Shown one piece after another: positions 1 to 64,000 of a stretch of DNA of 64,000 nucleotides (positions within the stretch are counted from its first letter, which is position 1; each line of letters opens with the position of its first letter). Source of the stretch: Oscillatoria sp. FACHB-1407 (GTDB taxonomy: Bacteria > Cyanobacteriota > Cyanobacteriia > Elainellales > Elainellaceae); contig NZ_JACJSA010000013.1 in the NCBI RefSeq assembly GCF_014697545.1, positions 62,001 through 126,000 of the forward strand, read 5' to 3'. The notes under the pieces were generated by a model. The model was not told where the DNA came from and searched no databases. It saw only the letters and a list, made by a program, of their open reading frames with translations. Made by a program: the position numbers and the translations under genes.

Positions 1-93
1 GTCACTCTACATTGGTCAAGGAACAAGAACCTTACACACTGTATCGACCAATATTTAGTTAATAGAATAAATTGAGTATGTAGGACAAATTTT

Positions 94-164
94 TGCAGGG
101 GAACATAATGAACCTGCAACCTTTCGCTTACAAGGCGATTGCTCTACCGTTGAGCTACACCAGC
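94..164 (-). tRNA. degenerate tRNA-Thr (anticodon UGU)
   Basis: Last tRNA of the array in transcription order. The D-arm and anticodon arm are normal (loop CTTGTAA, anticodon UGU). The 3' part is damaged: the T-arm reads CAGGTTCATTATGTTCCC and the 3' acceptor strand does not pair with the 5' strand. The same 18-nt T-arm sequence ends the second array near 37804, so the damaged end is shared by both loci. Confidence 0.55.
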
Positions 165-167
165 GTT

Positions 168-244
168 TGGTGACGGAGGTGAGAATTGCACTCACTGATG
201 TGAAGGGTATGAACCTTCCGAGCCACTGTTGCTCCATCTCCGCA
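168..244 (-). tRNA. tRNA-Met (CAU), initiator-like
   Basis: 77 nt, anticodon CAU. The first acceptor position is a T1/C72 mismatch, the hallmark of initiator tRNAs, and the 3' end ACCA is encoded. The anticodon stem GAAGG/CCTTC has only two of the three G:C pairs typical of initiators, so the assignment as fMet rather than elongator Met is probable, not certain. Confidence 0.8.
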
Positions 245-318
245 TACCCCTGGCAGGATTTGAACCTGCACCCATCCCGGTTTAAGCGGGCTACGTCTGC
301 CAGTTGCGTCACAGGGGT
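245..318 (-). tRNA. tRNA-Leu (UAA) with short variable loop
   Basis: 74 nt. Acceptor ACCCCTG/CAGGGGT with A73, Leu-like D-arm, loop CTTAAAC giving UAA. The variable loop is only TGGGT (5 nt), whereas bacterial tRNA-Leu normally carries a long class II arm. No group I intron interrupts the anticodon loop, unlike many cyanobacterial chromosomal tRNA-Leu(UAA) genes. Confidence 0.8.
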
Positions 319-323
319 ATGTT

Positions 324-398
324 TGGTGGGCTATGTAGGATTTGAACCTACGCTCTTCCGCTTAAGAGGCGGCTGCTTTACCACTTAGCTAATAGCCC
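324..398 (-). tRNA. tRNA-Lys (CUU)
   Basis: 75 nt cloverleaf, acceptor GGGCTAT/ATAGCCC, loop CTCTTAA (anticodon CUU), canonical T-arm, encoded ACCA end. Confidence 0.9.
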
Positions 399-429
399 AT
401 TGATGAGTTGCTCAACTTAAAGTTGAACA

Positions 430-501
430 TGGGTCGCCCAGGGGTTGAACCTGGATCTCTCCGCTTAAAAGGCGGCTGCATATCCGCTCTGCCAACGACC
501 C
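430..501 (-). tRNA. tRNA-Lys (UUU)
   Basis: 72 nt cloverleaf, acceptor GGGTCGT/GCGACCC, loop CTTTTAA (anticodon UUU), A73, CCA not encoded. Its anticodon stem CCGC/GCGG matches the neighbouring Lys(CUU) gene. Confidence 0.9.
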
Positions 502-510
502 GAATCAAGT

Positions 511-547
511 TAATTTTTTGTGTGAGCTTTGCTCACACAAAAAATTA
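511..547. repeat. perfect 17-bp hairpin between tRNA genes
   Basis: Arms 511-527 and 531-547 are perfectly complementary with a TTT triloop. The arms end in an A/T tract, so the structure resembles a bidirectional terminator or an RNA processing signal. Confidence 0.85.
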
Positions 548-554
548 TTCATTT

Positions 555-632
555 TGGTACACCGAGCAGGAGTCGAACCTGCTAATAACACGCTTATCGG
601 GCGTGCGCTTCCACCACTTCCGCCTTCGGTGC
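555..632 (-). tRNA. tRNA-Ile (GAU)
   Basis: 78 nt. Anticodon stem CACGC/GCGTG with loop CCGATAA gives GAU. Acceptor closes with a G/T pair; the ACCA end is encoded. The D-arm resembles the Leu genes of this array, so identity rests on the anticodon. Confidence 0.8.
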
Positions 633-633
633 T

Positions 634-709
634 TGGTACTCCCGGTGGGAATCGAACCCACAAAATCTAGATCCTCGGTCTAGAGCGTCTTCCCTTCCGC
701 CACAGGAGC
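634..709 (-). tRNA. tRNA-Leu (GAG) with short variable loop
   Basis: 76 nt. Stem CTAGA/TCTAG, loop CCGAGGA (GAG), A73 and encoded CCA. The D-arm GCGGAAGGGAAGACGC is typical of tRNA-Leu, yet the variable loop is ATTTT (5 nt) instead of a class II arm. Confidence 0.85.
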
Positions 710-714
710 ATCAG

Positions 715-788
715 TACCCTTGGTGGGAGTCGAACCCACAAAATCTGGTCTCTGAAGCCAGCACGTCTGCCAGTTCCGTCACAAGGGC
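715..788 (-). tRNA. tRNA-Leu (CAG) with short variable loop
   Basis: 74 nt. Leu-like D-arm, loop TTCAGAG (anticodon CAG) with a C31/A39 mismatch closing the loop, variable loop ATTTT. A73 is followed by CTG rather than CCA, as if an encoded CCA had mutated. Confidence 0.75.
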
Positions 789-804
789 AAACTTTCTTTC
801 TGTA

Positions 805-831
805 TGCTGTGAGAACAGTGTTCTCACAGCA
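805..831. repeat. perfect 12-bp hairpin between tRNA genes
   Basis: Arms TGCTGTGAGAAC (805-816) and its complement (820-831) around an AGT triloop, in the 55-nt space between Leu(CAG) and Pro. Confidence 0.8.
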
Positions 832-843
832 CACGATACTTAT

Positions 844-922
844 TGGTCGGGATGGTAGGATTTGAACCTACGACCTTCCGCTTCCAAAGCGGTAACTCTC
901 AACCAAGCTGAGCTACATCCCG
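844..922 (-). tRNA. tRNA-Pro (UGG)
   Basis: 79 nt cloverleaf. Acceptor CGGGATG/CATCCCG, loop TTTGGAA (UGG), encoded ACCA. Confidence 0.92.
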
Positions 923-927
923 ATAGT

Positions 928-1004
<77 letters not shown>

Positions 1005-1006
1005 AC

Positions 1007-1028
1007 AAATTTTGGACACCCAAAATTT
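1007..1028. repeat. perfect 9-bp hairpin between tRNA genes
   Basis: AAATTTTGG (1007-1015) pairs with CCAAAATTT (1020-1028) around ACAC, in the spacer between two Leu genes. Confidence 0.7.
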
Positions 1029-1040
1029 TTAATAAACAAG

Positions 1041-1117
1041 TGGTACTCCTGGCGGGAGTCGAACCCACACGTGACTGGTTTTGAGACAGCCGCCTCTTCC
1101 AATTGGGCTACAGGAGT
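1041..1117 (-). tRNA. probable tRNA-Leu (CAA), short variable loop
   Basis: 77 nt with canonical T-arm, A73 and encoded CCA. The anticodon stem is weak (GCTGT/CCAGT, one mismatch). The most likely loop CTCAAAA gives CAA, but a 9-nt loop reading is possible. Variable loop CACGT. Confidence 0.65.
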
Positions 1118-1132
1118 GAGTGTGTTTAAGAA

Positions 1133-1169
1133 ATTTATTTTTCGTGCGCTAAGCGCACGAAAAATAAAT
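1133..1169. repeat. perfect 18-bp hairpin between tRNA genes
   Basis: Nearly loopless inverted repeat with 18-nt arms (1133-1150 and 1152-1169) around one A. The core TCGTGCGCT is GC-rich and the outer part is A/T-rich. Confidence 0.85.
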
Positions 1170-1186
1170 CCTTATCCTTTAGAAAT

Positions 1187-1277
1187 GGGAGGAATACAGG
1201 GGATTGACCCAGGCGACTGTTCCCAAAGCATTTCAGAATTCTGCAAGCTCGTGACTTCTGAAATGCTTTGCCTCCCA
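1187..1277 (-). pseudogene. tRNA-like gene disrupted by a 14-bp inverted repeat
   Basis: The ends pair as an acceptor (GGGAGG with CCTCCC). Between them lies a perfect inverted repeat (arms 1225-1238 and 1256-1269, core TTTCAGAA) with a 17-nt loop, followed by a poor T-arm. No D-arm or anticodon arm can be assigned. It looks like a tRNA whose middle was replaced by a palindromic insertion. Confidence 0.5.
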
Positions 1278-1279
1278 AC

Positions 1280-1351
1280 TGCCCCGCCAGGATTTGAACC
1301 TGGAATCTTCGCTTTCAAAGAGCGGGATGTTGCCAGTTACACCACAGGGCA
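1280..1351 (-). tRNA. tRNA-Gln (UUG)
   Basis: 72 nt cloverleaf. Acceptor TGCCCTG/CGGGGCA, loop CTTTGAA (UUG), canonical T-arm. Confidence 0.9.
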
Positions 1352-1356
1352 TTGGA

Positions 1357-1428
1357 TGCAGGAGTTGGGGTCGAACCAACCTCTCTCTGATTCAGAGTCA
1401 GAGCGACTTGCCAATCGTCCATCCTGCA
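1357..1428 (-). tRNA. tRNA-Gln (CUG)
   Basis: 72 nt. Acceptor TGCAGGA/TCCTGCA, stem TCTGA/TCAGA, loop CTCTGAA (CUG), T-arm GTTGG/CCAAC. Confidence 0.9.
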
Positions 1429-1433
1429 ATAAA

Positions 1434-1508
1434 TGGCTGCCCCAATAGGATTCGAACCTATAACCTTCCCGTTAACAGCGGGCTGCTCAACCGTTGAGCT
1501 ATAGGGCA
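1434..1508 (-). tRNA. tRNA-Asn (GUU)
   Basis: 75 nt. Acceptor TGCCCTA/TGGGGCA, loop CTGTTAA (GUU), discriminator G and encoded CCA. Confidence 0.92.
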
Positions 1509-1513
1509 ATGAG

Positions 1514-1586
1514 TGGGAAGTGACAGGATCGAACTGCCTTCTCGCCGTCTTCAGCGGCACGTGAGCACCAGCTTCACCAACTTCCC
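1514..1586 (-). tRNA. tRNA-Phe (GAA)
   Basis: 73 nt. Acceptor GGGAAGT/ACTTCCC, loop CTGAAGA (GAA), A73. A damaged copy of this gene lies in the second array at 37378. Confidence 0.88.
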
Positions 1587-1601
1587 AAACAGTTCAAATT
1601 T

Positions 1602-1692
1602 TGGCGGAGGCTAAGAGAATCGAACTCTTGACGGTGTATTTCACCCGCAGGCGTTTTCAAAACGCTTTCCTCGTCCGTGCCGGACAACCTCC
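1602..1692 (-). tRNA. tRNA-Ser (UGA), class II
   Basis: 91 nt with a long variable arm retained. Loop TTTGAAA gives UGA; discriminator G and encoded CCA. A near-identical copy lies at 37272-37362. Confidence 0.93.
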
Positions 1693-1697
1693 ATGAT

Positions 1698-1775
1698 TGG
1701 CGAGAACGGAAGGAGTTGAACCTTCACTCTTCGGTTTCGTAGACCGATGTGTTCATCCAGTTACACCACGTCCTC
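1698..1775 (-). tRNA. tRNA-Arg (ACG)
   Basis: 78 nt. Acceptor GAGGACG/CGTTCTC, stem TCGGT/ACCGA, loop CTACGAA (ACG, presumably edited to ICG), G73 and CCA encoded. Copy at 37189-37266. Confidence 0.93.
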
Positions 1776-1781
1776 ACGCAG

Positions 1782-1862
1782 CGGAGAGCAGTGGAGTCGA
1801 ACCACAATTGTTCATCCATCTGTTTAGCAAACAGCGCCAATCTCCTAATTGGTTTACTCTCC
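1782..1862 (-). tRNA. tRNA-Ser (GCU), class II
   Basis: 81 nt. Acceptor GGAGAGT/GCTCTCC, loop TTGCTAA (GCU), long variable arm. G73 is followed by CTG rather than CCA. A related but degraded copy begins the second array. Confidence 0.87.
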
Positions 1863-1875
1863 ATTCAGATTCAGG

Positions 1876-1958
1876 TGGGCAGGGAGGGACTCGAACCCCC
1901 AACGGTCGGGGACAACTGATTTACAGTCAGTCTGCTTCAGCCATTTGCATACCTACCC
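1876..1958 (-). tRNA. tRNA-Tyr (GUA), class II
   Basis: 83 nt. Acceptor GGGTAGG/CCTGCCC, stem ACTGA/TCAGT, loop CTGTAAA (GUA), long variable arm, A73. Confidence 0.92.
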
Positions 1959-1961
1959 ATT

Positions 1962-2038
1962 TGGCAGTGCCGACGGGAGTTGAACCCGCAAGCATCGACT
2001 TGAAAGATCGACGGCTTTACCAATTTGCCTACGGCACC
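1962..2038 (-). tRNA. tRNA-Glu (UUC)
   Basis: 77 nt. Acceptor GGTGCCG/CGGCACT, stem TCGAT/GTCGA, loop CTTTCAA (UUC), G73 and encoded CCA. Confidence 0.9.
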
Positions 2039-2114
2039 AAGTTTTCAGATTTCTACAGCGTGCAAGTTTGAGAAGCTGTTTTTTCAGCCTCCATTGGCTG
2101 TTCTAACGAACAAA

Positions 2115-2193
2115 TGGCGGAGGCTGTAGGATTTGAACCTACTTCGCTGATTAGGCGAGTGACCAGTATGTAGGCTTCTCGGATGAGGGCACA
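2115..2193 (-). pseudogene. tRNA gene lacking its 5' half
   Basis: The T-arm (GTAGG/CCTAC), 3' acceptor strand AGCCTCC, G73 and CCA are intact, and an anticodon-like arm TCGC/GCGA is visible (loop CTAATCA). No matching 5' acceptor strand or D-arm exists; that side is occupied by the 28-bp repeat at 2166-2193. Confidence 0.6.
2166..2193. repeat. 28-bp repeat, copy 1
   Basis: Matches 2547-2574 with one mismatch; it begins GTATGTAGGCTTCTCG. In both places it sits where the acceptor and D-arm of a tRNA gene should be. Confidence 0.85.
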
Positions 2194-2201
2194 CCGTAGA
2201 A

Positions 2202-2272
2202 CGCACAGACCAGGATTTGAACCCGGACAAAAGGCTTTGGAGACCCTTGTGCTGCCGTTACACCATCTGTGC
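2202..2272 (-). tRNA. tRNA-Trp (CCA)
   Basis: 71 nt. Acceptor GCACAGA/TCTGTGC, loop CTCCAAA (anticodon CCA), G73; CCA end not encoded. Confidence 0.9.
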
Positions 2273-2278
2273 AAGGGT

Positions 2279-2349
2279 CGCAGCGGTGGGAGTCGAACCC
2301 ACATATCCTCGGTTATGAGCCGAGTACCTTAGCCGTTAGGTGACACTGC
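2279..2349 (-). tRNA. tRNA-Met (CAU), elongator or Ile-type
   Basis: 71 nt. Stem CTCGG/CCGAG, loop CTCATAA (CAU), T-arm GTGGG/CCCAC. A lysidine-modified Ile(CAU) cannot be excluded from sequence alone. Confidence 0.85.
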
Positions 2350-2355
2350 AATGGT

Positions 2356-2430
2356 TGGACTCCAGGGAGAGAATCGAACTCTCGCTAGTTGGTTTTGCAG
2401 ACCAACGCCTTCCCACTTGGCGACCTGGAG
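2356..2430 (-). tRNA. tRNA-Cys (GCA)
   Basis: 75 nt. Acceptor CTCCAGG/CCTGGAG, stem TTGGT/ACCAA, loop CTGCAAA (GCA). The discriminator is U73, a known CysRS identity element, and CCA is encoded. Confidence 0.93.
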
Positions 2431-2490
2431 ATAAATTTGCTGTGCAAGTTAAAGAAGCTGTTTTGGGTTGAACTACCTCGCCACCAAACC

Positions 2491-2574
2491 TGGCGAGGGC
2501 TGGAATTGCACCAGCAACCTATCGTGTTTCAAACGATCGTTCTACTGTATGTAGGCTTCTCGCATGAGGGCACA
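2491..2574 (-). pseudogene. tRNA gene lacking its 5' half (Phe-like anticodon)
   Basis: Anticodon arm ATCGT/ACGAT with loop TTGAAAC (GAA) and T-arm GCTGG/CCAGC are intact, followed by G73 and CCA. The 5' acceptor and D-arm are missing and replaced by the second copy of the 28-bp repeat (2547-2574). An 8-bp hairpin (2476-2483/2491-2498) overlaps the 3' end. Confidence 0.6.
2547..2574. repeat. 28-bp repeat, copy 2
   Basis: One mismatch to copy 1 at 2166-2193; directly abuts the anticodon arm of a truncated tRNA. Confidence 0.85.
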
Positions 2575-2578
2575 GCAA

Positions 2579-2652
2579 CGAGGATGACAGGAGTCGAACC
2601 TGTGACTACTTGCCTCGGAAGCAAGCACTCTGTCCATCTGAGTTACATCCTC
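2579..2652 (-). tRNA. tRNA-Arg (CCG)
   Basis: 74 nt. Acceptor GAGGATG/CATCCTC, stem CTTGC/GCAAG, loop TTCCGAG (CCG), G73. Confidence 0.9.
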
Positions 2653-2654
2653 AT

Positions 2655-2781
2655 TGGGAGCCTTGACGGGAGTTGCACCCTAATCGCATCTTCTGAACTC
2701 TGGACTACGTCTGTCTGAGTTCAGAAAGATACGACTTTCTGGCTGAGAACCAGAACGACTTTTCTATTCGTCCACAAGGCT
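2655..2781 (-). tRNA. tRNA-Glu (CUC) with ~50-nt insertion
   Basis: Acceptor AGCCTTG/CAAGGCT with encoded CCA, and a clear anticodon arm (stem TCTGG/CCAGA, loop TTCTCAG, CUC). Between the anticodon stem and the T-arm lies about 50 extra nt containing a 10-bp inverted repeat (2691-2700/2717-2726, TTCTGAACTC). The gene is 127 nt long. It is either a dead gene or carries an RNA insert that would need removal; I favour inactivation. Confidence 0.65.
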
Positions 2782-2786
2782 GTACG

Positions 2787-2837
2787 GCTTTTTCAGTTAA
2801 TGGTTAGTGCAAAGCACTAACCATTAACTGAAAAAGC
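2787..2837. repeat. perfect 24-bp hairpin between tRNA genes
   Basis: The longest hairpin in the array: arms 2787-2810 and 2814-2837 are perfectly complementary around an AAA triloop. It lies between the first tRNA (Asp) and the rest of the array, so it could attenuate or process the transcript. Confidence 0.9.
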
Positions 2838-2841
2838 TATA

Positions 2842-2917
2842 CGGGGATGATGGGATTTGAACCCACGATCTTTCGCTCGACAGGCGATCGCTTTAAACCA
2901 GGCTAAGCTACACCCCC
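2842..2917 (-). tRNA. tRNA-Asp (GUC), first tRNA of the array
   Basis: 76 nt. Acceptor GGGGGTG/CATCCCC, stem ATCGC with loop CTGTCGA (GUC), T-arm GTGGG/CCCAT, G73. It starts 55 nt downstream of the leader-gene stop codon. Confidence 0.92.
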
Positions 2918-2972
2918 AAAAGGTGGCACTATTTAGTTTTCAAGGTTCAGGTGACTGATGAATCAGCAGGAA

Positions 2973-3167
2973 TTAGAAGAAGCAACGCCGCTCTAGGTAA
3001 TAGGTTTGTTGAAGTGAACGGAGTGCTTGCGTGTGTTGAGTAGATAATGAATTTCCCTGATTAAATAAGTCATCTTGAAGTGGTGTAAAAGTACCAAGGA
3101 AATGAGTTTGGAAGAACTCTAAGAGCTTCAAGAGAGCAATGTTTTTAGTAAGGGAGTGAGTGGTCAT
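2973..3167 (-). CDS. 64-aa leader protein of the tRNA array
   Basis: Unrecognised small protein starting MTTHSLTKN and ending YYLERRCFF. The start is set by AGAGGAG 7 nt upstream and by the second locus (36875), where a homologous but frameshifted copy starts MNTLSLTKN at the equivalent ATG. Conservation of the reading (LEL, NQ-N-LS, QALR, YYLER) between the copies argues that it is or was translated. It is the first gene after the array promoter and ends 55 nt before tRNA-Asp, so it is probably co-transcribed with the tRNAs. A similar C-terminus (YFLERR) occurs in a third small ORF at 42683. No function can be assigned; a leader peptide sensing translation is one possibility. Confidence 0.6.
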   Translation of the reverse strand: MTTHSLTKNIALLKLLEFFQTHFLGTFTPLQDDLFNQGNSLSTQHTQALRSLQQTYYLERRCFF

Positions 3168-3194
3168 TGGATTAACTCCTCTGTGTCTCATCTC

Positions 3195-3244
3195 ATACTA
3201 CAAACATAATACAACATACTACAAAGTGTCAAGAGGGTACTACA
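3195..3244 (-). promoter_or_regulatory. array promoter with four phased ATACTACA boxes
   Basis: ATACTACA (or one-mismatch variants) occurs at 3195, 3206, 3216 and 3237, i.e. at steps of 11, 10 and 21 bp, on one face of the helix. On the minus strand a -35 TTGACA (3227-3232) and -10 TATGTT (3203-3208, 18-bp spacer) lie among the boxes. A repressor bound to them would block the promoter. The same arrangement precedes the second array (36799-36847), and related boxes precede the ribbon-helix-helix gene. Confidence 0.7.
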
Positions 3245-3339
3245 ACTTTTTTTGACAAGGGAAAGAGCAATTTTTTTACAGACGCCTTAGCGATCGCCAA
3301 AACCCTATTTTTATTGCCCTTTTCCCTGCGTTTTACCCG

Positions 3340-3518
3340 CTATGCGAAAGAGGAAACCTGCACTTCACTTATCTGCCACAATTGGTAAACCAATAATTCG
3401 GCGTGGTTACTCATCACGGTCAAAAACATTCCCTCGTGAGCTTCCTTGTTCTCAGCAACCCAGCTACCGCTGAGATTGACTTCTACAGAACCGTCATCAA
3501 CCGGAAAGACGTTGCACT
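3340..3518 (-). pseudogene. C-terminal fragment of an unknown protein
   Basis: An open minus-strand reading of about 59 codons ending in ...LWQISEVQVSSFA-stop, with no start; upstream it stops at the sequence CTAGTACAGCAAAAAATAA, which also occurs near 19397. A homologous C-terminus lies at the equivalent place upstream of the second tRNA array (36650-36728), so this gene was part of the ancestral locus. Family not recognised. Confidence 0.45.
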
Positions 3519-3635
3519 AGTACAGCAAAAAATAATATCAATTTGAATTGGTATTAGAGAACACCACAACCTGATTTTGGAGTATAGGAATTTCCTGTTG
3601 CTGCTGAGTTTGCATGAGTTTTCTCCTCAAAAAAT

Positions 3636-3668
3636 AACCCCCGCCTCTGACGACCAGGAGCGGGGGTT
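3636..3668 (-). terminator. rho-independent terminator
   Basis: Stem AACCCCCGC/GCGGGGGTT followed on the minus strand by TTATTTTTT. It lies just downstream of the small minus-strand ORF at 3691-3909. Confidence 0.75.
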
Positions 3669-3690
3669 GGGGAAGTGGATATGGCTTTCC

Positions 3691-3909
3691 CTATGTCGGT
3701 GTCAGGATTGCCCTGCACCTCCCGCTGCTCGTGAGTTGATCCGGATTGAGTCGTCCGGCGATCGTGCTATCAATGCCTTCGCTGACGGATTTACTGCCAC
3801 TAAATCGATACGTCCCCTCAAACACAAACAGCACCGATGCTTTGCCTAGACCATATTGGGGTCGGCATTGCATGGTGCTGCTTAAGGTGGCGTGAAGGAT
3901 GCGTATCAT
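3691..3909 (-). CDS. hypothetical 72-aa protein
   Basis: Not recognised. It starts MIRILHATLSSTMQCRPQ and shows a hydrophobic patch followed by a Ser/Gly-rich middle. Support for a real gene is positional: TGTAGTAT boxes lie immediately upstream (3917-3934), and a strong terminator follows the stop. It would be divergent from the ribbon-helix-helix gene and share its control region. No clear ribosome-binding site precedes the ATG. Confidence 0.35.
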   Translation of the reverse strand: MIRILHATLSSTMQCRPQYGLGKASVLFVFEGTYRFSGSKSVSEGIDSTIAGRLNPDQLTSSGRCRAILTPT

Positions 3910-3916
3910 GGAAGGC

Positions 3917-3967
3917 TGTAGTATTTGTATTACAATTTTGGATGTCTACATACTACACTTGTAGTAT
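3917..3967. promoter_or_regulatory. TGTAGTAT operator region of the ribbon-helix-helix gene
   Basis: Contains TGTAGTAT at 3917, the variant TGTATTAC at 3926, and a perfect palindrome ATACTACA-CT-TGTAGTAT at 3950-3967. These are the same 8-mers as in the tRNA-array promoters. Position between divergent genes suggests autoregulation. Confidence 0.65.
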
Positions 3968-4007
3968 TAGATTGTCCACCCTTGATTGAAATTGAGGATG
4001 TTCGGTT

Positions 4008-4130
4008 ATGGATACACGTAAACGAGGTAGCACTTCGGAAATACAGGTCACGAGTATCCGACTAGAACCCGAACTGAAGGAGCGATTGAGGGAAATCTTT
4101 GGAGGGCAAGGGTATCAGACCCTCATCTGA
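4008..4130 (+). pseudogene. ribbon-helix-helix (CopG-like) regulator, nonsense mutated
   Basis: Starts MDTRKRGSTSEIQVTSIRL; the pattern of a short beta strand followed by EPELKERLREIF and GYQTLI fits the CopG/ParD-type ribbon-helix-helix fold, a DNA-binding dimer that recognises short repeats. The frame stops at TGA (4128-4130) after 40 codons. Reading on in the same frame gives DGLWRSVEQQTRSDELLHD, the expected end of the second helix, so a CGA-to-TGA change (R41 to stop) is the simplest explanation. In-frame codons continue to 4340, running into the convergent gene. The truncated product keeps most of the fold but loses the end of helix 2. Confidence 0.6.
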
Positions 4131-4256
4131 GATGGGCTCTGGCGGTCTGTAGAACAACAAACGCGATCAGACGAGTTGCTGCATGATGGAAATCGGCAAT
4201 TACCCCAAAAGGAGAACGGCTTCGCACGCGTAAACATTATTTCTCGTATCAAAGAA

Positions 4257-5657
4257 CTATGGAACCAGAACAATATCATGGGCACCCCGAACCACATCCA
4301 GTTGAAAGCCAGTTCGCTCCAATCTGGGTTGGCTGCCTGAAACCACATTCCAAAACTCAACCGCACCTGTACGTGGGCTTTGTTCACGATAGTTATAGAC
4401 AACAACAGCGAGAGATTTTCCAGTTGCATCAAAAGTAGCTTGTTCTGGCAATAATCCTTCAAAGCCATACTCTTCAATCGTTGTAAGTTGACCTGTTTGA
4501 GGATTGAACCGCACCAGTGACAGCGAACTGTAAGGCTTACCACGCCAAGCCGGAGGAAAATTGGGACTGAAGTAGGTGCGACGCATATTCACTGTTGCAA
4601 TCAACGTGTTATCAGGGTTGAGGGCAAATCCTTCGGGGCTGAGTCCAACTTCGGCTCTAGAGACAACTTCCAGAGGTCTATTCGTTTCAGGTTCAAAGCG
4701 AATCGCGATCATTTCACCTTTAGGATTCGCTAAAAAATTCAACTCGCGTACACCATACATCCGCCATTTCAAATCAGGCACTAGCAAAAATCGTCCATCT
4801 GCCGTGAACCGGGCATGACTGAGACGATTGCCCACAGGTAAAGGGCGATCGTAGGGTTGAATTTCAACTGTTTGCCCTGATTGCACAACTTGATAGAAAA
4901 CAACAGAAGCAATCAATTCGCCTACCATTTCATCGTTGGTTGTGGTGACAGCAATGAAATTCCCTGAAGGGTGCCAAACTGCGGCTTCTGGAATATTTGA
5001 GCGAGGGAAATCTTGGGCGATCGCAAACCCTTCCATCCTTCCCAATCTTCCGTCGGGCTGAATCTGGGCAATAACCAGTTCTCGTCCTTCCTCTTCCAAA
5101 TTGATCGCTAACAGTTCACCATTTGGGCTGATACTTAGATGTTTTGGATTTCTGCCAACGTCCACAGTTTGTACAATTCTCGGTTGCTGAAGATCGCTGA
5201 TATCCACGACAGTGATGCTTTCACCCTCTGGCATTTCATCGATCGTGCTGAATTCCTGAATGCCGTCTGCTGGGCGCGATCGCACCTCTGCTACATAGGC
5301 AAAATTTCCATTGGGTGAGACTGCAATAATTTGAGGCCATGACATCACCGAGTTGGAAACCTGGATCGGTGAAATAGTTGGGCGTTCAGGATTGAGTGGT
5401 AAGGCAATGGTTGTGAGCGTATCTTCGATGCCAGCAACGCGATCGAGTTTTGCATCGGCATAAGCGGTTGCGACCATATCTGCATCGGAAGCAACTAGCA
5501 GTGCACGTCCAGTAAACTGTGGAGTTTGTCCCTGGGCGATCGGAGCAATGCTGACGGGTTCAATCAATTGCAGCAGACCAAACCCCACAAGGGCAACTAC
5601 AAGCCCTAAAGCTGCCCACAGCGATCGGCGTAGAATCTTGAATTTGAGAAGTTTCAT
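4257..5657 (-). CDS. secreted or anchored beta-propeller protein
   Basis: 466 aa. An N-terminal membrane segment (about residues 12-34) precedes a long region of repeated blades with the pattern (h)SPNG-fa(yv)...V-DI, e.g. ISPNGELLAI near 175 and LNPDNTLIATV near 345. This resembles the YncE/lactonase-type seven-bladed propellers. Such proteins are periplasmic binding or lactone-hydrolysing proteins; no catalytic residues can be assigned here. It is divergent from the TetR gene at 6012, and the two operators between them probably control both. Convergent with the broken ribbon-helix-helix gene, whose readthrough frame overlaps its 3' end. Confidence 0.7.
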   Translation of the reverse strand: MKLLKFKILRRSLWAALGLVVALVGFGLLQLIEPVSIAPIAQGQTPQFTGRALLVASDADMVATAYADAKLDRVAGIEDTLTTIALPLNPERPTISPIQVSNSVMSWPQIIAVSPNGNFAYVAEVRSRPADGIQEFSTIDEMPEGESITVVDISDLQQPRIVQTVDVGRNPKHLSISPNGELLAINLEEEGRELVIAQIQPDGRLGRMEGFAIAQDFPRSNIPEAAVWHPSGNFIAVTTTNDEMVGELIASVVFYQVVQSGQTVEIQPYDRPLPVGNRLSHARFTADGRFLLVPDLKWRMYGVRELNFLANPKGEMIAIRFEPETNRPLEVVSRAEVGLSPEGFALNPDNTLIATVNMRRTYFSPNFPPAWRGKPYSSLSLVRFNPQTGQLTTIEEYGFEGLLPEQATFDATGKSLAVVVYNYREQSPRTGAVEFWNVVSGSQPRLERTGFQLDVVRGAHDIVLVP

Positions 5658-5921
5658 AGCTTTGTTTGTTGAGTTTCCAGATCAACTTTGATGACATCAC
5701 CCTCTTGACTCCACCCAAACACATAGATAGCTATATTTCCAAGAACTGCCAGGCTAACGAAAAGGACAATATTAGCCACATTAGCCACAAGCCCAGTTGC
5801 ATTGTTTCGATTGATTGTGTTTATCACTGTTTGAACCTCTTGAGTTTGGGAATGTGTAACCAGTACCTCAACTCCTGTTTCTCGTCATTTCAAACTTGCA
5901 GGTAAATGCTGAACTTGCTAT

Positions 5922-5968
5922 GTTAATAGCGTTAACATCCTTCTTCGATCAAAGTTAACAACGTTAAC
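5922..5968. promoter_or_regulatory. two TetR-type operators
   Basis: GTTAATAGCGTTAAC (5922-5936) and GTTAACAACGTTAAC (5954-5968) are 15-bp inverted repeats of GTTAAC around 3 bp, 32 bp apart (three helical turns), 44-90 bp upstream of the tetR start. Confidence 0.75.
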
Positions 5969-6011
5969 ACCGGCCTGTCAAGCAGGATTACGATTGATTT
6001 TTTGATGGTGT

Positions 6012-6701
6012 ATGTCGAAAAACTCCAAGGATCAAGCTGCCCAATCGTCTGTCGAGGCAGAGCGATCGCCCCAGCGGTATCATCATGGTGATTTGCGGAA
6101 TGCGCTGGTGCAGGCAGGGCTAGAAGTTCTGGCAGACGAGGGGATTAGTGGGCTAAACCTGCGGAAAGTTGCCCGTAAAGCAGGCGTGAGTGAGGCAGCC
6201 CCTTATCGCCATTTTGAGGATAAACAGGCACTTCTGGTGGCGATCGCTCAGGATGGATTTCAGCGGTTGACGGCTGAACTGCAAGCGGTTCTAGAGCAAA
6301 CATCAGAGGATGTAGAATCTCAACTGCTGGCGATCGCCCGTGCCTATGTGCAGTTTGGCTTGAAACATCCGGCTTTGATGCGTGAGATGTTTAGTGGGTT
6401 AATGTTGACGCGATCGGCTTACCCTGACCTGGAGTCATCTGCGGATCAATGTGGTTTGATACTGTGCAACATCATCTTACGCGGACAAGAGCAAGGAATT
6501 ATTCAACCGGGCAATTCTAAGGCAATCTTTTCAGTGTTTTGGTCAACGATGCACGGGTTAACGATGCTGTTGTTGGAGCAACAAATGCAGGAAGTCGTGG
6601 ATGACCCAAGCCGCTTGGAACCATTGATTCAGCTGAGTATTCATGCTCTTTGTCATGGGTTGTGTCAATCCAATACTCGTTCAAAGTCTATCTCTACCTA
6701 A
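6012..6701 (+). CDS. TetR/AcrR family transcriptional regulator
   Basis: 229 aa. The N-terminal helix-turn-helix (about residues 25-70; GISGLNLRKVARKAGVSE, then APYRHFEDKQALL) is typical of TetR repressors. The C-terminal ligand domain resembles the WHG-type domain (FWSTMHGLTMLLLE near 180). The gene is preceded by two GTTAAC palindromes, so autorepression is likely, and the divergent propeller gene is the obvious second target. Ligand unknown. Confidence 0.9.
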   Translation: MSKNSKDQAAQSSVEAERSPQRYHHGDLRNALVQAGLEVLADEGISGLNLRKVARKAGVSEAAPYRHFEDKQALLVAIAQDGFQRLTAELQAVLEQTSEDVESQLLAIARAYVQFGLKHPALMREMFSGLMLTRSAYPDLESSADQCGLILCNIILRGQEQGIIQPGNSKAIFSVFWSTMHGLTMLLLEQQMQEVVDDPSRLEPLIQLSIHALCHGLCQSNTRSKSIST

Positions 6702-6704
6702 AAT

Positions 6705-6819
6705 TCATCGAGATGCTCCAGGCAAAAGCAAGGGATTGAAGTACTCCCGTATCGAAACAACTCGACCATCAATAACCTCAAAAATGCCAATATACTGATT
6801 GCGATACGAGCCGTTATCC
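6705..6819 (-). pseudogene. C-terminal remnant of a SnoaL/NTF2-like protein
   Basis: The minus strand reads DNGSYRNQYIGIFEVIDGRV and ends REYFNPLLLPGASR-stop, typical of the last two strands of a SnoaL-like polyketide cyclase/NTF2 fold. The 5' part is cut off exactly where an IS fragment begins. Confidence 0.6.
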
Positions 6820-6959
6820 AACTAAAGTCAAAGTTTCAGACGAGGAAATGGCGGCACTCAAACTCACTCATCACAGGATTTGTCCCCACTGGAATTACAT
6901 TCTTCATCCTCGAACCCAAATCCCCAAAAAAGCATGAACTTATTTATTTACAAGCCCTA
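6820..6959 (+). mobile_element. 3' end of an ISAzo13-like element
   Basis: Reads PTKVKVSDEEMAALKLTH and continues to IPKKA; it matches the C-terminus of the transposase at 34917-36017 and its terminal repeat (TTATTTATTTACAAGCCCT). About 140 bp remain; it truncates the SnoaL-like gene. Confidence 0.75.
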
Positions 6960-7084
6960 AGTACTGTGATTCACAGATAGGGTTTGGAAATAAAACCAGG
7001 GGGGTATGGGGGCTTTGCTCCCAGCCAGGGGTTCCACCCCTGCACCCCGAATTCCCACCCCTATTTACGACGAGTTGCACTAAG
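6960..7084. repeat. 125-bp dispersed repeat, copy 1
   Basis: Closely similar to 44551-44674. It begins AGTACTG..TTCACAGATAG and contains the palindrome CAGGGGTTCCACCCCTG. The ends carry short inverted AGTAC/GTAC motifs. Probably a MITE-like element. The 7085-7209 stretch after it holds nothing recognisable. Confidence 0.7.
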
Positions 7085-7209
7085 AGAACCGTTGCCCAAA
7101 GATTAACTCATGCGATCGCTGACTTAGGGAAAAGATTTGCGGAAAAACGCACTTTTTATTCCCTAAGTAAATTGCACCGAGCTAATTTGAAACCGTTGTA
7201 TCTTCTACC

Positions 7210-8538
7210 TCACTTCAAAGGGAGTTGAACGGTAAATGTACTTCCGTTGGTTAGCTGGCTTTCGACTCGAATGGTTCCACGATGCGCTTGAGCGATCGCC
7301 TGGGCAATGGCTAACCCTAATCCTGCTCCTCCCGTATGGCGGGAGCGATCGCTATTCACACGATAGAAGCGGTCGAAGATCCGCGCTTGCTCTTGGGAGG
7401 GAATCCCGATTCCAGTATCTTGCACCTGAATCAGTGCATGATGATCGTCTCGCTTGAGGTGAACGATGACCTTACCACCACTGGAAGTGTATTGAATCGC
7501 ATTCGTGATGAGATTGGCAACTAAGCGATAGAGTTGCTCCTCACTGCCCAATACTGTAATTGGTGTGTTTGTCTGAATGTCTGCGGTGAGTGCAATATTT
7601 GAAGCAAGCGCGAGTGCCGAAAACTCTTCGACTAAATCATTTACTAAATCATGCAGATTACAAGACTCCTGTTTGGCAGAAAATCCCTGTAAATCCATCC
7701 GCGAGAGCAGTAGCAGATCGTGAACCAGTCGGGATAAGCGGTTGTTTTGGCGTTCAACTGTACGCAGTGTATCCCAGGCATCTGCATCGGTCGCCTCTGG
7801 GGTCAGCGTCGATTCTAAATTAGCCTGAATTGCGGCTAGTGGTGTGCGAAGTTCATGGGCTGCATCGGCGGTAAACTGCTGCATTTGGCGATAGGAACTG
7901 TACACAGGTTTCATGGCTTGTCCAGCAATCCACCAACTGGCAATCACTACAAGCAGCATGGCAGTAGGCAAGCCAATCAGTAGAATCAATCTGACCCAAA
8001 CCATGTGTCCATCAATGTCAGAGAGCGATCGCCCCACCTGCATATATCCCCAGGCATCTTGGTTAGCCGTTTTCAGCAGTAGAGAAAGTTGCTTATAACG
8101 AGTTCCATCAGGGGCTTCTAAAGTTTGCCAGGGTTCTGTTTCAACACGCACAGGTAGGTCTGTTGTGATTTCCCCTGCACTGGCTAACAACTGCCCCGAT
8201 AGGGCAACAAAGCGAATGTAATAACCGTGTTCTTGAAAGACTCCTAAATAGTGAACGGCGGTGGATTTGTAGGTACAAGTTGTTCCAGCAACACAAAGCG
8301 ATGGAATAAACTTTTGCACGATCGGTTCTAGCTTACCCGGTTGCTGCAATGAAGCTTCCAGCCCATCGTGCAATGTGCCAGCGACCGACTCAATGCGGTG
8401 ATCTAACTCAGAGACGTGGCTATGGGCCATTACTTCGTAGAAACCGACGGCACACAGCGTGAGAATAAATCCCATCGTCCCGGCATACAGCCCTGCTAAA
8501 CGCAGTCGAGTGGTATGGAAAACCTTGTTATGCTTCAT
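7210..8538 (-). CDS. sensor histidine kinase of the metal-efflux operon (NrsS/CopS/RppB-like)
   Basis: 442 aa. A membrane segment near residues 15-38, a periplasmic domain to about 180 with a Cys pair (CVAGTTC), and a second membrane segment near 183-208. HisKA contains HELRTPLAAI (phosphoacceptor His near 230), and the ATPase domain has NLITNAIQYT, DTGIGIP and GAGLGLAIAQA. The periplasmic LDHRIESVAGTLHDGLE resembles cyanobacterial RppB/NrsS/CopS sensors of Ni or Cu. It starts 3 bp after the response-regulator stop and ends the operon. The sensed metal cannot be decided from sequence. Confidence 0.88.
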   Translation of the reverse strand: MKHNKVFHTTRLRLAGLYAGTMGFILTLCAVGFYEVMAHSHVSELDHRIESVAGTLHDGLEASLQQPGKLEPIVQKFIPSLCVAGTTCTYKSTAVHYLGVFQEHGYYIRFVALSGQLLASAGEITTDLPVRVETEPWQTLEAPDGTRYKQLSLLLKTANQDAWGYMQVGRSLSDIDGHMVWVRLILLIGLPTAMLLVVIASWWIAGQAMKPVYSSYRQMQQFTADAAHELRTPLAAIQANLESTLTPEATDADAWDTLRTVERQNNRLSRLVHDLLLLSRMDLQGFSAKQESCNLHDLVNDLVEEFSALALASNIALTADIQTNTPITVLGSEEQLYRLVANLITNAIQYTSSGGKVIVHLKRDDHHALIQVQDTGIGIPSQEQARIFDRFYRVNSDRSRHTGGAGLGLAIAQAIAQAHRGTIRVESQLTNGSTFTVQLPLK

Positions 8539-8541
8539 GGG

Positions 8542-9240
8542 CTATGTTTCATAGGTGTTGAGCTTATAGCCCATGCCGTAAACGGTTTCAATCAGGTGAT
8601 CGTAGCCATACTCAGTTAATTTTCGCCGCAGTAACCGCATTTGAGCCGCAACTACATTACTGTTAAAGTCTGCTTCTGCTTGCCAGATTCGGCTAATAAT
8701 CTGGTCACGCGAAAGAATCTGGTTGGGGTGCTGCATAAAGTATTCCAGTAGTTGGAATTCTTTGGTAGTGAGGGGAATATTTTGGAGTTTTCCGGTGGAG
8801 GTCGTAATTGCAACGGTTGAGGTTCCATAGTCCAGCAGGAGGTTGCCCACCTGTAGCTGGGGCGGTTGGATTTGCAGCGATCGCCGCTGCAATGCCCGCA
8901 GTCGTGCCAACAGTTCTGCCATGCCGAAGGGTTTGATTAAATAATCATCGGCTCCGGCATCCAGCCCTTTGACCCGATCTTCCATGCGATCGCGAGCGGT
9001 GAGCATCAGGACTGGAAGGGGACTTTGCTTGGCTCGGAGGCGTTGGCACAGTTCAATTCCAGATAATCCCGGTAGGAGCCAGTCAAAGATGGCAACGGTG
9101 TACTGGTTCCAGCCGTTCTCCAGGAATTGCCACGCTTCTGTGCCATCCTTCACCCAATCCACAACATATTTTTCGCGCTTGAGCGATCGCTCCAGTGCTG
9201 CTCCCAGATCAGGTTCATCTTCAACCAATAGAACGCGCAT
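8542..9240 (-). CDS. OmpR-family response regulator (NrsR/CopR-like)
   Basis: 232 aa. Receiver with DE near residues 8-9, phosphoacceptor Asp in IFDWLLPG (about 53) and Lys in YLIKPFG (about 103); C-terminal winged helix (TTKEFQLLEYFMQHPNQILS, then IWQAEADFNSNVVAAQ). It overlaps the end of the RND gene by 20 bp and precedes the kinase, so it is cotranscribed and probably activates the whole operon in response to the kinase. Confidence 0.92.
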   Translation of the reverse strand: MRVLLVEDEPDLGAALERSLKREKYVVDWVKDGTEAWQFLENGWNQYTVAIFDWLLPGLSGIELCQRLRAKQSPLPVLMLTARDRMEDRVKGLDAGADDYLIKPFGMAELLARLRALQRRSLQIQPPQLQVGNLLLDYGTSTVAITTSTGKLQNIPLTTKEFQLLEYFMQHPNQILSRDQIISRIWQAEADFNSNVVAAQMRLLRRKLTEYGYDHLIETVYGMGYKLNTYET

Positions 9241-12200
9241 GGGATGTGATTTCTTCTGAGAAAGCGGGTTGAACAGACTGCGATGGATTGGACTTGGGCA
9301 TTAACAGTTTACCGAATCGGGCATAGAGGGCGGGTAGCACCATCAGCGTTAAGGCGGTGGAGGTGAACAGACCACCCAGAACGACGATCGACAGAGGCTG
9401 TAAAATTTCTTTTCCGGGGCCGCCTGAGATGACGAGAGGCAATAATCCTAATGCAGAGGTAAAGGCAGTCATGAGAATGGCGTTGAGCCGCTCCATTGAC
9501 CCTTTAACCAACGCTTGTCGAAGCGGGACTCCCTGAGCAAATTTGGTGTTGTAGTTATCGACTAACAGCAGCCCATTTCGCGTTGCCACACCAAACAAGG
9601 TGACAAATCCCACCAGCGAAGCAACCGAAATGACTCCGCCTGTTAATGCAACGGAAAACACTCCACCCACTAACGCCAGAGGCAGGTTGATCATGATCAT
9701 GGCAGTGGAAGCGACGGATTTAACGGAGAGATACATGATCACGGTGATGACCACGAAGGCGATCGCGCTAAACACCAGAATATTTTGTGTCGCCCGTTCT
9801 TCTGCCTCAAACTGCCCACCGTATTGGGGAAAGTATCCCGCCGGAAACTGAACTTGCTCTGCTACTTTCGAGCGGATTTCATTGACCACCGATCGCACGT
9901 CCCGCCCATCTGCATTAGCGGCAACCACGATCAAGCGGGACACATTTTCCCGGTTAATCGTATTCGGGCCTGTCCCGGTGCGAATTTGCGCGACCTGCGC
10001 TAAAGGAATTTTCTGCCCTGTAGGGGTGTCAATCAGTAAATTACCGATCGTATCGAGATTGTTTCTCGCTTCCGGTTCTAACCACACCACCAGGTCAAAG
10101 GTTTGTTGCTGCTCCAAAACCTGAGAGACAACTCTGCCATTGAGAGCCGTCTCAATCGTGTTCGACAGTTCACCCACGGTTAATCCATAACGACCTGCCG
10201 CAGCCCGATCGAACTGAATTTGAATTTGCTCGATGGGAATTTGGGGTTCCAGTTGCAGATCAACAACACCTTCAACGGTTTGCATGATCGCTTCCACTTC
10301 CTGCCCCAGAGAGCGCAGTTGCTCCAAATCGGGACCGAAGATTTTCACAGCGATCGCACTCCGCACGCCCGAAAGCACCTCATCCATTCGGTGAGAGATA
10401 AATCCGCCGATATTAGGAGCCACTCCCGGCAATTTGGCAAACTCTTCTCGCAGTTTCTCAATACTGCCCTCGCGGTCTTTCAGTCCTTCTTCACTTAAAT
10501 CCACATCCAGGTGAGCGGTATTCACCGCCGCCGCATCACTGTCTCCAGGGGCACGACCGGAACGCAACTGCACATAGCGAAAGCGAGGATCATCCTTGAG
10601 GGCATCTTGAATGGCAAACCCAGCACTATTGGTCGCTTCTAGAGATGAGCCAGGATAGAGCATTAAGGTATTCACCAGATTTTCTTCCTGGAATTCTGGC
10701 AGGAACTCCCGTCCGAGCGACGGCACGATAATCAGGGCAGCGACGAGGGTTGAAGCGGCGATCGCCAGAATGAGTCGAGAGCGACGCAACGAAAAATCCA
10801 GGATGGGTTGATACAAACCTTTGAAGAACCGAGCAACCCAGGGTTCCGTTTCGGGTAAGTGTCCGTGTGGTAGCAGGATCGCGCATAGGGCAGGGGTAAC
10901 GGTCAGTGCCGTGACGCTCGATGCCAGTACCGCCACCATGTAACCCAAGCCCATTGGGATGAAAATGCTGCCCTCTACACCACCCAATGCAAACACAGGC
11001 GAGAAGACCACGACGGTAATAATCGTGGCTCCAAACACCGAGTCCCGAACTTCCTGACAGCCCTCCAGCACTACCTCTAAGACGGGACGAGGATGGGCAG
11101 AATACTTATTTTCTCGTAAAGCCCGGTAGACGTTTTCGGCATCGACGATCGCATCATCGACAGCAGACCCGATCGCCACGGCGAGTCCACCGAGCGTCAT
11201 GGTATTGAGTCCCTGGCCTAACCAGTTGAGGGCTAACACTCCAATCAATAAAGACAGCGGCAGTGCTACCAGACACACCAGCAAGTTGCGCCAGTTCATT
11301 AAGAAGGGAATCAGAATTAAGGCAACAATAATGCTGCCTTCAATCAATGCGGCTCGAACATTTTCAATGGATGCATCAATGTATTTGTCCTGACTGAAGG
11401 TGATATCGACTTGAATATCTTCCGGTAATCCTGCTTGAATCTCTTGCATGGCAGACTCAATCCCATGCGCGACAGTGGGTGTGTCGGCAAGGGGCTGTTT
11501 GTTCACCATGACCACAACAGCAGGTTGTCCATTCAGGCTGCTATCGCCTCGCTGGAGGGCTGCCCCAATCTGCACCGTTGCCACATCGGACAGGCGAATC
11601 GGTGTCCCATTGCGAGCCGTAATCACGGATTGCTGCAAGTCATCAATCGTTTCTAACCGCCCAATGCCGCGGATCAGGGTTTCTTTGTCTGGGGTAACCA
11701 GGAAACCTCCCGGTGCATTAACATTTGCGGCTTCAACGGCTTCTGTCACGTCCTGCAACGACACATCAAACGCCTGGAGCTTTTGCGGATCAACCAACAC
11801 CTGATACTGCTGGACTTCTCCGCCATAGACCACCACCTGAGACACGCCCGGAACCGCCAGTAATCGATTCGTAATTTGCCAATCGGCAATACGGCGCAGT
11901 TCCATTAAAGAGGTACGAGATGCTGCTGGTGCCGTCTCGTCCACTCTGAAGGCAACCATCATCACCGTGCTAATCGGGGATGTGATCGGAGAAATTTGAG
12001 GTGTTTCAACGTTCTCAGGGATCTTGTCCTGAGCCTGCTGTAATCGCTCCGTTACAAGTTGGCGTGCCTGGTAAATGTCGGTATCCCAGGTGAAAATCAC
12101 CTTAACAACCGAAATTCCAGCCGCAGAAGCAGAGCGAACATCCGTCACGCCAGGAGTGCCATTAATCGCGCTTTCGATCGGCAACGTCACCAGGGATTCC

Positions 12201-12382
12201 ACTTCTTCTGGAGCCAAACCCGGGGCTTCCGTTTGAATTTCCACCTGGGGTGGAGCAAAGCTGGGAAACACATCCAGCGGCATCTGCGTCACGGTGCGAA
12301 CGATCCAAATCGTTAATACCATCGCGCCTAAGATGACGAGCCAGCGACGTGCGATCGCCCATTTGATAATGGCATTGAGCAT
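9221..12382 (-). CDS. HME-RND heavy-metal efflux pump (CusA/CzcA family)
   Basis: 1053 aa, the usual length. Inner-membrane proton antiporter exporting metal ions through a tripartite channel. Features: first membrane segment at about 12-30 (WLVILGAMVLTIWIV), large periplasmic loop (LAPEEVESLVTLPIESAING), membrane cluster from about 340, and the HME signature AVDDAIVDAENVYR near 405, whose acidic residues carry protons. A second periplasmic loop and membrane cluster (from about 870) follow. Its adaptor is encoded upstream (12951-14627). No outer-membrane TolC-type gene is in the window, so that part must come from elsewhere. Confidence 0.93.
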   Translation of the reverse strand: MLNAIIKWAIARRWLVILGAMVLTIWIVRTVTQMPLDVFPSFAPPQVEIQTEAPGLAPEEVESLVTLPIESAINGTPGVTDVRSASAAGISVVKVIFTWDTDIYQARQLVTERLQQAQDKIPENVETPQISPITSPISTVMMVAFRVDETAPAASRTSLMELRRIADWQITNRLLAVPGVSQVVVYGGEVQQYQVLVDPQKLQAFDVSLQDVTEAVEAANVNAPGGFLVTPDKETLIRGIGRLETIDDLQQSVITARNGTPIRLSDVATVQIGAALQRGDSSLNGQPAVVVMVNKQPLADTPTVAHGIESAMQEIQAGLPEDIQVDITFSQDKYIDASIENVRAALIEGSIIVALILIPFLMNWRNLLVCLVALPLSLLIGVLALNWLGQGLNTMTLGGLAVAIGSAVDDAIVDAENVYRALRENKYSAHPRPVLEVVLEGCQEVRDSVFGATIITVVVFSPVFALGGVEGSIFIPMGLGYMVAVLASSVTALTVTPALCAILLPHGHLPETEPWVARFFKGLYQPILDFSLRRSRLILAIAASTLVAALIIVPSLGREFLPEFQEENLVNTLMLYPGSSLEATNSAGFAIQDALKDDPRFRYVQLRSGRAPGDSDAAAVNTAHLDVDLSEEGLKDREGSIEKLREEFAKLPGVAPNIGGFISHRMDEVLSGVRSAIAVKIFGPDLEQLRSLGQEVEAIMQTVEGVVDLQLEPQIPIEQIQIQFDRAAAGRYGLTVGELSNTIETALNGRVVSQVLEQQQTFDLVVWLEPEARNNLDTIGNLLIDTPTGQKIPLAQVAQIRTGTGPNTINRENVSRLIVVAANADGRDVRSVVNEIRSKVAEQVQFPAGYFPQYGGQFEAEERATQNILVFSAIAFVVITVIMYLSVKSVASTAMIMINLPLALVGGVFSVALTGGVISVASLVGFVTLFGVATRNGLLLVDNYNTKFAQGVPLRQALVKGSMERLNAILMTAFTSALGLLPLVISGGPGKEILQPLSIVVLGGLFTSTALTLMVLPALYARFGKLLMPKSNPSQSVQPAFSEEITSHARSIG

Positions 12383-12402
12383 AACAGTTTAATTTTTAAT
12401 GA

Positions 12403-12906
12403 CTACTGACTGAAGTTGAATCGCCCGTTGACCTTCTCACCCTTGATATCCGTCAAAATGGCAACGTTGTACTCTCCGGCAGCAGTATCGGGCAAGGTAG
12501 CGACGTAGTGTTCTCCGGCAGCGTCGTATTCAAATTCAACCGTCTTCTGTGTTCCATCGGGTAGCTGAATTTGACCCGTTACCGTTGCATCTGGAATCGC
12601 TTCGTGGGTATCTCCTTTCTGTAAGTAGAAGTCGAGGTGTACGCCACTTGCTTCTTTGAGAGTGACCAGTTCCAGATGATATGGACCTGCTTCAACAACC
12701 TGCCCACCTTCTGAGACGCTGGTATCGTGAGCCGTATCCGCTTGAGCCGTTGTTGCAGGGCTGGCGGGAGATGCAGCAGCAGGAGATGCCTCTGGAGATG
12801 CAACAGGGCTTTCTGACCTGGTTGTTTGGTCTCCACCGCTAGCACACGCTCCCAGAAGGAATCCCAGGCTGATAAGGGCGATCGCAAGAGATTGGCTGAA
12901 TTTCAC
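12403..12906 (-). CDS. periplasmic lipoprotein of the efflux operon
   Basis: 167 aa from a GTG start preceded by GAGAGGA; the upstream part of the longer frame is antisense to the adaptor gene. Signal peptide with lipobox LLGACASG (Cys near 20), then a Ser/Pro/Ala-rich linker and a beta-rich domain (YHLELVTLKEASGVHLDFYL, later NVAILTDIKGEKVNGRFNFS). Position between adaptor and pump genes corresponds to copC in the Synechocystis copBAC operon, but that correspondence is an inference. Probably a periplasmic metal chaperone or adaptor accessory. Confidence 0.75.
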   Translation of the reverse strand: MKFSQSLAIALISLGFLLGACASGGDQTTRSESPVASPEASPAAASPASPATTAQADTAHDTSVSEGGQVVEAGPYHLELVTLKEASGVHLDFYLQKGDTHEAIPDATVTGQIQLPDGTQKTVEFEYDAAGEHYVATLPDTAAGEYNVAILTDIKGEKVNGRFNFSQ

Positions 12907-12950
12907 AGGTTGATTCCTCTCAAATAATTGATGGGTGAATAGAAGGCGGT

Positions 12951-14627
12951 TTAATGGTGCTGGTGCGGGGGTGTAGGGACTTCCGCATCTCGGTGGTGTG
13001 GGTCTGCTGAATGTATCAGGGTAGACTGGTTGCCTAGGGTTGCATGATGCCCATTCTGAGAATCTTCTAGATGTTCCAGGGCAGTAATCGCTGATGTCAG
13101 GTGTCTCTGATTCCGCCGATTTGACCAGAAAGCTCCAGCCGCAAAGGTAGCGATCGCCAGTAATCCGCCTGCCGGAATGACAACCCACCAGGGCAATGCT
13201 CCCCCGGCGACACTGGCTTGCGTGACCTCTGGTTCAGCTTCCTCAGAGGCTCCCCCACCCCGTAAGGATTGAGCGTAGAGTTGATTGGCGCGTTGGGTGA
13301 CGATGCGATCGCCCTCAAATAACCCACTTTGCACTTCAATTAAATTCCCTGCTTGCCGACCCAGTACGACCTCGACAGGCTGGAAGCTGTTGCCATTTTG
13401 GACAAACACAAGTTGCTGACCGTTTGCCTCAACCAGTGCTGACTGAGGAATCACAACAACGGGTTCTGGGGTGCGATCGGTGAGTACCTCTAACTCCGCA
13501 AACATCCCTGGCTTCAGTGTTCCATCTGCATTGTCTAATTCTGCTCGGACGGGTACGACTCGATTTTCTCCTTCCACCACCGATCCAATGGTGATAATCC
13601 GTCCTTCAAAGATTTGATCGGGAAGGCTTGATACCGTGACCCGCACTCGTTGACCTTGAGAAACCTGGCTCAAATCTTTTTCGTAAATGTTGGCAGTTGC
13701 GAGGACGGTGCGATCGTCCACGATCGTCATCAAGGTTGCCCCTGCATCTTCTGCCGACTGCCCTAGTGTGACTTCGCGATCGGCAATTGTTCCTGCGATT
13801 GGAGCTTTGATAGTAATCGTGCCGTCTGGGTTTGCCTCTGCACCCAATTGTTGCAATCGAGTCCTGTAGGTGCCTGCACTGAGCTGAGCGCGAGATTGAG
13901 CCACTTGCACAGCCGTTTGGGCACGCTCTACTTCGGTTCGAGCTTCCAGCACGTCTAACTGGCTTTCTGCGGCAGTTAGGGCTTGCCGTGCTGATGCCAG
14001 ATGAGCTTCTGATTCTAAGAATTCTCGCCTGGGGATAGCTCCCTGTTCTGTGAGTTCTTGATCGCGATCGTACTGCTCTTGCGCGACTCTTAATTCTGTT
14101 CTTGCCTGATTAATGGCAGTCTGGGCAATTTGCCGCTGGCGTTCGTAAGTCTGTTGGGCTAACCGTAAATTGGCTTGAGCCTGCTGCACATCGCCCTGTC
14201 GCTCTGCGGAATTTTCTAACGCTGTAACGCGCAGTTCTGCCAGTTCACCACTTGTAATCACGGCCAGAGGTTGTCCTGCTGTGACGGTATCTCCTGGTTC
14301 CACCAGTAGTCTGACCACCGTTCCGCCAACGGGATTTGTGACCTCTACTCTGAGACTTGGAGAAGCCTCAATTTGCCCAGTTGCCTGCACGCCAAATGCC
14401 AGGGCTTGACGAGTGACAGGTTCTATTTTCAGCCCGATTCGGTCTGCGGTTGCATTATCGACCTCGATCGCCCCCGAGGGTTGAGCCGATTGGTTTTGGT
14501 GGAACTCATCTCCATGTCCTGTATGAGCCAATACTTCGGCTGAAGTTGTCAATAACAGTAAGCTAAGACACGTTCCAGCGACGCGATCTCTCGCCAGTAG
14601 ATTAGAGCGTTTCAGAGTGAGAACCAT
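12951..14627 (-). CDS. membrane-fusion protein (CusB/CzcB-like), His-rich
   Basis: Start chosen at the ATG preceded by AGGAA; longer starts to 14729 lack a ribosome-binding site. Signal sequence (VAGTCLSLLLLTTSAEVLAH) followed by a His-containing segment HTGHGDEFH. Then barrel-sandwich (VEPGDTVTAGQPLAV), long coiled-coil hairpin (ERQGDVQQ...RAQLSAG, about 140-260), lipoyl half (IKAPIAGTIADREV) and beta-barrel. Unusually there is a C-terminal membrane segment (PWWVVIPAGGLLAIATFAAG) and a His-rich tail ending HHRDAEVPTPPHQHH, which could bind metal on the other side of the membrane. Confidence 0.9.
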   Translation of the reverse strand: MVLTLKRSNLLARDRVAGTCLSLLLLTTSAEVLAHTGHGDEFHQNQSAQPSGAIEVDNATADRIGLKIEPVTRQALAFGVQATGQIEASPSLRVEVTNPVGGTVVRLLVEPGDTVTAGQPLAVITSGELAELRVTALENSAERQGDVQQAQANLRLAQQTYERQRQIAQTAINQARTELRVAQEQYDRDQELTEQGAIPRREFLESEAHLASARQALTAAESQLDVLEARTEVERAQTAVQVAQSRAQLSAGTYRTRLQQLGAEANPDGTITIKAPIAGTIADREVTLGQSAEDAGATLMTIVDDRTVLATANIYEKDLSQVSQGQRVRVTVSSLPDQIFEGRIITIGSVVEGENRVVPVRAELDNADGTLKPGMFAELEVLTDRTPEPVVVIPQSALVEANGQQLVFVQNGNSFQPVEVVLGRQAGNLIEVQSGLFEGDRIVTQRANQLYAQSLRGGGASEEAEPEVTQASVAGGALPWWVVIPAGGLLAIATFAAGAFWSNRRNQRHLTSAITALEHLEDSQNGHHATLGNQSTLIHSADPHHRDAEVPTPPHQHH

Positions 14628-14755
14628 CGGCATTTCCTGGGGCAGCGATAAAGGTATGGAGTAGGGTCTTAACAAAAGTTGAGAAGCAGTATCGCAGGTA
14701 AATATAAAATGAGGATGAAATTTCGTCACAAAATACTCCCCTGCGAGTAGTCAGG

Positions 14756-15661
14756 CTACGGAACCACCTCTACCCAAAAATCAGCCGTAATAATTTCACC
14801 ATTGCGGTTAAACTGTCCCCACAGTTTGTATCTTCCGGGCTGAGGAAAACGGGTTGCGAAGTGGACTTGATTGCCGGGTGTATCATGCACTGCATGGGCA
14901 TGAATGTAATTGTCTCTGGTTAACGAAGTGGACTGACGCACAATAACCAGATGTCCCTTTTCACCCAGATAAGGTTGTAAATCAGTGATTGGTTGATTAC
15001 TCGCCGTGTCCTGCAAGTCAAATTGTAAAATTACCTCTTCACCTGTTTTGATGGTTGCTGCGGTAGGGGCAAAGCTAACTGTTGTCTGACCAAAGGTTTT
15101 GGTGTAACTCAAATCTATCTGAGCAGCAGCAGGATTATCTCCCTCTATTTGGGTTTTCAAAACGGAGACTTGCTCTGCTTGCCCTGTCGGTTGGTAATCA
15201 CTAAATAAGGTGTAATTACCAGCTTGGGGAAACTGGGTTTCAACCTCAAATCGTCCGTTGCCTTTGTAAATGGGATGGAGATGTTGAAAGACTTGTAAAT
15301 CATCGCTGACTGCAATCAGATGCATGATCTGTTCCTGAAATTGATCGAACTGAGCGATCGCATTTCCATCCTGATCCTGCACCTCAATCTGAAGTGTAGT
15401 TGGAGTATTCGGGGTAATTACACCTGTGGTTGTGAGCTTTGCTTGAGTTGATGTAGATGTGTTTGCATGATCATCTCCATGTTCACCATGACTGTCTGTA
15501 TGAGTGGCGGGATGACTGTGATCGGTTTCTTCTACGTGGGCTACATTCGAATGTGTTGTTGTCGTCACTTTGGGTTCCTCCTTCACTTGATCAAGTTGTG
15601 TGCAGCCTTGAACAATGGATAATGTGGCAACGATGGCGATCGCAGTTACTATGTGATTCAT
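14756..15661 (-). CDS. His-rich lipoprotein, first gene of the efflux operon
   Basis: 301 aa. Lipobox SIVQGCTQ (Cys near 20) followed by a His/Asp-rich stretch (HVEETDHSHPATHTDSHGEH) that should bind divalent metal. Two beta-rich repeats follow, each with the pattern F-QF-EQIMHLIAVSDDL...FPQAGNYTLF and HLVIVRQS...FPQPGRYKLWGQF. These look like a duplicated copper-resistance/FixG-type Ig domain. Transcribed from the MerR-type promoter at 15798-15829. Likely a periplasmic metal scavenger. Confidence 0.8.
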   Translation of the reverse strand: MNHIVTAIAIVATLSIVQGCTQLDQVKEEPKVTTTTHSNVAHVEETDHSHPATHTDSHGEHGDDHANTSTSTQAKLTTTGVITPNTPTTLQIEVQDQDGNAIAQFDQFQEQIMHLIAVSDDLQVFQHLHPIYKGNGRFEVETQFPQAGNYTLFSDYQPTGQAEQVSVLKTQIEGDNPAAAQIDLSYTKTFGQTTVSFAPTAATIKTGEEVILQFDLQDTASNQPITDLQPYLGEKGHLVIVRQSTSLTRDNYIHAHAVHDTPGNQVHFATRFPQPGRYKLWGQFNRNGEIITADFWVEVVP

Positions 15662-15797
15662 TCTTAATCTCCAGATGTAATTTGATAAAAGGAAACTTTG
15701 AGGAGTAACAGAGAGTAAAGACTCTCTTTAATGAATGACAATGGAAACTGTTGAGCGTGTTGATAAAGTTTCACTCACGTTTCTTACTCTTGTCGTT

Positions 15798-15829
15798 ATC
15801 CTAAAATCTCTAGCTGGCTGGAGAGTCAA
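15798..15829 (-). promoter_or_regulatory. MerR-type promoter of the efflux operon
   Basis: -35 TTGACT and -10 TAGGAT are separated by 20 bp, longer than the optimal 17 and typical of MerR-activated promoters. The spacer contains the dyad TCTCCAGC-CA-GCTAGAGA (one mismatch). Confidence 0.8.
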
Positions 15830-15962
15830 GCCTCCTAGTCAAAATTTTCTGACTGCTGAATCAAGCCTCATCCATGCATGATGCTAATTCAATAGAAAAT
15901 AGCCCATGAGTTCTATGAAAAATCTCATGAGCTGGTACTTTTGTTAGAAGTAAGGATTTATT

Positions 15963-16376
15963 CTAAACTCGTTCAATAATCGGACAAATTGTTTCTTCAG
16001 GATGTTCGGGGAAGGCTTCCCAACCAGATAGAAGCCCGTTCAACTCCTGTTTGAGAATCTGTAATTGTTGAATCTGCTGCTCGATCTGAGCAAGCTTGTC
16101 CTCTAATTTCACTTTGATATGCTCACACGGTAAATCACCTTGATCATGCACTTCTAGAAACTCTTTGATTTCTAACAGGCTCAAACCTAAACCTTGAGCA
16201 CGTTTGATGAATCGTAAGCGACCAAATACATCCAGGCTAAATAGCCGATAGTTGCCCTCTGTTCTGCCAAAGGTTTTGAGCAACCCTAACTCATCGTAGT
16301 AGCGAATTGTCTTGATCGGCAGTCCGCTTTCTTTAGCAACTGAACCAATCCGTTTTAACTCTTCCTGGGCTAGCAT
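15963..16376 (-). CDS. MerR-family metal-responsive regulator
   Basis: 137 aa. N-terminal winged helix-turn-helix (IGSVAKESGLPIKTIRYYDE), wing ending GNYRLFSLDVFGRLRFIKR, then a dimerisation helix (about 82-115). Candidate ligands are Cys in LPCEH (about 79) and near the C-terminus in TICPII; the CxxC spacing of MerR or the double Cys of CueR is not evident, so the metal (Zn, Pb, Cd or Cu) is open. It lies upstream of the efflux operon, and both promoters carry the same operator. Confidence 0.9.
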   Translation of the reverse strand: MLAQEELKRIGSVAKESGLPIKTIRYYDELGLLKTFGRTEGNYRLFSLDVFGRLRFIKRAQGLGLSLLEIKEFLEVHDQGDLPCEHIKVKLEDKLAQIEQQIQQLQILKQELNGLLSGWEAFPEHPEETICPIIERV

Positions 16377-16402
16377 AGCGACCTCACCAATGTCATGCTT
16401 TC

Positions 16403-16434
16403 ATCCTAAACTCTCTAGTGGGCTGGAGAGTCAA
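16403..16434 (-). promoter_or_regulatory. MerR-type promoter of merR
   Basis: -35 TTGACT and -10 TAGGAT with a 20-bp spacer holding TCTCCAGC-CC-ACTAGAGA, nearly identical to the operon promoter 600 bp downstream. Indicates autoregulation. Confidence 0.8.
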
Positions 16435-16474
16435 GAGGATGAGGGGGCGATCGCCCCACTATAAATCATCAAAA

Positions 16475-17092
16475 CTAACTCGAAACATGAGAATTTTCAG
16501 AAGCAGGTTTGCCTACGAATAAACTATTTCTCACCAAAAACCTGCCATCAAATGTGATCGGTATTCCTTCGCCCTCTAAAAGTGACGGACCTGTATTTTC
16601 TCTGCGAGCATGAATGTGTAGATGGGGTTCGCTAGTATTGCCAGAGTTACCAACTTTGGCGATCGCCTGTCCAACCTTAACTGTCTCTCCGGTTTGAACC
16701 ATGAGGCTGCCACGTTGAAGATGAGCCATCAAAATATCAGCCCCCCGGCATTGAATCAAAATATGATTGCCCGCAGGATTTTGAGAATCAGTTTGCGGCG
16801 GAATCAGATCAGGCAAATCATTTCTTGTCTCACGGATCGTGCCATTGCAAGGGCTGTAGAGTGGTTCTCCCCAGATGGCATAGTTTGTTAGCGATCGCGG
16901 ATAAAGTCCATTGGCTCTGGTTCCTAAAGCGTTTAGCTTGACTACATCCAGTGCATATTGCTGAGTCGGATTGACATTGTGATAATTGATGGCAGGGCTG
17001 TTGCCGCCATGAGCGACATAGTAAGATTGACTCGTTGCGGCTGGTAGGGTTGTCGCGCTATCTACCAGGCTACTGACAGGCAGATGAGGCAT
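16475..17092 (-). pseudogene. M23 metallopeptidase fused to an AraC fragment
   Basis: 205 codons. Residues from about 25 on resemble cyanobacterial LytM/M23 peptidases (YVAHGGNSPAINYHNVNPTQ, then QYALD) with the C-terminal zinc motif HLHIHA. The expected signal peptide and N-terminal part are absent. Instead the first ~25 residues (MPHLPVSSLVDSATTLPAAT) are the continuation of an AraC N-terminal domain whose start is in another frame. So this is the product of a deletion joining two unrelated genes; an exported active peptidase is unlikely. Confidence 0.7.
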
Positions 17093-17331
17093 AAAGGTGC
17101 CAGCTTAAACTGGATACCCAAAAACTCGGCGTTTGCAGGGCAGGGAGCAAGTGTTGCCTGTGTCTCTGGTCCTCGCAGCGTTAGCGTCATCTTACCATCC
17201 TGTTTCGTCACGACGATTTCCCAGTGGCTTACAGCACGAGAGATAAAAGAACCCGCATTCTCACTTTGCGTCTGCCAGATTGTTTCTACAAAAGATGATT
17301 CGGATAGCCTTTCCTCAAAGATAAAGATCAT
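17020..17331 (-). pseudogene. AraC-family regulator, N-terminal fragment with frameshift
   Basis: Begins MIFIFEERLSESSFVETIWQ and contains LTLRGPETQATLAPCPANAE, then FLGIQFKL, the usual N-terminal sensor domain of a group of AraC regulators. One base is missing after FKL (expected FKLGTFMPHLP). The continuation lies in the frame of the downstream ORF and breaks off near SQSYYV. The DNA-binding domain is absent. Confidence 0.7.
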
Positions 17332-17438
17332 GCTTCTGCCTCTTGGGTGCCAGATTTAGATTAAACCATCAGGTATCATGATGCCGTTGAATAAGAAATG
17401 AGGAATCTTCTAACAGAGTGAACTTGTAACTTAACAGA

Positions 17439-17756
17439 ATGTTTTGCAAACCTATGAAGACACCCAATCAATGTGAGAGTATGGTGGACATTCGAGCCGA
17501 AATCGATCGGTTAGACCGTCAAGTTGTTGCGCTCCTGGGTCAGCGTTTTGCCTATGTCAAAGCTGCCTCTAAATTTAAGACGAGTGAAACGACAGTTAGA
17601 GCACCGGAACGCTTGCAAGCAATGTTGCGGCAACGTCGAGGCTGGGCAGAAGAGGAAGGATTAGATGCTGATGTAATCGAGAAGATGTATCAGGATTTAG
17701 TTAACTACTTCATTGATGAAGAAATGAAGCATTGGAAACAATCCGAAACTAAGTAG
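17439..17756 (+). CDS. pchB: chorismate mutase-like / isochorismate pyruvate lyase
   Basis: 105 aa. All-alpha AroQ fold: IRAEIDRLDRQVVALLGQRF, Lys in AASKFK (about 50) and VRAPERLQAMLRQRRGWAEE. The last string is more typical of PchB-type isochorismate pyruvate lyases than of true chorismate mutases. The likely reaction is conversion of isochorismate to salicylate and pyruvate (or chorismate to prephenate). An alternative start is the ATG at 17454. No isochorismate synthase gene is nearby, so the pathway role is unclear. It stands alone on the plus strand. Confidence 0.75.
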   Translation: MFCKPMKTPNQCESMVDIRAEIDRLDRQVVALLGQRFAYVKAASKFKTSETTVRAPERLQAMLRQRRGWAEEEGLDADVIEKMYQDLVNYFIDEEMKHWKQSETK

Positions 17757-17882
17757 AACTTACTGAAAAAGTGTTTTACAAGTTTTAGGAAAACTGACAC
17801 TTGCAACCGTTTGACTCAAACAAAGATAAGAACAATGAGTAGTGCCTGCTTTGGCTTGAAAGCAGTTCAAAAGCGGTTTAGA

Positions 17883-19163
17883 CTACTTCTGTAAGAGTTG
17901 AGAAATGATTGAAACAGCTTGTTCTACGCCATTCTCACTTCTAATTTTCATCCCCAGTTGTGCTGCTTTTTGTTGCATTGATGAATGGTTTGTAGCCATT
18001 GTAATTGCAGCAGCAAGGGATTCAACGGCTAATTCTTTTCTTGGAATGGGGTCTGGGCTAACACCAAGCTGATGCAGAAGTTTAGCCCATCCTAGCTGAT
18101 CCGCAAAAAAGGGAACAACCACTGAAGGAAGCCCAGCGCGACAAACAGCAGCCGTCGTACCCGAACCGCCATGATGTACAACGGCTTTTACCTTGGTAAA
18201 CAACCAACTATGCGGTACGGAATCAATCACAAAAACCTTGTCCTTCAACAGGTCTGGGATTTCTGTTTTGCCCAGTCCACTCCAACCCGAAAGAATGATC
18301 GCGCGTTGCTTTGCCTGTGTTATCGCTTCAAACACAATTTGGGTTACTGTTTCTGGATTCGGTTCAGTCATACTGCCAAAGCCAACACAAATTGGTGTTT
18401 CTCCAGCTTCTAGAAACTCAGTCAGAGCCGCTGGAGGTTCGTAGTGATCGACGCGATCGAGAAACCATGCCCCCGTTACATGAACTGAACTTTCCCAGTC
18501 TGCTGGCGGGCTGAGAATCGAGGGGCTAACTCCAGTCAGGATTGGTAGTGGAGAAAGATAACGAGGTTTTTCCTTTCTAAACCGAGCCCCCAGTCGTGGT
18601 AAGGGTGGCAGATCCCATTCTTGCCTGATGCTATTGATGATTTCATAACTTTGCCAGGTAGTTAAAAACTCCACCAGAATATAGCTTGCATAATTGAGAC
18701 AGCCTTCCAAGGCATTAGGGTTTGCATGGTTGCTAAATTGCAGAAAAGGAAATTGTCGAGTGGCACTCAATGGAACAGTTGAAGCCAGAAGACTGGGTAC
18801 TTCTAGTCGCTCAGCAATGTGATATCCCCAAATAGCAAGATGATTAAAAATGAATACCTCTGTGCCTTGAGCGGCATTCAGCGCATCATTCATTTGCTGT
18901 TTTAACAAATCATCCTCAATCAGTTTGACTGTTTTTCCTTGCAACAGTTCTAATCCTGCTTCTGATTGAAGGAGGGCTTGAAAATCTCCGGCGATCGCAG
19001 CAAAATCCAGGCCCAGGTTCCGGACAAAAGCCTCAAAGTTAGTATTTGTCGCAACTTTGACGGAATATCCCGCTTGCTGCAAGCCTAACGCCAATGCACA
19101 GTAAGGATAAAGGTCTCCAGTTGACCCAATAGCTAGGATTGTAATCGTTTGAGGCTGAATCAT
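17883..19163 (-). CDS. GT1-family glycosyltransferase (UGT/sterol-glucosyltransferase-like)
   Basis: About 426 aa from the ATG at 19163. The N-terminal Rossmann domain has ITILAIGSTGDLYPYCALAL, typical of UGT-type enzymes that act on lipids or sterols and of macrolide glycosyltransferases. The C-terminal donor domain has GFGSM near 260 and the nucleotide-sugar signature VHHGGSGTTAAVCRAGLPSV near 345. Acceptor not predictable. Downstream neighbours are unrelated, so it is probably monocistronic. Confidence 0.88.
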   Translation of the reverse strand: MIQPQTITILAIGSTGDLYPYCALALGLQQAGYSVKVATNTNFEAFVRNLGLDFAAIAGDFQALLQSEAGLELLQGKTVKLIEDDLLKQQMNDALNAAQGTEVFIFNHLAIWGYHIAERLEVPSLLASTVPLSATRQFPFLQFSNHANPNALEGCLNYASYILVEFLTTWQSYEIINSIRQEWDLPPLPRLGARFRKEKPRYLSPLPILTGVSPSILSPPADWESSVHVTGAWFLDRVDHYEPPAALTEFLEAGETPICVGFGSMTEPNPETVTQIVFEAITQAKQRAIILSGWSGLGKTEIPDLLKDKVFVIDSVPHSWLFTKVKAVVHHGGSGTTAAVCRAGLPSVVVPFFADQLGWAKLLHQLGVSPDPIPRKELAVESLAAAITMATNHSSMQQKAAQLGMKIRSENGVEQAVSIISQLLQK

Positions 19164-19183
19164 TGGCAAGGCACTTGTATAGG

Positions 19184-19311
19184 TTATTGCAGGTCAGGTG
19201 AGCCAGGGTTTGAGAATAATTTTGCCTGAGCTTTTGCAACCTGGCTCAACGGCAAGACGTGGCTGACTTTAACTTTAACTTGACCTGGAAGGATCAGCGT
19301 CGAGAGATCAT
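19184..19311 (-). pseudogene. C-terminal remnant of a zinc-type alcohol dehydrogenase/quinone reductase
   Basis: The minus strand reads DLSTLILPGQVKVKVSHVLP then LSQVAKAQAKLF, the usual end of MDR-family dehydrogenases. No N-terminal part is present. Confidence 0.5.
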
Positions 19312-19655
19312 GGGTGTTCTATCAGAGATGTCAGCATCGGCGGAAACAATATTCAAGTGCGTATTGAAGTAGTTATGCCAACTCTTAGGTATGGCTAGTA
19401 CAGCAAAAAATAAGTTTTGAAAGGGGTGAAGCCCCCAAACCCCCTACATTGCCGAACTTTGTGTTCGCAACACTGGGAGCCGGGAGGAAGAATGGTTAGA
19501 CCGTATTGGGAAGCAGGGGCGATCGCGCCATCAGAATGTCTACTTCTGTGACAGGGAGTGGCAGTGCGCTCGGATCATCAGCCAGAGTGCTAATTTCCAT
19601 GAAAAATTGTTCCACCTTTGAGTGATTAGACTGTGAGGTGTTTATGCTTGTCACC
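19312..19655. other. intergenic decay region with a cupin-like remnant
   Basis: No intact gene. The minus-strand stretch 19496-19625 reads KVEQFFMEISTLADDPSALP and ends in ILMARSP, resembling the C-terminus of a small cupin. The CTAGTACAGCAAAAAATAA motif near 19396 also occurs next to the gene fragment at 3518. G/C-rich 'gaagcccccaaaccccc' debris typical of cyanobacterial MITEs follows. Confidence 0.4.
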
Positions 19656-21044
19656 TCACACCTTTGCAAACAGCAGATTTAGTCCTTCTGTCATTGTGGG
19701 ATGAGCTAAAATGCCATCTCGTAAAACGGTGTAAGGCATCTTTGCTTGCATCACCATTTGCACAGTTGAAATGATTTCACCTGCTGCGTGACAGAACAGG
19801 GAACATCCTAAAATATAACCTGTTTCAGCATCGACGATCGCCTTCATCACGCCATCAGTTTGTCCTAATGTCCGTGCTCTGGGAACGGCAGACACATCCA
19901 GTTTTGCAACTCGAATGTTATAGCCCTGTTGCCTTGCTTCGCTTTCAGTTAGACCTACATGAGCTAATTCTGGATCAATGAACAGACTGGAAGAAATTAG
20001 CCGTCCGCGTGTGCTGCGATTACCTCCATCGATTAGATTGGCTTTGACAATGCGGTAATCGTCCAGCGACACATGGGTAAATTGTGGCCCACCATTGATA
20101 TCACCTAATGCCCAAATTCCTGGCACGTTGGTTTCTAAGCGATCATTAACCCGAATAAATCCACGCTCATCGGTTTCTACACCCGTAACCGCTAAATTTA
20201 AGCGATCAGTCGTAGGCGCACGCCCCACAGCGACCAGCAAGTGTGACCCTTGAAGGATGATTGTCTGATCAGCAACTTGAATTTGAAGCTCAGTTGTGTG
20301 ACCAGTGCGATCTACTCTCAGAACCTTCGCATTCAGCAAAAATTCAATTCCTTCACGTTCCAGGAGGGTTTGAACGGCGATCGCAATATCTGGGTCTTGC
20401 TGCGACAGAATTTGGTCACTTTGCCCAACTATAGTGACGCGAGAACCAAAACGTCGAAACATTTGAGCAAATTCCAAGCCAATGTAACCGCTACCTAAAA
20501 CAATTAAATGCTCTGGTAACTGTTCTAACTCCATGATAGATTCGCTCGTCAGAAAACCAGATTCTCTAAGCCCAGGTATGGATGGAACGAGCGGTCGCGT
20601 CCCTGTGTTGATGAAGAACCGTTCTGCCGTGAGATAACGAGTGTCACCTTCAGCCGTTACTACTTCGATTGTTTTCTCAGCAACAAATTGTCCAGTACCG
20701 ACAATCAATTCATGTCCCAACACCATTTCTAAATTATGCAAGTTCATCTGACGCATCGATTGCACAATCGATCGCTTTCGTTGAATCACTGCGGCTAAAT
20801 CAACAGAGACATCATTCGTGTTAATTCCGTAAATTGCACTGTTTCGCACAGAATGGGCTACATTTGCACTTGCCACCATCGTTTTGGTCGGAATGCAAGC
20901 AACGTTGATACAGGAACCACCAATCATGGTTTGGCTGCGCTCTACCAGAGCGGTTTTTCGTCCGGCTTTGACTAATGCAGGTGCCAACGTTTTGCCAGCT
21001 TTGCCGCCGCCGATGATAATGTCGTCATAGTATTCGGTGTTCAT
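19656..21044 (-). CDS. FAD-dependent pyridine nucleotide-disulfide reductase (RclA/MerA-like)
   Basis: 462 aa from the ATG preceded by AGGATAG. FAD motif GGGKAGKTLA (about 9-18), redox pair CINVACIPTK (about 42-51), NAD(P) motif GSGYIGLEFA near 175, second FAD site GIWALGDING near 305, and the C-terminal catalytic HPTMTE. RclA and MerA-type enzymes share this layout; without a C-terminal Cys pair it is not a classic mercuric reductase. RclA-type reductases act in hypochlorite and copper stress. It is the last gene of a four-gene operon with the GMC oxidoreductase, cupin and DsbA-like genes. Confidence 0.88.
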   Translation of the reverse strand: MNTEYYDDIIIGGGKAGKTLAPALVKAGRKTALVERSQTMIGGSCINVACIPTKTMVASANVAHSVRNSAIYGINTNDVSVDLAAVIQRKRSIVQSMRQMNLHNLEMVLGHELIVGTGQFVAEKTIEVVTAEGDTRYLTAERFFINTGTRPLVPSIPGLRESGFLTSESIMELEQLPEHLIVLGSGYIGLEFAQMFRRFGSRVTIVGQSDQILSQQDPDIAIAVQTLLEREGIEFLLNAKVLRVDRTGHTTELQIQVADQTIILQGSHLLVAVGRAPTTDRLNLAVTGVETDERGFIRVNDRLETNVPGIWALGDINGGPQFTHVSLDDYRIVKANLIDGGNRSTRGRLISSSLFIDPELAHVGLTESEARQQGYNIRVAKLDVSAVPRARTLGQTDGVMKAIVDAETGYILGCSLFCHAAGEIISTVQMVMQAKMPYTVLRDGILAHPTMTEGLNLLFAKV

Positions 21045-21096
21045 TGGTCTATCCTTTGGGTCTGACGTTATGCCATTGTGTCTACAACTGCTGGTG

Positions 21097-22737
21097 TTAG
21101 GTTCTCGACAGAACTGAATGTAGGACAGGGCGATCGCTATTTGATTCGTCAACAACTGGATTCAGCACCATATCTGCACATTTTTCGCCAATCATGATGC
21201 ATGGGATGTTTGTATTGGCGTTGATAATGGTAGGCATGATGCTGGCATCAGCAACTCGCAATCCTTGAATTCCGTGAACTTGCAAGCGATCGTTCACCAC
21301 TGCCATTGCATCATTGCCCATTTTGCAGGTACCAACGGGATGATAGATGGTCTGGATGTTGTTGCGGATGAATTCTTTGATGTCTTCATCGCTTTGCACC
21401 GCTTTTCCTGGCAGAAATTCTTCGCCCCGATACTGGTCAAATGCAGGCGATGCGAGAATTTGCCGCCCTAACTTGACCCCTGCTACCAAAACATCCATTT
21501 CCGCTTCATCAGACAGATAATTTGGATCAATCCTGGGTGGCTCAGTTGGGTCAGCAGAACGTAGTTCCAGAAATCCTCGGCTTTTTGTACCGACAAGTCC
21601 GGGTAGTAGACTATAACCGTGTGGTTCAGGAGGGTTGCCCAACCCATGAAATACAAACCACCCTGGCACAAAATGATATTGCAATTCAGGTGCAGAGGAA
21701 GCCGCATTCACTTTCACCAGTCCGCCTGCCTCCACTAAGTTTGAGGTCAACAAGCCTGTGCGTTCTTCCACATATTGTCTGTACACTTGCCCTGAACCTG
21801 CACCACCCATTGTAATAGGTTGTGTGCAATGAACTGCGATCGGTACCAAGACATGATCCTGATAATTTTGCCCCACACCCGGTAGATGTGCCACAACATT
21901 GATGCCTAATGCTTCCAACTTTTCTTTATCACCGATACCAGACAGCATCAATAGTTGGGGTGAATTGATCGCGCCACCCGATAGGATGACTTCACAATTT
22001 GCTGAAACCGTATGTTCCTGACTGTCTTTGCGATACACCAAACCTGTGCAACGTGTGCCGTTGAATGTCAGTCGCAAGACTAGCGCATTCGTAATTGCAG
22101 TAAAGTTTTCGCGTTCCAGTGCAGGATAAAGGTAGGCGACTGCTGAACTGTGACGCATTCCATTCTTTTGCGTCACCTGATACAGCCCGAATCCTTCTTG
22201 AGACTCACCATTAAAGTCATCGTTGAACGGTAATCCTGCTTCGGCAGATGCTTGTACAAATGCTTGAGCCAACGGGTTTGGATCACGTAAATCAGCAACG
22301 TTAATGGCTCCACCAACGGCGTGATGTTCCGATGCACCCCGTTCGTTATGTTCTGATTTCAGGAAATACGGTTTCACATCATCCCAACCCCAACCCTCGT
22401 TGCCTAGCTCCTCCCAATGGTTATAATCGGCAGGATTGCCACGCATGTAGATCATGCCGTTCATTGAGCTTGAACCACCGAACGTTTTGCCGCGTGGCAT
22501 GTAATCCGGTTTGTTGTTGCAATGCGCTTGTGGTTCGATCGCGTATGCCCAATCATCTGACGTTTGAAACAGGTGGGGATACAAAGCAGGAATGTGAATA
22601 GGTTGTGCGTCATCTGGGCTACCTGCTTCAACCAGTAAAACTCTGAACTTACCATTTTCTGAAAGGCGAGCGGCGACAGCACTACCTGCGGAGCCAGCAC
22701 CCACAACGATGTAATCGTAATTTTGCTCTGTTGGCAT
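21097..22737 (-). CDS. GMC-family FAD oxidoreductase (choline dehydrogenase-like)
   Basis: 546 aa. FAD motif VVGAGSAGSAVAARLSE near residue 10, GMC signature 1 (GKTFGGSSSMNGMIYMRG near 83) and signature 2 (GGAINSPQLLMLSGIG near 257). The catalytic His-Asn region at the C-terminus shows YHPVGTCKMG and NANTNIPCIMIGEKCADM. It oxidises a primary or secondary alcohol; the substrate is unknown. The gene lies 69 bp after the cupin and 52 bp before the RclA-like gene on the same strand. Confidence 0.9.
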   Translation of the reverse strand: MPTEQNYDYIVVGAGSAGSAVAARLSENGKFRVLLVEAGSPDDAQPIHIPALYPHLFQTSDDWAYAIEPQAHCNNKPDYMPRGKTFGGSSSMNGMIYMRGNPADYNHWEELGNEGWGWDDVKPYFLKSEHNERGASEHHAVGGAINVADLRDPNPLAQAFVQASAEAGLPFNDDFNGESQEGFGLYQVTQKNGMRHSSAVAYLYPALERENFTAITNALVLRLTFNGTRCTGLVYRKDSQEHTVSANCEVILSGGAINSPQLLMLSGIGDKEKLEALGINVVAHLPGVGQNYQDHVLVPIAVHCTQPITMGGAGSGQVYRQYVEERTGLLTSNLVEAGGLVKVNAASSAPELQYHFVPGWFVFHGLGNPPEPHGYSLLPGLVGTKSRGFLELRSADPTEPPRIDPNYLSDEAEMDVLVAGVKLGRQILASPAFDQYRGEEFLPGKAVQSDEDIKEFIRNNIQTIYHPVGTCKMGNDAMAVVNDRLQVHGIQGLRVADASIMPTIINANTNIPCIMIGEKCADMVLNPVVDESNSDRPVLHSVLSRT

Positions 22738-22806
22738 GGCTCATTCTCCTTTCATGCAGATCGCATGAGTTATAAAATTTGTATTCATGAGTTTTGTCCT
22801 CAAAAC

Positions 22807-23250
22807 CTAAACGTTATACATGGGTAGCTCTCCAGGCGCACCCAGAACTTCATCACCGATCGCGGTAGAAATAGATTCAAACAATTCCATATTCGGCATT
22901 TCTTTTTCATCCAGTGTTCCGACTGCTGCAATTAACCGCGCAAAGCCACTGGGTGCAGCAACCACTAATCCACGAGCAGGGCGATCGCCAGGAACAGCCA
23001 CCACATGAGGTGTACTGGGAGAAATCAGGAAGCTTTCACCTACATTCAGCACAAGCTTTTCTTCCCCTGCCCAGACTGTGAATTCTCCTTCCAATACATA
23101 GAGTTGTTCGGAATAGCGGGTGTGGCGATGGGGAGGTGTTTGTGTGCCGGGAGGAAAGTAGCCTTCGATCAAGTCGTATTGACCTCCAGTTGTTGTGTGA
23201 TCGGCAAGGATGTTCAGACGAGTACCAAATAGCCAGAGTGATTGTGACAT
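22807..23250 (-). CDS. cupin-domain protein
   Basis: 147 aa from an ATG preceded by AGGAAT. One cupin barrel: motif 1 GTQTPPHRHTRYSEQLYVLE (metal ligands H, H, E) and motif 2 LISPSTPHVVAVPG (third His). A mononuclear metal site is therefore intact. Such small cupins are dioxygenases, isomerases or sensors of quinone-like compounds. It starts 13 bp after the DsbA-like gene, so translational coupling is likely. Confidence 0.85.
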   Translation of the reverse strand: MSQSLWLFGTRLNILADHTTTGGQYDLIEGYFPPGTQTPPHRHTRYSEQLYVLEGEFTVWAGEEKLVLNVGESFLISPSTPHVVAVPGDRPARGLVVAAPSGFARLIAAVGTLDEKEMPNMELFESISTAIGDEVLGAPGELPMYNV

Positions 23251-23263
23251 GAGGTTATTCCTG

Positions 23264-23824
23264 TTAATGAATATTTGGAGTAACAATAGCTGCCATCAAC
23301 CGTTCAATAGTCCAGCGATCGCAATAGCGAATGCCATTAATAAACGACGTTGGGGTATTAGTTACTCCACTTTGAATTCCGCTTTCAATGTCCTGATGAA
23401 TGCGATCGAGATGGGCATGTTGACACAGATCTTGCAGAAATTGGCAGGTATCAAGTCCTAAATCATTGGCATACTCGATTAAATAGCCGTCGCCTAGCGT
23501 CCGTTGATGGATGAATAGACGGTCGTGCATCTGCCAAAATTGTCCTTGAAAAGTGGCTGCCTCAACTGCTTCAGCCGCACGTTGAGCCTGGGGATGAATT
23601 TGCCTTTGTGGAAAATGACGAAAGACAAAACACAAAAAATCCTCTCCAAGTGAAACAACGTGGTGTTGAATGGCTTTAATCAACCGATAAACGTCTGCAC
23701 TTCGAGGATCTTGATAATCCCCGTACATGACCAACACCACAGTAGAATTGAGTACACCTTGAATGTGGTCATGTGTTGAAGGTAGAACGAGTAATGGATG
23801 ATGTTTGCCATTCGTTGTTTGCAT
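23264..23824 (-). CDS. DsbA/thioredoxin-fold protein lacking the CXXC motif
   Basis: 186 aa; the ATG at 23824 is preferred to the upstream GTG. The fold is that of DsbA/FrnE-like proteins: VVLVMYGDYQDPRSADVYRL at the active-site helix, a helical insert (AEAVEAATFQGQFWQMHDRL), and the cis-Pro region TNTPTSFINGIRY. In active members the first string reads YGDYQCPYC; here the four residues are DPRS, so no disulfide chemistry is possible. It may bind glutathione-like or peptide ligands instead. First gene of the redox operon. Confidence 0.8.
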   Translation of the reverse strand: MQTTNGKHHPLLVLPSTHDHIQGVLNSTVVLVMYGDYQDPRSADVYRLIKAIQHHVVSLGEDFLCFVFRHFPQRQIHPQAQRAAEAVEAATFQGQFWQMHDRLFIHQRTLGDGYLIEYANDLGLDTCQFLQDLCQHAHLDRIHQDIESGIQSGVTNTPTSFINGIRYCDRWTIERLMAAIVTPNIH

Positions 23825-23980
23825 GAATTCAATATAGAAAACTAACCCCGAATAGTCGTCCACTCAGAGTTGAAAATTCTGTTCAATAAAGTGATTGATG
23901 AATCAAATCATCTCAAAATGGAGGGATGGCTCCAACTTAAGTTGGAGCCCAGATTCAATCTCAACTACAAACTGACAATC

Positions 23981-24527
23981 GGTAGTGTTCTAGACCTGTG
24001 GATCAGTCAAATGACTCGCACCAATTCGTATCGGTTAATAAACAGTCCAATCACAATGTCGTGTAACTGAACCGATTTGGAAAAACAAATCGTCTTACGC
24101 GCTAACCGCTTTATCCGTGTCCTCAACGTCAAATGCTTGCGTTCAATCTTCTGTGTGTTTGCTTTACCGACCGTGTGGTGATGTGAGTCAAGCAATCGTA
24201 AATAAGCACCCCATGCATCCGTGTAAAAGCGAGTTAACCCAAACGGTTGTAATAACGCTTTGAGCTTTACTCAAGCGTCATCCTCATGTGGTGCCAAACC
24301 ATAAGCTAGCATCTGGCCGCTTCGATGCTCGATCGCAGACCACAACCAACGCTGTCGTTTCTTAGACCCGACAAAGCGACCCATTTCATCCATTTCAGCC
24401 TCCTCCACTCAAACAATCATCATGGGTTCTGATCTATTCTCTAACTGCTCAACAACGGTCAATTGACCGCTTTAATCGCGTGTTCTTTTTTTTAATTGCC
24501 TTAAATCCACAGGTCTGGAACACCACC
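23981..24527 (-). mobile_element. degenerate IS1-family element
   Basis: Terminal inverted repeats GGTAGTGTTCTAGACCTGTGG (23981-24001) and its complement at 24507-24527 (2 mismatches in 21). The minus strand encodes an IS1 transposase C-terminus (EMDEMGRFVGSKKRQRWLWS; LDSHHHTVGKANTQKIERKH) with an in-frame TGA after EDDA. At 547 bp it is shorter than a complete IS1 copy, so it is not functional. No clear target duplication. Confidence 0.8.
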
Positions 24528-24651
24528 GAATATGCCATAGCAACTGAAGTCAAGGGGGTAGATGCCTTCAGCCTCCATTATTAAAGATGTCAAATGGGTT
24601 CTATAAGTCACAGCATCTCCTGTTTGTGTGTTTTTGTTTTGCCCATCTCGA

Positions 24652-25452
24652 TCACGGTAAGCTTTCACAGGCTATCCCATCGCGATCGCCATCCAGGCGA
24701 TGAGGGTCACTGCGATCCCGTTCTAATATCCGCTGGGCTTCTGCTTGAGTTCTAAAGTCAGAGCAATTGAGATCCAGTCTGGGTATGGTCGGGAGAGGGG
24801 AGGGAGAGGGAGAAGGTCTAACTGAGGGGTGTGGAGAAGGGCGTGGAGAGGGGCTAACTGAAGGGGAAGGAGAGGGAGTACTGCCACCCTGCTGTCGTCT
24901 AAAATCCCACGGCATGACAGGGTTCGCCTCACTCCATAGCCCCCGTCTCTGCTGCCTTGCCTGGGCTTCTGCTTGCAGGTACAGATCATCGGTGTCAGGG
25001 CAACCGCTCAGATAATCCCGGTACACAGCGACTAACCCTTCTCGCACCAGGATCACTCCCACAGGCTCATTGCCCAGGAATACCTCACCGACTGTTCTCC
25101 CGTAGCGATCGATATCGACTACCCGCAGTTGCACGGCTTGACCCGGTGGCAAGAGTTGTCTGAGGCGAGCGGCGGCTCTATCACCCCACGGAACCTGGGC
25201 ACGCTCTGGAGCATCTGTGCAAGCGATTCTCACGGTGATCACCTGTCCTCTATCCCTAACCCTCAACGTATCCCCATCTCCAGTTGAGACTACAGTAGGT
25301 AAGGCATTGGGGGGTTGAGTTTGAGCCAGAAGAGAAGCGTCAGAGCCTTCAGTCCATGAGTGAGCAGGAAGAAAAGCCGTCAAAGGAAGCAGAAATCCCC
25401 CCAAGAAAAGAAGAGGGAAGATTAGTTGATGGGGCGATTTTGGGAAGTTCAT
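24652..25452 (-). CDS. secreted thermonuclease-like nuclease with excalibur domain
   Basis: 266 aa. Signal peptide (about 10-33, [19 protein letters not shown]). SNase domain about 55-165: [13 protein letters not shown], catalytic-type RIACTDAPE and [12 protein letters not shown] Pro/Ser repeat linker ([16 protein letters not shown]) leads to a C-terminal excalibur calcium-binding motif ([14 protein letters not shown] ... [11 protein letters not shown]). Predicted to cleave extracellular DNA or RNA. It starts 11 bp after the pentapeptide-repeat pseudogene, suggesting former co-transcription. Confidence 0.88.
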
Positions 25453-25463
25453 CACAATCTCTT

Positions 25464-25916
25464 TCAATCTCGATTAGAGAGTATGCTGTACTCCTTTGGT
25501 AACTCGGTTTGGCAGAGGACAGCATCGCTCAATTGTTCTTCTGTCAAGTTTTGGATATTGCTAAGGTCAGCACCCATGAGGTTAGTAGAGGTAAAGTCAG
25601 CACAGCTGCTATCAGTATGCGGTCAGTGAACCTTTGAAGTGCATCTTCTGAAGTGCATCTTCATTTTGGTTAGCTGGTGCAATCTCCCTCCCCTGCTGAG
25701 CTTTCTTCTGAGCCGTCTCCTTCTCCTGCTGAGCTTGCGTGTCTGAACGCTGCTCCGCCACTGTTGTAGCCACCATCTCAATAATGCGAATGATGCAGGT
25801 ACTCCTATCAAACTCAGCACGTTCCACAACGTCTTTCCTGACTGCTCAGTGAGAGTCTTTATTGAATTGCCGTTGGGGTCAAGCGAAGGTGAGGGCAGTT
25901 CTGCCACGATTGTCAC
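25464..25916 (-). pseudogene. pentapeptide-repeat membrane protein, frameshifted
   Basis: Three frames are needed. The first gives MTIVAELPSPSLDPNGNSIK and TLWNVLSLIGVP, the second gives a Gln/Glu coiled coil (AQQEKETAQKKAQQ ... NQNEDALQ), and the third gives CADFTSTNLMGADLSNIQNL ending [10 protein letters not shown]. This is the usual order of cyanobacterial pentapeptide-repeat proteins with an N-terminal membrane segment. Most of the repeat region is deleted. Confidence 0.7.
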
Positions 25917-26103
25917 AGAATGAACTTGTAGCAGAGCCTCTCCATCAACTTGCTACTAGACTGGTAGTGGAATGATTTAGTTCCTGGGTTGCAACAAATG
26001 TTACATCTCAACGACAACTTGGATTGTTCCGGTGCAACAGAGTTGTTATGCAGCAAGCTACTCAATTTAACGTTAATCTCAGCGATCGCTGAACAGGTAG
26101 TCC

Positions 26104-27024
26104 TCAGGCAACTCGTAAACGTTCAATATCCTTTATGGGTGGCGCACCAAACATGCGGGAATATTCGCGGCTGAACTGAGAAGGGCTTTCATAACCCACC
26201 TGATATGCTGCACAAGTTGCATCTACATCTTCAGCTAGCATCAGACGACGGGCTTCCAATAACCGCAACTGCTTTTGATATTGCAACGGGCTCATTGAGG
26301 TCACTGCCTTAAAGTGCCGATGAAATGTTGCAGAAGACATCCTCGCTTGCTTTGCCAAATCATCCATGCTCAATGGCTCCGTAAACTCAGCTTTGATCTG
26401 TTTAATCACCTCTGCAATGCGCTGCATATGACTGCCAGAGGTCGCGATCTGCCAAACCGCTTCGCTCTGATCGCTCATCAAAAGGCGATAGTAGAGTTCG
26501 CGAATTATCATTGGTGCCAGGAATGGAATATCCTGGGGCGTGTCCAGAAGCCGTGTGAGTCGGGTAGCACAATCAATCAACGGGGCATTGGCATCGCTCA
26601 CGAATAAGCCCCTGACTAAACTTTCTTTTTGATCTGAACCGCGCTGGAGTTGGTCGATAATATCCCAAAGCCCAGTCGCGTCCAGGCTGAGCTTAAAGCA
26701 GAGATACGGCTTATCCGGTGTCGCTTCGACAATGTTTCCACTAAGCGGCAGATCGACTGTGACAACAATGTATTGAGCCGCACTGTAGCGATAGGTTTCC
26801 TTACCCAGTAAAGTTTCTTTTCTACCCTGAAGAATAATGCAAAGCGTCGGTTCGTACACAGCGCGGAGGACAGTAGGAGCCACCGATTCCCGCATAAATT
26901 CTAACTGAGCGATCGCCGTTGAATGAATACCATTCCCCTTGCCATCCGTGTGGCGAGTCACTAATTCCGCCAGTTTCTGACAAGCATCAATTGTGGTTTC
27001 GTGCTTTAGAAATTCGTCTACCAT
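26104..27024 (-). CDS. AraC-family regulator (YqhC-type)
   Basis: 306 aa. N-terminal AraC_N sensor domain (about 20-190; YEPTLCIILQGRKETLLGKE) and C-terminal double helix-turn-helix (MDDLAKQARMSSATFHRHFK, then YQVGYESPSQFSREYSRMFG). Relatives of E. coli YqhC respond to aldehydes and activate an adjacent oxidoreductase. The divergent SDR gene at 27244 is the likely target; AGGCAATAA occurs twice between them (near 27134 and 27222). Confidence 0.88.
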   Translation of the reverse strand: MVDEFLKHETTIDACQKLAELVTRHTDGKGNGIHSTAIAQLEFMRESVAPTVLRAVYEPTLCIILQGRKETLLGKETYRYSAAQYIVVTVDLPLSGNIVEATPDKPYLCFKLSLDATGLWDIIDQLQRGSDQKESLVRGLFVSDANAPLIDCATRLTRLLDTPQDIPFLAPMIIRELYYRLLMSDQSEAVWQIATSGSHMQRIAEVIKQIKAEFTEPLSMDDLAKQARMSSATFHRHFKAVTSMSPLQYQKQLRLLEARRLMLAEDVDATCAAYQVGYESPSQFSREYSRMFGAPPIKDIERLRVA

Positions 27025-27243
27025 ACCAGATCCTCGTCAACGCTGAGCAGCGGGTTGTGAGACATCCCTTCCATTGTTTTGTTGCGCCTATTATAGGGGA
27101 TTCTTTTGAGCACCATTCTGCTGTTTGAGAAAATTAGGCAATAACCTGAAAAGTTTATGTATTTAGAACCTTTTCTCCAAACTCTATGATGAGCCCATGC
27201 CAGAAAGGCAATGAAAGGATAAGGCAATAAAGGAGATAGAAAA

Positions 27244-28074
27244 ATGACTCAGAAGACATGGTTCGTTACAGGTGCTTCTCGTGGAATTGGAGCCGAAATC
27301 GCGATCGCCGTTTTGGCAGCAGGAGATCAATTAATTGCGACCGCTCGCAAAAAGACCGATTTACAACAGTTTGAGTCAAACCCGAATGTGTTGACGCTGA
27401 GCCTGGATGTTACCGACGAGGCTCAAGTGCAAGCGGCAGTTGCAGCAGGACTGGAACGCTTTGGACAAATCGATGTGTTAGTCAACAATGCAGGATTCGG
27501 GATACTGGGCGGTATCGAGGAAACCAGTGCTCAAGAGGTTGAGCGAGTCTATCGCACAAATGTTTTTGGACTGTTGAATGTGATCCGCGCTGTGTTGCCC
27601 AGTATGCGCCAGCACCGCTCTGGACACATTATTAACCTATCGTCAATTGGGGGCTATCGCTCCGCTCCAGGGTGGGGCGTCTACTCCTCAACCAAGTTTG
27701 CTGTTGAAGGCATTACCGAAGCTCTCCATGATGAGTTAGCTCCTCTGGGCATCCACGCAACTGTGGTCGAGCCAGGATACTTCCGGACTAATTTTCTCGA
27801 CGGTAGTTCGCTCCAGCGCACGGCAATAGAAATTCCCGATTACGCAGAGACGGTCGGTAAAGTTCGTAAACTCGCCTCTGACCTGAGCTATCAACAACCG
27901 GGAGATCCCATCAAACTTGCCCAAGCAATGCTCCAACTCGCGAATGCGGATACTCCACCGCTCCGGTTGCCTCTCGGCACAGACACCCTTCAAGCCATTG
28001 CCCAGAAGAACGCTTACGTCGAGCAAGAAACGGAACAATGGCGTACTCTGGCTGAATCGACTGATTACAGGTAG
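27244..28074 (+). CDS. short-chain dehydrogenase/reductase
   Basis: 276 aa, RBS AAAGGAGAT. Classical SDR: cofactor motif TGASRGIGAEI (about 8-18), NNAG near 80, catalytic Ser in NLSSIGG near 134 and YSSTK near 151. The Asp in LDVTD near 58 and basic residues after the second strand (ATARKK) suggest NADP use. It belongs to the oxidoreductase group often next to AraC regulators. Substrate probably an aldehyde or ketone (inference). Confidence 0.9.
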   Translation: MTQKTWFVTGASRGIGAEIAIAVLAAGDQLIATARKKTDLQQFESNPNVLTLSLDVTDEAQVQAAVAAGLERFGQIDVLVNNAGFGILGGIEETSAQEVERVYRTNVFGLLNVIRAVLPSMRQHRSGHIINLSSIGGYRSAPGWGVYSSTKFAVEGITEALHDELAPLGIHATVVEPGYFRTNFLDGSSLQRTAIEIPDYAETVGKVRKLASDLSYQQPGDPIKLAQAMLQLANADTPPLRLPLGTDTLQAIAQKNAYVEQETEQWRTLAESTDYR

Positions 28075-28208
28075 TGGATGCATGAGCGTGGGACTGAGCA
28101 GTAAAACTGGCGCAATTTGTAAATCAGTTGTGCACTTCATAAACCTTTGAAGCTCTTATTAGATGATGTTCCAAACCTGTTGATAGACTCTGTAAGCACC
28201 CTCTATAG

Positions 28209-28483
28209 TCCCCCTTGAAAGGCTACGGTGTACACATAAGTCCTCTCAAACCCTAAACCCCCCAGTCTTAGCGAACTTCGAGCCTTTGCTAAGGACTTGA
28301 CCCGATTAGAAACACCCGTACTTGGAACCGATGCGAAGCGCGCTTTTGGGTAAATCGAAATACCTTCTGCTGGAGGGTTTGGGGGAGAACCCTCTAATGC
28401 CTGGTGTTCAAACCTTGAAACAACCCTGCATCGAATTTGGGCGCAAGCCCAGACCTGTGTACACAGTAGCCTGGTAAGGGGGA
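28209..28483. repeat. 275-bp MITE-like element
   Basis: Imperfect terminal inverted repeats of 28 bp (28209-28236 and 28456-28483) share TCCCCCTT and AGGCTAC and end in TGTACACA. The interior carries no coding frame. The rest of 28075-28598 shows nothing recognisable. Confidence 0.7.
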
Positions 28484-28598
28484 CGGCGACAGCCGGGGGT
28501 CAGTAGTAACAAATCTGAAACACTATCGAATGAAGATGAATCTTGGCTGATTTAAGCTGAATAAGTGCTTGGTCAAGTTGAAATTGATTCTTGAGGTG

Positions 28599-31500
28599 TT
28601 ATCTTCTGTTGCTACAGGCGATCGCCCCATTTGACATACGTTGAACTGTTGAGTGAGGTGTGTTGGCAACTAATACAACTTCTCCACTAGAACTCATTAA
28701 CCACTGCGTTGCTTCAGTGATTTCAGAGTTAGATATGCGATTATTGTCCTGTAATCTCTGACTCTGATCGTTCAACGGCTGATGATTGTTGTCTCTTTCA
28801 TAGTTCGGTGATGGTACAACTAACCTGCGGCGATCGCTCCATCGGGCATCATCATCGAGTTGTTGTTCGGGTGTGGGAGGTAAGCCACCGCGACCTGTAA
28901 TGACAAAGGAATTGTCCTCATTCGCAGGACACTCTTGAGCGATAAGTTGAGAGGCATCCGCTACATCCGTTGGTAACGCTAATAACCCAACCGTCGGATC
29001 AACGGTTGCGGTTGTGACATCCACTGTGCCGGGTAAAGCAGACGTTGCGCCAGTAGCGGTGATGTCGCTTAAGGGGGTGGACGTCGAACTCGGTTGGATG
29101 CCATAAAGGGCGATCGCCTCAATGCTGACATTGCCCCCTCTAAAGTCTTCAGAGTTGGCACTGATGTTGCTATCCTCGTTGGGTACTGCCACCAGGAATC
29201 GCGTATCAATTCCAATGTTGCCACCGGGAATGTTCCTACCAGTGGCATTGGTGGTGATGTTGCTGCCGTTGCGTAAGACGATGAGGGGCGATCGCAAACT
29301 AACATTCCCGCCACCGCCTGAGGTGTCTGCCCGGATTCTGCCTCCGTTGTCTAGAAAGATGCGATCGGCATCGACAAACAGAGAACCTGCACTACCTCTG
29401 CCCGAACTGCTAACGGTCACTTGAGCCTGGTTTTGGATGTTGAGGGTTGCGGTTTGCAGGGTTAAGTTCCCCCCGACTCCTCTACCGCTAGTCTCGGCGG
29501 AGATGACAGAGCCATTGCCAGTTAAGGTAATGGAATCTGGAGCCGTAATGGTGAGCCGACCCCCACGACCACTACTGGCAGTCGAGGCAGAGATTTGGGC
29601 ACCAGCACTTAGTTCTACCCGCACAGCTTGCCCATTGCCACGCGATTGAATCGTTAAATTCCCGGCATTTCCAGTGCTGGTTGTGCCCGCAAACAGACCA
29701 CTGGTTCTTCCCGATAGCTGAAGAAGTGGCGTATTGAGGGTGATGTTACCCGCCTGACCGTTCCTCAATGTTGTGGTGACCAGTTGTCCACCCCCGTTTA
29801 AGCTCACTCTGTCAGTGCTAATTGTGATATTACCTGCATTGCCATTTCCAGTGGTGGAGGCAATCAGTTGAGCATGATTGAGAACTGAGAGCGATCGCGC
29901 CTCAACATTAATATTGCCGCCCCGGCCCACTGCACTTTGCTCAACGGTACTAATCGCATCGCCATCATCAAACAAGGCCGTATCATTTGCTCGAATACGG
30001 ATATTCCCAGCATTGCCTTGTCCCTGTGTATTCGTATTGATTCTCCCTCGGTCGGAAACAGCGAGTGAACCCGTTCTGATAATGACATCTCCCCCGTTTC
30101 CGACCGATCCTAATGTCGCTGAAGTAACCACCCCACTAGGTTCATCAGGACGAGTCGGGGCTGTGCCACGAATCTGTACAGTATCCCGCGCAACAATCGT
30201 GACGCGACCAGCATTGCCTTGACCCTGTGTGGCAGTATTCACAGCACCTCCGTTGGTCAAAAACAGTGACCCCGTTGTGATAGTCACATCTCCGCCTCGA
30301 CCCGTACCTCTAAACCTCAATTCACTGCCTGGGGGACCCACAGATCCTGAATTTACTTGTGTGTAGATCGTGCTGTTGAGTGTGAAGAGAAGGTTTTCGT
30401 TTCCACGTCCGTTGGGGTTTTCCCCATCCAGAGAGACAACATCGCGGGCATTAATCGTCACATTGCCTGCATTCCCGCTTCCACGGGTATTGGAGAACAT
30501 CCGCGCACCATTGGCAATGAAAAGCGATCCCGTCGTGATGTTGATGTTGCCACCGTTACCGTCACCAAACGTGCTAGTTTCTAGCTGAGTACGAGAGTCC
30601 GGAAGGCCAGCGGAATTCCTAAAAAGAACGGTGTCGCGGGCATTAATCGTGATATCGCCTGCATCTTCCTGCCCAACCGTGGTGGAATTGACCCTAGCCC
30701 CATTCGTGACAGAAAACAATCCTGTTGTGATGTTGATGCCACCACTATTACCAATGCTTTCTGAAAATACAGAATTGGATAGACGACTGGGAAACCCACC
30801 AATATTTCGACCCTCTACAGAAACCGTATCACGGGCATTGATATTCAGACTACCGACATCTCCACGTCCGAACGTAAAGGCAACCACTCTACCGGAATTG
30901 CGGAGAAAAAGTGATCCCGTCGTGATGTTGATGTCGCCAGCGTTACCAACCCCCTCTGGTACCACTCTAAGGTCCACCGTAGCGTTATCGATAGAGATGC
31001 GCTCACCTGCTGTGAGGTTGATATTGCCGATCGCCCCCTCTCCTTCCAAGGCTGCTACCAAATTGCTACTATCACCAAACGTGATAGATCCCGTAGCATT
31101 CAGATCCAAATCTCCGGTTTGAGCATCAGGTAAACGCAAATTATTGGGAATGCCGCCTCGCAGTAAACTTCTGGTGATATCAATATTTCGGGCAACAATG
31201 CTCATACTGCCATTTGCCCTTCTCACGTCAATGCCACTATTTCTTAAGGTGACATCGGCTCGCGTTACCGGATTGGGGAAACTCAAATTTATGCGATCGC
31301 CATTCACATTCAGCCCGACAGTGCCTGAGTTGGCAATACCGCCTAACTCGACTCGACCCCCTAAAGCCTGCAAATTTGATCTCTCAAGTGTGACATTGCC
31401 ACCCACCAGCGCGATTGTTCTGCCCGGTTGCACCTGAAAATAGGATTGAGGGACGAGAGTAATCACATAAGGACCGCGATCATTAACACGGCTCGTATTC

Positions 31501-32477
31501 CAACTACTTAAAGGCAAACCTGCTCCAGGCCCGTTTGGCTCCTCTAACTGACTGAAGATCCTACCTTCTGAACTAAGGGGCGCGTTAAACTGGCTGGAAA
31601 TGCCCAAGTAGTAGGTGCCGGAAACCGCAGGGATGATGGGGGCGTCTAAGGGGAGAGCCGATTGAAGGGTGTTAGAACTGTCATCGTTGGTGAGCAAGCC
31701 CACGCCCCTGCTATCAAATAAAAACAACTGAGTATCAACGTTCGTGCCACTCACCGTACTTGCTTGGAATGGCACTCCTTGTCTCAAATACAGTTGGTAC
31801 AGGTCAACATCGTTGTCATAGTTCAAATTGCCGGCGATCGCATTAAACCGCGTTCCATCCGCTGCATCGATCGGTTGGGCTGTATCCAGCAACTGACCCG
31901 CATCGCCGATTTCAGTAACGGGATTCTCAGGAGTGCCCTGCATCACAATGTCACCTTGCTGACCATTGAACTGCAATCCAATTGGCACACTAATCGTTAG
32001 CAGAGGAGAGGCTGAGGGATTGATCGCACTAAACTCAGTTCCATCCGCAAACTGGATGCTGCTGGCTGTGCTGGCTACCAATGAACCACCAATGTTTAAG
32101 CTGGCATTGGGACCAAAGATGATCCCATTCGGGTTAAGCAAAAATAGATTGGCAGTGCCATTGGCTCGAATCACACCGTCGATATTTGAGATTGACCGAC
32201 CCGTAACGCGGCTGAAAATGTTTTGCACATCCGCTGCATTGTTGAAGTAGGCAGACCCACCTGTCGGCACTGAGAACTGGCTAAAGCTGTGGAAGAGATT
32301 GCCCCCTCGTCTGGCTCCCCCATCAATCTGAAAGTTGGGATTCCCTGAAATTTGCGATCGCTCTCCTTGAGGCAATGTGTCATCAGGCACAACTTGAGCA
32401 GCGATCGGTGGAGTACACAGCAGCCCACCCATGATCAGGCTCGTTACAAACCATATTCTTCGATGCAATCGGCTCAT
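28599..32477 (-). CDS. two-partner-secretion exoprotein (filamentous haemagglutinin-like)
   Basis: 1292 aa from the ATG preceded by GAGGATACAACC. Signal peptide (WFVTSLIMGGLLCTPPIAAQ), then a TPS domain with the hallmark NLFLLNPNGIIFG (near 120) and FAVTGG-type start NLFHSFSQFSVPTG. Inserted at about 195-320 is a pre-peptidase-like beta domain (DVDLYQLYLRQGVPFQAST; SGTYYLGISSQF). The rest is a long right-handed beta-helix of repeats GNAGNI-I-A-DTV. Such proteins are exported through a TpsB/Omp85 pore, but none is encoded here. Role: surface adhesion or contact, inferred. Confidence 0.88.
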   Translation of the reverse strand: MSRLHRRIWFVTSLIMGGLLCTPPIAAQVVPDDTLPQGERSQISGNPNFQIDGGARRGGNLFHSFSQFSVPTGGSAYFNNAADVQNIFSRVTGRSISNIDGVIRANGTANLFLLNPNGIIFGPNASLNIGGSLVASTASSIQFADGTEFSAINPSASPLLTISVPIGLQFNGQQGDIVMQGTPENPVTEIGDAGQLLDTAQPIDAADGTRFNAIAGNLNYDNDVDLYQLYLRQGVPFQASTVSGTNVDTQLFLFDSRGVGLLTNDDSSNTLQSALPLDAPIIPAVSGTYYLGISSQFNAPLSSEGRIFSQLEEPNGPGAGLPLSSWNTSRVNDRGPYVITLVPQSYFQVQPGRTIALVGGNVTLERSNLQALGGRVELGGIANSGTVGLNVNGDRINLSFPNPVTRADVTLRNSGIDVRRANGSMSIVARNIDITRSLLRGGIPNNLRLPDAQTGDLDLNATGSITFGDSSNLVAALEGEGAIGNINLTAGERISIDNATVDLRVVPEGVGNAGDINITTGSLFLRNSGRVVAFTFGRGDVGSLNINARDTVSVEGRNIGGFPSRLSNSVFSESIGNSGGINITTGLFSVTNGARVNSTTVGQEDAGDITINARDTVLFRNSAGLPDSRTQLETSTFGDGNGGNINITTGSLFIANGARMFSNTRGSGNAGNVTINARDVVSLDGENPNGRGNENLLFTLNSTIYTQVNSGSVGPPGSELRFRGTGRGGDVTITTGSLFLTNGGAVNTATQGQGNAGRVTIVARDTVQIRGTAPTRPDEPSGVVTSATLGSVGNGGDVIIRTGSLAVSDRGRINTNTQGQGNAGNIRIRANDTALFDDGDAISTVEQSAVGRGGNINVEARSLSVLNHAQLIASTTGNGNAGNITISTDRVSLNGGGQLVTTTLRNGQAGNITLNTPLLQLSGRTSGLFAGTTSTGNAGNLTIQSRGNGQAVRVELSAGAQISASTASSGRGGRLTITAPDSITLTGNGSVISAETSGRGVGGNLTLQTATLNIQNQAQVTVSSSGRGSAGSLFVDADRIFLDNGGRIRADTSGGGGNVSLRSPLIVLRNGSNITTNATGRNIPGGNIGIDTRFLVAVPNEDSNISANSEDFRGGNVSIEAIALYGIQPSSTSTPLSDITATGATSALPGTVDVTTATVDPTVGLLALPTDVADASQLIAQECPANEDNSFVITGRGGLPPTPEQQLDDDARWSDRRRLVVPSPNYERDNNHQPLNDQSQRLQDNNRISNSEITEATQWLMSSSGEVVLVANTPHSTVQRMSNGAIACSNRR

Positions 32478-32755
32478 GGTTGTATCCTCAGAACTGGTAT
32501 GAAAACTACCCGCCATGACAGAAAGTTACCGCCAAGATCCCAAAACTTCTAGAGTTTTCGATCACATCTTATGCTTGAATCACAACATCGGTTGCAGTTA
32601 AGCCTAAAGCCCCATTCAGTGTGGCGAAGTAGAACCCAGAACCAGAGTCTGTTAGGGAGTATGATGATCCTCTCCTGTGGTGAGCATCATCTGCCGAAGT
32701 GCCTGTCCTTGTCAAGCGATCGCCCTGACGCCCAACTAGCTCTTTCTGCCATGAG

Positions 32756-33136
32756 CTAGAACGATACCCGCACTTCAGCAACAACGCGGCGATCGCTTCC
32801 AGCTTCATTAGTCTGTAAGCTAATGCTCAACTCGTCTGTCAAGTCAGTATAGCCCGCAAACTCCACAGGCTCAGCAAACAGAGTCAATGGATCAGCAAAG
32901 TCAGACGAGGTCGCAATGGGCAGAACAACGCGGCGTTCAATCCGCCAATCTTGCCCTTCGATGGGCAGTAGAGTAGCACCATCGCGAATGATAAAGGGTT
33001 GGCTATTTGATGGTTCGGTTGTGGATGAGTCAAGGGTAACCCCTGAGGAAGGTGCTTCTGTGGCGATCGCGGGTGCAGTCATGACTCCAATACCAACGAG
33101 GGCAATAGAGATAGCTGTTAAAGAAGATAATTTCAT
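32756..33136 (-). CDS. small secreted protein of unknown function
   Basis: 126 aa from the ATG with GGAG 10 nt upstream. Signal peptide LTAISIALVGIGVMTAPAIA, a Ser/Thr-rich stretch (SSGVTLDSSTTEPSNSQP), then a beta-rich domain ending SDRRVVAEVRVSF, perhaps an amphipathic terminal strand. It lies 280 bp upstream of the exoprotein gene on the same strand and could be its partner, but there is no sequence proof. Family not recognised. Confidence 0.6.
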   Translation of the reverse strand: MKLSSLTAISIALVGIGVMTAPAIATEAPSSGVTLDSSTTEPSNSQPFIIRDGATLLPIEGQDWRIERRVVLPIATSSDFADPLTLFAEPVEFAGYTDLTDELSISLQTNEAGSDRRVVAEVRVSF

Positions 33137-33457
33137 GGTGTCAAGCTCCATTGTTGTAGAGGGTGGTAGGAATGTGTGGTTCTACTACCACCTATTCCTG
33201 AGATGAGGGAAGCTATGCAACAATTCGCTTGCAATCAAAATGAACATGCTCAATAGTAGGAAGAGCGAGGTTGAGGATGGATTGTGGGAGTCGATTGTGA
33301 GAGCCTTTGGAGGGGATGCTGAGCTTCAAAGATAGTGCTTTTGTCCGCACCACTGAATTCACTATTTCTGAGTGATTTGAGAACAGCGATCGCCCTAAAC
33401 AAAGTCTCTTATGCCACAGCAAGGCGATAACCAGATGCGATATTGCGACTCAAACAA

Positions 33458-33475
33458 AATGGGCGATCGCCCATT
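33458..33475. repeat. HIP1-centred palindrome
   Basis: AATGGGCGATCGCCCATT is an 18-bp perfect palindrome around the HIP1 octamer GCGATCGC, downstream of the MAPEG gene. It could act as a weak terminator. Otherwise 33137-33525 holds no recognisable gene. Confidence 0.6.
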
Positions 33476-33525
33476 AGCAAAGATGAATTATGTAAGTTCA
33501 TAGAAAGCACAATACTATCAAAAGG

Positions 33526-34038
33526 TCATAGTCGGATCAGCCCTTGAACACCATAGTAGAGGCAAGCAACGCTGCCGATGATGTAAACAAACCAGGTTAG
33601 AAAGAAACCTGTAGCACGACTGATGGATGGACCGTACTTGGTCATCAATCCATAGGCATGGGCAATTCGAGCGATCGTGAGTACCCCACCTAACAACCAG
33701 ATTAACCAACTTTGCGCCTGCATCAATTCCAGCACGACCAGAAACAGCAATCCCTGCGGAACATACTCGGCAAAATTGCTATGTGCTCGGACTTTACGCT
33801 GTAGTGCCCCCGCATCTATTTTGCTTTTTTCCAGTTGTTGTTGCGTCAATCGTTCGATTGTTAATACCCAGGGACTGGGATTAGTCAGTGGATCAGTCTG
33901 CATCACAACATCGTCTTTGGATTCCCCATGCCAGACTCGTGTTTTGACTCGCTCCGATGCGGCAATGTAGGAGAGGACAAAGGCAAGCAATCCATTTAAC
34001 CCCACGAAAAGGGTTGAAATCGGCACTAAATCAGTCAT
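33526..34038 (-). CDS. MAPEG-family membrane protein
   Basis: 170 aa, four membrane segments (about 8-26, 95-110, 113-130, 145-165). Family hallmarks: LALRKKVRAHSNF-like LQRKVRAHSNFAEYVPQGLL near 85 and ARIAHAYGL near 122, which form the glutathione-binding site. An extra charged segment of about 35 residues (QTDPLTNPSPWVL ...) lies in the first loop. MAPEG proteins act in glutathione-dependent detoxification. Divergent from the AraC gene at 34152. Confidence 0.85.
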   Translation of the reverse strand: MTDLVPISTLFVGLNGLLAFVLSYIAASERVKTRVWHGESKDDVVMQTDPLTNPSPWVLTIERLTQQQLEKSKIDAGALQRKVRAHSNFAEYVPQGLLFLVVLELMQAQSWLIWLLGGVLTIARIAHAYGLMTKYGPSISRATGFFLTWFVYIIGSVACLYYGVQGLIRL

Positions 34039-34151
34039 GATGGATGAAAAGTAGACGTCATCGTTAAGGGATGCTATTCACCTTACGGAAGTCTCCTGCT
34101 GTTGTCTTTTCAATTCTTGAGGGTGAACTTTTCATCCGTTAGGAGCGGCAA

Positions 34152-35075
34152 ATGAGTGAGTTAGTCGAGCGTGTTTTTCCAGCAGGCGATCGCAGAATTC
34201 CCTTGGATCACACTCCTCTTAACCAGTTGCCAACCTGGGGGCACTGGCTAGAAACGCCTCATTTGACTGCTGCAATGCTCACACCAGGACAGCTAGAAGT
34301 GAATCTGTTGGCTCCGTTTGAATTTATTTCAACTCGGTTTCAGCCGGGTCATGGCATTGCCGCTTTTGACTCTGACAAGCTAATCCCCTATCACGCCATC
34401 CCAGGAGGCTATGATGTCGTTCCTCAGGGCAGCACATATCGCTCCATTGAAACGGCGGGTTGCTGCATCCTCCTGGCATACAAGCAGCCTCTTGCATCGC
34501 GGATTATGGCTGAATACACCGATGAAGCAACCGTTGAGCTAGTGCCAGGGCAAATTCAGCCCAGCACCAAAGGAACAAAACTGGCTCAAGCTCTACACGC
34601 CTTCTTTACCGATGCTCACCACTGGGGCGGTTCCTTGTATTTGGAGTCCCTTGCCACCCTGATTATGGGACACGTCATCCAGAACCGATCTACCGTCTCT
34701 AAACGGTTGAAACGAGTTCCAGATTACTTAACAGCCAAGCAGTTAAAAACCGTGCTTGAGTATATTGAGGCTCATTCAAGCAGTGATTTGAGACTTTATC
34801 AGATTGCTCATCATGTTGGCGTGAGTCCCTATTACCTGGCTCATACTTTCAAAGGTACGACGGGATTATCGCCCTACCAATATGTTTTACGCTGTCGGAT
34901 AGAGCAAGCGCAACACTTACTCAGAAATAGCCAAATGTCTATCGCCGCGATCGCCTATGAAGTTGGCTTTGGTAGTCAAAGCCACATGACCACAGTATTT
35001 CGTAGAACTCTGAACATCACACCAGGGCAGTATCGCCAACAGGTTAATCAACAGACGCAGCGTAAGGGCTTGTAA
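34152..35075 (+). CDS. AraC-family regulator with IS-derived C-terminus
   Basis: 307 aa, RBS AGGAG. The C-terminal double helix-turn-helix is complete: YQIAHHVGVSPYYLAHTFKG and AYEVGFGSQSHMTTVFRRTL, then TPGQYRQQ. The N-terminal sensor domain is unrecognised. The insertion sequence begins at 35065, so the last codons (KGL) and the stop come from the IS end. The native tail was probably only a few residues longer, so the protein is likely functional. Divergent from the MAPEG gene, a probable target. Confidence 0.85.
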   Translation: MSELVERVFPAGDRRIPLDHTPLNQLPTWGHWLETPHLTAAMLTPGQLEVNLLAPFEFISTRFQPGHGIAAFDSDKLIPYHAIPGGYDVVPQGSTYRSIETAGCCILLAYKQPLASRIMAEYTDEATVELVPGQIQPSTKGTKLAQALHAFFTDAHHWGGSLYLESLATLIMGHVIQNRSTVSKRLKRVPDYLTAKQLKTVLEYIEAHSSSDLRLYQIAHHVGVSPYYLAHTFKGTTGLSPYQYVLRCRIEQAQHLLRNSQMSIAAIAYEVGFGSQSHMTTVFRRTLNITPGQYRQQVNQQTQRKGL

Positions 35076-36017
35076 ATAAATAAGTTCATGCTTTTTGGGG
35101 ATTTGAGTGCGAGGATGGAGAATGTAATTCCAGTGCTGACAAATCTTGCGATGAGTGAGTTTGAGTGCCGCCATTTCCTCGTCTGAAACTTTGACTTTAG
35201 TGGGATAGCGACCCTTGAGTTGGCAGGCTTTGACCGTTAACCCGGTTTGAGTTGTTGTGCCTCGAATCAGAGCCGTCATCCGATTGAGGGAACGTAACGG
35301 TTTGCCTGCCCAATTGAGCGAAATAAAACTGAACAAACGATGCTCAATCGGATTCCACCTGGAAGCACCAGATGGATAATGGCAAACCATCACCTCAATT
35401 CCATAGCGGTCTGCTAATTGCTGTTGCAGTTGACGCTTCCAGTTACGAACCCGGTAACCGTTGCTCCCCCCGGAATCACACAGGATCAACAACTTGCTTT
35501 CATCAGCAAAGCGAGGACGGTCTTTGCGTTCAAACCATCGCTCAATGGCATCGACTGCAAAAGCGGTTGTATCACCGGATGTGCCAATATAAACAAAGCC
35601 CTGATTATGCACTAGATCATAAATCCCATAGGGCACTGCTTTGGCAATGGCATCTTGAGGAAATTCATGGTCATTGACGGCTTCAGCCTGCCCAGTCCAG
35701 GTTTGCCCTGCATTTTTGAAGTTACCAATCAGTTCCTTCTTCTTGGTATCAACACTGATGACCGGATGCCCTGATTGGATAAATCGTTGCTTGACTCGAC
35801 GAATGTAGCGGAACGGCGGATCTCGCTCTGGGTGTTGAGTGGTCGCCACCGATTTGCGGTTGGACTTGAGTGAATAACCCTGCTGCTTGAGCAATCGTCG
35901 AATGCTGCTATGACTCAGCAGAAACCCGATGCCCAGCAAACTAGCTTTGATGCGACGCAAACTCTGACGAATCCATTTGCCTGCTCCGCATGGGTCTCCT
36001 GCTGTTTCTGTTTCCAC
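34917..36017 (-). CDS. ISAzo13-like transposase, main (C-terminal) part
   Basis: DDE-type transposase: ISVDTKKKELIGNFKN (first Asp), LLILCDSGGSNGYR (second Asp) and RWNPIEHRLFSFIS (Glu) give the catalytic triad. The C-terminus SDEEMAALKLTHRKICQHWN recurs in the fragment at 6820. Its reading frame has no stop inside the IS and runs on past 35065 into flanking DNA. The frame is joined to the N-terminal ORF through a run of seven A's near 36053; a -1 shift at A_AAA_AAC gives a continuous IEKKLAGVEQ. Confidence 0.8.
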   Translation of the reverse strand: METETAGDPCGAGKWIRQSLRRIKASLLGIGFLLSHSSIRRLLKQQGYSLKSNRKSVATTQHPERDPPFRYIRRVKQRFIQSGHPVISVDTKKKELIGNFKNAGQTWTGQAEAVNDHEFPQDAIAKAVPYGIYDLVHNQGFVYIGTSGDTTAFAVDAIERWFERKDRPRFADESKLLILCDSGGSNGYRVRNWKRQLQQQLADRYGIEVMVCHYPSGASRWNPIEHRLFSFISLNWAGKPLRSLNRMTALIRGTTTQTGLTVKACQLKGRYPTKVKVSDEEMAALKLTHRKICQHWNYILHPRTQIPKKHELIYLQALTLRLLINLLAILPWCDVQSSTKYCGHVALTTKANFIGDRGDRHLAISE

Positions 36018-36430
36018 GGTCGCTTGTAATGCCTGTTCGACTCCAGCTAGTTTTTTTCTATCCGTTTGCGCCCACCTCCAGCCACTCGAACTCGCTCAAC
36101 GGGTCGATTGGCTAACCCCCCATCAAGTTCCCGTCGTCCCCGTCGAATCGTATTGATGTCCAATCCCGTGATCTCGCTTAAGCGTTGCGTTCCCCCATGT
36201 CCTAGCCGTTTCGCTTCTAACGCTGCCATCCATCGTCGTTGCTGTTCATTCAATCGACTCATCAACAGATTCAGTTGTTCATAGTGCGACTGAGTCGGTT
36301 CCTTTCCCTCCTGGCACTCCCAACACTGGCACTGATGAATGATTTGGCTCCCCATCCAGGTACTCCGGGTCTGATAGTTAACCTCTTAAGTCTAATCCTA
36401 AAGCCATGAAGTTATTTCTTGACAAGCTCT
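35065..36430 (-). mobile_element. ISAzo13-like insertion sequence
   Basis: Imperfect terminal inverted repeats: AGGGCTTGTAAATAAATAAG at 35065 and its counterpart at 36403-36430 (GAGCTTGTCAAGAAATAACT on the minus strand). It carries two overlapping transposase frames. It is inserted at the end of the AraC gene and borders a truncated restriction-subunit fragment. No target duplication is evident, so one flank may have been rearranged. A 140-bp 3' fragment of the same IS lies at 6820. Confidence 0.8.
36047..36355 (-). CDS. ISAzo13-like transposase, N-terminal ORF
   Basis: 102 aa. Helix-turn-helix region with LMSRLNEQQRRWMAALEAKR and GHGGTQRLSEITGLDINTIR, then RVAGGGRKRIEKN-stop. In related elements GGGRK leads straight into the catalytic part, so the stop reflects either a lost base in the A-run or programmed frameshifting. 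Confidence 0.75.
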   Translation of the reverse strand: MGSQIIHQCQCWECQEGKEPTQSHYEQLNLLMSRLNEQQRRWMAALEAKRLGHGGTQRLSEITGLDINTIRRGRRELDGGLANRPVERVRVAGGGRKRIEKN

Positions 36431-36565
36431 GGTGTATCTAGTGACGAAGCCTCACTCAAAACGACCCAGTTTTGGCATAGTGACCAATGGCGATGAGATG
36501 CTGTTTGTGAAACAGATGCAACAAGAGCAACGGCTGTATGGTCTGACCTGTAATCACACATTATT
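36430..36565 (+). pseudogene. remnant of a restriction-type (HsdR-like N-domain) protein
   Basis: Open from the IS junction: YLVTKPHSKRPSFGIVTNGD then EMLFVKQMQQEQRLYGL. The TNGDEMLFVK string is typical of the nuclease-like N-domain of type I restriction subunits. Both ends are missing. Confidence 0.45.
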
Positions 36566-36574
36566 CATTTTGTT

Positions 36575-36615
36575 GCGCGTGTCCGAAGGGATCAGCTACG
36601 CTACACGCCCTAAAG
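36575..36615. repeat. short palindromic cyanobacterial repeat
   Basis: GCGTGTCCGAAGGGATCAGC followed by TACGCTACACGCC forms an imperfect hairpin. Related strings (GCGTAGCACTCCGAAGGAAT) interrupt the tRNA-Phe copy at 37434, and GATGCGGTGCCTTCGGCTCA interrupts the ORF at 38115. Confidence 0.55.
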
Positions 36616-36639
36616 GTTGCTCGAATATTTGACATAGAT

Positions 36640-36728
36640 AATAGCGGGGAACTGTTTCGCACTGCACCGAGTTCTTGATCTACAAGTTGTGGTAGATGAG
36701 CGAAGTCTACATTTCCTCTCCGGCATAG
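36640..36728 (+). pseudogene. second copy of the unknown gene fragment upstream of the tRNA array
   Basis: Reads TVSHCTEFLIYKLW-stop-MSEVYISSPA-stop, matching TVMSNHAELLVYQLWQISEV of the fragment at 3340-3518. One internal nonsense codon. Same order relative to leader and array as in the first locus. Confidence 0.5.
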
Positions 36729-36798
36729 TGGGCAAGTTCCCTATGGGAGAGCGATACAAGCATTTCCTGACAGTCGTGCTCTCCCGTCTCAAAAAAAG

Positions 36799-36847
36799 TT
36801 TAGTACCCTCTTGACGTCCGTAGTATGTTGTATTATGTTTGTAGCAT
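36799..36847 (+). promoter_or_regulatory. promoter of the second tRNA array with phased boxes
   Basis: TTTAGTAC, CGTAGTAT, TGTATTAT and TGTAGCAT at 36799, 36819, 36829 and 36840 (steps 20, 10, 11 bp). -35 TTGACG (36811) and -10 TATGTT (36834) with 17-bp spacer. Boxes and phasing are the same as at 3195-3244 although the DNA downstream has decayed. Confidence 0.7.
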
Positions 36848-36874
36848 AACGTGAGCCATAGAGAAGCCAATCCA

Positions 36875-37080
36875 ATGAACACTCTCTCCCTTACTAAAAA
36901 CAGTTCTCCTTTGAGGCTTTTAGAGTTATTAAAAAATCATTACTCCGACACTTCTACGCTACTTCTACACCACTTCAAGACGAGTTAATAAATCAGGACA
37001 ATCTATCTCTTGTTCAACACATACAAGCACTCCGCTAATTTCAGAAAATCTATTATCTGGAACGGCATTGCTTTCTCTAA
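36875..37080 (+). pseudogene. decayed copy of the array leader gene
   Basis: Starts MNTLSLTKNSSPLRLLELLK in one frame, stops after 37 codons, and continues in another frame as ELINQDNLSLVQHIQALR-stop-FQKIYYLERHCFL. Clearly homologous to the 64-aa protein at 2973-3167, with one frameshift and one nonsense codon. Confidence 0.7.
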
Positions 37081-37104
37081 TTGCACAGCCTAACTAATCT
37101 CCAG

Positions 37105-37184
37105 GTCGCCATTGGCAAGGCAAACTGTTTGCTAAACAGTCGTGGTTTCATCGCCACTGTAGGTTCAATTCCTGCTCGCTCCGC
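37105..37184 (+). pseudogene. degenerate tRNA-Ser (GCU)
   Basis: Anticodon arm ACTGT/ACAGT with loop TTGCTAA (GCU), class II variable arm and T-arm GTAGG/CCTGC. The 5' acceptor strand does not pair with the 3' strand. Confidence 0.55.
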
Positions 37185-37188
37185 CTTT

Positions 37189-37266
37189 GAGAACGTGGTG
37201 TAACTGGATGAACACATCGGTCTACGAAACCGAAGAATGAAGGTTCAATTCCTTCCGTTCTCGCCA
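37189..37266 (+). tRNA. tRNA-Arg (ACG)
   Basis: 78 nt, near-identical to 1698-1775; acceptor GAGAACG/CGTTCTC is fully paired, loop CTACGAA, G73 and CCA encoded. Confidence 0.88.
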
Positions 37267-37271
37267 AACAG

Positions 37272-37362
37272 GGAGGTTGTCCGGCACGGACGAGGAAAGC
37301 GTCTTGAAAACGCCTGCGGGTGAAATATACCGTCAAGAGTTCGATTCTCCTAGCCTCCGCCA
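37272..37362 (+). tRNA. tRNA-Ser (UGA), class II
   Basis: 91 nt, near-identical to 1602-1692; loop CTTGAAA (UGA), long variable arm, G73 and CCA encoded. Confidence 0.88.
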
Positions 37363-37377
37363 AAATTTGAACTGTTT

Positions 37378-37468
37378 GGGAAGTTGGTGAAGCTGGTGCT
37401 CACGTGCCGAAGACGGCGAGAGGGCGGTTCGCTCGCGTAGCACTCCGAAGGAATCCCGTCACTTCCCA
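37378..37468 (+). pseudogene. broken tRNA-Phe
   Basis: Matches the tRNA-Phe at 1514-1586, but CTG is deleted from the anticodon loop, and about 23 nt (CTCGCGTAGCACTCCGAAGG...) are inserted in the T-loop. Confidence 0.75.
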
Positions 37469-37541
37469 CTCATTGCTCCGTCGTTCAGTAGCAGTAGCGA
37501 CCCCTTGCAGGGATCTGCAAATCAGCACAGATCAACTTTAT

Positions 37542-37618
37542 GGTGTCTAAAGTCGAAGTGGTCGAGACACTTGCCTGTGAAGCAAGGCATTAGCAGGGTT
37601 CAAGTCCCGCTAGACACC
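37542..37618 (+). tRNA. tRNA-His (GUG)
   Basis: Acceptor GTGTCTA/TAGACAC with an extra G at -1 facing C73, the HisRS identity pair. Stem CTTGC/GCAAG, loop CTGTGAA (GUG). Intact, and absent from the first array. Confidence 0.9.
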
Positions 37619-37649
37619 CCTTATGGGAACTGCGCCTGTAGGCAGCAAT

Positions 37650-37741
37650 GGGGTGATAGCTCAATCAGCAGAGTGTCTGAATGTATCAACCGCTTTTCTA
37701 ACTTGTGCGGAATCGCAAATTCAATCTGCACTTCGTGCCCT
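37650..37741 (+). pseudogene. degenerate tRNA-like sequence
   Basis: GGGTGATAGCTCAATCAGCA is a normal tRNA start and D-arm, and a T-arm-like GCAAATTCAATCTGC follows, but no anticodon arm can be folded. It ends near CCTAACTGAAAAAGC, which also borders the 24-bp hairpin of the first array. Confidence 0.4.
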
Positions 37742-37754
37742 AACTGAAAAAGCT

Positions 37755-37828
37755 TACATACTCGCCTAATGGATAAGGCACTTGACTTGAGATCAGGCTA
37801 CTACAGGTTCATTATGTTCCCTACCGAG
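37755..37828 (+). pseudogene. degenerate last tRNA of the second array
   Basis: D-arm and anticodon arm (CTTGA/TCAGG, loop CTTGAGA) are visible. The T-arm is CAGGTTCATTATGTTCCC, identical to that of the last tRNA in the first array; no acceptor pairing. 37829-37929 holds nothing recognisable. Confidence 0.45.
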
Positions 37829-37929
37829 GGTTTGTCCTGCTTGCTCGAATTTAGTATAGTCAACGGAAAATCCTTGAAAGCAGTCATACGACTGTCTTTG
37901 ATGACAGCAATTTAACCTAGCTAGGAAAA

Positions 37930-38204
37930 TAAACTGGCTTCAAACTGGGTGGCGGTGAACTACATCAGTTCCAGGATCGAGGAGATTACTGGACAGTGGA
38001 TTGGACAACATCCGATGGTGTTCGTCATAACAGTGCGGTTGCTTCGCAGTTGCGCTCTGCGTTAATCGCCAAAGAGGATCTAACCGTTGTCAGTTCTGGT
38101 ATTTGCTTAGTGGATGCGGTGCCTTCGGCTCAGCAAAGCTGTTCGCGACTTCGACCTGCAATCGTTAGTGGGTGTGATGGAACACCGGGAGTGGTAAGAC
38201 TATG
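37930..38204 (+). pseudogene. broken small gene upstream of the ThiF-like gene
   Basis: Reads GGELHQFQDRGDYWTVDWTT, then SDGVRHNSA..DLTVVSSGICL, a small repeat insertion near 38115, and in another frame RDFDLQSLVGVMEHREW-stop close to the ThiF start. Family not recognised; probably a partner of the ThiF-like protein. Confidence 0.45.
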
Positions 38205-38840
38205 AGCATCTTTTTTCATGAGCAGCTTTACAGAACGCATACCGTCATGGCAAAGCTAAAAGAGTTTCCTGTAACCATCTGTGGTGCAGGAGCGTTGGGT
38301 GCAAACCTGGCTGAGAACTTAGCTCGTGCTGGCTTTGGTAAGCTCAAGGTGATCGATCGCGATCGCATCGAAGAACGCAATCTTTCCACACAGCCCTACT
38401 ACCGTTCAGATGTTGGGGCATTCAAGGCTAAGATTTTGGCGAATAACTTGTATCGGGCGATCGGAACTAAGGTAGAGGCAGAAACCAAAGAACTGACTTC
38501 GATAAATGCTGCTCAACTACTCAAAGAGAGTGGGTTAATTGTGGATGTCTTCGATAACAGCGTTGCTCGTCGAGTTGTCAAAGATTATGCCACTCACACT
38601 CAGACTCCCTGCCTTCATGCTGGACTCTCTGCGGATTACGCAGAAGTAATCTGGAATGATGTGTATCGAGTTCCATCTGATATCAATGATGATGTCTGTG
38701 ACTATCCACTCGCACGTAATTTGGTGATGTTAACGGTAGCTGTGGCTTGTGAAGCGATCGTTTCTTTTATTGCAACAAGAGAACAACGGCACTTCACAAT
38801 TACCTTAAAGGATTTGAGTGTTCAATCTCTCAATCTGTAA
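38202..38840 (+). CDS. ThiF/E1-like adenylyltransferase family protein
   Basis: 212 aa. Rossmann motif TICGAGALGANLAENLARAG (about 26-45), then KVIDRDRIEERNLSTQPYYR, whose Asp and Arg residues match the ATP-binding region of ThiF/MoeB/HesA proteins. VDVFDNSVARRVV near 115 is the usual adenylation-domain strand. It lacks the zinc CxxC pairs and is shorter than MoeB. Likely activates a small protein or peptide C-terminus; the partner may be the broken gene just upstream. The convergent yjbQ gene ends 18 bp after it. Confidence 0.8.
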   Translation: MSIFFHEQLYRTHTVMAKLKEFPVTICGAGALGANLAENLARAGFGKLKVIDRDRIEERNLSTQPYYRSDVGAFKAKILANNLYRAIGTKVEAETKELTSINAAQLLKESGLIVDVFDNSVARRVVKDYATHTQTPCLHAGLSADYAEVIWNDVYRVPSDINDDVCDYPLARNLVMLTVAVACEAIVSFIATREQRHFTITLKDLSVQSLNL

Positions 38841-38858
38841 TATGCGATGGTGACTGGA

Positions 38859-39275
38859 CTACTCCCCGTAGACCGTCACCATCACTTTGCGTTGTCTGGC
38901 TTTGACATCACATTCCAGGTGAAAAATCTGCTGCCATGTTCCAAGAACTAGCTTGCCCTGCTCGATGGGTACGGTCAGGGATGGTCCAAGCCAGGTTGCC
39001 TGGAGATGGGAATGCCCGTTGCCATCATGCCAGGTCTGCTCATGCCCGTAATCCCGACTGGGTGGAATTAGCTTGTTTAGCAATTCAGGTAAGTCTCGTT
39101 GAAGCCCTGGCTCAAATTCAATGGCACCAATTGCGCCCGTGCTGCCCACGTTAAACACATTCACCATTCCCATCCGAATGCCTGCTTTTTGGACAATGTG
39201 GCTGATCTGTTGAGTCAAATCATGCATATCTCCATGCCCTTTCGTTGGTAGGCTAATGTATTCCTGATGAACCAT
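38859..39275 (-). CDS. yjbQ: YjbQ family (UPF0047) protein
   Basis: 138 aa, the usual length. Conserved motifs GMVNVFNVGSTGAIGAIEFE (usual family form H-TA-i-inE) and DYGHEQTWHDGNGHSHLQAT, then GTWQQIFHLECD. The His/Glu cluster forms a metal-like site. Members have been reported to show thiamine-phosphate synthase activity, but the true role is unclear. In this copy the first motif has NVGSTGA where most have SHTTAAL, so one active-site feature may differ. Confidence 0.85.
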   Translation of the reverse strand: MVHQEYISLPTKGHGDMHDLTQQISHIVQKAGIRMGMVNVFNVGSTGAIGAIEFEPGLQRDLPELLNKLIPPSRDYGHEQTWHDGNGHSHLQATWLGPSLTVPIEQGKLVLGTWQQIFHLECDVKARQRKVMVTVYGE

Positions 39276-39324
39276 GTTATTCTCTTATCTCCACTGATAT
39301 TGGTGTCGTTAAAGCTGAAGAAAA

Positions 39325-40044
39325 ATGTCTGTATCTCCTCCAGATAAACATATTGTGGCAATGGGTGGCGGTGGTTTCTCAATGGAACCCGATAATCCTC
39401 TTCTGGATCAATACATTCTTGGGTTGGTGAATAAGGCACAGCCCAAAGTCTGCTTTCTACCAACAGCAGGTGGAGACAGCAATCGCTACATCGTCAAGTT
39501 CTACTCTGCCTTCTTGAAATTCTCCTGCCAACCCAGTCATCTTTCCCTATTTAACCCACAGACTCTCGACCTACGGAGTTTTCTCCTGGAACAGGACATC
39601 ATTTACGTGGGTGGGGGGAACACCAAAAACTTAGTTGCCCTTTGGCGAGAGTGGGAGTTAGATCGCTTTTTGAAAGAAGCCTGGGAAGGAGGAACAATTC
39701 TGTGTGGTTTAAGTGCGGGTTCCTTATGCTGGTTTGAATCCGGTGTGAGTGATTATCCTGGAAATGGTGTTCTGAAGCCGCTTAACTGTCTCGGCTTTCT
39801 CCAAGGAAGCCATTGTCCTCATTACGATGGAGAAGCAAATCGCAGACCTGCCTATCATCAAATGGTGGCAGAGGGACTCCTACCAGATGGGTATGCAGCC
39901 GATGATGGTGTTGGCTTGCATTTCATCAACGGAACACTGGCAAGGATTGTGAGTTCTCGACCCCATGCAAAAGCTTATCGTGTGGAACGGCAGGATGGGG
40001 TTGTTCAAGAAACCGTGCTGGAGCCGACTTATCTCGGAGGCTGA
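39325..40044 (+). CDS. peptidase E-like (S51) protein
   Basis: 239 aa. Class I amidotransferase-like fold with the nucleophile elbow GLSAGSLCWFESG (Ser near 135) and DIIYVGGGNTKNLVALW; the His in SHCPHYDGEANRR completes the S51 pattern. S51 enzymes (PepE, cyanophycinase) cleave Asp-containing peptides; cyanophycinase proper is longer, so PepE-like is preferred. Divergent from yjbQ with 49 bp between. Confidence 0.88.
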   Translation: MSVSPPDKHIVAMGGGGFSMEPDNPLLDQYILGLVNKAQPKVCFLPTAGGDSNRYIVKFYSAFLKFSCQPSHLSLFNPQTLDLRSFLLEQDIIYVGGGNTKNLVALWREWELDRFLKEAWEGGTILCGLSAGSLCWFESGVSDYPGNGVLKPLNCLGFLQGSHCPHYDGEANRRPAYHQMVAEGLLPDGYAADDGVGLHFINGTLARIVSSRPHAKAYRVERQDGVVQETVLEPTYLGG

Positions 40045-40045
40045 A

Positions 40046-40200
40046 ATGAGAGAAGCTATACCCTTTCCAGCAAACTTTCTTCCTCAATACACTGAACGAC
40101 TGACGCTGAGGCGATTTATTGAAGCGGATCTCGATCGCTTCCTTGCCTATCGCCATGATCCTAGTGTTGCCCGGTTTCAGAGTTGGTCAATGCTATCAAA
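40046..40200 (+). pseudogene. N-terminal fragment of a GNAT acetyltransferase
   Basis: Starts two bases after the PepE stop: YTERLTLRRFIEADLDRFLA, then HDPSVARFQSW, the first strand and helix of GNAT enzymes of the RimJ type. It is cut at about 40195 where an opposite-strand PEP-synthase fragment begins. Confidence 0.6.
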
Positions 40201-40509
40201 GGATGAGGCGATCGCTCCACCAATGTCTTCAGGGATAGCAATCCCTTCGATGATCCTGCGAATCTCACCGCTAACTTCACGGATTTTATCCCGGTCATCC
40301 ACCTTCAGAAGCGATAACTGGTCCAGTAATTTGTGAATCGAAGGCGTTTCTCTAATGATTCTTTTAAAAGCAATCGTCGAAATGCAAAAGCCATCAGGTA
40401 CGAGTATTCCTGCAATTCTGGAGAGTTCCCCCAGGTTCGCGCCTTTACCTCCAACAACCCCAATTTTGGTTTTATCAATGTCCTGAAAACCAAGCACATA
40501 TGGACTCAT
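40177..40509 (-). pseudogene. N-terminal fragment of a PEP synthase/rifampicin phosphotransferase-like protein
   Basis: About 110 codons starting MSPYVLGFQDIDKTKIGVVG with GGKGANLGELSRIAG and VPDGFCIST, the ATP-grasp start of PEP synthases, PPDK and rifampicin phosphotransferases. The rest is missing. Its ATG overlaps the stop of the upstream acetyltransferase gene (ATGA), so the two were translationally coupled. Confidence 0.7.
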
Positions 40510-41021
40510 CGATTGACCTCTTTTTCTTCCGAACGGTGCCAATTCTCTCGATTTAGCCGATAAACAAAGCAATCATCGTCCCCAAATTGGCGACGCTCTA
40601 CACATTGGAATCCCAACCGTTCATAAAAGCGGTGAACGCGAGTATTACTGACCAGCGGATCAACGAGAACTGCCGTTACCGATGGGTCAGCAAAACAGCG
40701 GGTAAGAGCAAGCTGCATCATTTGGGTGCCATAGCCTTTGCCTAAATCTGTCTCCGCTCCAATCCAGATGTCGATCGCCCGCAGATTCTCTGCTACATCT
40801 CCCCAGTAATGGCTCTCCTCTCGTGCTGGATCGATAATTTGAATGAATCCGATTGCTCGCCCGTCGATCTCTGCAATCAATTGTTCTCGCCAATCAGGGG
40901 TGCGATCGAGTTCCTCTTCCCAGTGCCAATCATCATTTGGGTCAGAGGCGATCACATGCGGTTGTTCATCCCAGTGTCGCAGGAGGTCTAAATCAGTGGA
41001 GGTGGCAGGGCGTAAGTTCAT
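40506..41021 (-). CDS. GNAT acetyltransferase (AAC(6')-like)
   Basis: 171 aa. Starts MNLRPATSTDLDLLRHWDEQ and contains PHVIASDPNDDWHWEEEL, then IDIWIGAETDLGKGYGTQMM (acetyl-CoA loop GKGYGT), NTRVHRFYERLGF. Length and pattern match aminoglycoside 6'-N-acetyltransferase-like proteins, but substrate is not proven. Sits between an MFS exporter and a rifampicin phosphotransferase-like fragment on the same strand. Confidence 0.82.
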   Translation of the reverse strand: MNLRPATSTDLDLLRHWDEQPHVIASDPNDDWHWEEELDRTPDWREQLIAEIDGRAIGFIQIIDPAREESHYWGDVAENLRAIDIWIGAETDLGKGYGTQMMQLALTRCFADPSVTAVLVDPLVSNTRVHRFYERLGFQCVERRQFGDDDCFVYRLNRENWHRSEEKEVNR

Positions 41022-41042
41022 CGCAGAGGTAATAATAACAAC

Positions 41043-42350
41043 TCAATTTGTTAACCCGTGTTCTTGATACTTTGCGGATAGTTGCCGATAAGCGTGCGAT
41101 CGCATTGCCAGTAACGTTACCATTAGCCCAATGAGTCCGGTTAATGTAAATAAAAGTGCAATGCCACGATTGGCTCCAGTGCCGAACCAGTCACCAATCA
41201 GATCCACGCCTGCTCCCGTGGTCATAAATGGGATGAAAACAAATTGGGCGATCGGACCAATCATAAATGCAGTCAGTGGTGATGCGGCTTGCTCAATGCT
41301 TTGAGCAAAGCCAAAGACCCGCCCTTGACGTTCCAATGGAATAACAGCTTGTAGGATTGTTTGTTCTGCGGCTTCAACTACTGGAATCAGACAGAGATAA
41401 ATGAACATCCCAATGGCTAACGATACAACAGAGGCTTGAACCGTAAAGCCAGCGGCAATCACCCACATGACAATGTTTGCCAGGAATAGGGTTCGTAATG
41501 GGCTTTCCCCTAAACCTCGTTTGGCAACAATCAGACCACCTACAATGAATCCCAGACTTAAAAGCCCCCACAAAATTCCCCACACCTGAACTGACACCAG
41601 CGATAGACCATAGGCATCCATCAGGGACATGAAGACCCCACCCAAGAAATTGTTGAAGCAATTAAAGAAAATTAGTCCAAATAATCCAGGGACGAGCGCG
41701 ATCGCCCGAATCGTCCCGCGAATATCGATGTGTTGGGTGTGATGTTCTGAATGAATAATCGTTTGTTCGGGAATGGGGAGAGTTACCAGATGCAGGATGA
41801 CAGCAACCGTCAAAACAATCGCAGAAATGAGCACCCAATAGATACCCAGAAACCCGATCGCCAATCCGCTGAAGATAGAAGCGATAAGAAACGATACACC
41901 ATTCGCAGTGCCCACTAAACCATTGGCTTTATCCCGCTCTGCTTCAGGAATCAAGAGAGTGACGAGGGTTGGTAGAGCGATGATGCGGATGTTACCTGCG
42001 ATCGCCCCCATCAGAGTTAGCACAATAAAAATCCACAGTGGAATGCTGGATACATCGGTAAAAACAGAGGGTGATGTAGAACTAAAAATGATTTGAGCAA
42101 GTATGTAAAAGATAAGAGAACAGATGCTAGACAGTAGCATCGAAGTTTTCTTACGGTAGCGATCGACTAACGAGCCGAGAAAAAAACCAGAGATGGCAAC
42201 CGTCCCAATATACACACCCGCCATTACTGAAGTCGCCAGCACGGATTGAGTTTGCAGAAAAACCCAAAAGGTGACTGCAAACCAGACAAAGGTGTTGGTC
42301 AGTGCAGCCACCAGTGAGTTAGCTAAGATGGCATAGAATGTTTTTGTCAT
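41043..42350 (-). CDS. MFS exporter (macrolide-efflux type)
   Basis: 435 aa with about 12 membrane segments. GSLVDRYRKKTSML between segments 2 and 3 is the MFS loop motif; ALPTLVTLLIPEAERDKANG follows. The layout resembles MefA-type drug exporters. It precedes the acetyltransferase gene by 21 bp on the same strand, suggesting one operon with a resistance or self-protection role (inference). 42351-42682 upstream holds no recognisable gene. Confidence 0.85.
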   Translation of the reverse strand: MTKTFYAILANSLVAALTNTFVWFAVTFWVFLQTQSVLATSVMAGVYIGTVAISGFFLGSLVDRYRKKTSMLLSSICSLIFYILAQIIFSSTSPSVFTDVSSIPLWIFIVLTLMGAIAGNIRIIALPTLVTLLIPEAERDKANGLVGTANGVSFLIASIFSGLAIGFLGIYWVLISAIVLTVAVILHLVTLPIPEQTIIHSEHHTQHIDIRGTIRAIALVPGLFGLIFFNCFNNFLGGVFMSLMDAYGLSLVSVQVWGILWGLLSLGFIVGGLIVAKRGLGESPLRTLFLANIVMWVIAAGFTVQASVVSLAIGMFIYLCLIPVVEAAEQTILQAVIPLERQGRVFGFAQSIEQAASPLTAFMIGPIAQFVFIPFMTTGAGVDLIGDWFGTGANRGIALLFTLTGLIGLMVTLLAMRSHAYRQLSAKYQEHGLTN

Positions 42351-42682
42351 TGGGTAGGCTTGGTTCGCTGATGGTCTGGCAACTGAATGATCGCTTCTTA
42401 GGAATGAGAATTCAATAAGCTCGACATTTGGTAGAGGTGGGTTGCGCTATCAAACTCATCGTGGGACACAGATTGATCCGCTAAACCCACCTGTACAGTT
42501 TGCGGTTTTTTTAGCCTTAGCCACATTCGATGGGACAGAGACGAGTCAGGAAGCTTCCCCAGCATTCGGATTCGAGCCATTGCCTCCTTGAAGCTTTCTG
42601 ACCAAAGCTATATTAAATCTACGATCCTTAGCAAGAGTAGCAATGGATAAGCAGCAATAGGTTGCCCATCCTTCTACACCCT

Positions 42683-42862
42683 TTAAGTAAGCAAACGCCG
42701 CTCTAGAAAATAATTTGCTCTTGTTTTTTGGTGTATGCCTCTCACGATTGCCTGGTGATGCTGTATTTGTAATTCTTGCTTCAGGGGTTGTGTTGTGTCA
42801 GGGATCTCAGGATCAGGTTTCTGATTTTGTGATTGAGTCAGAATAGAGAGGTAGAAAATCAT
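42683..42862 (-). CDS. small protein with YFLERR C-terminus
   Basis: 59 aa from the ATG preceded by AGAGGA (longer starts lack an RBS): MIFYLSILTQSQNQKPDPEI, later HHQAIVRGIHQKTRANYFLE and RRLLT. The end resembles the tRNA-array leader protein (HTQALRSLQQTYYLERR), and the downstream DNA also shares AACGCCGCTCTAG. No tRNA array or ATACTACA box is nearby. Function unknown. Confidence 0.45.
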   Translation of the reverse strand: MIFYLSILTQSQNQKPDPEIPDTTQPLKQELQIQHHQAIVRGIHQKTRANYFLERRLLT

Positions 42863-43759
42863 GATTCCTCTATCTGAGAGAGCTTTTTCAGAGTAGCGAT
42901 CGCCTCTGCTTTTCACTTCACCCGATCAGGTGAGACTAATGTACTGAGAGCTTTGAGCAAACCACAACCCTGATGAAAATCATCGCCAGAATTTTGATTA
43001 CAACAATTTCGATGATGAATGCCTCGATTTAACTGTCGAAACTACTTACTGAGATGACTGTGACTGAAGCCGTACAGTATGGCAATGTCTAAAATGGGGC
43101 GATCGCTACCTTTCTGACAAAAGCCTGTATAAGTTTTACCCATCAAGGATGGGTAGGAATCGAGCAGGATGGGGAGCCAGCGATAGGTAAACCGTGTACT
43201 CATGCTCAAAATGTCAAGTTGTCTCCCCAGAAGGACATCGAAACTGGTTCGCGAGAATGTTCTCCCAGTCCTAATTTTGACTTAACAAAACAGGCAAGAA
43301 TTTTGCGTCAATCTGCTGGTTTACAGAGAGTTTTATAATGCAAAACTCACTCATCTTGTTTTGCGTGTATTAAATCTCACGGGTTTTCCGATAAACATTC
43401 TGAAAATTGAGCGCAAAATTTTGACAGTAACACAAGAATTAGACAGCACGAGGATAAATAACTCATTAATCTAAAAGTTCTGCCAACACATCAATGTATG
43501 AATACTCATCTTTAAGGAAATGATTCACAAAAATCTACGATTTCTTGAACGAAAGCTGAGAAGACAATATCATTTGTCAAGTCTCTAACTTGAATAGAGG
43601 AGAGAATGAAGAGAGAATTGAGAGCGATCGCTCTGATACTGAGATCAACTTGATCTCTCATTTGGAACGTTCTATTTACCCCTGTATCAAATGAGCTACG
43701 TATCTGACAAGAACGCATAACTTTAATCAAGCAATCATCAGTTCTTTCAGGAGCTTACT
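42863..43759. other. 900-bp stretch without a recognisable gene
   Basis: A start-less open frame on the plus strand (43096-43338) reads THQGWVGIEQDGEPAIGKPC and ends RILRQSAGLQRVL; it could be a decayed gene but matches nothing I know. Otherwise A/T-rich with no clear signals. Confidence 0.4.
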
Positions 43760-44097
43760 ATGCCTGATTTAGATAAGTATTCAAAAACCATCCCAGATCC
43801 TCGTTCAAAAGCAACCTAAGCGATTTGGGGTTTTGCCACAAGAATGTTTGTTCTTTGTGTGCCCCTTGTTGCCATCACCCGAAGTGCTGTCGTTATCCCC
43901 GCTACAGTGGCGTTAGGATCTGGCATTGGAACGATCGCCGTTTGGAAGTTCGATTCTTATTCCAAGTGAAGGCTGACAGACGAACAGACAATACGATTGC
44001 TGGAATTGCAAATTTGGAAGCGATCGCCAGTCATGGCGAACTCGATGTGCAGTATCTGTCTAAACAACTAGAGTTAAAAGATCATCAAACTGAGTAG
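43760..44097 (+). pseudogene. decayed small membrane protein gene
   Basis: Good RBS (AGGAGCTTACT). Reads MPDLDKYSKTIPDPRSKAT, then TAA (43817), and in the same frame a hydrophobic segment MFVLCVPLVAITRSAVVIPA to VWKFDSYSK. A second frame carries on with RRTDNTIAGIANLEAIASHG to KDHQTE-stop. One nonsense and one frameshift; family unknown. Confidence 0.5.
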
Positions 44098-44123
44098 ACA
44101 ACCCGATTTGAGGCAGTGAAATT

Positions 44124-44510
44124 ATGATTGATCATACTGGTATCAACGTTAGCAACTTTGAGAGAAGCAAAGAGTTTTACACTCAATCTTTAGCCCCTCT
44201 TGGCTATCAGTTGCTGCATGAATTTGCTGCCGCTGGGACTAGCTCTGTTTCTGGTGGCGGTTTTGGAATAGATGGACAGCCAGATTTTTGGATCTTGCAG
44301 GGAGATGTCAACACCCCTAGGATTCACATCGCCTTCCGCGCTGAAACTCCTGAGGTGGTTCAGGCATTTTATCAAGCCGCATTAAAAGCAGGAGGGCAAG
44401 ACAATGGTGCTCCAGGTCTACGAACTCACTATCACCCTAATTATTATGCTGCCTTTGTTTTAGATCCGGATGGTCATAACGTTGAGGCAGTGTGTCACAC
44501 CCCTGTTTGA
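44124..44510 (+). CDS. VOC/glyoxalase-fold protein
   Basis: 128 aa, RBS GAGGCAG. Single glyoxalase domain: MIDHTGINVSNFERSKEFYT (first metal His), PRIHIAFRAETPE (second) and DPDGHNVEAVCH (Glu). Members are lyases, dioxygenases or resistance proteins; substrate unknown. Confidence 0.88.
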   Translation: MIDHTGINVSNFERSKEFYTQSLAPLGYQLLHEFAAAGTSSVSGGGFGIDGQPDFWILQGDVNTPRIHIAFRAETPEVVQAFYQAALKAGGQDNGAPGLRTHYHPNYYAAFVLDPDGHNVEAVCHTPV

Positions 44511-44550
44511 TCAGAGATCTGGTGATGAGCCTTTCCTGCTTTACCTCCTT

Positions 44551-44674
44551 AGTACTGCTATTCACAGATAGGGTTCGGAAATAAAACAAGGGGGTGTGGG
44601 GACTGCGCCCCCGGCCAGGGGTTCCACCCCTGCACCCCAAATTCCCACCCCTGTTTACGACGAGTTGTACTTAG
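44551..44674. repeat. 125-bp dispersed repeat, copy 2
   Basis: Closely similar to 6960-7084, with the same palindrome CAGGGGTTCCACCCCTG. It abuts and has probably removed the start of the alpha/beta-hydrolase gene. Confidence 0.7.
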
Positions 44675-44679
44675 ACTGA

Positions 44680-45265
44680 GTTATTCAACGTATAAAGAGC
44701 AAACCAATTCGCAACAATGGGATTTGCCTTTTTTCAGAATCCTTTGACTCCCCAGATGACATTCCAATTTTATTGATTATGGGAGCGATGTCTTCTGGCA
44801 TTTGGTGGCCCGAAACGTTCCGCCATCAGTTAGCGGCCGTGAGACGATATGTGATTCGTTACGATCACCGAGATACCGGACGCTCAAGCAGCTACGAGCC
44901 GGGACAGATCAACTCTTCTGTTGAAGATCTGGCGGATGATGCGTTCTGTATTCTGGATGGTTATGGGATTCGGAGTGCCCATGTAGTTGGGATGTCGCTG
45001 GGGGGATATTTAGCTCAACTCATGGCACTCAAATATCCTCAACGGGGCAAAAGTCTGACCTCGATCGCTTCAGAACGGTTGGCTGAAGAAGATCCTACCC
45101 TGCCTGAGATTGATCCATCTGTTCTCAATTATCATGCAAAAAGCCAGTGAACTGGATTTGGACAAACCGTGAAGCCGTGATTGAATATCAGGTTGGGGCA
45201 TGGCGATTGCTGTCTGGTTCAGCCCATGCCTTTGATGAACTGAACAGCTTAGCCAACGTTATAGT
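44680..45265 (+). pseudogene. alpha/beta-hydrolase, truncated and frameshifted
   Basis: NGICLFSESFDSPDDIPILL then IMGAMSSGIWWPE, RYDHRDTGRSS and nucleophile elbow HVVGMSLGGYLAQ are typical of alpha/beta-hydrolases. The start is lost at the repeat. A frameshift near 45140 moves the reading to [20 protein letters not shown], and the lid and catalytic His are missing. Confidence 0.75.
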
Positions 45266-45303
45266 TCCAATATTGGAACTATCTAGACAAACTCCTTTCA
45301 GTA

Positions 45304-46842
45304 TCATTGAAAACAGTAATCTTCCACAGCCTGCTTGTGTTCTATTTGTATTAAGTTGCGTGGGAGGATAACTGTGAAAGTAGTTCCAATTCTCTCTTGA
45401 CTTTCAAAATAAATTTGCCCTTTTTGCAAGTCTACACATCGTTTGACAATCGCTAGTCCCAAGCCTGTTCCTTGAATTCCAGACACATTTGCAGCCCTGT
45501 GAAATGCTTCAAACAATTTCGGTTGGTCTTTCTGGGGGATGCCAATTCCCTGGTCTTGAATACAGAATTTAGCCTGATCACCCTGGCAAGTCAACGTGAA
45601 CCGAATAACGCTTCCTTTTGGGGAGTACTTGATGGCATTGGACAATAAGTTGTCAAGAGTGTGCTTTAGCAAAGAAGCATCTGTTCTGGCTTCACTGGAA
45701 TTACCTTCGCTCACGAAAATGATCTGATGAGATTTTCCTTGAGTGATCTGAAAGTTCTCTACAATTTCACAGCAAAATTCTTTGAGTTCAAGTCGAGTAT
45801 ATTCAACTTCAACCCGTCCCGATTCGGTACGACCGAGTAAAAGAATTTCATCAAGCAAGTGAAGTGTTTGATCAATTGCCCGATGAATACGCTCAAAACA
45901 TCGTGCTTTTTGCTCTGCTGGTAGATCGCAACCTTCTAAAAAATTAACCCCAAAGCTAATTGCTGAGATGGGGTTACGAAACTCGTGAGAGACCATTGCA
46001 ATAAAGCTATTTTTCATCTGGTTGAGTTCTCGCTCTTTTTCAAGAGAGCGGCGAATTTCTGCCTCTGCTCGTTTGAGTTTGCTAATGTCTCGCCCTTCTG
46101 CTATGAGCAAAGTAATGTTGCCATCCTTATTCCTCACAGGCTTGACAGATACATCAAACCACCATGATGTCCCTCTAGGAGAGAGAGCTTGAAGTTCTGA
46201 GCGCACAGTTTCACCTTGAGAGGCTCTTAGCACCGCTTCTTGCAACCAAGACTGAGATTTTTCATTTGATTGCCAACAGGGTGACTCCCAAATAAGATGG
46301 TTGAGAACAAGTTCGTGTTGAAAATTACTGATTTCTGTAGCGACCTGATTAATATCTAAAACAACACCATCGGGGCTGAGTAATCCCATGAACTGAAAGG
46401 TTTGGTTAAACACTTCACGAAAACGGTGCTCACTCTCTTGAAGCCTTTTCAGGATCTGAGACCGCTCAATCGCATAGCTCACTGACTTCAATAATAGTTC
46501 TGTGGAGACTTGCCCTTTAACTAGATAATCTTGGGCACCGTGAGCAACCGCTTGTCGAGCAAACAACTCATCTTTTAATCCTGTTAGCACAATAATTGGG
46601 AGGTGAGGAAAGGCTGTTTGAATCTGAATGACGGTTTCAAGTCCTTGAGAATCAGGGAGTGAAAGGTCAAGGAGAATGACATCAAATTCAGTTTTATGCA
46701 AATGTTCTAATGCAGGTTTCAAGCGTTTGACATGAGTGATTTGCCAAGATTTTGCATCACTGTTTTGCAGCAATTTCATCAATAAAGCAACATCTGCGGG
46801 ATTATCTTCCACCAAGAGGGCAGAAATCACATCAGCACTCAT
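45304..46842 (-). CDS. receiver-PAS-histidine kinase
   Basis: 512 aa, cytosolic. N-terminal receiver (about 8-125; Asp in [13 protein letters not shown], Lys in YLVKGQ), PAS domain (about 140-265, ending [15 protein letters not shown]), HisKA with [14 protein letters not shown] (His near 295) and ATPase ([28 protein letters not shown]). An N-terminal receiver on a kinase typically lets a second system control it. Upstream intergenic 46843-47009 shows no specific sites. Confidence 0.88.
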
Positions 46843-47009
46843 AAATTGCTACCCGATTCCAAGTAAATTCAAGTCGAGAAGGAAAATGATTTAATTGCCA
46901 TCTACTTCAAAGAGTATATTTTTTCTAAAGGAAATTAAATAATCACGGATCTTTTGTTATCTTTCCCAAATTTAGGGTAATTAACACAAAAGTTAAGAAA
47001 TCATTAAGT

Positions 47010-47450
47010 TTACTCAGGGGGAAGTTCGACTAACGCAAACCAGAAATGCTCGATTGATTGAACGACTTCGACGAACTGTTCTAAGTTAACTGGTTTAACG
47101 AGGTAGCAGTTGGCATGAAGTTGATAGCTTCTCAGAATATCGGCTTCGTCGGAGGAGGTTGTCAGAATGACGACGGGAATTGTCATCAAGTTCTTATCTT
47201 CTTTGATTTCAGCCAGTAGCTCCCGACCATTTTTTTTTGGCAAGTTCAAATCCAGCAGAATCATGTCAGGGCGAGGAGCCTCAACATAATTTCCTCGCTG
47301 GTAAAGAAAGTCGCTGGCTTCAACCCCATCTCGAACTAGATGGATCTCGTTTAAAAACTTGCTGCCTTTTAACGTTCTCTGGATGAGAACAGCGTCGCTT
47401 TTGGAGTCTTCAACAAGCAGGATTCTGAGTAATCGGGCGTGGGTTGTCAT
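47010..47450 (-). CDS. Rcp1-like single-domain response regulator
   Basis: 146 aa. Receiver: VEDSKSDAVLIQRTLK, Asp in MILLDLNLPKKNG (about 65) and Lys in CYLVKPVN (about 116). The long loop with GNYVEAPRPD before the Asp is typical of cyanobacterial Rcp1-type regulators that accept phosphate from phytochrome-like kinases. It overlaps the 3' end of the large PAS kinase by 41 bp, so that kinase is the likely partner. Confidence 0.88.
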   Translation of the reverse strand: MTTHARLLRILLVEDSKSDAVLIQRTLKGSKFLNEIHLVRDGVEASDFLYQRGNYVEAPRPDMILLDLNLPKKNGRELLAEIKEDKNLMTIPVVILTTSSDEADILRSYQLHANCYLVKPVNLEQFVEVVQSIEHFWFALVELPPE

Positions 47451-50400
47451 CGTGTGTCTTTATAGAGAGGGGAATTGTGAAGAAGAAGGTTGCTCCCTGC
47501 CCCAGTTGAGACTCAACCCAAATTCGTCCTTGGTGCCGTTCGATAATTTTCTGACAGATGGCTAATCCTAAACCCGTGCCAGAATATTCATCACTGGTAT
47601 GCAGGCGTTGAAAGATACCAAAGATACGCTCAGCATACTGAGGTTCAATCCCAATGCCATTATCTTGAAGAGAGAATAGCCATTCTTCAGATCCCATTGT
47701 CAAGCGCGAAGAACCAGGATGGCTCAAATCATTTGTTTTCTCGACTGTATGGCTTTTGGCTGAAATGTGAATCCGTGGATCTGTTTTACTCCGGTACTTC
47801 AAGGAATTACTGATCAAGTTTTGCAGGAGATTTTTCATTTGATTTGGATCTGCGGTGATGGTTGGCAGGGGGTCTGCGGTAATAATCGCCTGGTTTTCGG
47901 CGATCGCCACCTGTAAATCTTTTTTGACTCGTTCCAATAGGACATTGCAATCGGTGGGTTGGAGTTGCAGTTCATAACGACCGACCCTGGAATAGGTCAG
48001 CAGGTCTCGAATTAACTGCTGCATCCGGGTTGCACCATCCACAATAAATTCGATGTACATATCGGCATCGCCATCGAGTTGTGCTTTGTACTCCTGCGCC
48101 AGGAGTTGGGTAAAACTCGTAATGGCTCTCAACGGTTCTTGTAAATCGTGAGAGGCGATATAGGCGAACTGTTCTAGCTCCTGATTAGAACGCTGCAACT
48201 CTTCGGCTAGCTTGCGGGTAGACCTTTCGGCTTGTCTAAGTTGGGTAATGTCGCGTGCGATTGTGATCACAGAAGTAATCGAATTATCAGCCTCCCGTTC
48301 TGGAACGACATAGACCTGGTAACTTCTCGGTTCATCCAGGTTTATCACTTCGAATTCATCGATTCGCATTTCGCCTGTAACAAACACCTCTTCAAGAGAA
48401 GCCTCCCAAAATTGAGTAATGGCTTCAGGATAGTCTAATTCAGACGGTTGCTTACCCAGGTAAAACTGTAGGGTGATGCCAGCAGCTTGGGTGCCAGCTG
48501 GGTTGACATAAAGATAACGATATTGGCGATCGTGGCGGGTAATCACATCCGGCGTATTTTCCACCAGTGTCCTAAACTCCCGTTCCCGTTGAGCTAGCAA
48601 AATATTTGCTTCTTGTAGTTCTCTTGTGCGTTCCTGTACCTGCCGTTCTAACTCATCTCGCGCGGTTCTCAAGACTTGTTCTGCTTGTTTTTGCAGAGTA
48701 ATGTCTTGAGACATGAGCATACCCAATCTCACGAATCCCTGGTCATCGAAAACAGGCAAACAGTGAACAAAATAGATGCGATCGCCAAAGGGAATTTCCA
48801 GCGTCTCCGAATTACCTGAAAGTGCTCCTCTGTAAAGAGGTTCGAGTAATTCACAGGTTTGAGTATCCAACACTTCCCAAATCGTCTTTCCTTCAAGGGA
48901 TACCCGATCCAAGCCAGCTTGGGTCAGCCCTTGACCTTCTGCCAGTACATAGCGCAGATCGTTATCGAAGAGAAACACAGCCCCATTTGGAAAATTTTGA
49001 ACTAATGTGCGATATCGTTCCTGACTCTCTCGTAAAGCAGCTTCTGCTTGTTTACGTTCTGTGATATCTACAACGATTCCTGCCATTCTAGCGGGCTGGT
49101 TCAACTCGTCGTAAAACATTTGCCCAATCCCAATCACCCATCGGGATGTTCCATCAGGTAGCAGAATTCGGTACTCTATATTCGTGTTTTTGCCTTGGGC
49201 GATCGCTTCCGTTGTTTCTCGCTCAACCCATTCTCGATCGTCTGGGTGCAATCGGCTAAACCCATTCTCGGAAGAGGGTTCAACACTTCCAGGCTCAAGA
49301 CCAAATACACGGTAATATTCATCTGACCAGTACAAGCGATTGGTTGGCAGTTCCCAAGTCCAGGCTCCAGCTTTCGCAGCTTGCAGGGCTAACGTCAACT
49401 GTTGTTCGCGATCGCGTAATGCCTGTTCTGCTCGTTTGCGATCGGTGATGTTTAAAAAGGCTCCCACACTGCCTCTTAACTGTCCGGATGCATTCAGCAA
49501 TGGAGCGGCATATTCTAGCAGCGTGACGGTTGTGCCATCCTGCCAAACCACATCAACTTCTAAATCTCGAATTTCAACCCCATGAGCCGCCGCGTATTGG
49601 AGCGGTAATTCTTCCGGTGGCATTTCTCGACCATTTTGGTAGACCCTGAAGGTTGTTGGACGCTCCTCTTCTGATGCACTCAAAGACGCATTGGCCCTAG
49701 GCGGAATACCGAGTGCATCGGCAAAGGCGGGATTCACTCGAATATGCTGACATTCTGGATCTTCAGCAATACCAATTCCAATCGGAATCACATCTAACAA
49801 CGTCTGCAATTCGGTCACTTTTTGCTGGAGTTCTTGATTTAATTGCAGAATGGCTGTCTCTGATTGTTTACGCTGGGTAATATCTTCAGCAAAGATGATA
49901 ATTCCACCAATTTCATCGGTTGCGGTATACCAGGGACGGGTTTCCCAGCGGGTCCATTGTTGCCAGCCATCTGTCCGCACAAACAAATCTTCATCACATT
50001 TCTCGATCGCCCCTGCTAAACAGCGTTGATGAATTTGTCGCCATCGTTCTGGCAGCTCAGGAAAGAGTTCGTAGTGCGATCGCCCAATCGTAGATTCCAA
50101 CGAACCCTGATAGTAGTCATCAGCCCAACGCTGGCTTCCTATCAAAAAGCGCATCTCTCGATCGAACATGGCAATGCCAGCCGGAGCGTTTTGGATAAAT
50201 AGGCGAAGAATGGCTTCCCTTTCCTGAAGAGCTTCTTCAGCACGTTTGCGTTCAGCTTCAATGCGCTTGCGATCGCTAATATCTCGACAAGCACAAAAGC
50301 GTAAGATCTCTCCCTCCCACTCCACAACGTTGTAGCTAATTTCCACATCATAGGTTGAGCCATTTTTGCGGCGGTGCTGCGTTTCAAATACTCCCATTTT

Positions 50401-51807
50401 GCGGCTTAAGCAGTCCTGCATGACTTGCTGAAGTTCCTCATCATTGAATTGAGCGTCCCAGTCAGAGACGCTGAGGTTTGCAATTTCTTCTGGGGTGTGC
50501 CCTATCATTTCAGCAAAACGGGGATTGGCATTCACGACTCTGCCTTGCCCATCTAAAATGACAATGCCATCAAAAGAGGTATTGAAGAGGGTCTGAATCC
50601 GCAAAAGTTCCTTCGCTAAAGTTTGTTCTGTTTGTTTGCGATCGCTAATATCAGTGGAAGTGCCATACCAGCGCAACACTTGTCCCTGTTCATCTAACAC
50701 AGGTACGGATCGCATGAGAAACCAGCGGTATACCCCATCGGATGCTCGCTTCAGTCGGGCTTCAATCTCAAAGGGTTGTTGCGTTGCCTGTGCGTTCATC
50801 CATTGTTCAGACATGGATTGTGCCTCTTCAGGATGAAGAAACTCTGCCACTTTCTGAGTGTCGCGGCTTTGTTCGACTGTCAACCCCGAATACTCAAGCC
50901 ATCGGCGATTTACATACTCCGTCTCGCCCTGAGCATTGCTGATCCAGACGAATTGCGGCATTGAGTCACTGAGTTGTTGCAATTGTTGCTCTTTTTCTCT
51001 CAGGGCAATTTCAGCTTGTTTGCGATCGGTAATATCTTCAAAAGTGCTAACCGTTGAAACAATTTGTCCATCCCGATTCAGGATTGGAGCAGCACTAACA
51101 GAAAATAAAGTTGTTGTGCCGTCTCCTCGCCGATAGTGCATTTCCTCAGCTTTGACAACTTCTCCAGACAAAAGAGAACGAGCGATCGGGTACTCGTCTG
51201 GTTGATAAGATTGTCCATCCGCATGGATCGCGCCATATTGGATATACCCCTGAGACGTGTCTGAATTCAATAGAGGCTGCCGTAACAAACGTATAGCTTC
51301 TTCATTGTGAAAGAGGAGTTTACCAGAAGGGGCTTCCGCGATCGCCACTCCTACGGGCATTTGTTGAAGTATCTGTTCCAACTGATGCCGTTCTGCTTCT
51401 AACTGTTGTAGCAGTACCTCCATCTCGTTGTGAGCTGCTTGCTCCTGCTGCAAAAGCTGCATCCGCTCTACTGCAATTCGATTGCTCTCCTGTAGACTGG
51501 CAGTTAAAAAATTGATAACGAGTCCTACAACTGCAACAAGAAGGAGCCAGAAAAAGTCTTCAAATCTTAGGATATAGATTTGGTGAGTGGGCGTAATGAA
51601 GTAATAGTTGAGAGCTAATACAGAGAGAACCGTTGTAACGATGCCTGGTCGCCGTCCACCATACCAAGTGCTAATAACAATTGCAATGTAGAAGAAGACT
51701 CCGGTCGTTCGAGAGAGAATGTCCTCTAACCAAAAGCTAAGGAGGGTAGCGATTACCGTCAAGCCGATCGCTACACTATAAGTCAAAAGCTGCCGCCCCA
51801 TACTCAT
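47410..51807 (-). CDS. membrane multi-PAS histidine kinase (8 PAS domains)
   Basis: 1465 aa. N-terminal DUF4118/KdpD-like membrane domain (about 8-110; SVAIGLTVIATLLSFWLEDI, FFYIAIVISTWYGGRRPGIV), a coiled coil, then eight PAS domains between about 147 and 1195, most followed by the linker ITDRKQAE. HisKA contains IASHDLQEPLRAI (about 1225), the form found in phytochrome-type kinases; ATPase: [32 protein letters not shown]. No GAF chromophore domain, so it is not itself a phytochrome. Coupled to the Rcp1-like regulator at its 3' end. Confidence 0.88.
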   Translation of the reverse strand: MSMGRQLLTYSVAIGLTVIATLLSFWLEDILSRTTGVFFYIAIVISTWYGGRRPGIVTTVLSVLALNYYFITPTHQIYILRFEDFFWLLLVAVVGLVINFLTASLQESNRIAVERMQLLQQEQAAHNEMEVLLQQLEAERHQLEQILQQMPVGVAIAEAPSGKLLFHNEEAIRLLRQPLLNSDTSQGYIQYGAIHADGQSYQPDEYPIARSLLSGEVVKAEEMHYRRGDGTTTLFSVSAAPILNRDGQIVSTVSTFEDITDRKQAEIALREKEQQLQQLSDSMPQFVWISNAQGETEYVNRRWLEYSGLTVEQSRDTQKVAEFLHPEEAQSMSEQWMNAQATQQPFEIEARLKRASDGVYRWFLMRSVPVLDEQGQVLRWYGTSTDISDRKQTEQTLAKELLRIQTLFNTSFDGIVILDGQGRVVNANPRFAEMIGHTPEEIANLSVSDWDAQFNDEELQQVMQDCLSRKMGVFETQHRRKNGSTYDVEISYNVVEWEGEILRFCACRDISDRKRIEAERKRAEEALQEREAILRLFIQNAPAGIAMFDREMRFLIGSQRWADDYYQGSLESTIGRSHYELFPELPERWRQIHQRCLAGAIEKCDEDLFVRTDGWQQWTRWETRPWYTATDEIGGIIIFAEDITQRKQSETAILQLNQELQQKVTELQTLLDVIPIGIGIAEDPECQHIRVNPAFADALGIPPRANASLSASEEERPTTFRVYQNGREMPPEELPLQYAAAHGVEIRDLEVDVVWQDGTTVTLLEYAAPLLNASGQLRGSVGAFLNITDRKRAEQALRDREQQLTLALQAAKAGAWTWELPTNRLYWSDEYYRVFGLEPGSVEPSSENGFSRLHPDDREWVERETTEAIAQGKNTNIEYRILLPDGTSRWVIGIGQMFYDELNQPARMAGIVVDITERKQAEAALRESQERYRTLVQNFPNGAVFLFDNDLRYVLAEGQGLTQAGLDRVSLEGKTIWEVLDTQTCELLEPLYRGALSGNSETLEIPFGDRIYFVHCLPVFDDQGFVRLGMLMSQDITLQKQAEQVLRTARDELERQVQERTRELQEANILLAQREREFRTLVENTPDVITRHDRQYRYLYVNPAGTQAAGITLQFYLGKQPSELDYPEAITQFWEASLEEVFVTGEMRIDEFEVINLDEPRSYQVYVVPEREADNSITSVITIARDITQLRQAERSTRKLAEELQRSNQELEQFAYIASHDLQEPLRAITSFTQLLAQEYKAQLDGDADMYIEFIVDGATRMQQLIRDLLTYSRVGRYELQLQPTDCNVLLERVKKDLQVAIAENQAIITADPLPTITADPNQMKNLLQNLISNSLKYRSKTDPRIHISAKSHTVEKTNDLSHPGSSRLTMGSEEWLFSLQDNGIGIEPQYAERIFGIFQRLHTSDEYSGTGLGLAICQKIIERHQGRIWVESQLGQGATFFFTIPLSIKTHDDNPRPITQNPAC

Positions 51808-51833
51808 TGCTGTTTTCCCTTTTGATCAATTCA

Positions 51834-52148
51834 CGCTCAATTCATTAACTACCTCTAAAATGGTAATAACCCGCGTCTCGGATTCGCTCGACTTCGATAA
51901 ATACTGCTGATAGCCTGATGCCAGGGCTGTTTGTCGATTGATTTCACTGACATAAAGGGCATTTCGTTCAACCGTTGTTGAGGCATCCTGAGTTTTTTAG
52001 CCGAAAATAAACAAATTTGAAGCAATTTTGCCCATTCCGAAATCGGAGTGGGGGAAGCCTTCAGTTCATGAGACAGGGTTATCCGAAATTCATCCTTAAT
52101 CCAATTCACTATCTCAGCTTCCGCAGAAACCACCGATAAAGTTTGCAC
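51834..52148 (-). pseudogene. remnant of a hybrid histidine kinase
   Basis: One frame gives NWIKDEFRITLSHELKASPT (degenerate HisKA); another gives ALASGYQQYLSKSSESETRV, ITILEVVNEL, the end of a receiver. The ATPase and most of the receiver are deleted, joining start and end. Confidence 0.6.
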
Positions 52149-52819
52149 AAATTGAGGCGATCAATCCAGACGTAAAAAGGGGTCTGCCATGAGATTTTTA
52201 TTAACGAATAATCGGTATCACTCACATTGCTTTAAGCAGCAATCTCAAAAATCGATTCAATAAGTTTTGTTTGAGAAACTTTGTCCCCTTCTCGAACTCC
52301 TTTCATCTGTCCTTTTCTGATCATATTCATTGCTTCAATGCCCCTCAAGATTTCCCTCACACTATGAAGTGATTTGGATCCTGTCGTTAATTCTACAACG
52401 TGCTTAATGTTTCGATGGTCTGGTTCGATGTTGATGTGGGTTTTTACTCGTCACGAATTATTTGTGAGCTTCAAATGAGAGTGAATGCGTTTGTCCAAAT
52501 CTAAAATTTATCTTAAAATCCAACGATTGATTATTGAATGCTCCACCCCCATGCCAGGTTCCTGCATCATCTCCTCCAAATCTCGTAGCAGAGAGAGTAA
52601 CGGAAATACTAATGCACATTCAGCAGGATGATCTTGTGCAAGCAATGCTATCGCTTGAATAGAGTAGGAGTAGAGATCCGAGGGAAATTGATAGAGTGAG
52701 GCTTGTCCACCTTACCATTGCCTTTTATGCACACAATCGCAGGTCTTACAACAATACTTTGGTATCCTCAAGTGATTATAGAAACTTCATCAGGAACAGG
52801 ACATGAGCTTACCTCTTTT
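52149..52819 (-). mobile_element. remnants of an IS6-family transposase
   Basis: 52232-52445 reads VNIEPDHRNIKHVVELTTGS, LRGIEAMNMIRKGQM, a typical IS6 C-terminus. 52500-52690 reads LLRDLEEMMQEPGMGVEHSI, INRW, a typical IS6 N-terminal helix-turn-helix. The catalytic middle is missing. No other gene in this interval. Confidence 0.6.
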
Positions 52820-53896
52820 TCAAGCAGGTAAGTGTAATGTAAAAATAGTTCCTTTAGGCTGATTGTTTTCTACAGTGATTTTCCCTCCATGTGCCTCGAC
52901 CGCCATTTTGACAAATGCTAACCCCAATCCCGTTTGCTCTACACCTTTAATCTGTGTACCAATTTCATACTTATTAAAAATGATGTTTTTGGTTGCCTCA
53001 TTGATTCCATATCCTTCGTCAGTTATCTGGATAGTTACACCATCAGATCCGGAATAATCAGCTTGTAGAATAATTTTGCCATTGGGAGAGGAGAATTTAA
53101 TTGCATTGGATACTAGATTATCCAGCATTCGTCGAAATATATTTGCATCTATATTAATACTGCTCCCAGGCTCAGGAAAATTTCCTATCAAAGTTAAACG
53201 CTTTTGTTCTGCGAGCGTCTCAAAACTATTCAACACAGAGGAGCAGAGCGCACAAAGGTCAACCTCTGTAAAATTTAGTGAAAGCTTACCAGATTCAATC
53301 TTTGCCATCAAAAGTAAACTATCAATTTGTAGCTGTAGTTGATGCGCAGAAATATCAATGATATTAATTTTATCTTGGCATTTCTCTGGTAGAAGTTGGG
53401 ATAGTCGTAGGAGATCAATCGCCAAGAGAATGCTGGATAAAGGGTTCCTCAAATCATGAACCACAATGCTTACCATGTCTTCCCTTAACTGTAATAATTT
53501 CTGTAAATCATCATGCTGTTGCTTAATCCTCAACATGGATCGGACTCTGGCACGTAACTCAGCACTATGAACTGGTTTACTCAAAAAATCTGTTGCGCCT
53601 GCGTCTAAACATTTAATTGAATCTTCTTTTGAATTGAGAGCGGTTACCATAACAATCGGAATATGCTTCCAGATCTGATGTGATTTGATCTGACGGCAGG
53701 CTTCGATTCCATCCATTTCTGGCATCATCACATCTAGCAGAATGAGGTCTGGCTGATGAGTTTCTAAAAAAGATAACGCTTGAATACCATTTGCTGCATA
53801 GTGAAGCTGATAATTCTCAGTTAGCAACATGGTTTCTAACACGTCAAAATTTTCAAGTTCGTCATCGACAATTAGAATGGATGAAATTGCACTCAT
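52820..53896 (-). CDS. receiver-histidine kinase
   Basis: 358 aa. Receiver (about 6-125; Asp in LILLDVMMPEMDG, Lys in FLSKPVH), then HisKA with SIVVHDLRNPLSSI (His near 150) and ATPase (LDNLVSNAIKFSS, DEGYGINE, TGLGLAFVKM). It ends the transcript that starts with the 1759-aa kinase, 11 bp away, whose C-terminal receiver could feed it. Confidence 0.88.
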   Translation of the reverse strand: MSAISSILIVDDELENFDVLETMLLTENYQLHYAANGIQALSFLETHQPDLILLDVMMPEMDGIEACRQIKSHQIWKHIPIVMVTALNSKEDSIKCLDAGATDFLSKPVHSAELRARVRSMLRIKQQHDDLQKLLQLREDMVSIVVHDLRNPLSSILLAIDLLRLSQLLPEKCQDKINIIDISAHQLQLQIDSLLLMAKIESGKLSLNFTEVDLCALCSSVLNSFETLAEQKRLTLIGNFPEPGSSINIDANIFRRMLDNLVSNAIKFSSPNGKIILQADYSGSDGVTIQITDEGYGINEATKNIIFNKYEIGTQIKGVEQTGLGLAFVKMAVEAHGGKITVENNQPKGTIFTLHLPA

Positions 53897-53906
53897 AAAA
53901 ATTTCC

Positions 53907-56900
53907 TTATTTTTGAAGTAACTCTGAAATTCTGCTGGCTAGATATCTTAGGCGAACTGGTTTTGTCAAATAATCATTTGCCCCTACTGCTATGCATCGT
54001 TCGCGATCGCCTGGCATTGCTAAGGCGGTTAAAGCAATGATAGGGGTGTTGTTAAGGTCAGAATGGCTCCGAATCTGACGAATAGCTTCTAAACCATCTA
54101 ACTTTGGTATTTGAATATCCATCAAAATCAGATTTGGTTTTTCAGAAACCGACAAAGAGACTGCTTCTAACCCATCAGTTGCAACTACGATCTGATATCC
54201 ACAACTCATTAAATAATTGGAAAAAGTTTCAATATTGGCTTGGTTATCTTCCGCCAATAGAACTAAAGATTTTGCTTTAAAATCTCTCTTATTTGAGGAG
54301 GAAGATTGGAGAAAAGGTTCGATAGTTGCAATTTTTAACGGAGCTTGATGAGTTGCTTCAGCGGATGGTTGATAGGGCAGGATTATCGTAAATTTGCTAC
54401 CCTGATCGACCGTACTTTCTACTTTCACTCGACCATGATGTAACTCAACGATGCGTTTTACGAGTGCTAAGCCTAAACCTGTACCATTATATTGACGGTT
54501 AAAGTTACTATCGATCTGTACAAAGGATTGAAAGAGTTTCGGAAGATCCGCTGATGCAATTCCAATGCCTGTATCTGTCACAGAAAAGCAGAGAAAGTGT
54601 TGAGGATGAGAAGTGGAAGTATCACTTTGGCTCCACACATCTAATGTGACTCTTCCTTCCTCTGGTGTAAATTTGATTGCATTGCTAAGTAGATTAATAA
54701 GAACCTGCTTGATACGGCGATCGTCTACATGGATGTAATTCAGATCAGGAGCAATTGTGTAGCTAATTTGAATTCTTTTGCTATGTGCCAGTTGTTTGAC
54801 TAAGTTGACAGTAGCATTGCACAGGCTTTGCACCGAATGAGACTCAATATTCAGTTCTAATTTGCCTGCTTCGATCTTTGCTAAGTCAAGAATGTCATTA
54901 ATCAGATCGAGTAAATGTCTACCACTCTCCTCAACAGTAGAAATTGCTTTTCGTTGCTGAGTATTTAATTCTCCTAAAACAGGTTCTTGCAACATTTCTG
55001 ACATCCCTAAAATTGCATTCAGCGGAGTTCTTAACTCATGACTCACATTGGCTAAAAATTCGTCCTTTAGCCGTGTTGCACGTGCTAGTTCTAAATTAGT
55101 AATGTAAAGTTTTTCGTTGGTTTTTTGTAAATTATCTTCTGCCCGTTGCCTCTCCTCTAGCTCAATATGCAATTGCTGGTAAAGATCAGCTTGTCGAATA
55201 GCGATCGCAAGTTGACCTGCTAACTGTTGCATGAGGGCAATCTCCCAACCCTCCCAGTGGCGAGGGTGAGAACATTCATGGGCGATCAGTAATCCCCAAA
55301 CTCGTTTATCCTCTTGCTGCACGATGGGGATGACTAATTTAGCGCGAATTTGGAGATTGACCATAAATTCACGGGCACAGTCTGCAAGGTTTGCTTGATT
55401 ACAATCTTCAATCCGATAAATTGCGCCTTGAAGATAACGTTCAAAGCAGTCACTGGGTAAGACTTCAGCAGAAAATGACAGATTTAACAGTGGTTGCCAG
55501 GGAGCTATGGTCGATTCTGCAACTACTTGACCAGAGCCATCCTCATTTAGACGATAAACAAGAATCCGATCGGCTTGAATCGTTTGGCGGACTTCTTCTA
55601 CTGTAACGTTTAGAATTGTATTGAGATCAAGTGAATCACGAATTCGCTTTAAGATTGAGACGAGTAACTGTTCTTTTTCTAATTGTTGCTGAAGTAACAA
55701 TTCAATTTGCTTGCGGTCGTCAATATCTGTTAATCGAACTAGCCGAATTGGCTCACCCGCAACTAAAACGGTTGTGCCTGCAATATTCGCCCAAAATGTT
55801 CTGCCTTTCCTGGTAATATATTCAATTTCTCGACTCCAAAATCCAGTTTCCGTTACCTCAGCAATAATGATGGCAAGTTCTTCGTCACTAAAAGGCTGTC
55901 GTTGTAACGTGTTACCGTTAATGTTTAGCAAATCTTTTTTGCTGTTCATTTCAAACATTTCTACAGCACGTTCATTACAATCAAAAATGAGTTCAGTTAT
56001 TGGATCAACAAGAAAAAGAGCATCTGCTGATTTATTAAAAATAGCATCTCGCAGTTCACGACTTCGCTTAAGTTCAATCTCAACTTGTTTGCGATCGCTA
56101 ATATCTAATGCTGTCCCAAACAATTTCACGACTCGCCCATGAGCATCTTGAATTACTTCTCCTCGGCCTTCGTGATAGCGAATTGAACCGTCTGGGAGGA
56201 TGGCACGATAATCGACGCAGTAAGAAGTGCCATGAGCAATTGCTTGATTAACACAGTCAATTAAAGTTTGCCGATCGCTTGGGTGAATCTTGAGCAAATA
56301 ATCTGAATAAATAGGAACAGGCTGAGAGGGATCTAGCCCAAACATGCGATAAAGTTCTTCTGACCATCGAATTGTTTGAGTATTGACATCAAACTCCCAA
56401 TTGCCAATATGAGCAACTCGCTGAGCTTCTAATAACGCTGCTTCACTTTCACGAGTTCGGGCTTCTGCTTGTTTGCGATCGGTAATGTCAAAGTTAATGC
56501 CAACCATCCGCAAAGGTTCACCAAATTCATTACGCTGGATGAAGGCATAAGCTTGAATAAAATGAATTGAACCATCGGGATGAATCACCCGAAATTCAGA
56601 ATTATATTCTCTTTTGCCTTGACGGGCTTGCAAAGAAATGGTTTCAGCGTCAACCCGATCTTCTGGGTGAATGGCATGAAGCCAAGCTTCATAAGCATTA
56701 GCAAAATCTGACCGCTGTAGACCGTAAAGTTCATACATTCGATCATCCCAAAACACTTGATTGTTAACAATGTCCCAATCCCAAATTCCAACACCTGCTG
56801 ACTTAACGGCTAAACTCAATCGATTAGAAAGATCTCGTAGTTGCTCTTCAATTTTTTTGCGTTCGGTGATGTCTCGTGCAATACCCGCAATAGCTAGAAC

Positions 56901-59186
56901 TCCTCCAGTATGAGGATGCTTGATGGGAAATGCACTGTGAGCAACTGGAACCGATGCTTGGGTTTGAAAATGGCGTAATCTTATTTCGCCTTGCCAAGAG
57001 TCTCCGTTTGCTAAGGTTTGCAACACTGTTCGTTGAAATTCTTCCCAGTCTTCTGAGAAGTGAAAGTCAGGTATCACAAAATTGGTAATATCAGTGGATT
57101 CATCTAGCCCAACCATCTGTCGCCCTGCTGGATTTAGATAAGTGACGTGTCCTGATGGAGTTGCTAGGGCAATAAAATCTGTGCTGTTTTCAACTAGAGA
57201 AACGAGTTTTTGCCGTTCTGCGATCGCTTGTTGTAGCTGATAATTCATCTGCTGTAACTCAGAAGTTCGCTCCTCTACTCTGATTTCTAACTCCTGGTTC
57301 AATTGATGCAAAGCATCGATCGCTTCTTGTCGTTGTAGCTCTGCCTGTTTACGCCGGGTAATATCTTCGATGACTCCAATAAAATGCTTGGGGTCTCCTC
57401 CAACATTCCGCATCAGCGATACAGTTAAATTGACCCAAATGATAGATCCATCTCTATGGAAATAACGCTTTTCTAAAGTATAGGTTTTCAACTCCCCTGC
57501 TAATAACTGATGAACGTATTTCAGATCTTGATCCAAATCATTTGGATGAGTAATTTCTCGAAAGGTGCAAGCTAATAGTTCTTCAGGAAGATATCCAACA
57601 ATGTCACAAAAACGTTGATTAACTCGTAAAAACTGTCCTCCCAGGCTGGAATAGCACATTCCAACGGCTGCTTGTTCAAAAATACTACGGAATCGGCTCT
57701 CACTTTCTTCTAGTAACTGCTCAGATTGTTTGCGATTGGTAATATCTTCAATTACGCCAATGAGATAGGGTGCATCACTATCGGTATTTTGGGTTAGAGA
57801 AACAGTTAAATTCAACCAAATAATTGTTCGGTCTTTGCGAATATATCGCTTTTCTAGTGAATACGTTGTTAGATGACCTCTGAGAAGCTGATGAAGTTGC
57901 TGTAAGTTCTCAGGTAGATCATCTGGATAAGTAATCTCTTGAAAGGTAAGCGACTGTAATTCTTGAGAAGAATAACCAAGAATATCACAAAATGTCTGGT
58001 TAAACTGAAGTAAATGCCCATCAGGGGAAGCATGGCAAATACCAACAGCTGCTTGTTCAAACGTGATGCGAAATCGTTCTTCGCTTTGATAAAGAGAACG
58101 TTCTACTTGCTTACATTCAATCGCCAAAGCTGCAAGGTGAACGGCAAGATTGACCAGTTCCCAATCATCTGCATTCGGAACATACGGCGATTGGTGATAA
58201 AACGCAAAAGTACCTAGTACGTCTCCCGATCGCGAGAAGATTGGCGTAGACCAGCAGGCATGCAAGTTATGCTGCAATGCTAAATCGCGCGCACCATCCC
58301 ATAGAGGATCAGTGGCAATATCTGTGACGACAACTGGTTCTCTCCGGTAAGCAGCCGTTCCACATGAGCCAGCTTGTGAACCGATTTCAATACCACTCAT
58401 CAAAACCTGGCTAAAACTATCTGGTAGATTGGGAGCAGCACCATACCATAAGCGGTTTCCTCTTAGAAGTAAGACAGAACCCAGCAGTCCATTTGCTTGT
58501 TCTTCAATGGTAGTGACTAACAAATTGAGAATTTGAGATAGTGGCGCATCTGAAGCCATCAGTTCTAGAATTTGCCGTTGATGGTTTAGCAGCAATTGCT
58601 GACGCTTTTGTTTCTCCTCAGCTTTCTGAGAATTACTGATACCAAAACTTAAATAAGACTGAATTCTTTCAATTTCATCTTGCTGAGCATCAACATGAAT
58701 ATCATCGGCAGTTGTATGATGAATACTATCTTGCGCAAAAGGTTTATAATCTGTTATTGAATCAAATTGCTTGTTGCTCCAGGCGAATTGCAATGCCTTT
58801 TGAAGTGTTATAGGCAGTAGCTTCAAATAGTTACGATTAGCATCTTGAATGAGATAGTGCGTCGTTCCCTGCTGTAAAAATGTTAAGAGGGTGTCCTCCC
58901 TGCCTAATTGTGATAAAGCAATAGCAGGAATAAAATTTGCCTCTAGCTTTGATAAAAACTTTAAAAAAACTTCATCAACATTATCTATATTAAAGATAAT
59001 GACATTGAAAGTTAAAACAATATCGTCTATTGTAAGATTGGTTGTTGAACTGATAAGTTCACAACGACAATTTTGTAATTGCTGCTCAACCTGCTGTTTG
59101 ATCGCTAATTGCTCAGTTAAATCATTCTCGATAATGAGAACTTGAACGATGGGCATAATATAAGGAGTGGGGAAATAGCTATTCAC
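53907..59186 (-). CDS. giant hybrid sensor kinase (pseudo-receiver, 2 GAF, 6 PAS, kinase, receiver)
   Basis: About 1759 aa from a GTG; the ATG at 59156 is an alternative. Order: pseudo-receiver (about 12-135) in which the phosphoacceptor Asp is Asn (VIIFNIDN) and the Lys is Gln (YLIQD); GAF (about 205-355); six PAS domains (about 365-1135), the first two of which are tandem near-duplicates (RITFEQAAVGIC and RSIFEQAAVGMC); a phytochrome-type GAF without the chromophore Cys-His motif (about 1150-1330); HisKA NVSHELRTPLNAIL; ATPase; C-terminal receiver (LILMDIQIPKLDG). Cytosolic. Operon with the receiver-kinase downstream. 59187-59699 upstream has no gene. Confidence 0.88.
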   Translation of the reverse strand: MNSYFPTPYIMPIVQVLIIENDLTEQLAIKQQVEQQLQNCRCELISSTTNLTIDDIVLTFNVIIFNIDNVDEVFLKFLSKLEANFIPAIALSQLGREDTLLTFLQQGTTHYLIQDANRNYLKLLPITLQKALQFAWSNKQFDSITDYKPFAQDSIHHTTADDIHVDAQQDEIERIQSYLSFGISNSQKAEEKQKRQQLLLNHQRQILELMASDAPLSQILNLLVTTIEEQANGLLGSVLLLRGNRLWYGAAPNLPDSFSQVLMSGIEIGSQAGSCGTAAYRREPVVVTDIATDPLWDGARDLALQHNLHACWSTPIFSRSGDVLGTFAFYHQSPYVPNADDWELVNLAVHLAALAIECKQVERSLYQSEERFRITFEQAAVGICHASPDGHLLQFNQTFCDILGYSSQELQSLTFQEITYPDDLPENLQQLHQLLRGHLTTYSLEKRYIRKDRTIIWLNLTVSLTQNTDSDAPYLIGVIEDITNRKQSEQLLEESESRFRSIFEQAAVGMCYSSLGGQFLRVNQRFCDIVGYLPEELLACTFREITHPNDLDQDLKYVHQLLAGELKTYTLEKRYFHRDGSIIWVNLTVSLMRNVGGDPKHFIGVIEDITRRKQAELQRQEAIDALHQLNQELEIRVEERTSELQQMNYQLQQAIAERQKLVSLVENSTDFIALATPSGHVTYLNPAGRQMVGLDESTDITNFVIPDFHFSEDWEEFQRTVLQTLANGDSWQGEIRLRHFQTQASVPVAHSAFPIKHPHTGGVLAIAGIARDITERKKIEEQLRDLSNRLSLAVKSAGVGIWDWDIVNNQVFWDDRMYELYGLQRSDFANAYEAWLHAIHPEDRVDAETISLQARQGKREYNSEFRVIHPDGSIHFIQAYAFIQRNEFGEPLRMVGINFDITDRKQAEARTRESEAALLEAQRVAHIGNWEFDVNTQTIRWSEELYRMFGLDPSQPVPIYSDYLLKIHPSDRQTLIDCVNQAIAHGTSYCVDYRAILPDGSIRYHEGRGEVIQDAHGRVVKLFGTALDISDRKQVEIELKRSRELRDAIFNKSADALFLVDPITELIFDCNERAVEMFEMNSKKDLLNINGNTLQRQPFSDEELAIIIAEVTETGFWSREIEYITRKGRTFWANIAGTTVLVAGEPIRLVRLTDIDDRKQIELLLQQQLEKEQLLVSILKRIRDSLDLNTILNVTVEEVRQTIQADRILVYRLNEDGSGQVVAESTIAPWQPLLNLSFSAEVLPSDCFERYLQGAIYRIEDCNQANLADCAREFMVNLQIRAKLVIPIVQQEDKRVWGLLIAHECSHPRHWEGWEIALMQQLAGQLAIAIRQADLYQQLHIELEERQRAEDNLQKTNEKLYITNLELARATRLKDEFLANVSHELRTPLNAILGMSEMLQEPVLGELNTQQRKAISTVEESGRHLLDLINDILDLAKIEAGKLELNIESHSVQSLCNATVNLVKQLAHSKRIQISYTIAPDLNYIHVDDRRIKQVLINLLSNAIKFTPEEGRVTLDVWSQSDTSTSHPQHFLCFSVTDTGIGIASADLPKLFQSFVQIDSNFNRQYNGTGLGLALVKRIVELHHGRVKVESTVDQGSKFTIILPYQPSAEATHQAPLKIATIEPFLQSSSSNKRDFKAKSLVLLAEDNQANIETFSNYLMSCGYQIVVATDGLEAVSLSVSEKPNLILMDIQIPKLDGLEAIRQIRSHSDLNNTPIIALTALAMPGDRERCIAVGANDYLTKPVRLRYLASRISELLQK

Positions 59187-59699
59187 ACAGTAACCTTTTA
59201 TGAGTTACAGAATTAGGTAGATTTGGCTGATTTAGCTATCACAGTTTACTCAACAATTTTAGGACGGGCGGCATTAACATCTAGCCGATAAGTGGTTTAC
59301 CCGTTTCAACTAAAGTACAGGTATGTTTAGTAATGTGGTGCTTTAAGTTCACAGATAGCGTTTGTGGGAAGGGATAGAACGCTGCTGCTCACACATGCTG
59401 GTCAGGAATGGAAAAAATGGTCTTTAGTATTTTGTAAAACCCTCAAAAACTACAAATTCTCAGTAATGGCTATTATTCCCTTGAATTAATATTTATCAAC
59501 AAATAGTGCTGTAGTTTTTACTAATTCTTATTTTGAACCCGAAAAAATGCCGAATAGCAGATTTTACAGGCTTTAGAGCTGAGTAAGGTCTGCCCTACAG
59601 AGGCACTTTACTCCACCCTATAAAGCACATGAGAATTACTGGTAGTTGCTGAGTGATCTTCTTAGCGTCTGCAAGTCCTTATCAGCTGATGAGCGGGCA

Positions 59700-60110
59700 T
59701 TCGATCGAGCTAGCGATGCAATCTCTCATCGATCGCCATGTGACAAATGTACGTTGTCACACTTATTTTGCAATTCTTGAAATCCCAAATCTCCTTCAGT
59801 GGCAACCTCATCTGCAATGTATTCCACCAACCCTGCTTCCTCTAGCTGCCGTTTGTCATGCATTCTGCCATCTCTGGCTTGGGTTAACTGGAGCACTCGC
59901 TTTTTTGTGTGCTGCCAGTGATGTGCTTACGGGTATGCCGTTTCTTTTTGCCAGAGTAATGTTCCTTCTGTTGCTTGGAGCTTTTGAGATGTTGCACGAG
60001 CCTCTCTGTCCCGTCCACAATCATCTCTTTAAATATCAGGAAAGCGTTCAAAAAATTTCTCCAGCTTCGCAGCTTGCGTTCTGGCAATGCCTGTATTGTT
60101 CTTTCCATAC
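59700..60110 (-). pseudogene. frameshifted IS5-family (DDE_4) transposase fragment
   Basis: The minus strand reads LIFKEMIVDGTERLVQHLKS, KQQKEHYSGKKKRHTRKHIT, typical of IS5-group transposases, and in another frame LQLTQARDGRMHDKRQLEEA, GLVEYIADEV. The plus-strand 153-codon ORF here is its antisense shadow. Confidence 0.7.
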
Positions 60111-60114
60111 CTGA

Positions 60115-60567
60115 TCAGCCCTGATCGGAAACGATCGCCTCACACAGATATCTCACAGAATTCTCAATTCCTTGTTTCTATTAGGGTGCCGGAGATGGGT
60201 GTGATTGAGCTTTCGGTTACAGGTATGTTCTTACTCATACCAATTTGAATTGGCTTCGCTGCACATGATTCCGTAAGGGCGTTTCGCGAAACGCCCCTAC
60301 CCAGTGATCTGTCACAATCAAACATTAAATCGGTATCAGTTTGTACAATCATTAATGCTGAGCAGCTATCCGTGGTGATTTTACAGCTTTAGTCAGAAAG
60401 CTTAGGACAGGGGCAATGGGTCAAACACTGATTCTGAGAGCTTTCCAACTCGCCTCCGACTCATCGAATGTGGCTACGGCTATACCTGTTCTTGCTGATG
60501 TGAGGAAATGCTAGAACACAGCTTTAACAAAGTGTATAGCTTGGGGGGTAGCGATCTGGGAGGCTTA
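60115..60567. other. intergenic region with a repeat-derived palindrome
   Basis: GGGCGTTTCGCGAAACGCCC (60277-60296) is a perfect 20-bp palindrome, a form common in cyanobacterial MITEs; with one mismatch it extends to 60273-60300. ACCAATTTGAATTGG nearby (60239) also occurs in part at 3538. No gene. Confidence 0.6.
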
Positions 60568-60948
60568 CTACACCTCCCAACCAAGGAGATGAGCAAACTG
60601 CTCAACCAATTGAAATGGATCAAATGGTTTTGTAATCACGCCTTTCACATTCAAGTTTGTCAACTCATCGGATGCGGTTAAATTAATCTTTGCTGTGAGG
60701 AGGACGACAGGAAGGTCTGCTTCTTTGGCGTAATTTCGTAGGGCTGATAGAAATGCTAATCCATCCATCCCTGGCATCATAATGTCCAACATAATTGCAT
60801 CGGGTGACTCGGTAATGACTTTCACCAATCCTTCCTTGCCAGATTCTGCTGTCACAACCCCCCATCCAGCAATATCTTCTAAACATCCGCGTACAACAGC
60901 ACGAACATCAGCTTCATCGTCAATAATCAAAACTCGTTTCGTTGCCAT
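60568..60948 (-). CDS. single-domain response regulator
   Basis: 126 aa. Receiver: VLIIDDEADVRAVVRGCLED, Asp in IMLDIMMPGMDG (about 54), Lys in VITKPFDP (about 106). Paralogue of the receiver at 61118, with the same GCLEDIA and ITKPFDP strings. Probably a phosphate carrier or competitor for the upstream kinase. Confidence 0.88.
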   Translation of the reverse strand: MATKRVLIIDDEADVRAVVRGCLEDIAGWGVVTAESGKEGLVKVITESPDAIMLDIMMPGMDGLAFLSALRNYAKEADLPVVLLTAKINLTASDELTNLNVKGVITKPFDPFQLVEQFAHLLGWEV

Positions 60949-61117
60949 ATAAGCCTCTGCTTCACTGATCTGGGGTGTTGTACATGATATGGAGAGTGCA
61001 TCTTAAACTTCTGCCAGCTTCGACTAGCAAGTTGTAGGTATAAAGTTGGTTCACTTGAACCTGTTATGTCTTCACCCTAGAAGCAAGTTTTGAACTAATT
61101 TTGAACTTTAAGAAGAT

Positions 61118-61498
61118 TTAAGAATTCCAGCCAAATACATCAGTTACTTGATCTACTAGAGTCATTGGGTCGAAGGGTTTGGTGATAACTCCGGCGATCG
61201 CCAGTGTTGTAAAAACTTCCTGTTCCTCGGAAAGGGCTTTGGCGGTGAGCAGAATAACGGGGATTATTTTCGTTTTACTATCCGCTTGAAGCCTGTGAAG
61301 GGCTTCCAGTCCGCTCATCCCTGGCATTGACACATCCATAAGAATGCCGTCGGGCTGTTCGGCGATCGCTAGCTGAATGCCTTCTTCCCCAGACGTGGCA
61401 GTGAGTACCTCCCATTCTGCAATGTCTTCCAAGCAACCTTGAACGATCGCGCGAATATCGGCTTCATCGTCAATTACCAAAACTCGCTTGGTTGGCAT
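61118..61498 (-). CDS. single-domain response regulator
   Basis: 126 aa from the second ATG (MPTKRVLVIDDEADIRAIVQ), which aligns with its paralogue's start. Asp in ILMDVSMPGMSG, Lys in VITKPFDP. It starts 36 bp after the stop of the large kinase on the same strand, so it is its likely direct partner; a second copy follows 169 bp further on. Confidence 0.88.
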   Translation of the reverse strand: MPTKRVLVIDDEADIRAIVQGCLEDIAEWEVLTATSGEEGIQLAIAEQPDGILMDVSMPGMSGLEALHRLQADSKTKIIPVILLTAKALSEEQEVFTTLAIAGVITKPFDPMTLVDQVTDVFGWNS

Positions 61499-61533
61499 TC
61501 CCCATTTAGCTCCCGAAAGCACCTTTTATCGCC

Positions 61534-64000
61534 TCATCCTCGATTATTATCGGGCAAGAGTTGGGTTGATGGAAGGGTGAAATAAAAGGTACTGCCTTGT
61601 TCCAGTTTGCTTTCGACCCAGATTTTACCGCCATGTTGTTTCACAATCGTGCGGCAAATTGCCAAACCTAACCCCGTTCCGCCTTTCTCGCGAGAGTCAG
61701 AGGCATCGACTTGTTGAAACTGACCAAAAATAGTTTCGAGGTATTCTGACGGAATTCCTCGCCCCTGGTCTTGCACGGAAAAAAGGGTGAGGGAGGGGGT
61801 GGATGAGGCGGTGAGAGAATGGGTGGCGGTGAGGGTGACAGTAGAATGAGGGGGAGAAAATTTGATGGCATTACTGAGTAAATTGGTCAGAGTTTGTACG
61901 ATCGCATCAGCATCTGCCCAAACTTCAGCGGTTGTTGGAACAATAGATAGGGTAATTTGATTTTCTTCAGCTTGCGATCGCATCACATCAACTGACTGTC
62001 GAATCAGATCCTCTGCCAAATATGGCTTGAACTTAAACTTAGATTGTCCCGATTCCAGGCGGCGTAAGTTGAGAATATCGTTCACCAGACGCACCAATCG
62101 ATCGCTCTGACGGGCAGCGATCGCAAGCATCTCTTTCATCTTTTCGGGTTTCTTGTCATACACACCCCCGGCAATCAGACCGAGCGATCCTCGAATGGAC
62201 GTGAGGGGAGTGCGGAGTTCATGGCTGACCACGGAGATAAATTCTTGTTTCATCTGGTCAATCTTTTGCCGTTCGGTAATATCCTCTCCAATGCTGATCG
62301 TGCCAATGACGCTGCCATCGGCGTCTTGCAGCATGGTGTTATTCCAGGCGATAAACCGTTCTTCGCCTGATCGGGTCAGGATTGAGTTTTGGTAATAAGG
62401 ATGGGCATTGTGAGACAGGACTTCTGAGAAAACTTCTTGAACGTTCTGCTGATTGGAGGGTGGTAAAAAGTTTTCAAACCAGTTCTTGCCCAAAACGTCT
62501 GAAGCTGTGTACCCAGTCAGGTTAAGGAAGAAGGGATTGACGTAGTTGATGTTGCCCGATTGATCAAGCCCAACGACGATTAACTGCACGTTGTCTAGCA
62601 GCGATCGCCAGCGTCGCTCAGCCTCCTGGATCACAGCCGCTGTTCGCTCGCGTTCTTGCAATTCCACCTGAAGTTGGTTATAGAGGTCTGATTGTTGCAG
62701 AGCGATCGCCATTTGGCTAGCAATTTGTTGCAGTAATTCGATCTCCCAATCCTGCCAATTGCGAGGAGAGACGTTTTGATAGATGGCAAGTAAGCCCCAC
62801 AAGTCTTCTCCAGCAAAGATTGGGGCAACAGCATAGGCTTTTGCCTGGAACTGCTCCAATAAGTCAATGTGGCAGGGTTGCAGTCCTGCGGTGTAGATAT
62901 CTGGAATAACGAACGTTTCATGCTGTTGAAACCGACCGCCCTGAGTTTCTTGAAGATAAGTATCTTCCCAAACCTGCTGGACATCAAAGCTAACAAGCTT
63001 GACCCACTCCTCACTGACAGATTCAGCAATAAAGTCACCGCTCCAATCTGGGCTGAAGCGGTAAACGGCGGCTCGATCGACTTCCAAAATTTGTTTTACT
63101 TCCGTGACGGTTGCTTTGAGAACCTCTTCAAGATTGAGTGAGTGGCGAATGGTTTGGGTAATTGACCACAGTAGCTGTCTTTGTCGGGTTTTCTGGCGTA
63201 GTGTCGCTTCTGTTTGTTTGCGTTCGGTAATATCTTGCTGGACAGCAACAAGAACATCTCCAAACTCAGGGTGCTGAAACACAGAGCAGGTTGCACTGCA
63301 CCAGAAGGGGGTTCCATCTTTCTTGACGTTCTGCACTTCATACGTCGCCTCACTGTTTTGTAAGACCGTATTGACAATCGATTGAGTGACTTCTACTGCT
63401 GTTATGTCTTGAGTGTTGTAATTGAGAATTGAGACAGGTTGACCGTTCAGTTCACTGGAGTTGTAGCCAAACATCTGCTCAAATTTAGGATTGGCGTAGA
63501 CAATGGTTGCATCCTCAGCTTTGACCAGACAAATGCCTTCAGCCATATTGCGAGTGATGACTGCCTGAAGGGCTAAGGTTTTCTCTGCTTGTTTGCGATC
63601 GCTGATATTAAACATACTCGATCGACTCATGACAAAATTGCCCGCATCGTCTCTAATTGCCGTCGCATTCACATTGACCCAACGAGTTAAGCCATCTTTG
63701 CAACGAAGCTGAAACTCTAAATCGTTCACCCAACCTCGCCGCATAAATTGAGGAAAGTCTTGGTGGAATATTTGTTGGCTTTCAGGCGTAATCAGGTCTG
63801 TAAACTTCATCTGATTGAGGACTTCATCACGGGTGTATCCCAACCACTTCAATTCAGTATCATTGATACGGACAATAGTGCCCTCTGCATCTAAGGAATG
63901 ATAACCACAGGGCGCATTGTTATAAAGATCTTCTAATTCCTGTTTAACCTGCTCCTGTTCTTTCAAGGAAATCAAAAGGCGACTATTTAATGCGTTTAAC
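61534..64000 (-). CDS. PAS-PAS-GAF-PAS histidine kinase, 5' end outside the window
   Basis: At least 813 aa. The frame stays open to the window edge (LNALNSRLLISLKEQEQ before the nominal start), so the true start lies beyond 64000. PAS 1 (NNAPCGYHSLDAEGTIVRIN), PAS 2, phytochrome-type GAF (AAVYRFSPDWSGDFIAES), PAS 3, HisKA with VVSHELRTPLTSIRGSLGLI and ATPase ([29 protein letters not shown]). The GAF has no chromophore Cys-His. Followed by two stand-alone receivers. Confidence 0.88.
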   Translation of the reverse strand, partial: LNALNSRLLISLKEQEQVKQELEDLYNNAPCGYHSLDAEGTIVRINDTELKWLGYTRDEVLNQMKFTDLITPESQQIFHQDFPQFMRRGWVNDLEFQLRCKDGLTRWVNVNATAIRDDAGNFVMSRSSMFNISDRKQAEKTLALQAVITRNMAEGICLVKAEDATIVYANPKFEQMFGYNSSELNGQPVSILNYNTQDITAVEVTQSIVNTVLQNSEATYEVQNVKKDGTPFWCSATCSVFQHPEFGDVLVAVQQDITERKQTEATLRQKTRQRQLLWSITQTIRHSLNLEEVLKATVTEVKQILEVDRAAVYRFSPDWSGDFIAESVSEEWVKLVSFDVQQVWEDTYLQETQGGRFQQHETFVIPDIYTAGLQPCHIDLLEQFQAKAYAVAPIFAGEDLWGLLAIYQNVSPRNWQDWEIELLQQIASQMAIALQQSDLYNQLQVELQERERTAAVIQEAERRWRSLLDNVQLIVVGLDQSGNINYVNPFFLNLTGYTASDVLGKNWFENFLPPSNQQNVQEVFSEVLSHNAHPYYQNSILTRSGEERFIAWNNTMLQDADGSVIGTISIGEDITERQKIDQMKQEFISVVSHELRTPLTSIRGSLGLIAGGVYDKKPEKMKEMLAIAARQSDRLVRLVNDILNLRRLESGQSKFKFKPYLAEDLIRQSVDVMRSQAEENQITLSIVPTTAEVWADADAIVQTLTNLLSNAIKFSPPHSTVTLTATHSLTASSTPSLTLFSVQDQGRGIPSEYLETIFGQFQQVDASDSREKGGTGLGLAICRTIVKQHGGKIWVESKLEQGSTFYFTLPSTQLLPDNNRG

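Follow-up and report, generated by a model that had tools for sequence, protein, structure and literature searches.

What would keep a long array of spare tRNA genes silent when the ribbon-helix-helix (RHH) regulator gene beside it is broken? The question is raised by one end of the window, as we call the whole 64-kb stretch of DNA analyzed here, in which tRNA genes, repeated short promoter boxes and an RHH gene interrupted by a stop codon lie together. A preliminary description had proposed that this regulator, or a close relative, represses both the array and itself, and that the nonsense mutation would release the array. The proposal of repression is right, and had already been published for TrcR (All0854) of Anabaena sp. 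PCC 7120, an RHH protein that represses its own gene and the 26-gene trn operon (PMC10272220).

The Anabaena work rests on EMSA, DNase I footprints, reporter (CFP) fusions and qRT-PCR, and the footprints lie on ATACTACACTTGTATTAC at the trcR promoter and on TGTAGTAT over the -10 element at the trn promoter (PMC10272220). The trn operon is silent in normal growth and induced by translation inhibitors; repression is relieved by chloramphenicol and some other elongation inhibitors, and the TrcR protein level drops under chloramphenicol (PMC10272220). The array is on a plasmid and is repressed from chromosomal trcR, the genes for RtcB, RsgA, GNAT and HNH proteins are further targets, and the published mutants are hit at Leu44 and Ala72, the Leu44 change abolishing binding (PMC10272220). 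Such inducible cyanobacterial tRNA arrays are termed L-arrays (Santamaria-Gomez et al. 2021, as cited in PMC10272220 and PMC9938897), and the HNH gene all8564 adjoins that of Anabaena (PMC9938897).

Phased boxes at the array promoter

The features around array 1 are the following.

172 to 2918, minus strand: tRNA array 1, 22 tRNA genes, the first being tRNA-Asp(gtc)
2973 to 3167, minus strand: array leader ORF of 64 codons, with a Shine-Dalgarno-like AGAGGAG before its ATG, between the operator and tRNA-Asp
3195 to 3202, minus strand: box 4, exact TGTAGTAT
3206 to 3213, minus strand: box 3, TGTATTAT
3216 to 3223, minus strand: box 2, exact TGTAGTAT
3227 to 3232, minus strand: -35 element TTGACA of the array 1 promoter
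3237 to 3244, minus strand: box 1, TGTAGTAC, beginning 12 bp upstream of the start of the -35 element
3538 to 3630, minus strand: putative remnant of an HNH endonuclease N-terminus, an ORF identified by eye, the remainder of the gene missing
3691 to 3909, minus strand: asr0855-like small ORF of 72 aa, divergent from the RHH gene
3917 to 3934, strandless: upstream box pair on the side of the RHH gene, 10 bp apart, 3917-3924 being exact TGTAGTAT and 3927-3934 GTATTACA with two mismatches
3950 to 3967, strandless: palindromic operator, a perfect ATACTACA-CT-TGTAGTAT, separating the RHH gene from the asr0855-like ORF
4008 to 4130, plus strand: array-borne RHH gene trcR2, with a stop at codon 41, which is Arg in intact relatives

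The two box words are one, TGTAGTAT being the reverse complement of ATACTACA. In forward letters the array 1 boxes at 3195 and 3216 are exact, and those at 3206 (ATAATACA) and 3237 (GTACTACA) have one mismatch each, which confirms the four boxes with steps of 11, 10 and 21 bp given in the preliminary description. Two further clusters described there stand in part. At the RHH gene the palindrome is perfect and the extra box at 3917 exact, but the second extra box, at 3927, is degenerate; at a second array the positions and the steps of 20, 10 and 11 bp are correct, but none of the four boxes is exact. This second array is decayed.

36799 to 36847, plus strand: array 2 operator, boxes at 36799, 36819, 36829 and 36840 with two, one, one and one mismatches, and TTGACG between the first and second
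36875 to 37077, plus strand: frameshifted remnant of a leader ORF
37189 to 37362, plus strand: two recognisable tRNA genes, Arg-acg and Ser-tga

Beside the decayed array (36799-37362), at 34917-36355, lie ORFs that by eye resemble transposase.

The window holds five exact boxes where 0.77 are expected, and none of 100 shuffles gave five or more. Boxes with at most one mismatch are not enriched over the window (34 against 30.4 expected, with 34 reached in 33 of 100 shuffles), nor are exact boxes in excess genome-wide (83 against 113 for a reversed-pattern control). Clusters were scored as non-overlapping boxes within 50 bp, each with at most one mismatch and at least one of them exact; the best cluster in the window has four, against 0 (86 windows), 1 (109) or 2 (5) in 200 first-order Markov windows. 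The genome contains seven exact-box pairs at a spacing of 9-12 bp, and 83 scattered sites would give about 0.004 pairs at 8-12 bp by chance. The boxes are real, and their excess over chance lies in their clustering and not in their number; a chance origin is ruled out by this clustering despite the unenriched one-mismatch count and a genome count below the reversed control.

The sequence places a TrcR-type box at or near the -10 of the array promoter, the exact -10 of leader-type arrays being uncertain. In these arrays the -35 and -10 elements are 15 bp apart, and TATTAT in box 3 may serve as the -10 element of array 1 with this short spacer; in Nostocales arrays box 3 yields a -10 element with a 17-bp spacer. 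Long, headed by tRNA-Asp and preceded by a TrcR-type promoter, array 1 has the make-up of an L-array (trn operon), and no further tRNA gene occurs downstream of it in the next 8 kb of the contig.

The same operator recurs at other arrays. Thirteen of 14 plasmid-search records with an array head were examined, 12 of them Nostocales stretches, and boxes stand at the array promoter in every one of them; an alignment with the two window operators shows box 1, TTGACA or TTGACG and lower boxes of varying quality in common. Adding 18 trcR2-linked loci (17 with tRNA genes, and L141) and L109, a further array of genome G060, gave 34 operators. As the preliminary description would lead one to expect for related cyanobacteria, every one of the 34 has two to four phased boxes, each with at most one mismatch. 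The steps between boxes measure 10-12, 20-22 or 31-33 bp in 73 of 77 cases and 35 bp in the other four (12 of 10, 26 of 11, two of 12, 15 of 20-22 and 18 of 31-33 bp). The corresponding phasing, R = 0.87 at a 10.5-bp period, is descriptive, the operators being homologous, in some cases from one genome, and not independent. TTGAC[AG] is found in 33 of the 34 operator regions, L128 being the one without; in Kovacikia and L132 an additional hexamer of this kind farther upstream was the first encountered, the usual one being present too. This phased operator across arrays is a new part of the system.

Every one of the 12 Nostocales stretches has an HNH match ahead of the array, and none contains a TrcR relative at E 0.001. 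In nine of the 12, a pair of boxes 10 bp apart, with one half off by one base, occupies the place of the palindrome. Because these plasmid arrays keep the pair there without a TrcR relative, the palindrome at 3950-3967 is best assigned equally to the divergent asr0855-like/HNH unit. In the window the HNH part of that unit seems reduced to an N-terminal remnant, and tblastn of the 3538-3630 ORF region gave no HNH match at E 0.001. Two Nostocales plasmids carry CopG-family regulator annotations beyond the array (L104, 7827-8121; L115, 6323-6718), one of them beside an AAA ATPase gene. Neither gene matches TrcR, and another, CopG-annotated RHH protein could conceivably act at these two arrays.

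An array-borne lineage of trcR

We use TrcR2 as a label for the array-linked RHH lineage. The window copy is incomplete. Its stop at codon 41 precedes Leu44, homology continues past the stop to about 4226 (approximately residue 72), and beyond this the C-terminal domain is missing; there is no full frame with helix B and the C-terminal domain. Because that domain is also lost, reverting the stop codon alone would not restore the whole protein. The RHH part aligns with TrcR at 57% identity over residues 3-51 of the intact protein encoded on contig C17 of the same genome, and the strand VTSIR, which by likeness to RHH proteins we take to be the predicted DNA-contact strand, is identical in the two. 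Matches to RHH families are weak: the read-through window copy matches the Pfam BrnA antitoxin below the cut-off, a PHROG Arc-like family is matched at E 7e-4, and the best solved structure is a nickel regulator at E 0.29. The intact proteins match no Pfam or NCBIfam family at E 0.01, and the fold prediction for TrcR2 is poor (pLDDT 51). The RHH assignment of TrcR itself is published (PMC10272220).

With a near relative of the linked protein as query, named genomes yielded 20 loci. In 17 of these, tRNA genes lie on the divergent side of trcR2, 9-34 in 16 loci and two in L128, near a contig end; the contig ends ahead of the array place in L126 and L141, and L122 has a lone tRNA-Cys only. The array is headed by tRNA-Asp in 15 of the 17, and an HNH gene or fragment lies between trcR2 and the tRNA genes in 16 of the 17; among the 20 loci L130 has no HNH match, and L122 and L140 have fragments only. 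Typically trcR2 is followed by the palindrome, the asr0855-like ORF, the HNH gene, the phased operator, in some a leader ORF, and the array. A further Kovacikia copy, L142, has no array within the examined stretch.

In a tree of 52 rows, 19 array-type proteins, the window copy included, separate from 33 others with 100/100 support, so that the window copy stands outside the clade of trcR of the C17 type and groups with 18 other array-type rows; the two sets came from different queries, the 33 being the own-genome row, 29 of the best matches and three others, and the Anabaena protein is absent from the tree by name. Pooled pN/pS over 18 array-type copies is 0.11 for the RHH part and 0.33 for the whole protein, and TrcR2 has a linker of variable length and a conserved C-terminal domain. 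The expectation of boxes at RHH genes of relatives was borne out, in two forms: ATACTACACTTGTATTAC stands at the own promoter of 24 of 33 trcR loci, and a perfect ATACTACA-NN-TGTAGTAT palindrome at 15 of 18 trcR2 loci, with one more, in L135, displaced upstream. TrcR and TrcR2 may differ in specificity, because residue 13 is Glu in TrcR and Gln in TrcR2 and the second half-site at their own promoters differs. An HNH gene lies within the examined flank of 20 of the 33 trcR loci, and the array unit therefore resembles a duplicated trcR/HNH neighbourhood that has gained an array.

Broken linked copies are not confined to the window. Stop codons interrupt Kovacikia L101 (codon 32), L139 (codon 91, close to a contig end), L140 (codon 55) and L141 (codon 45), so that five of 22 copies (20 named loci, the window and L101) are broken; L137 and L138 are only slightly short. 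The array operators beside the broken copies elsewhere keep three or four boxes, and two other genomes checked, G060 and G185, in which linked copies are present, also encode the other type of TrcR. For these two reasons loss of the linked copy seems to be tolerated, and continued repression by TrcR would be the simplest reading. No description of array-linked trcR copies was found in the open-licence literature, and the word 'paralog' does not occur in the main text of PMC10272220. TrcR regulation of an array is already known; the array-borne lineage is new.

Nine Nodularia phage records share approximately the C-terminal half of TrcR. In one, L143 (2827-3255, Nodularia phage vB_NpeS-2AV2), the protein has the TrcR C-terminal domain, 37.5% identical over 56 residues, and a different N-terminal part that, by eye, may be a diverged RHH. 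Among viral contigs scanned with a TrcR2 alignment none was confirmed, and a phage origin of TrcR was set aside despite the shared C-terminal half.

The ORF at 2973-3191 was considered as a regulator, but no protein family matches it, and a leader ORF, spanning 2973-3167, is the better reading. Ten of the 20 named trcR2 loci have such an ORF, one cut by a contig end. Twelve full copies are open in the same frame to the same stop region (window, L101, L109, L123, L124, L125, L127, L130, L132, L136, L139 and L140), with small length changes in L139, L130 and L109 and no ATG in L139. In these Leptolyngbya-like arrays the ORF ends in a conserved LERRCF(L/F)-like stretch. It has no match in the Nostocales stretches or among protein family models, and clear matches (E below 1e-4) in 386 genomes are confined to this genome and G060. 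Relative to the window copy, dN/dS is 0.37-0.68 in eight other rows; pooled pN/pS is 0.72 (0.189/0.261) over 10 of the 12 rows, L127 and L109 being excluded for stops upstream of the start codon. Selection looks weak to moderate, and the ORF is probably coding.

The intact trcR and its candidate regulon

The genome has an intact trcR at a locus other than that of the linked copy.

C17:24013: intact trcR

The published 18-mer stands letter for letter 102 bp upstream of this gene, in keeping with the proposal that an RHH regulator represses itself and the array, and its product has Leu44 and Ala72 at the same numbers as the published mutants. The seven exact-box pairs lie at the window palindrome and near rsgA, which rtcB follows (contig C2, about 350 bp upstream of rsgA), a GNAT gene (C28), kptA and an asr0855-like/HNH pair (both C8), a TIGR04168 phosphoesterase gene (C7:275393-275419, upstream) and a sensor-kinase-like gene named by eye (C5:261-278, upstream). 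By gene kind, those near rsgA/rtcB, GNAT and asr0855-like/HNH match known TrcR targets.

KptA, an RNA 2'-phosphotransferase, goes unmentioned in the main text of PMC10272220. Phased TrcR-type boxes lie upstream of kptA at C8:208887-208903 and in L146, L147, L156 and L158. Of 30 kptA loci three were left out because they lacked the motif by which the gene was located; among the 27 scored, an exact box lies upstream in six and a phased pair in four, this genome included, and a downstream control gave none. This patchiness led us to drop kptA as a general TrcR target, and we propose it as an occasional one beside rtcB and rsgA. As a target, it would bring RNA repair under the same stress regulon as the spare tRNAs.

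Probable silencing of the array by TrcR

We consider it likely, with a probability of about 0.85, that the boxes are TrcR operators through which RHH dimers would silence the array, and that intact TrcR would hold it despite the dead linked copy. The boxes, their phasing, conservation and linkage, the two lineages and the intact second gene come from this analysis; to these the reading adds binding, repression, autorepression and relief by some translation inhibitors from Anabaena. RHH dimers would bind 8-bp boxes that follow each other at about one or two helical turns across the array promoter: the first immediately upstream of the -35 element, the second in the spacer, the third overlapping the -10 or close to it and the last close to the start site. 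Filled boxes would exclude RNA polymerase and leave the spare tRNA array silent until translational stress lowers TrcR. We infer that the same boxes here are recognised by both TrcR and TrcR2, and that phased boxes fill cooperatively. The linked TrcR2 would be an array-borne paralogue behind the same kind of box, mostly divergent from the asr0855-like ORF, the HNH gene and the array. In this strain it is dead, and the array would most likely still be held by TrcR from the other locus.

Were the linked RHH gene the only repressor of the array, its stop codon would leave the array permanently on in this strain. The gene is indeed broken, and in related loci it adjoins an array with the same type of box; yet the same genome has an intact trcR preceded by the published operator, Nostocales plasmid arrays keep their operator with no linked TrcR relative in the examined stretches, and Anabaena represses its plasmid array from chromosomal trcR (PMC10272220). 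We regard a sole repressor as very improbable. Release of the array by the stop codon, as the preliminary description had it, is likewise unlikely, and was rejected as the main reading because of that intact trcR; it gains no support from the predicted DNA-contact strand, which the two proteins share, or from dead linked copies elsewhere, whose neighbouring operators are kept.

TrcR2 might instead be a specialised repressor that reads array operators and answers another signal, so that its loss would change when, and not whether, the array is silent. Its separate clade, variable linker and strongly kept RHH part would fit such a role, as would the prevalence of the perfect palindrome at its loci in place of the longer motif of other trcR loci; the broken linked copies beside kept array operators speak for overlap with TrcR, and we think specialisation possible but rather doubtful. 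One could also take the phased boxes mainly for promoter core, overlapping -10-like TAGTAT hexamers kept for transcription. TAGTAT resembles TATAAT and box 3 does form the -10 element in Nostocales arrays, but boxes also occur upstream of the -35 element and close to the start site, form a palindrome at trcR, are found again in phased pairs at other genes and are footprinted by TrcR in Anabaena (PMC10272220). To the promoter-core account we give almost no credence.

Read as TrcR operators, the boxes place this locus close to the Anabaena system. Shared are a putative RHH repressor, the ATACTACA/TGTAGTAT box, predicted autorepression and predicted repression of a tRNA array, and also HNH, RtcB, RsgA and GNAT gene kinds among the targets and the retained Leu44 and Ala72. 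In Anabaena, however, a single box is named at the trn promoter and trcR is chromosomal, apart from the plasmid array (PMC10272220), whereas here there are four phased array boxes and a second, array-borne trcR lineage. Like other L-arrays this one is a long array of spare tRNAs, with an HNH gene adjoining in relatives, and the Nostocales ones are on plasmids; Leptolyngbya-like arrays differ in bringing trcR2, and some in having a 64-codon leader ORF between the promoter and the first tRNA. With Arc, CopG, MetJ and NikR the system shares a small protein led by a beta strand, short boxes spaced by about one helical turn and predicted autorepression. It differs from them in its weak similarity to solved members, such as the nickel regulator, and in a C-terminal domain of TrcR's own, common to Nodularia phage proteins.

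Somewhat short of even odds, in our estimate, is the broader possibility that many cyanobacterial arrays are a travelling, self-silencing unit, made up of TrcR2, a shared palindromic operator, the asr0855-like ORF, an HNH (possibly homing) endonuclease and the phased operator, in some with a leader protein. Its own repressor would silence the array on arrival in a new host and be lost where the host's resident TrcR assumes that task; the leader ORF may contribute translation sensing. A repressor link established in one strain is here extended, by sequence, to Leptolyngbya-like and Nostocales arrays, one group of which comes with a repressor gene of its own. It thus becomes testable how sets of spare tRNAs spread and are kept silent, and whether an off-switch has to travel with a mobile tRNA array.
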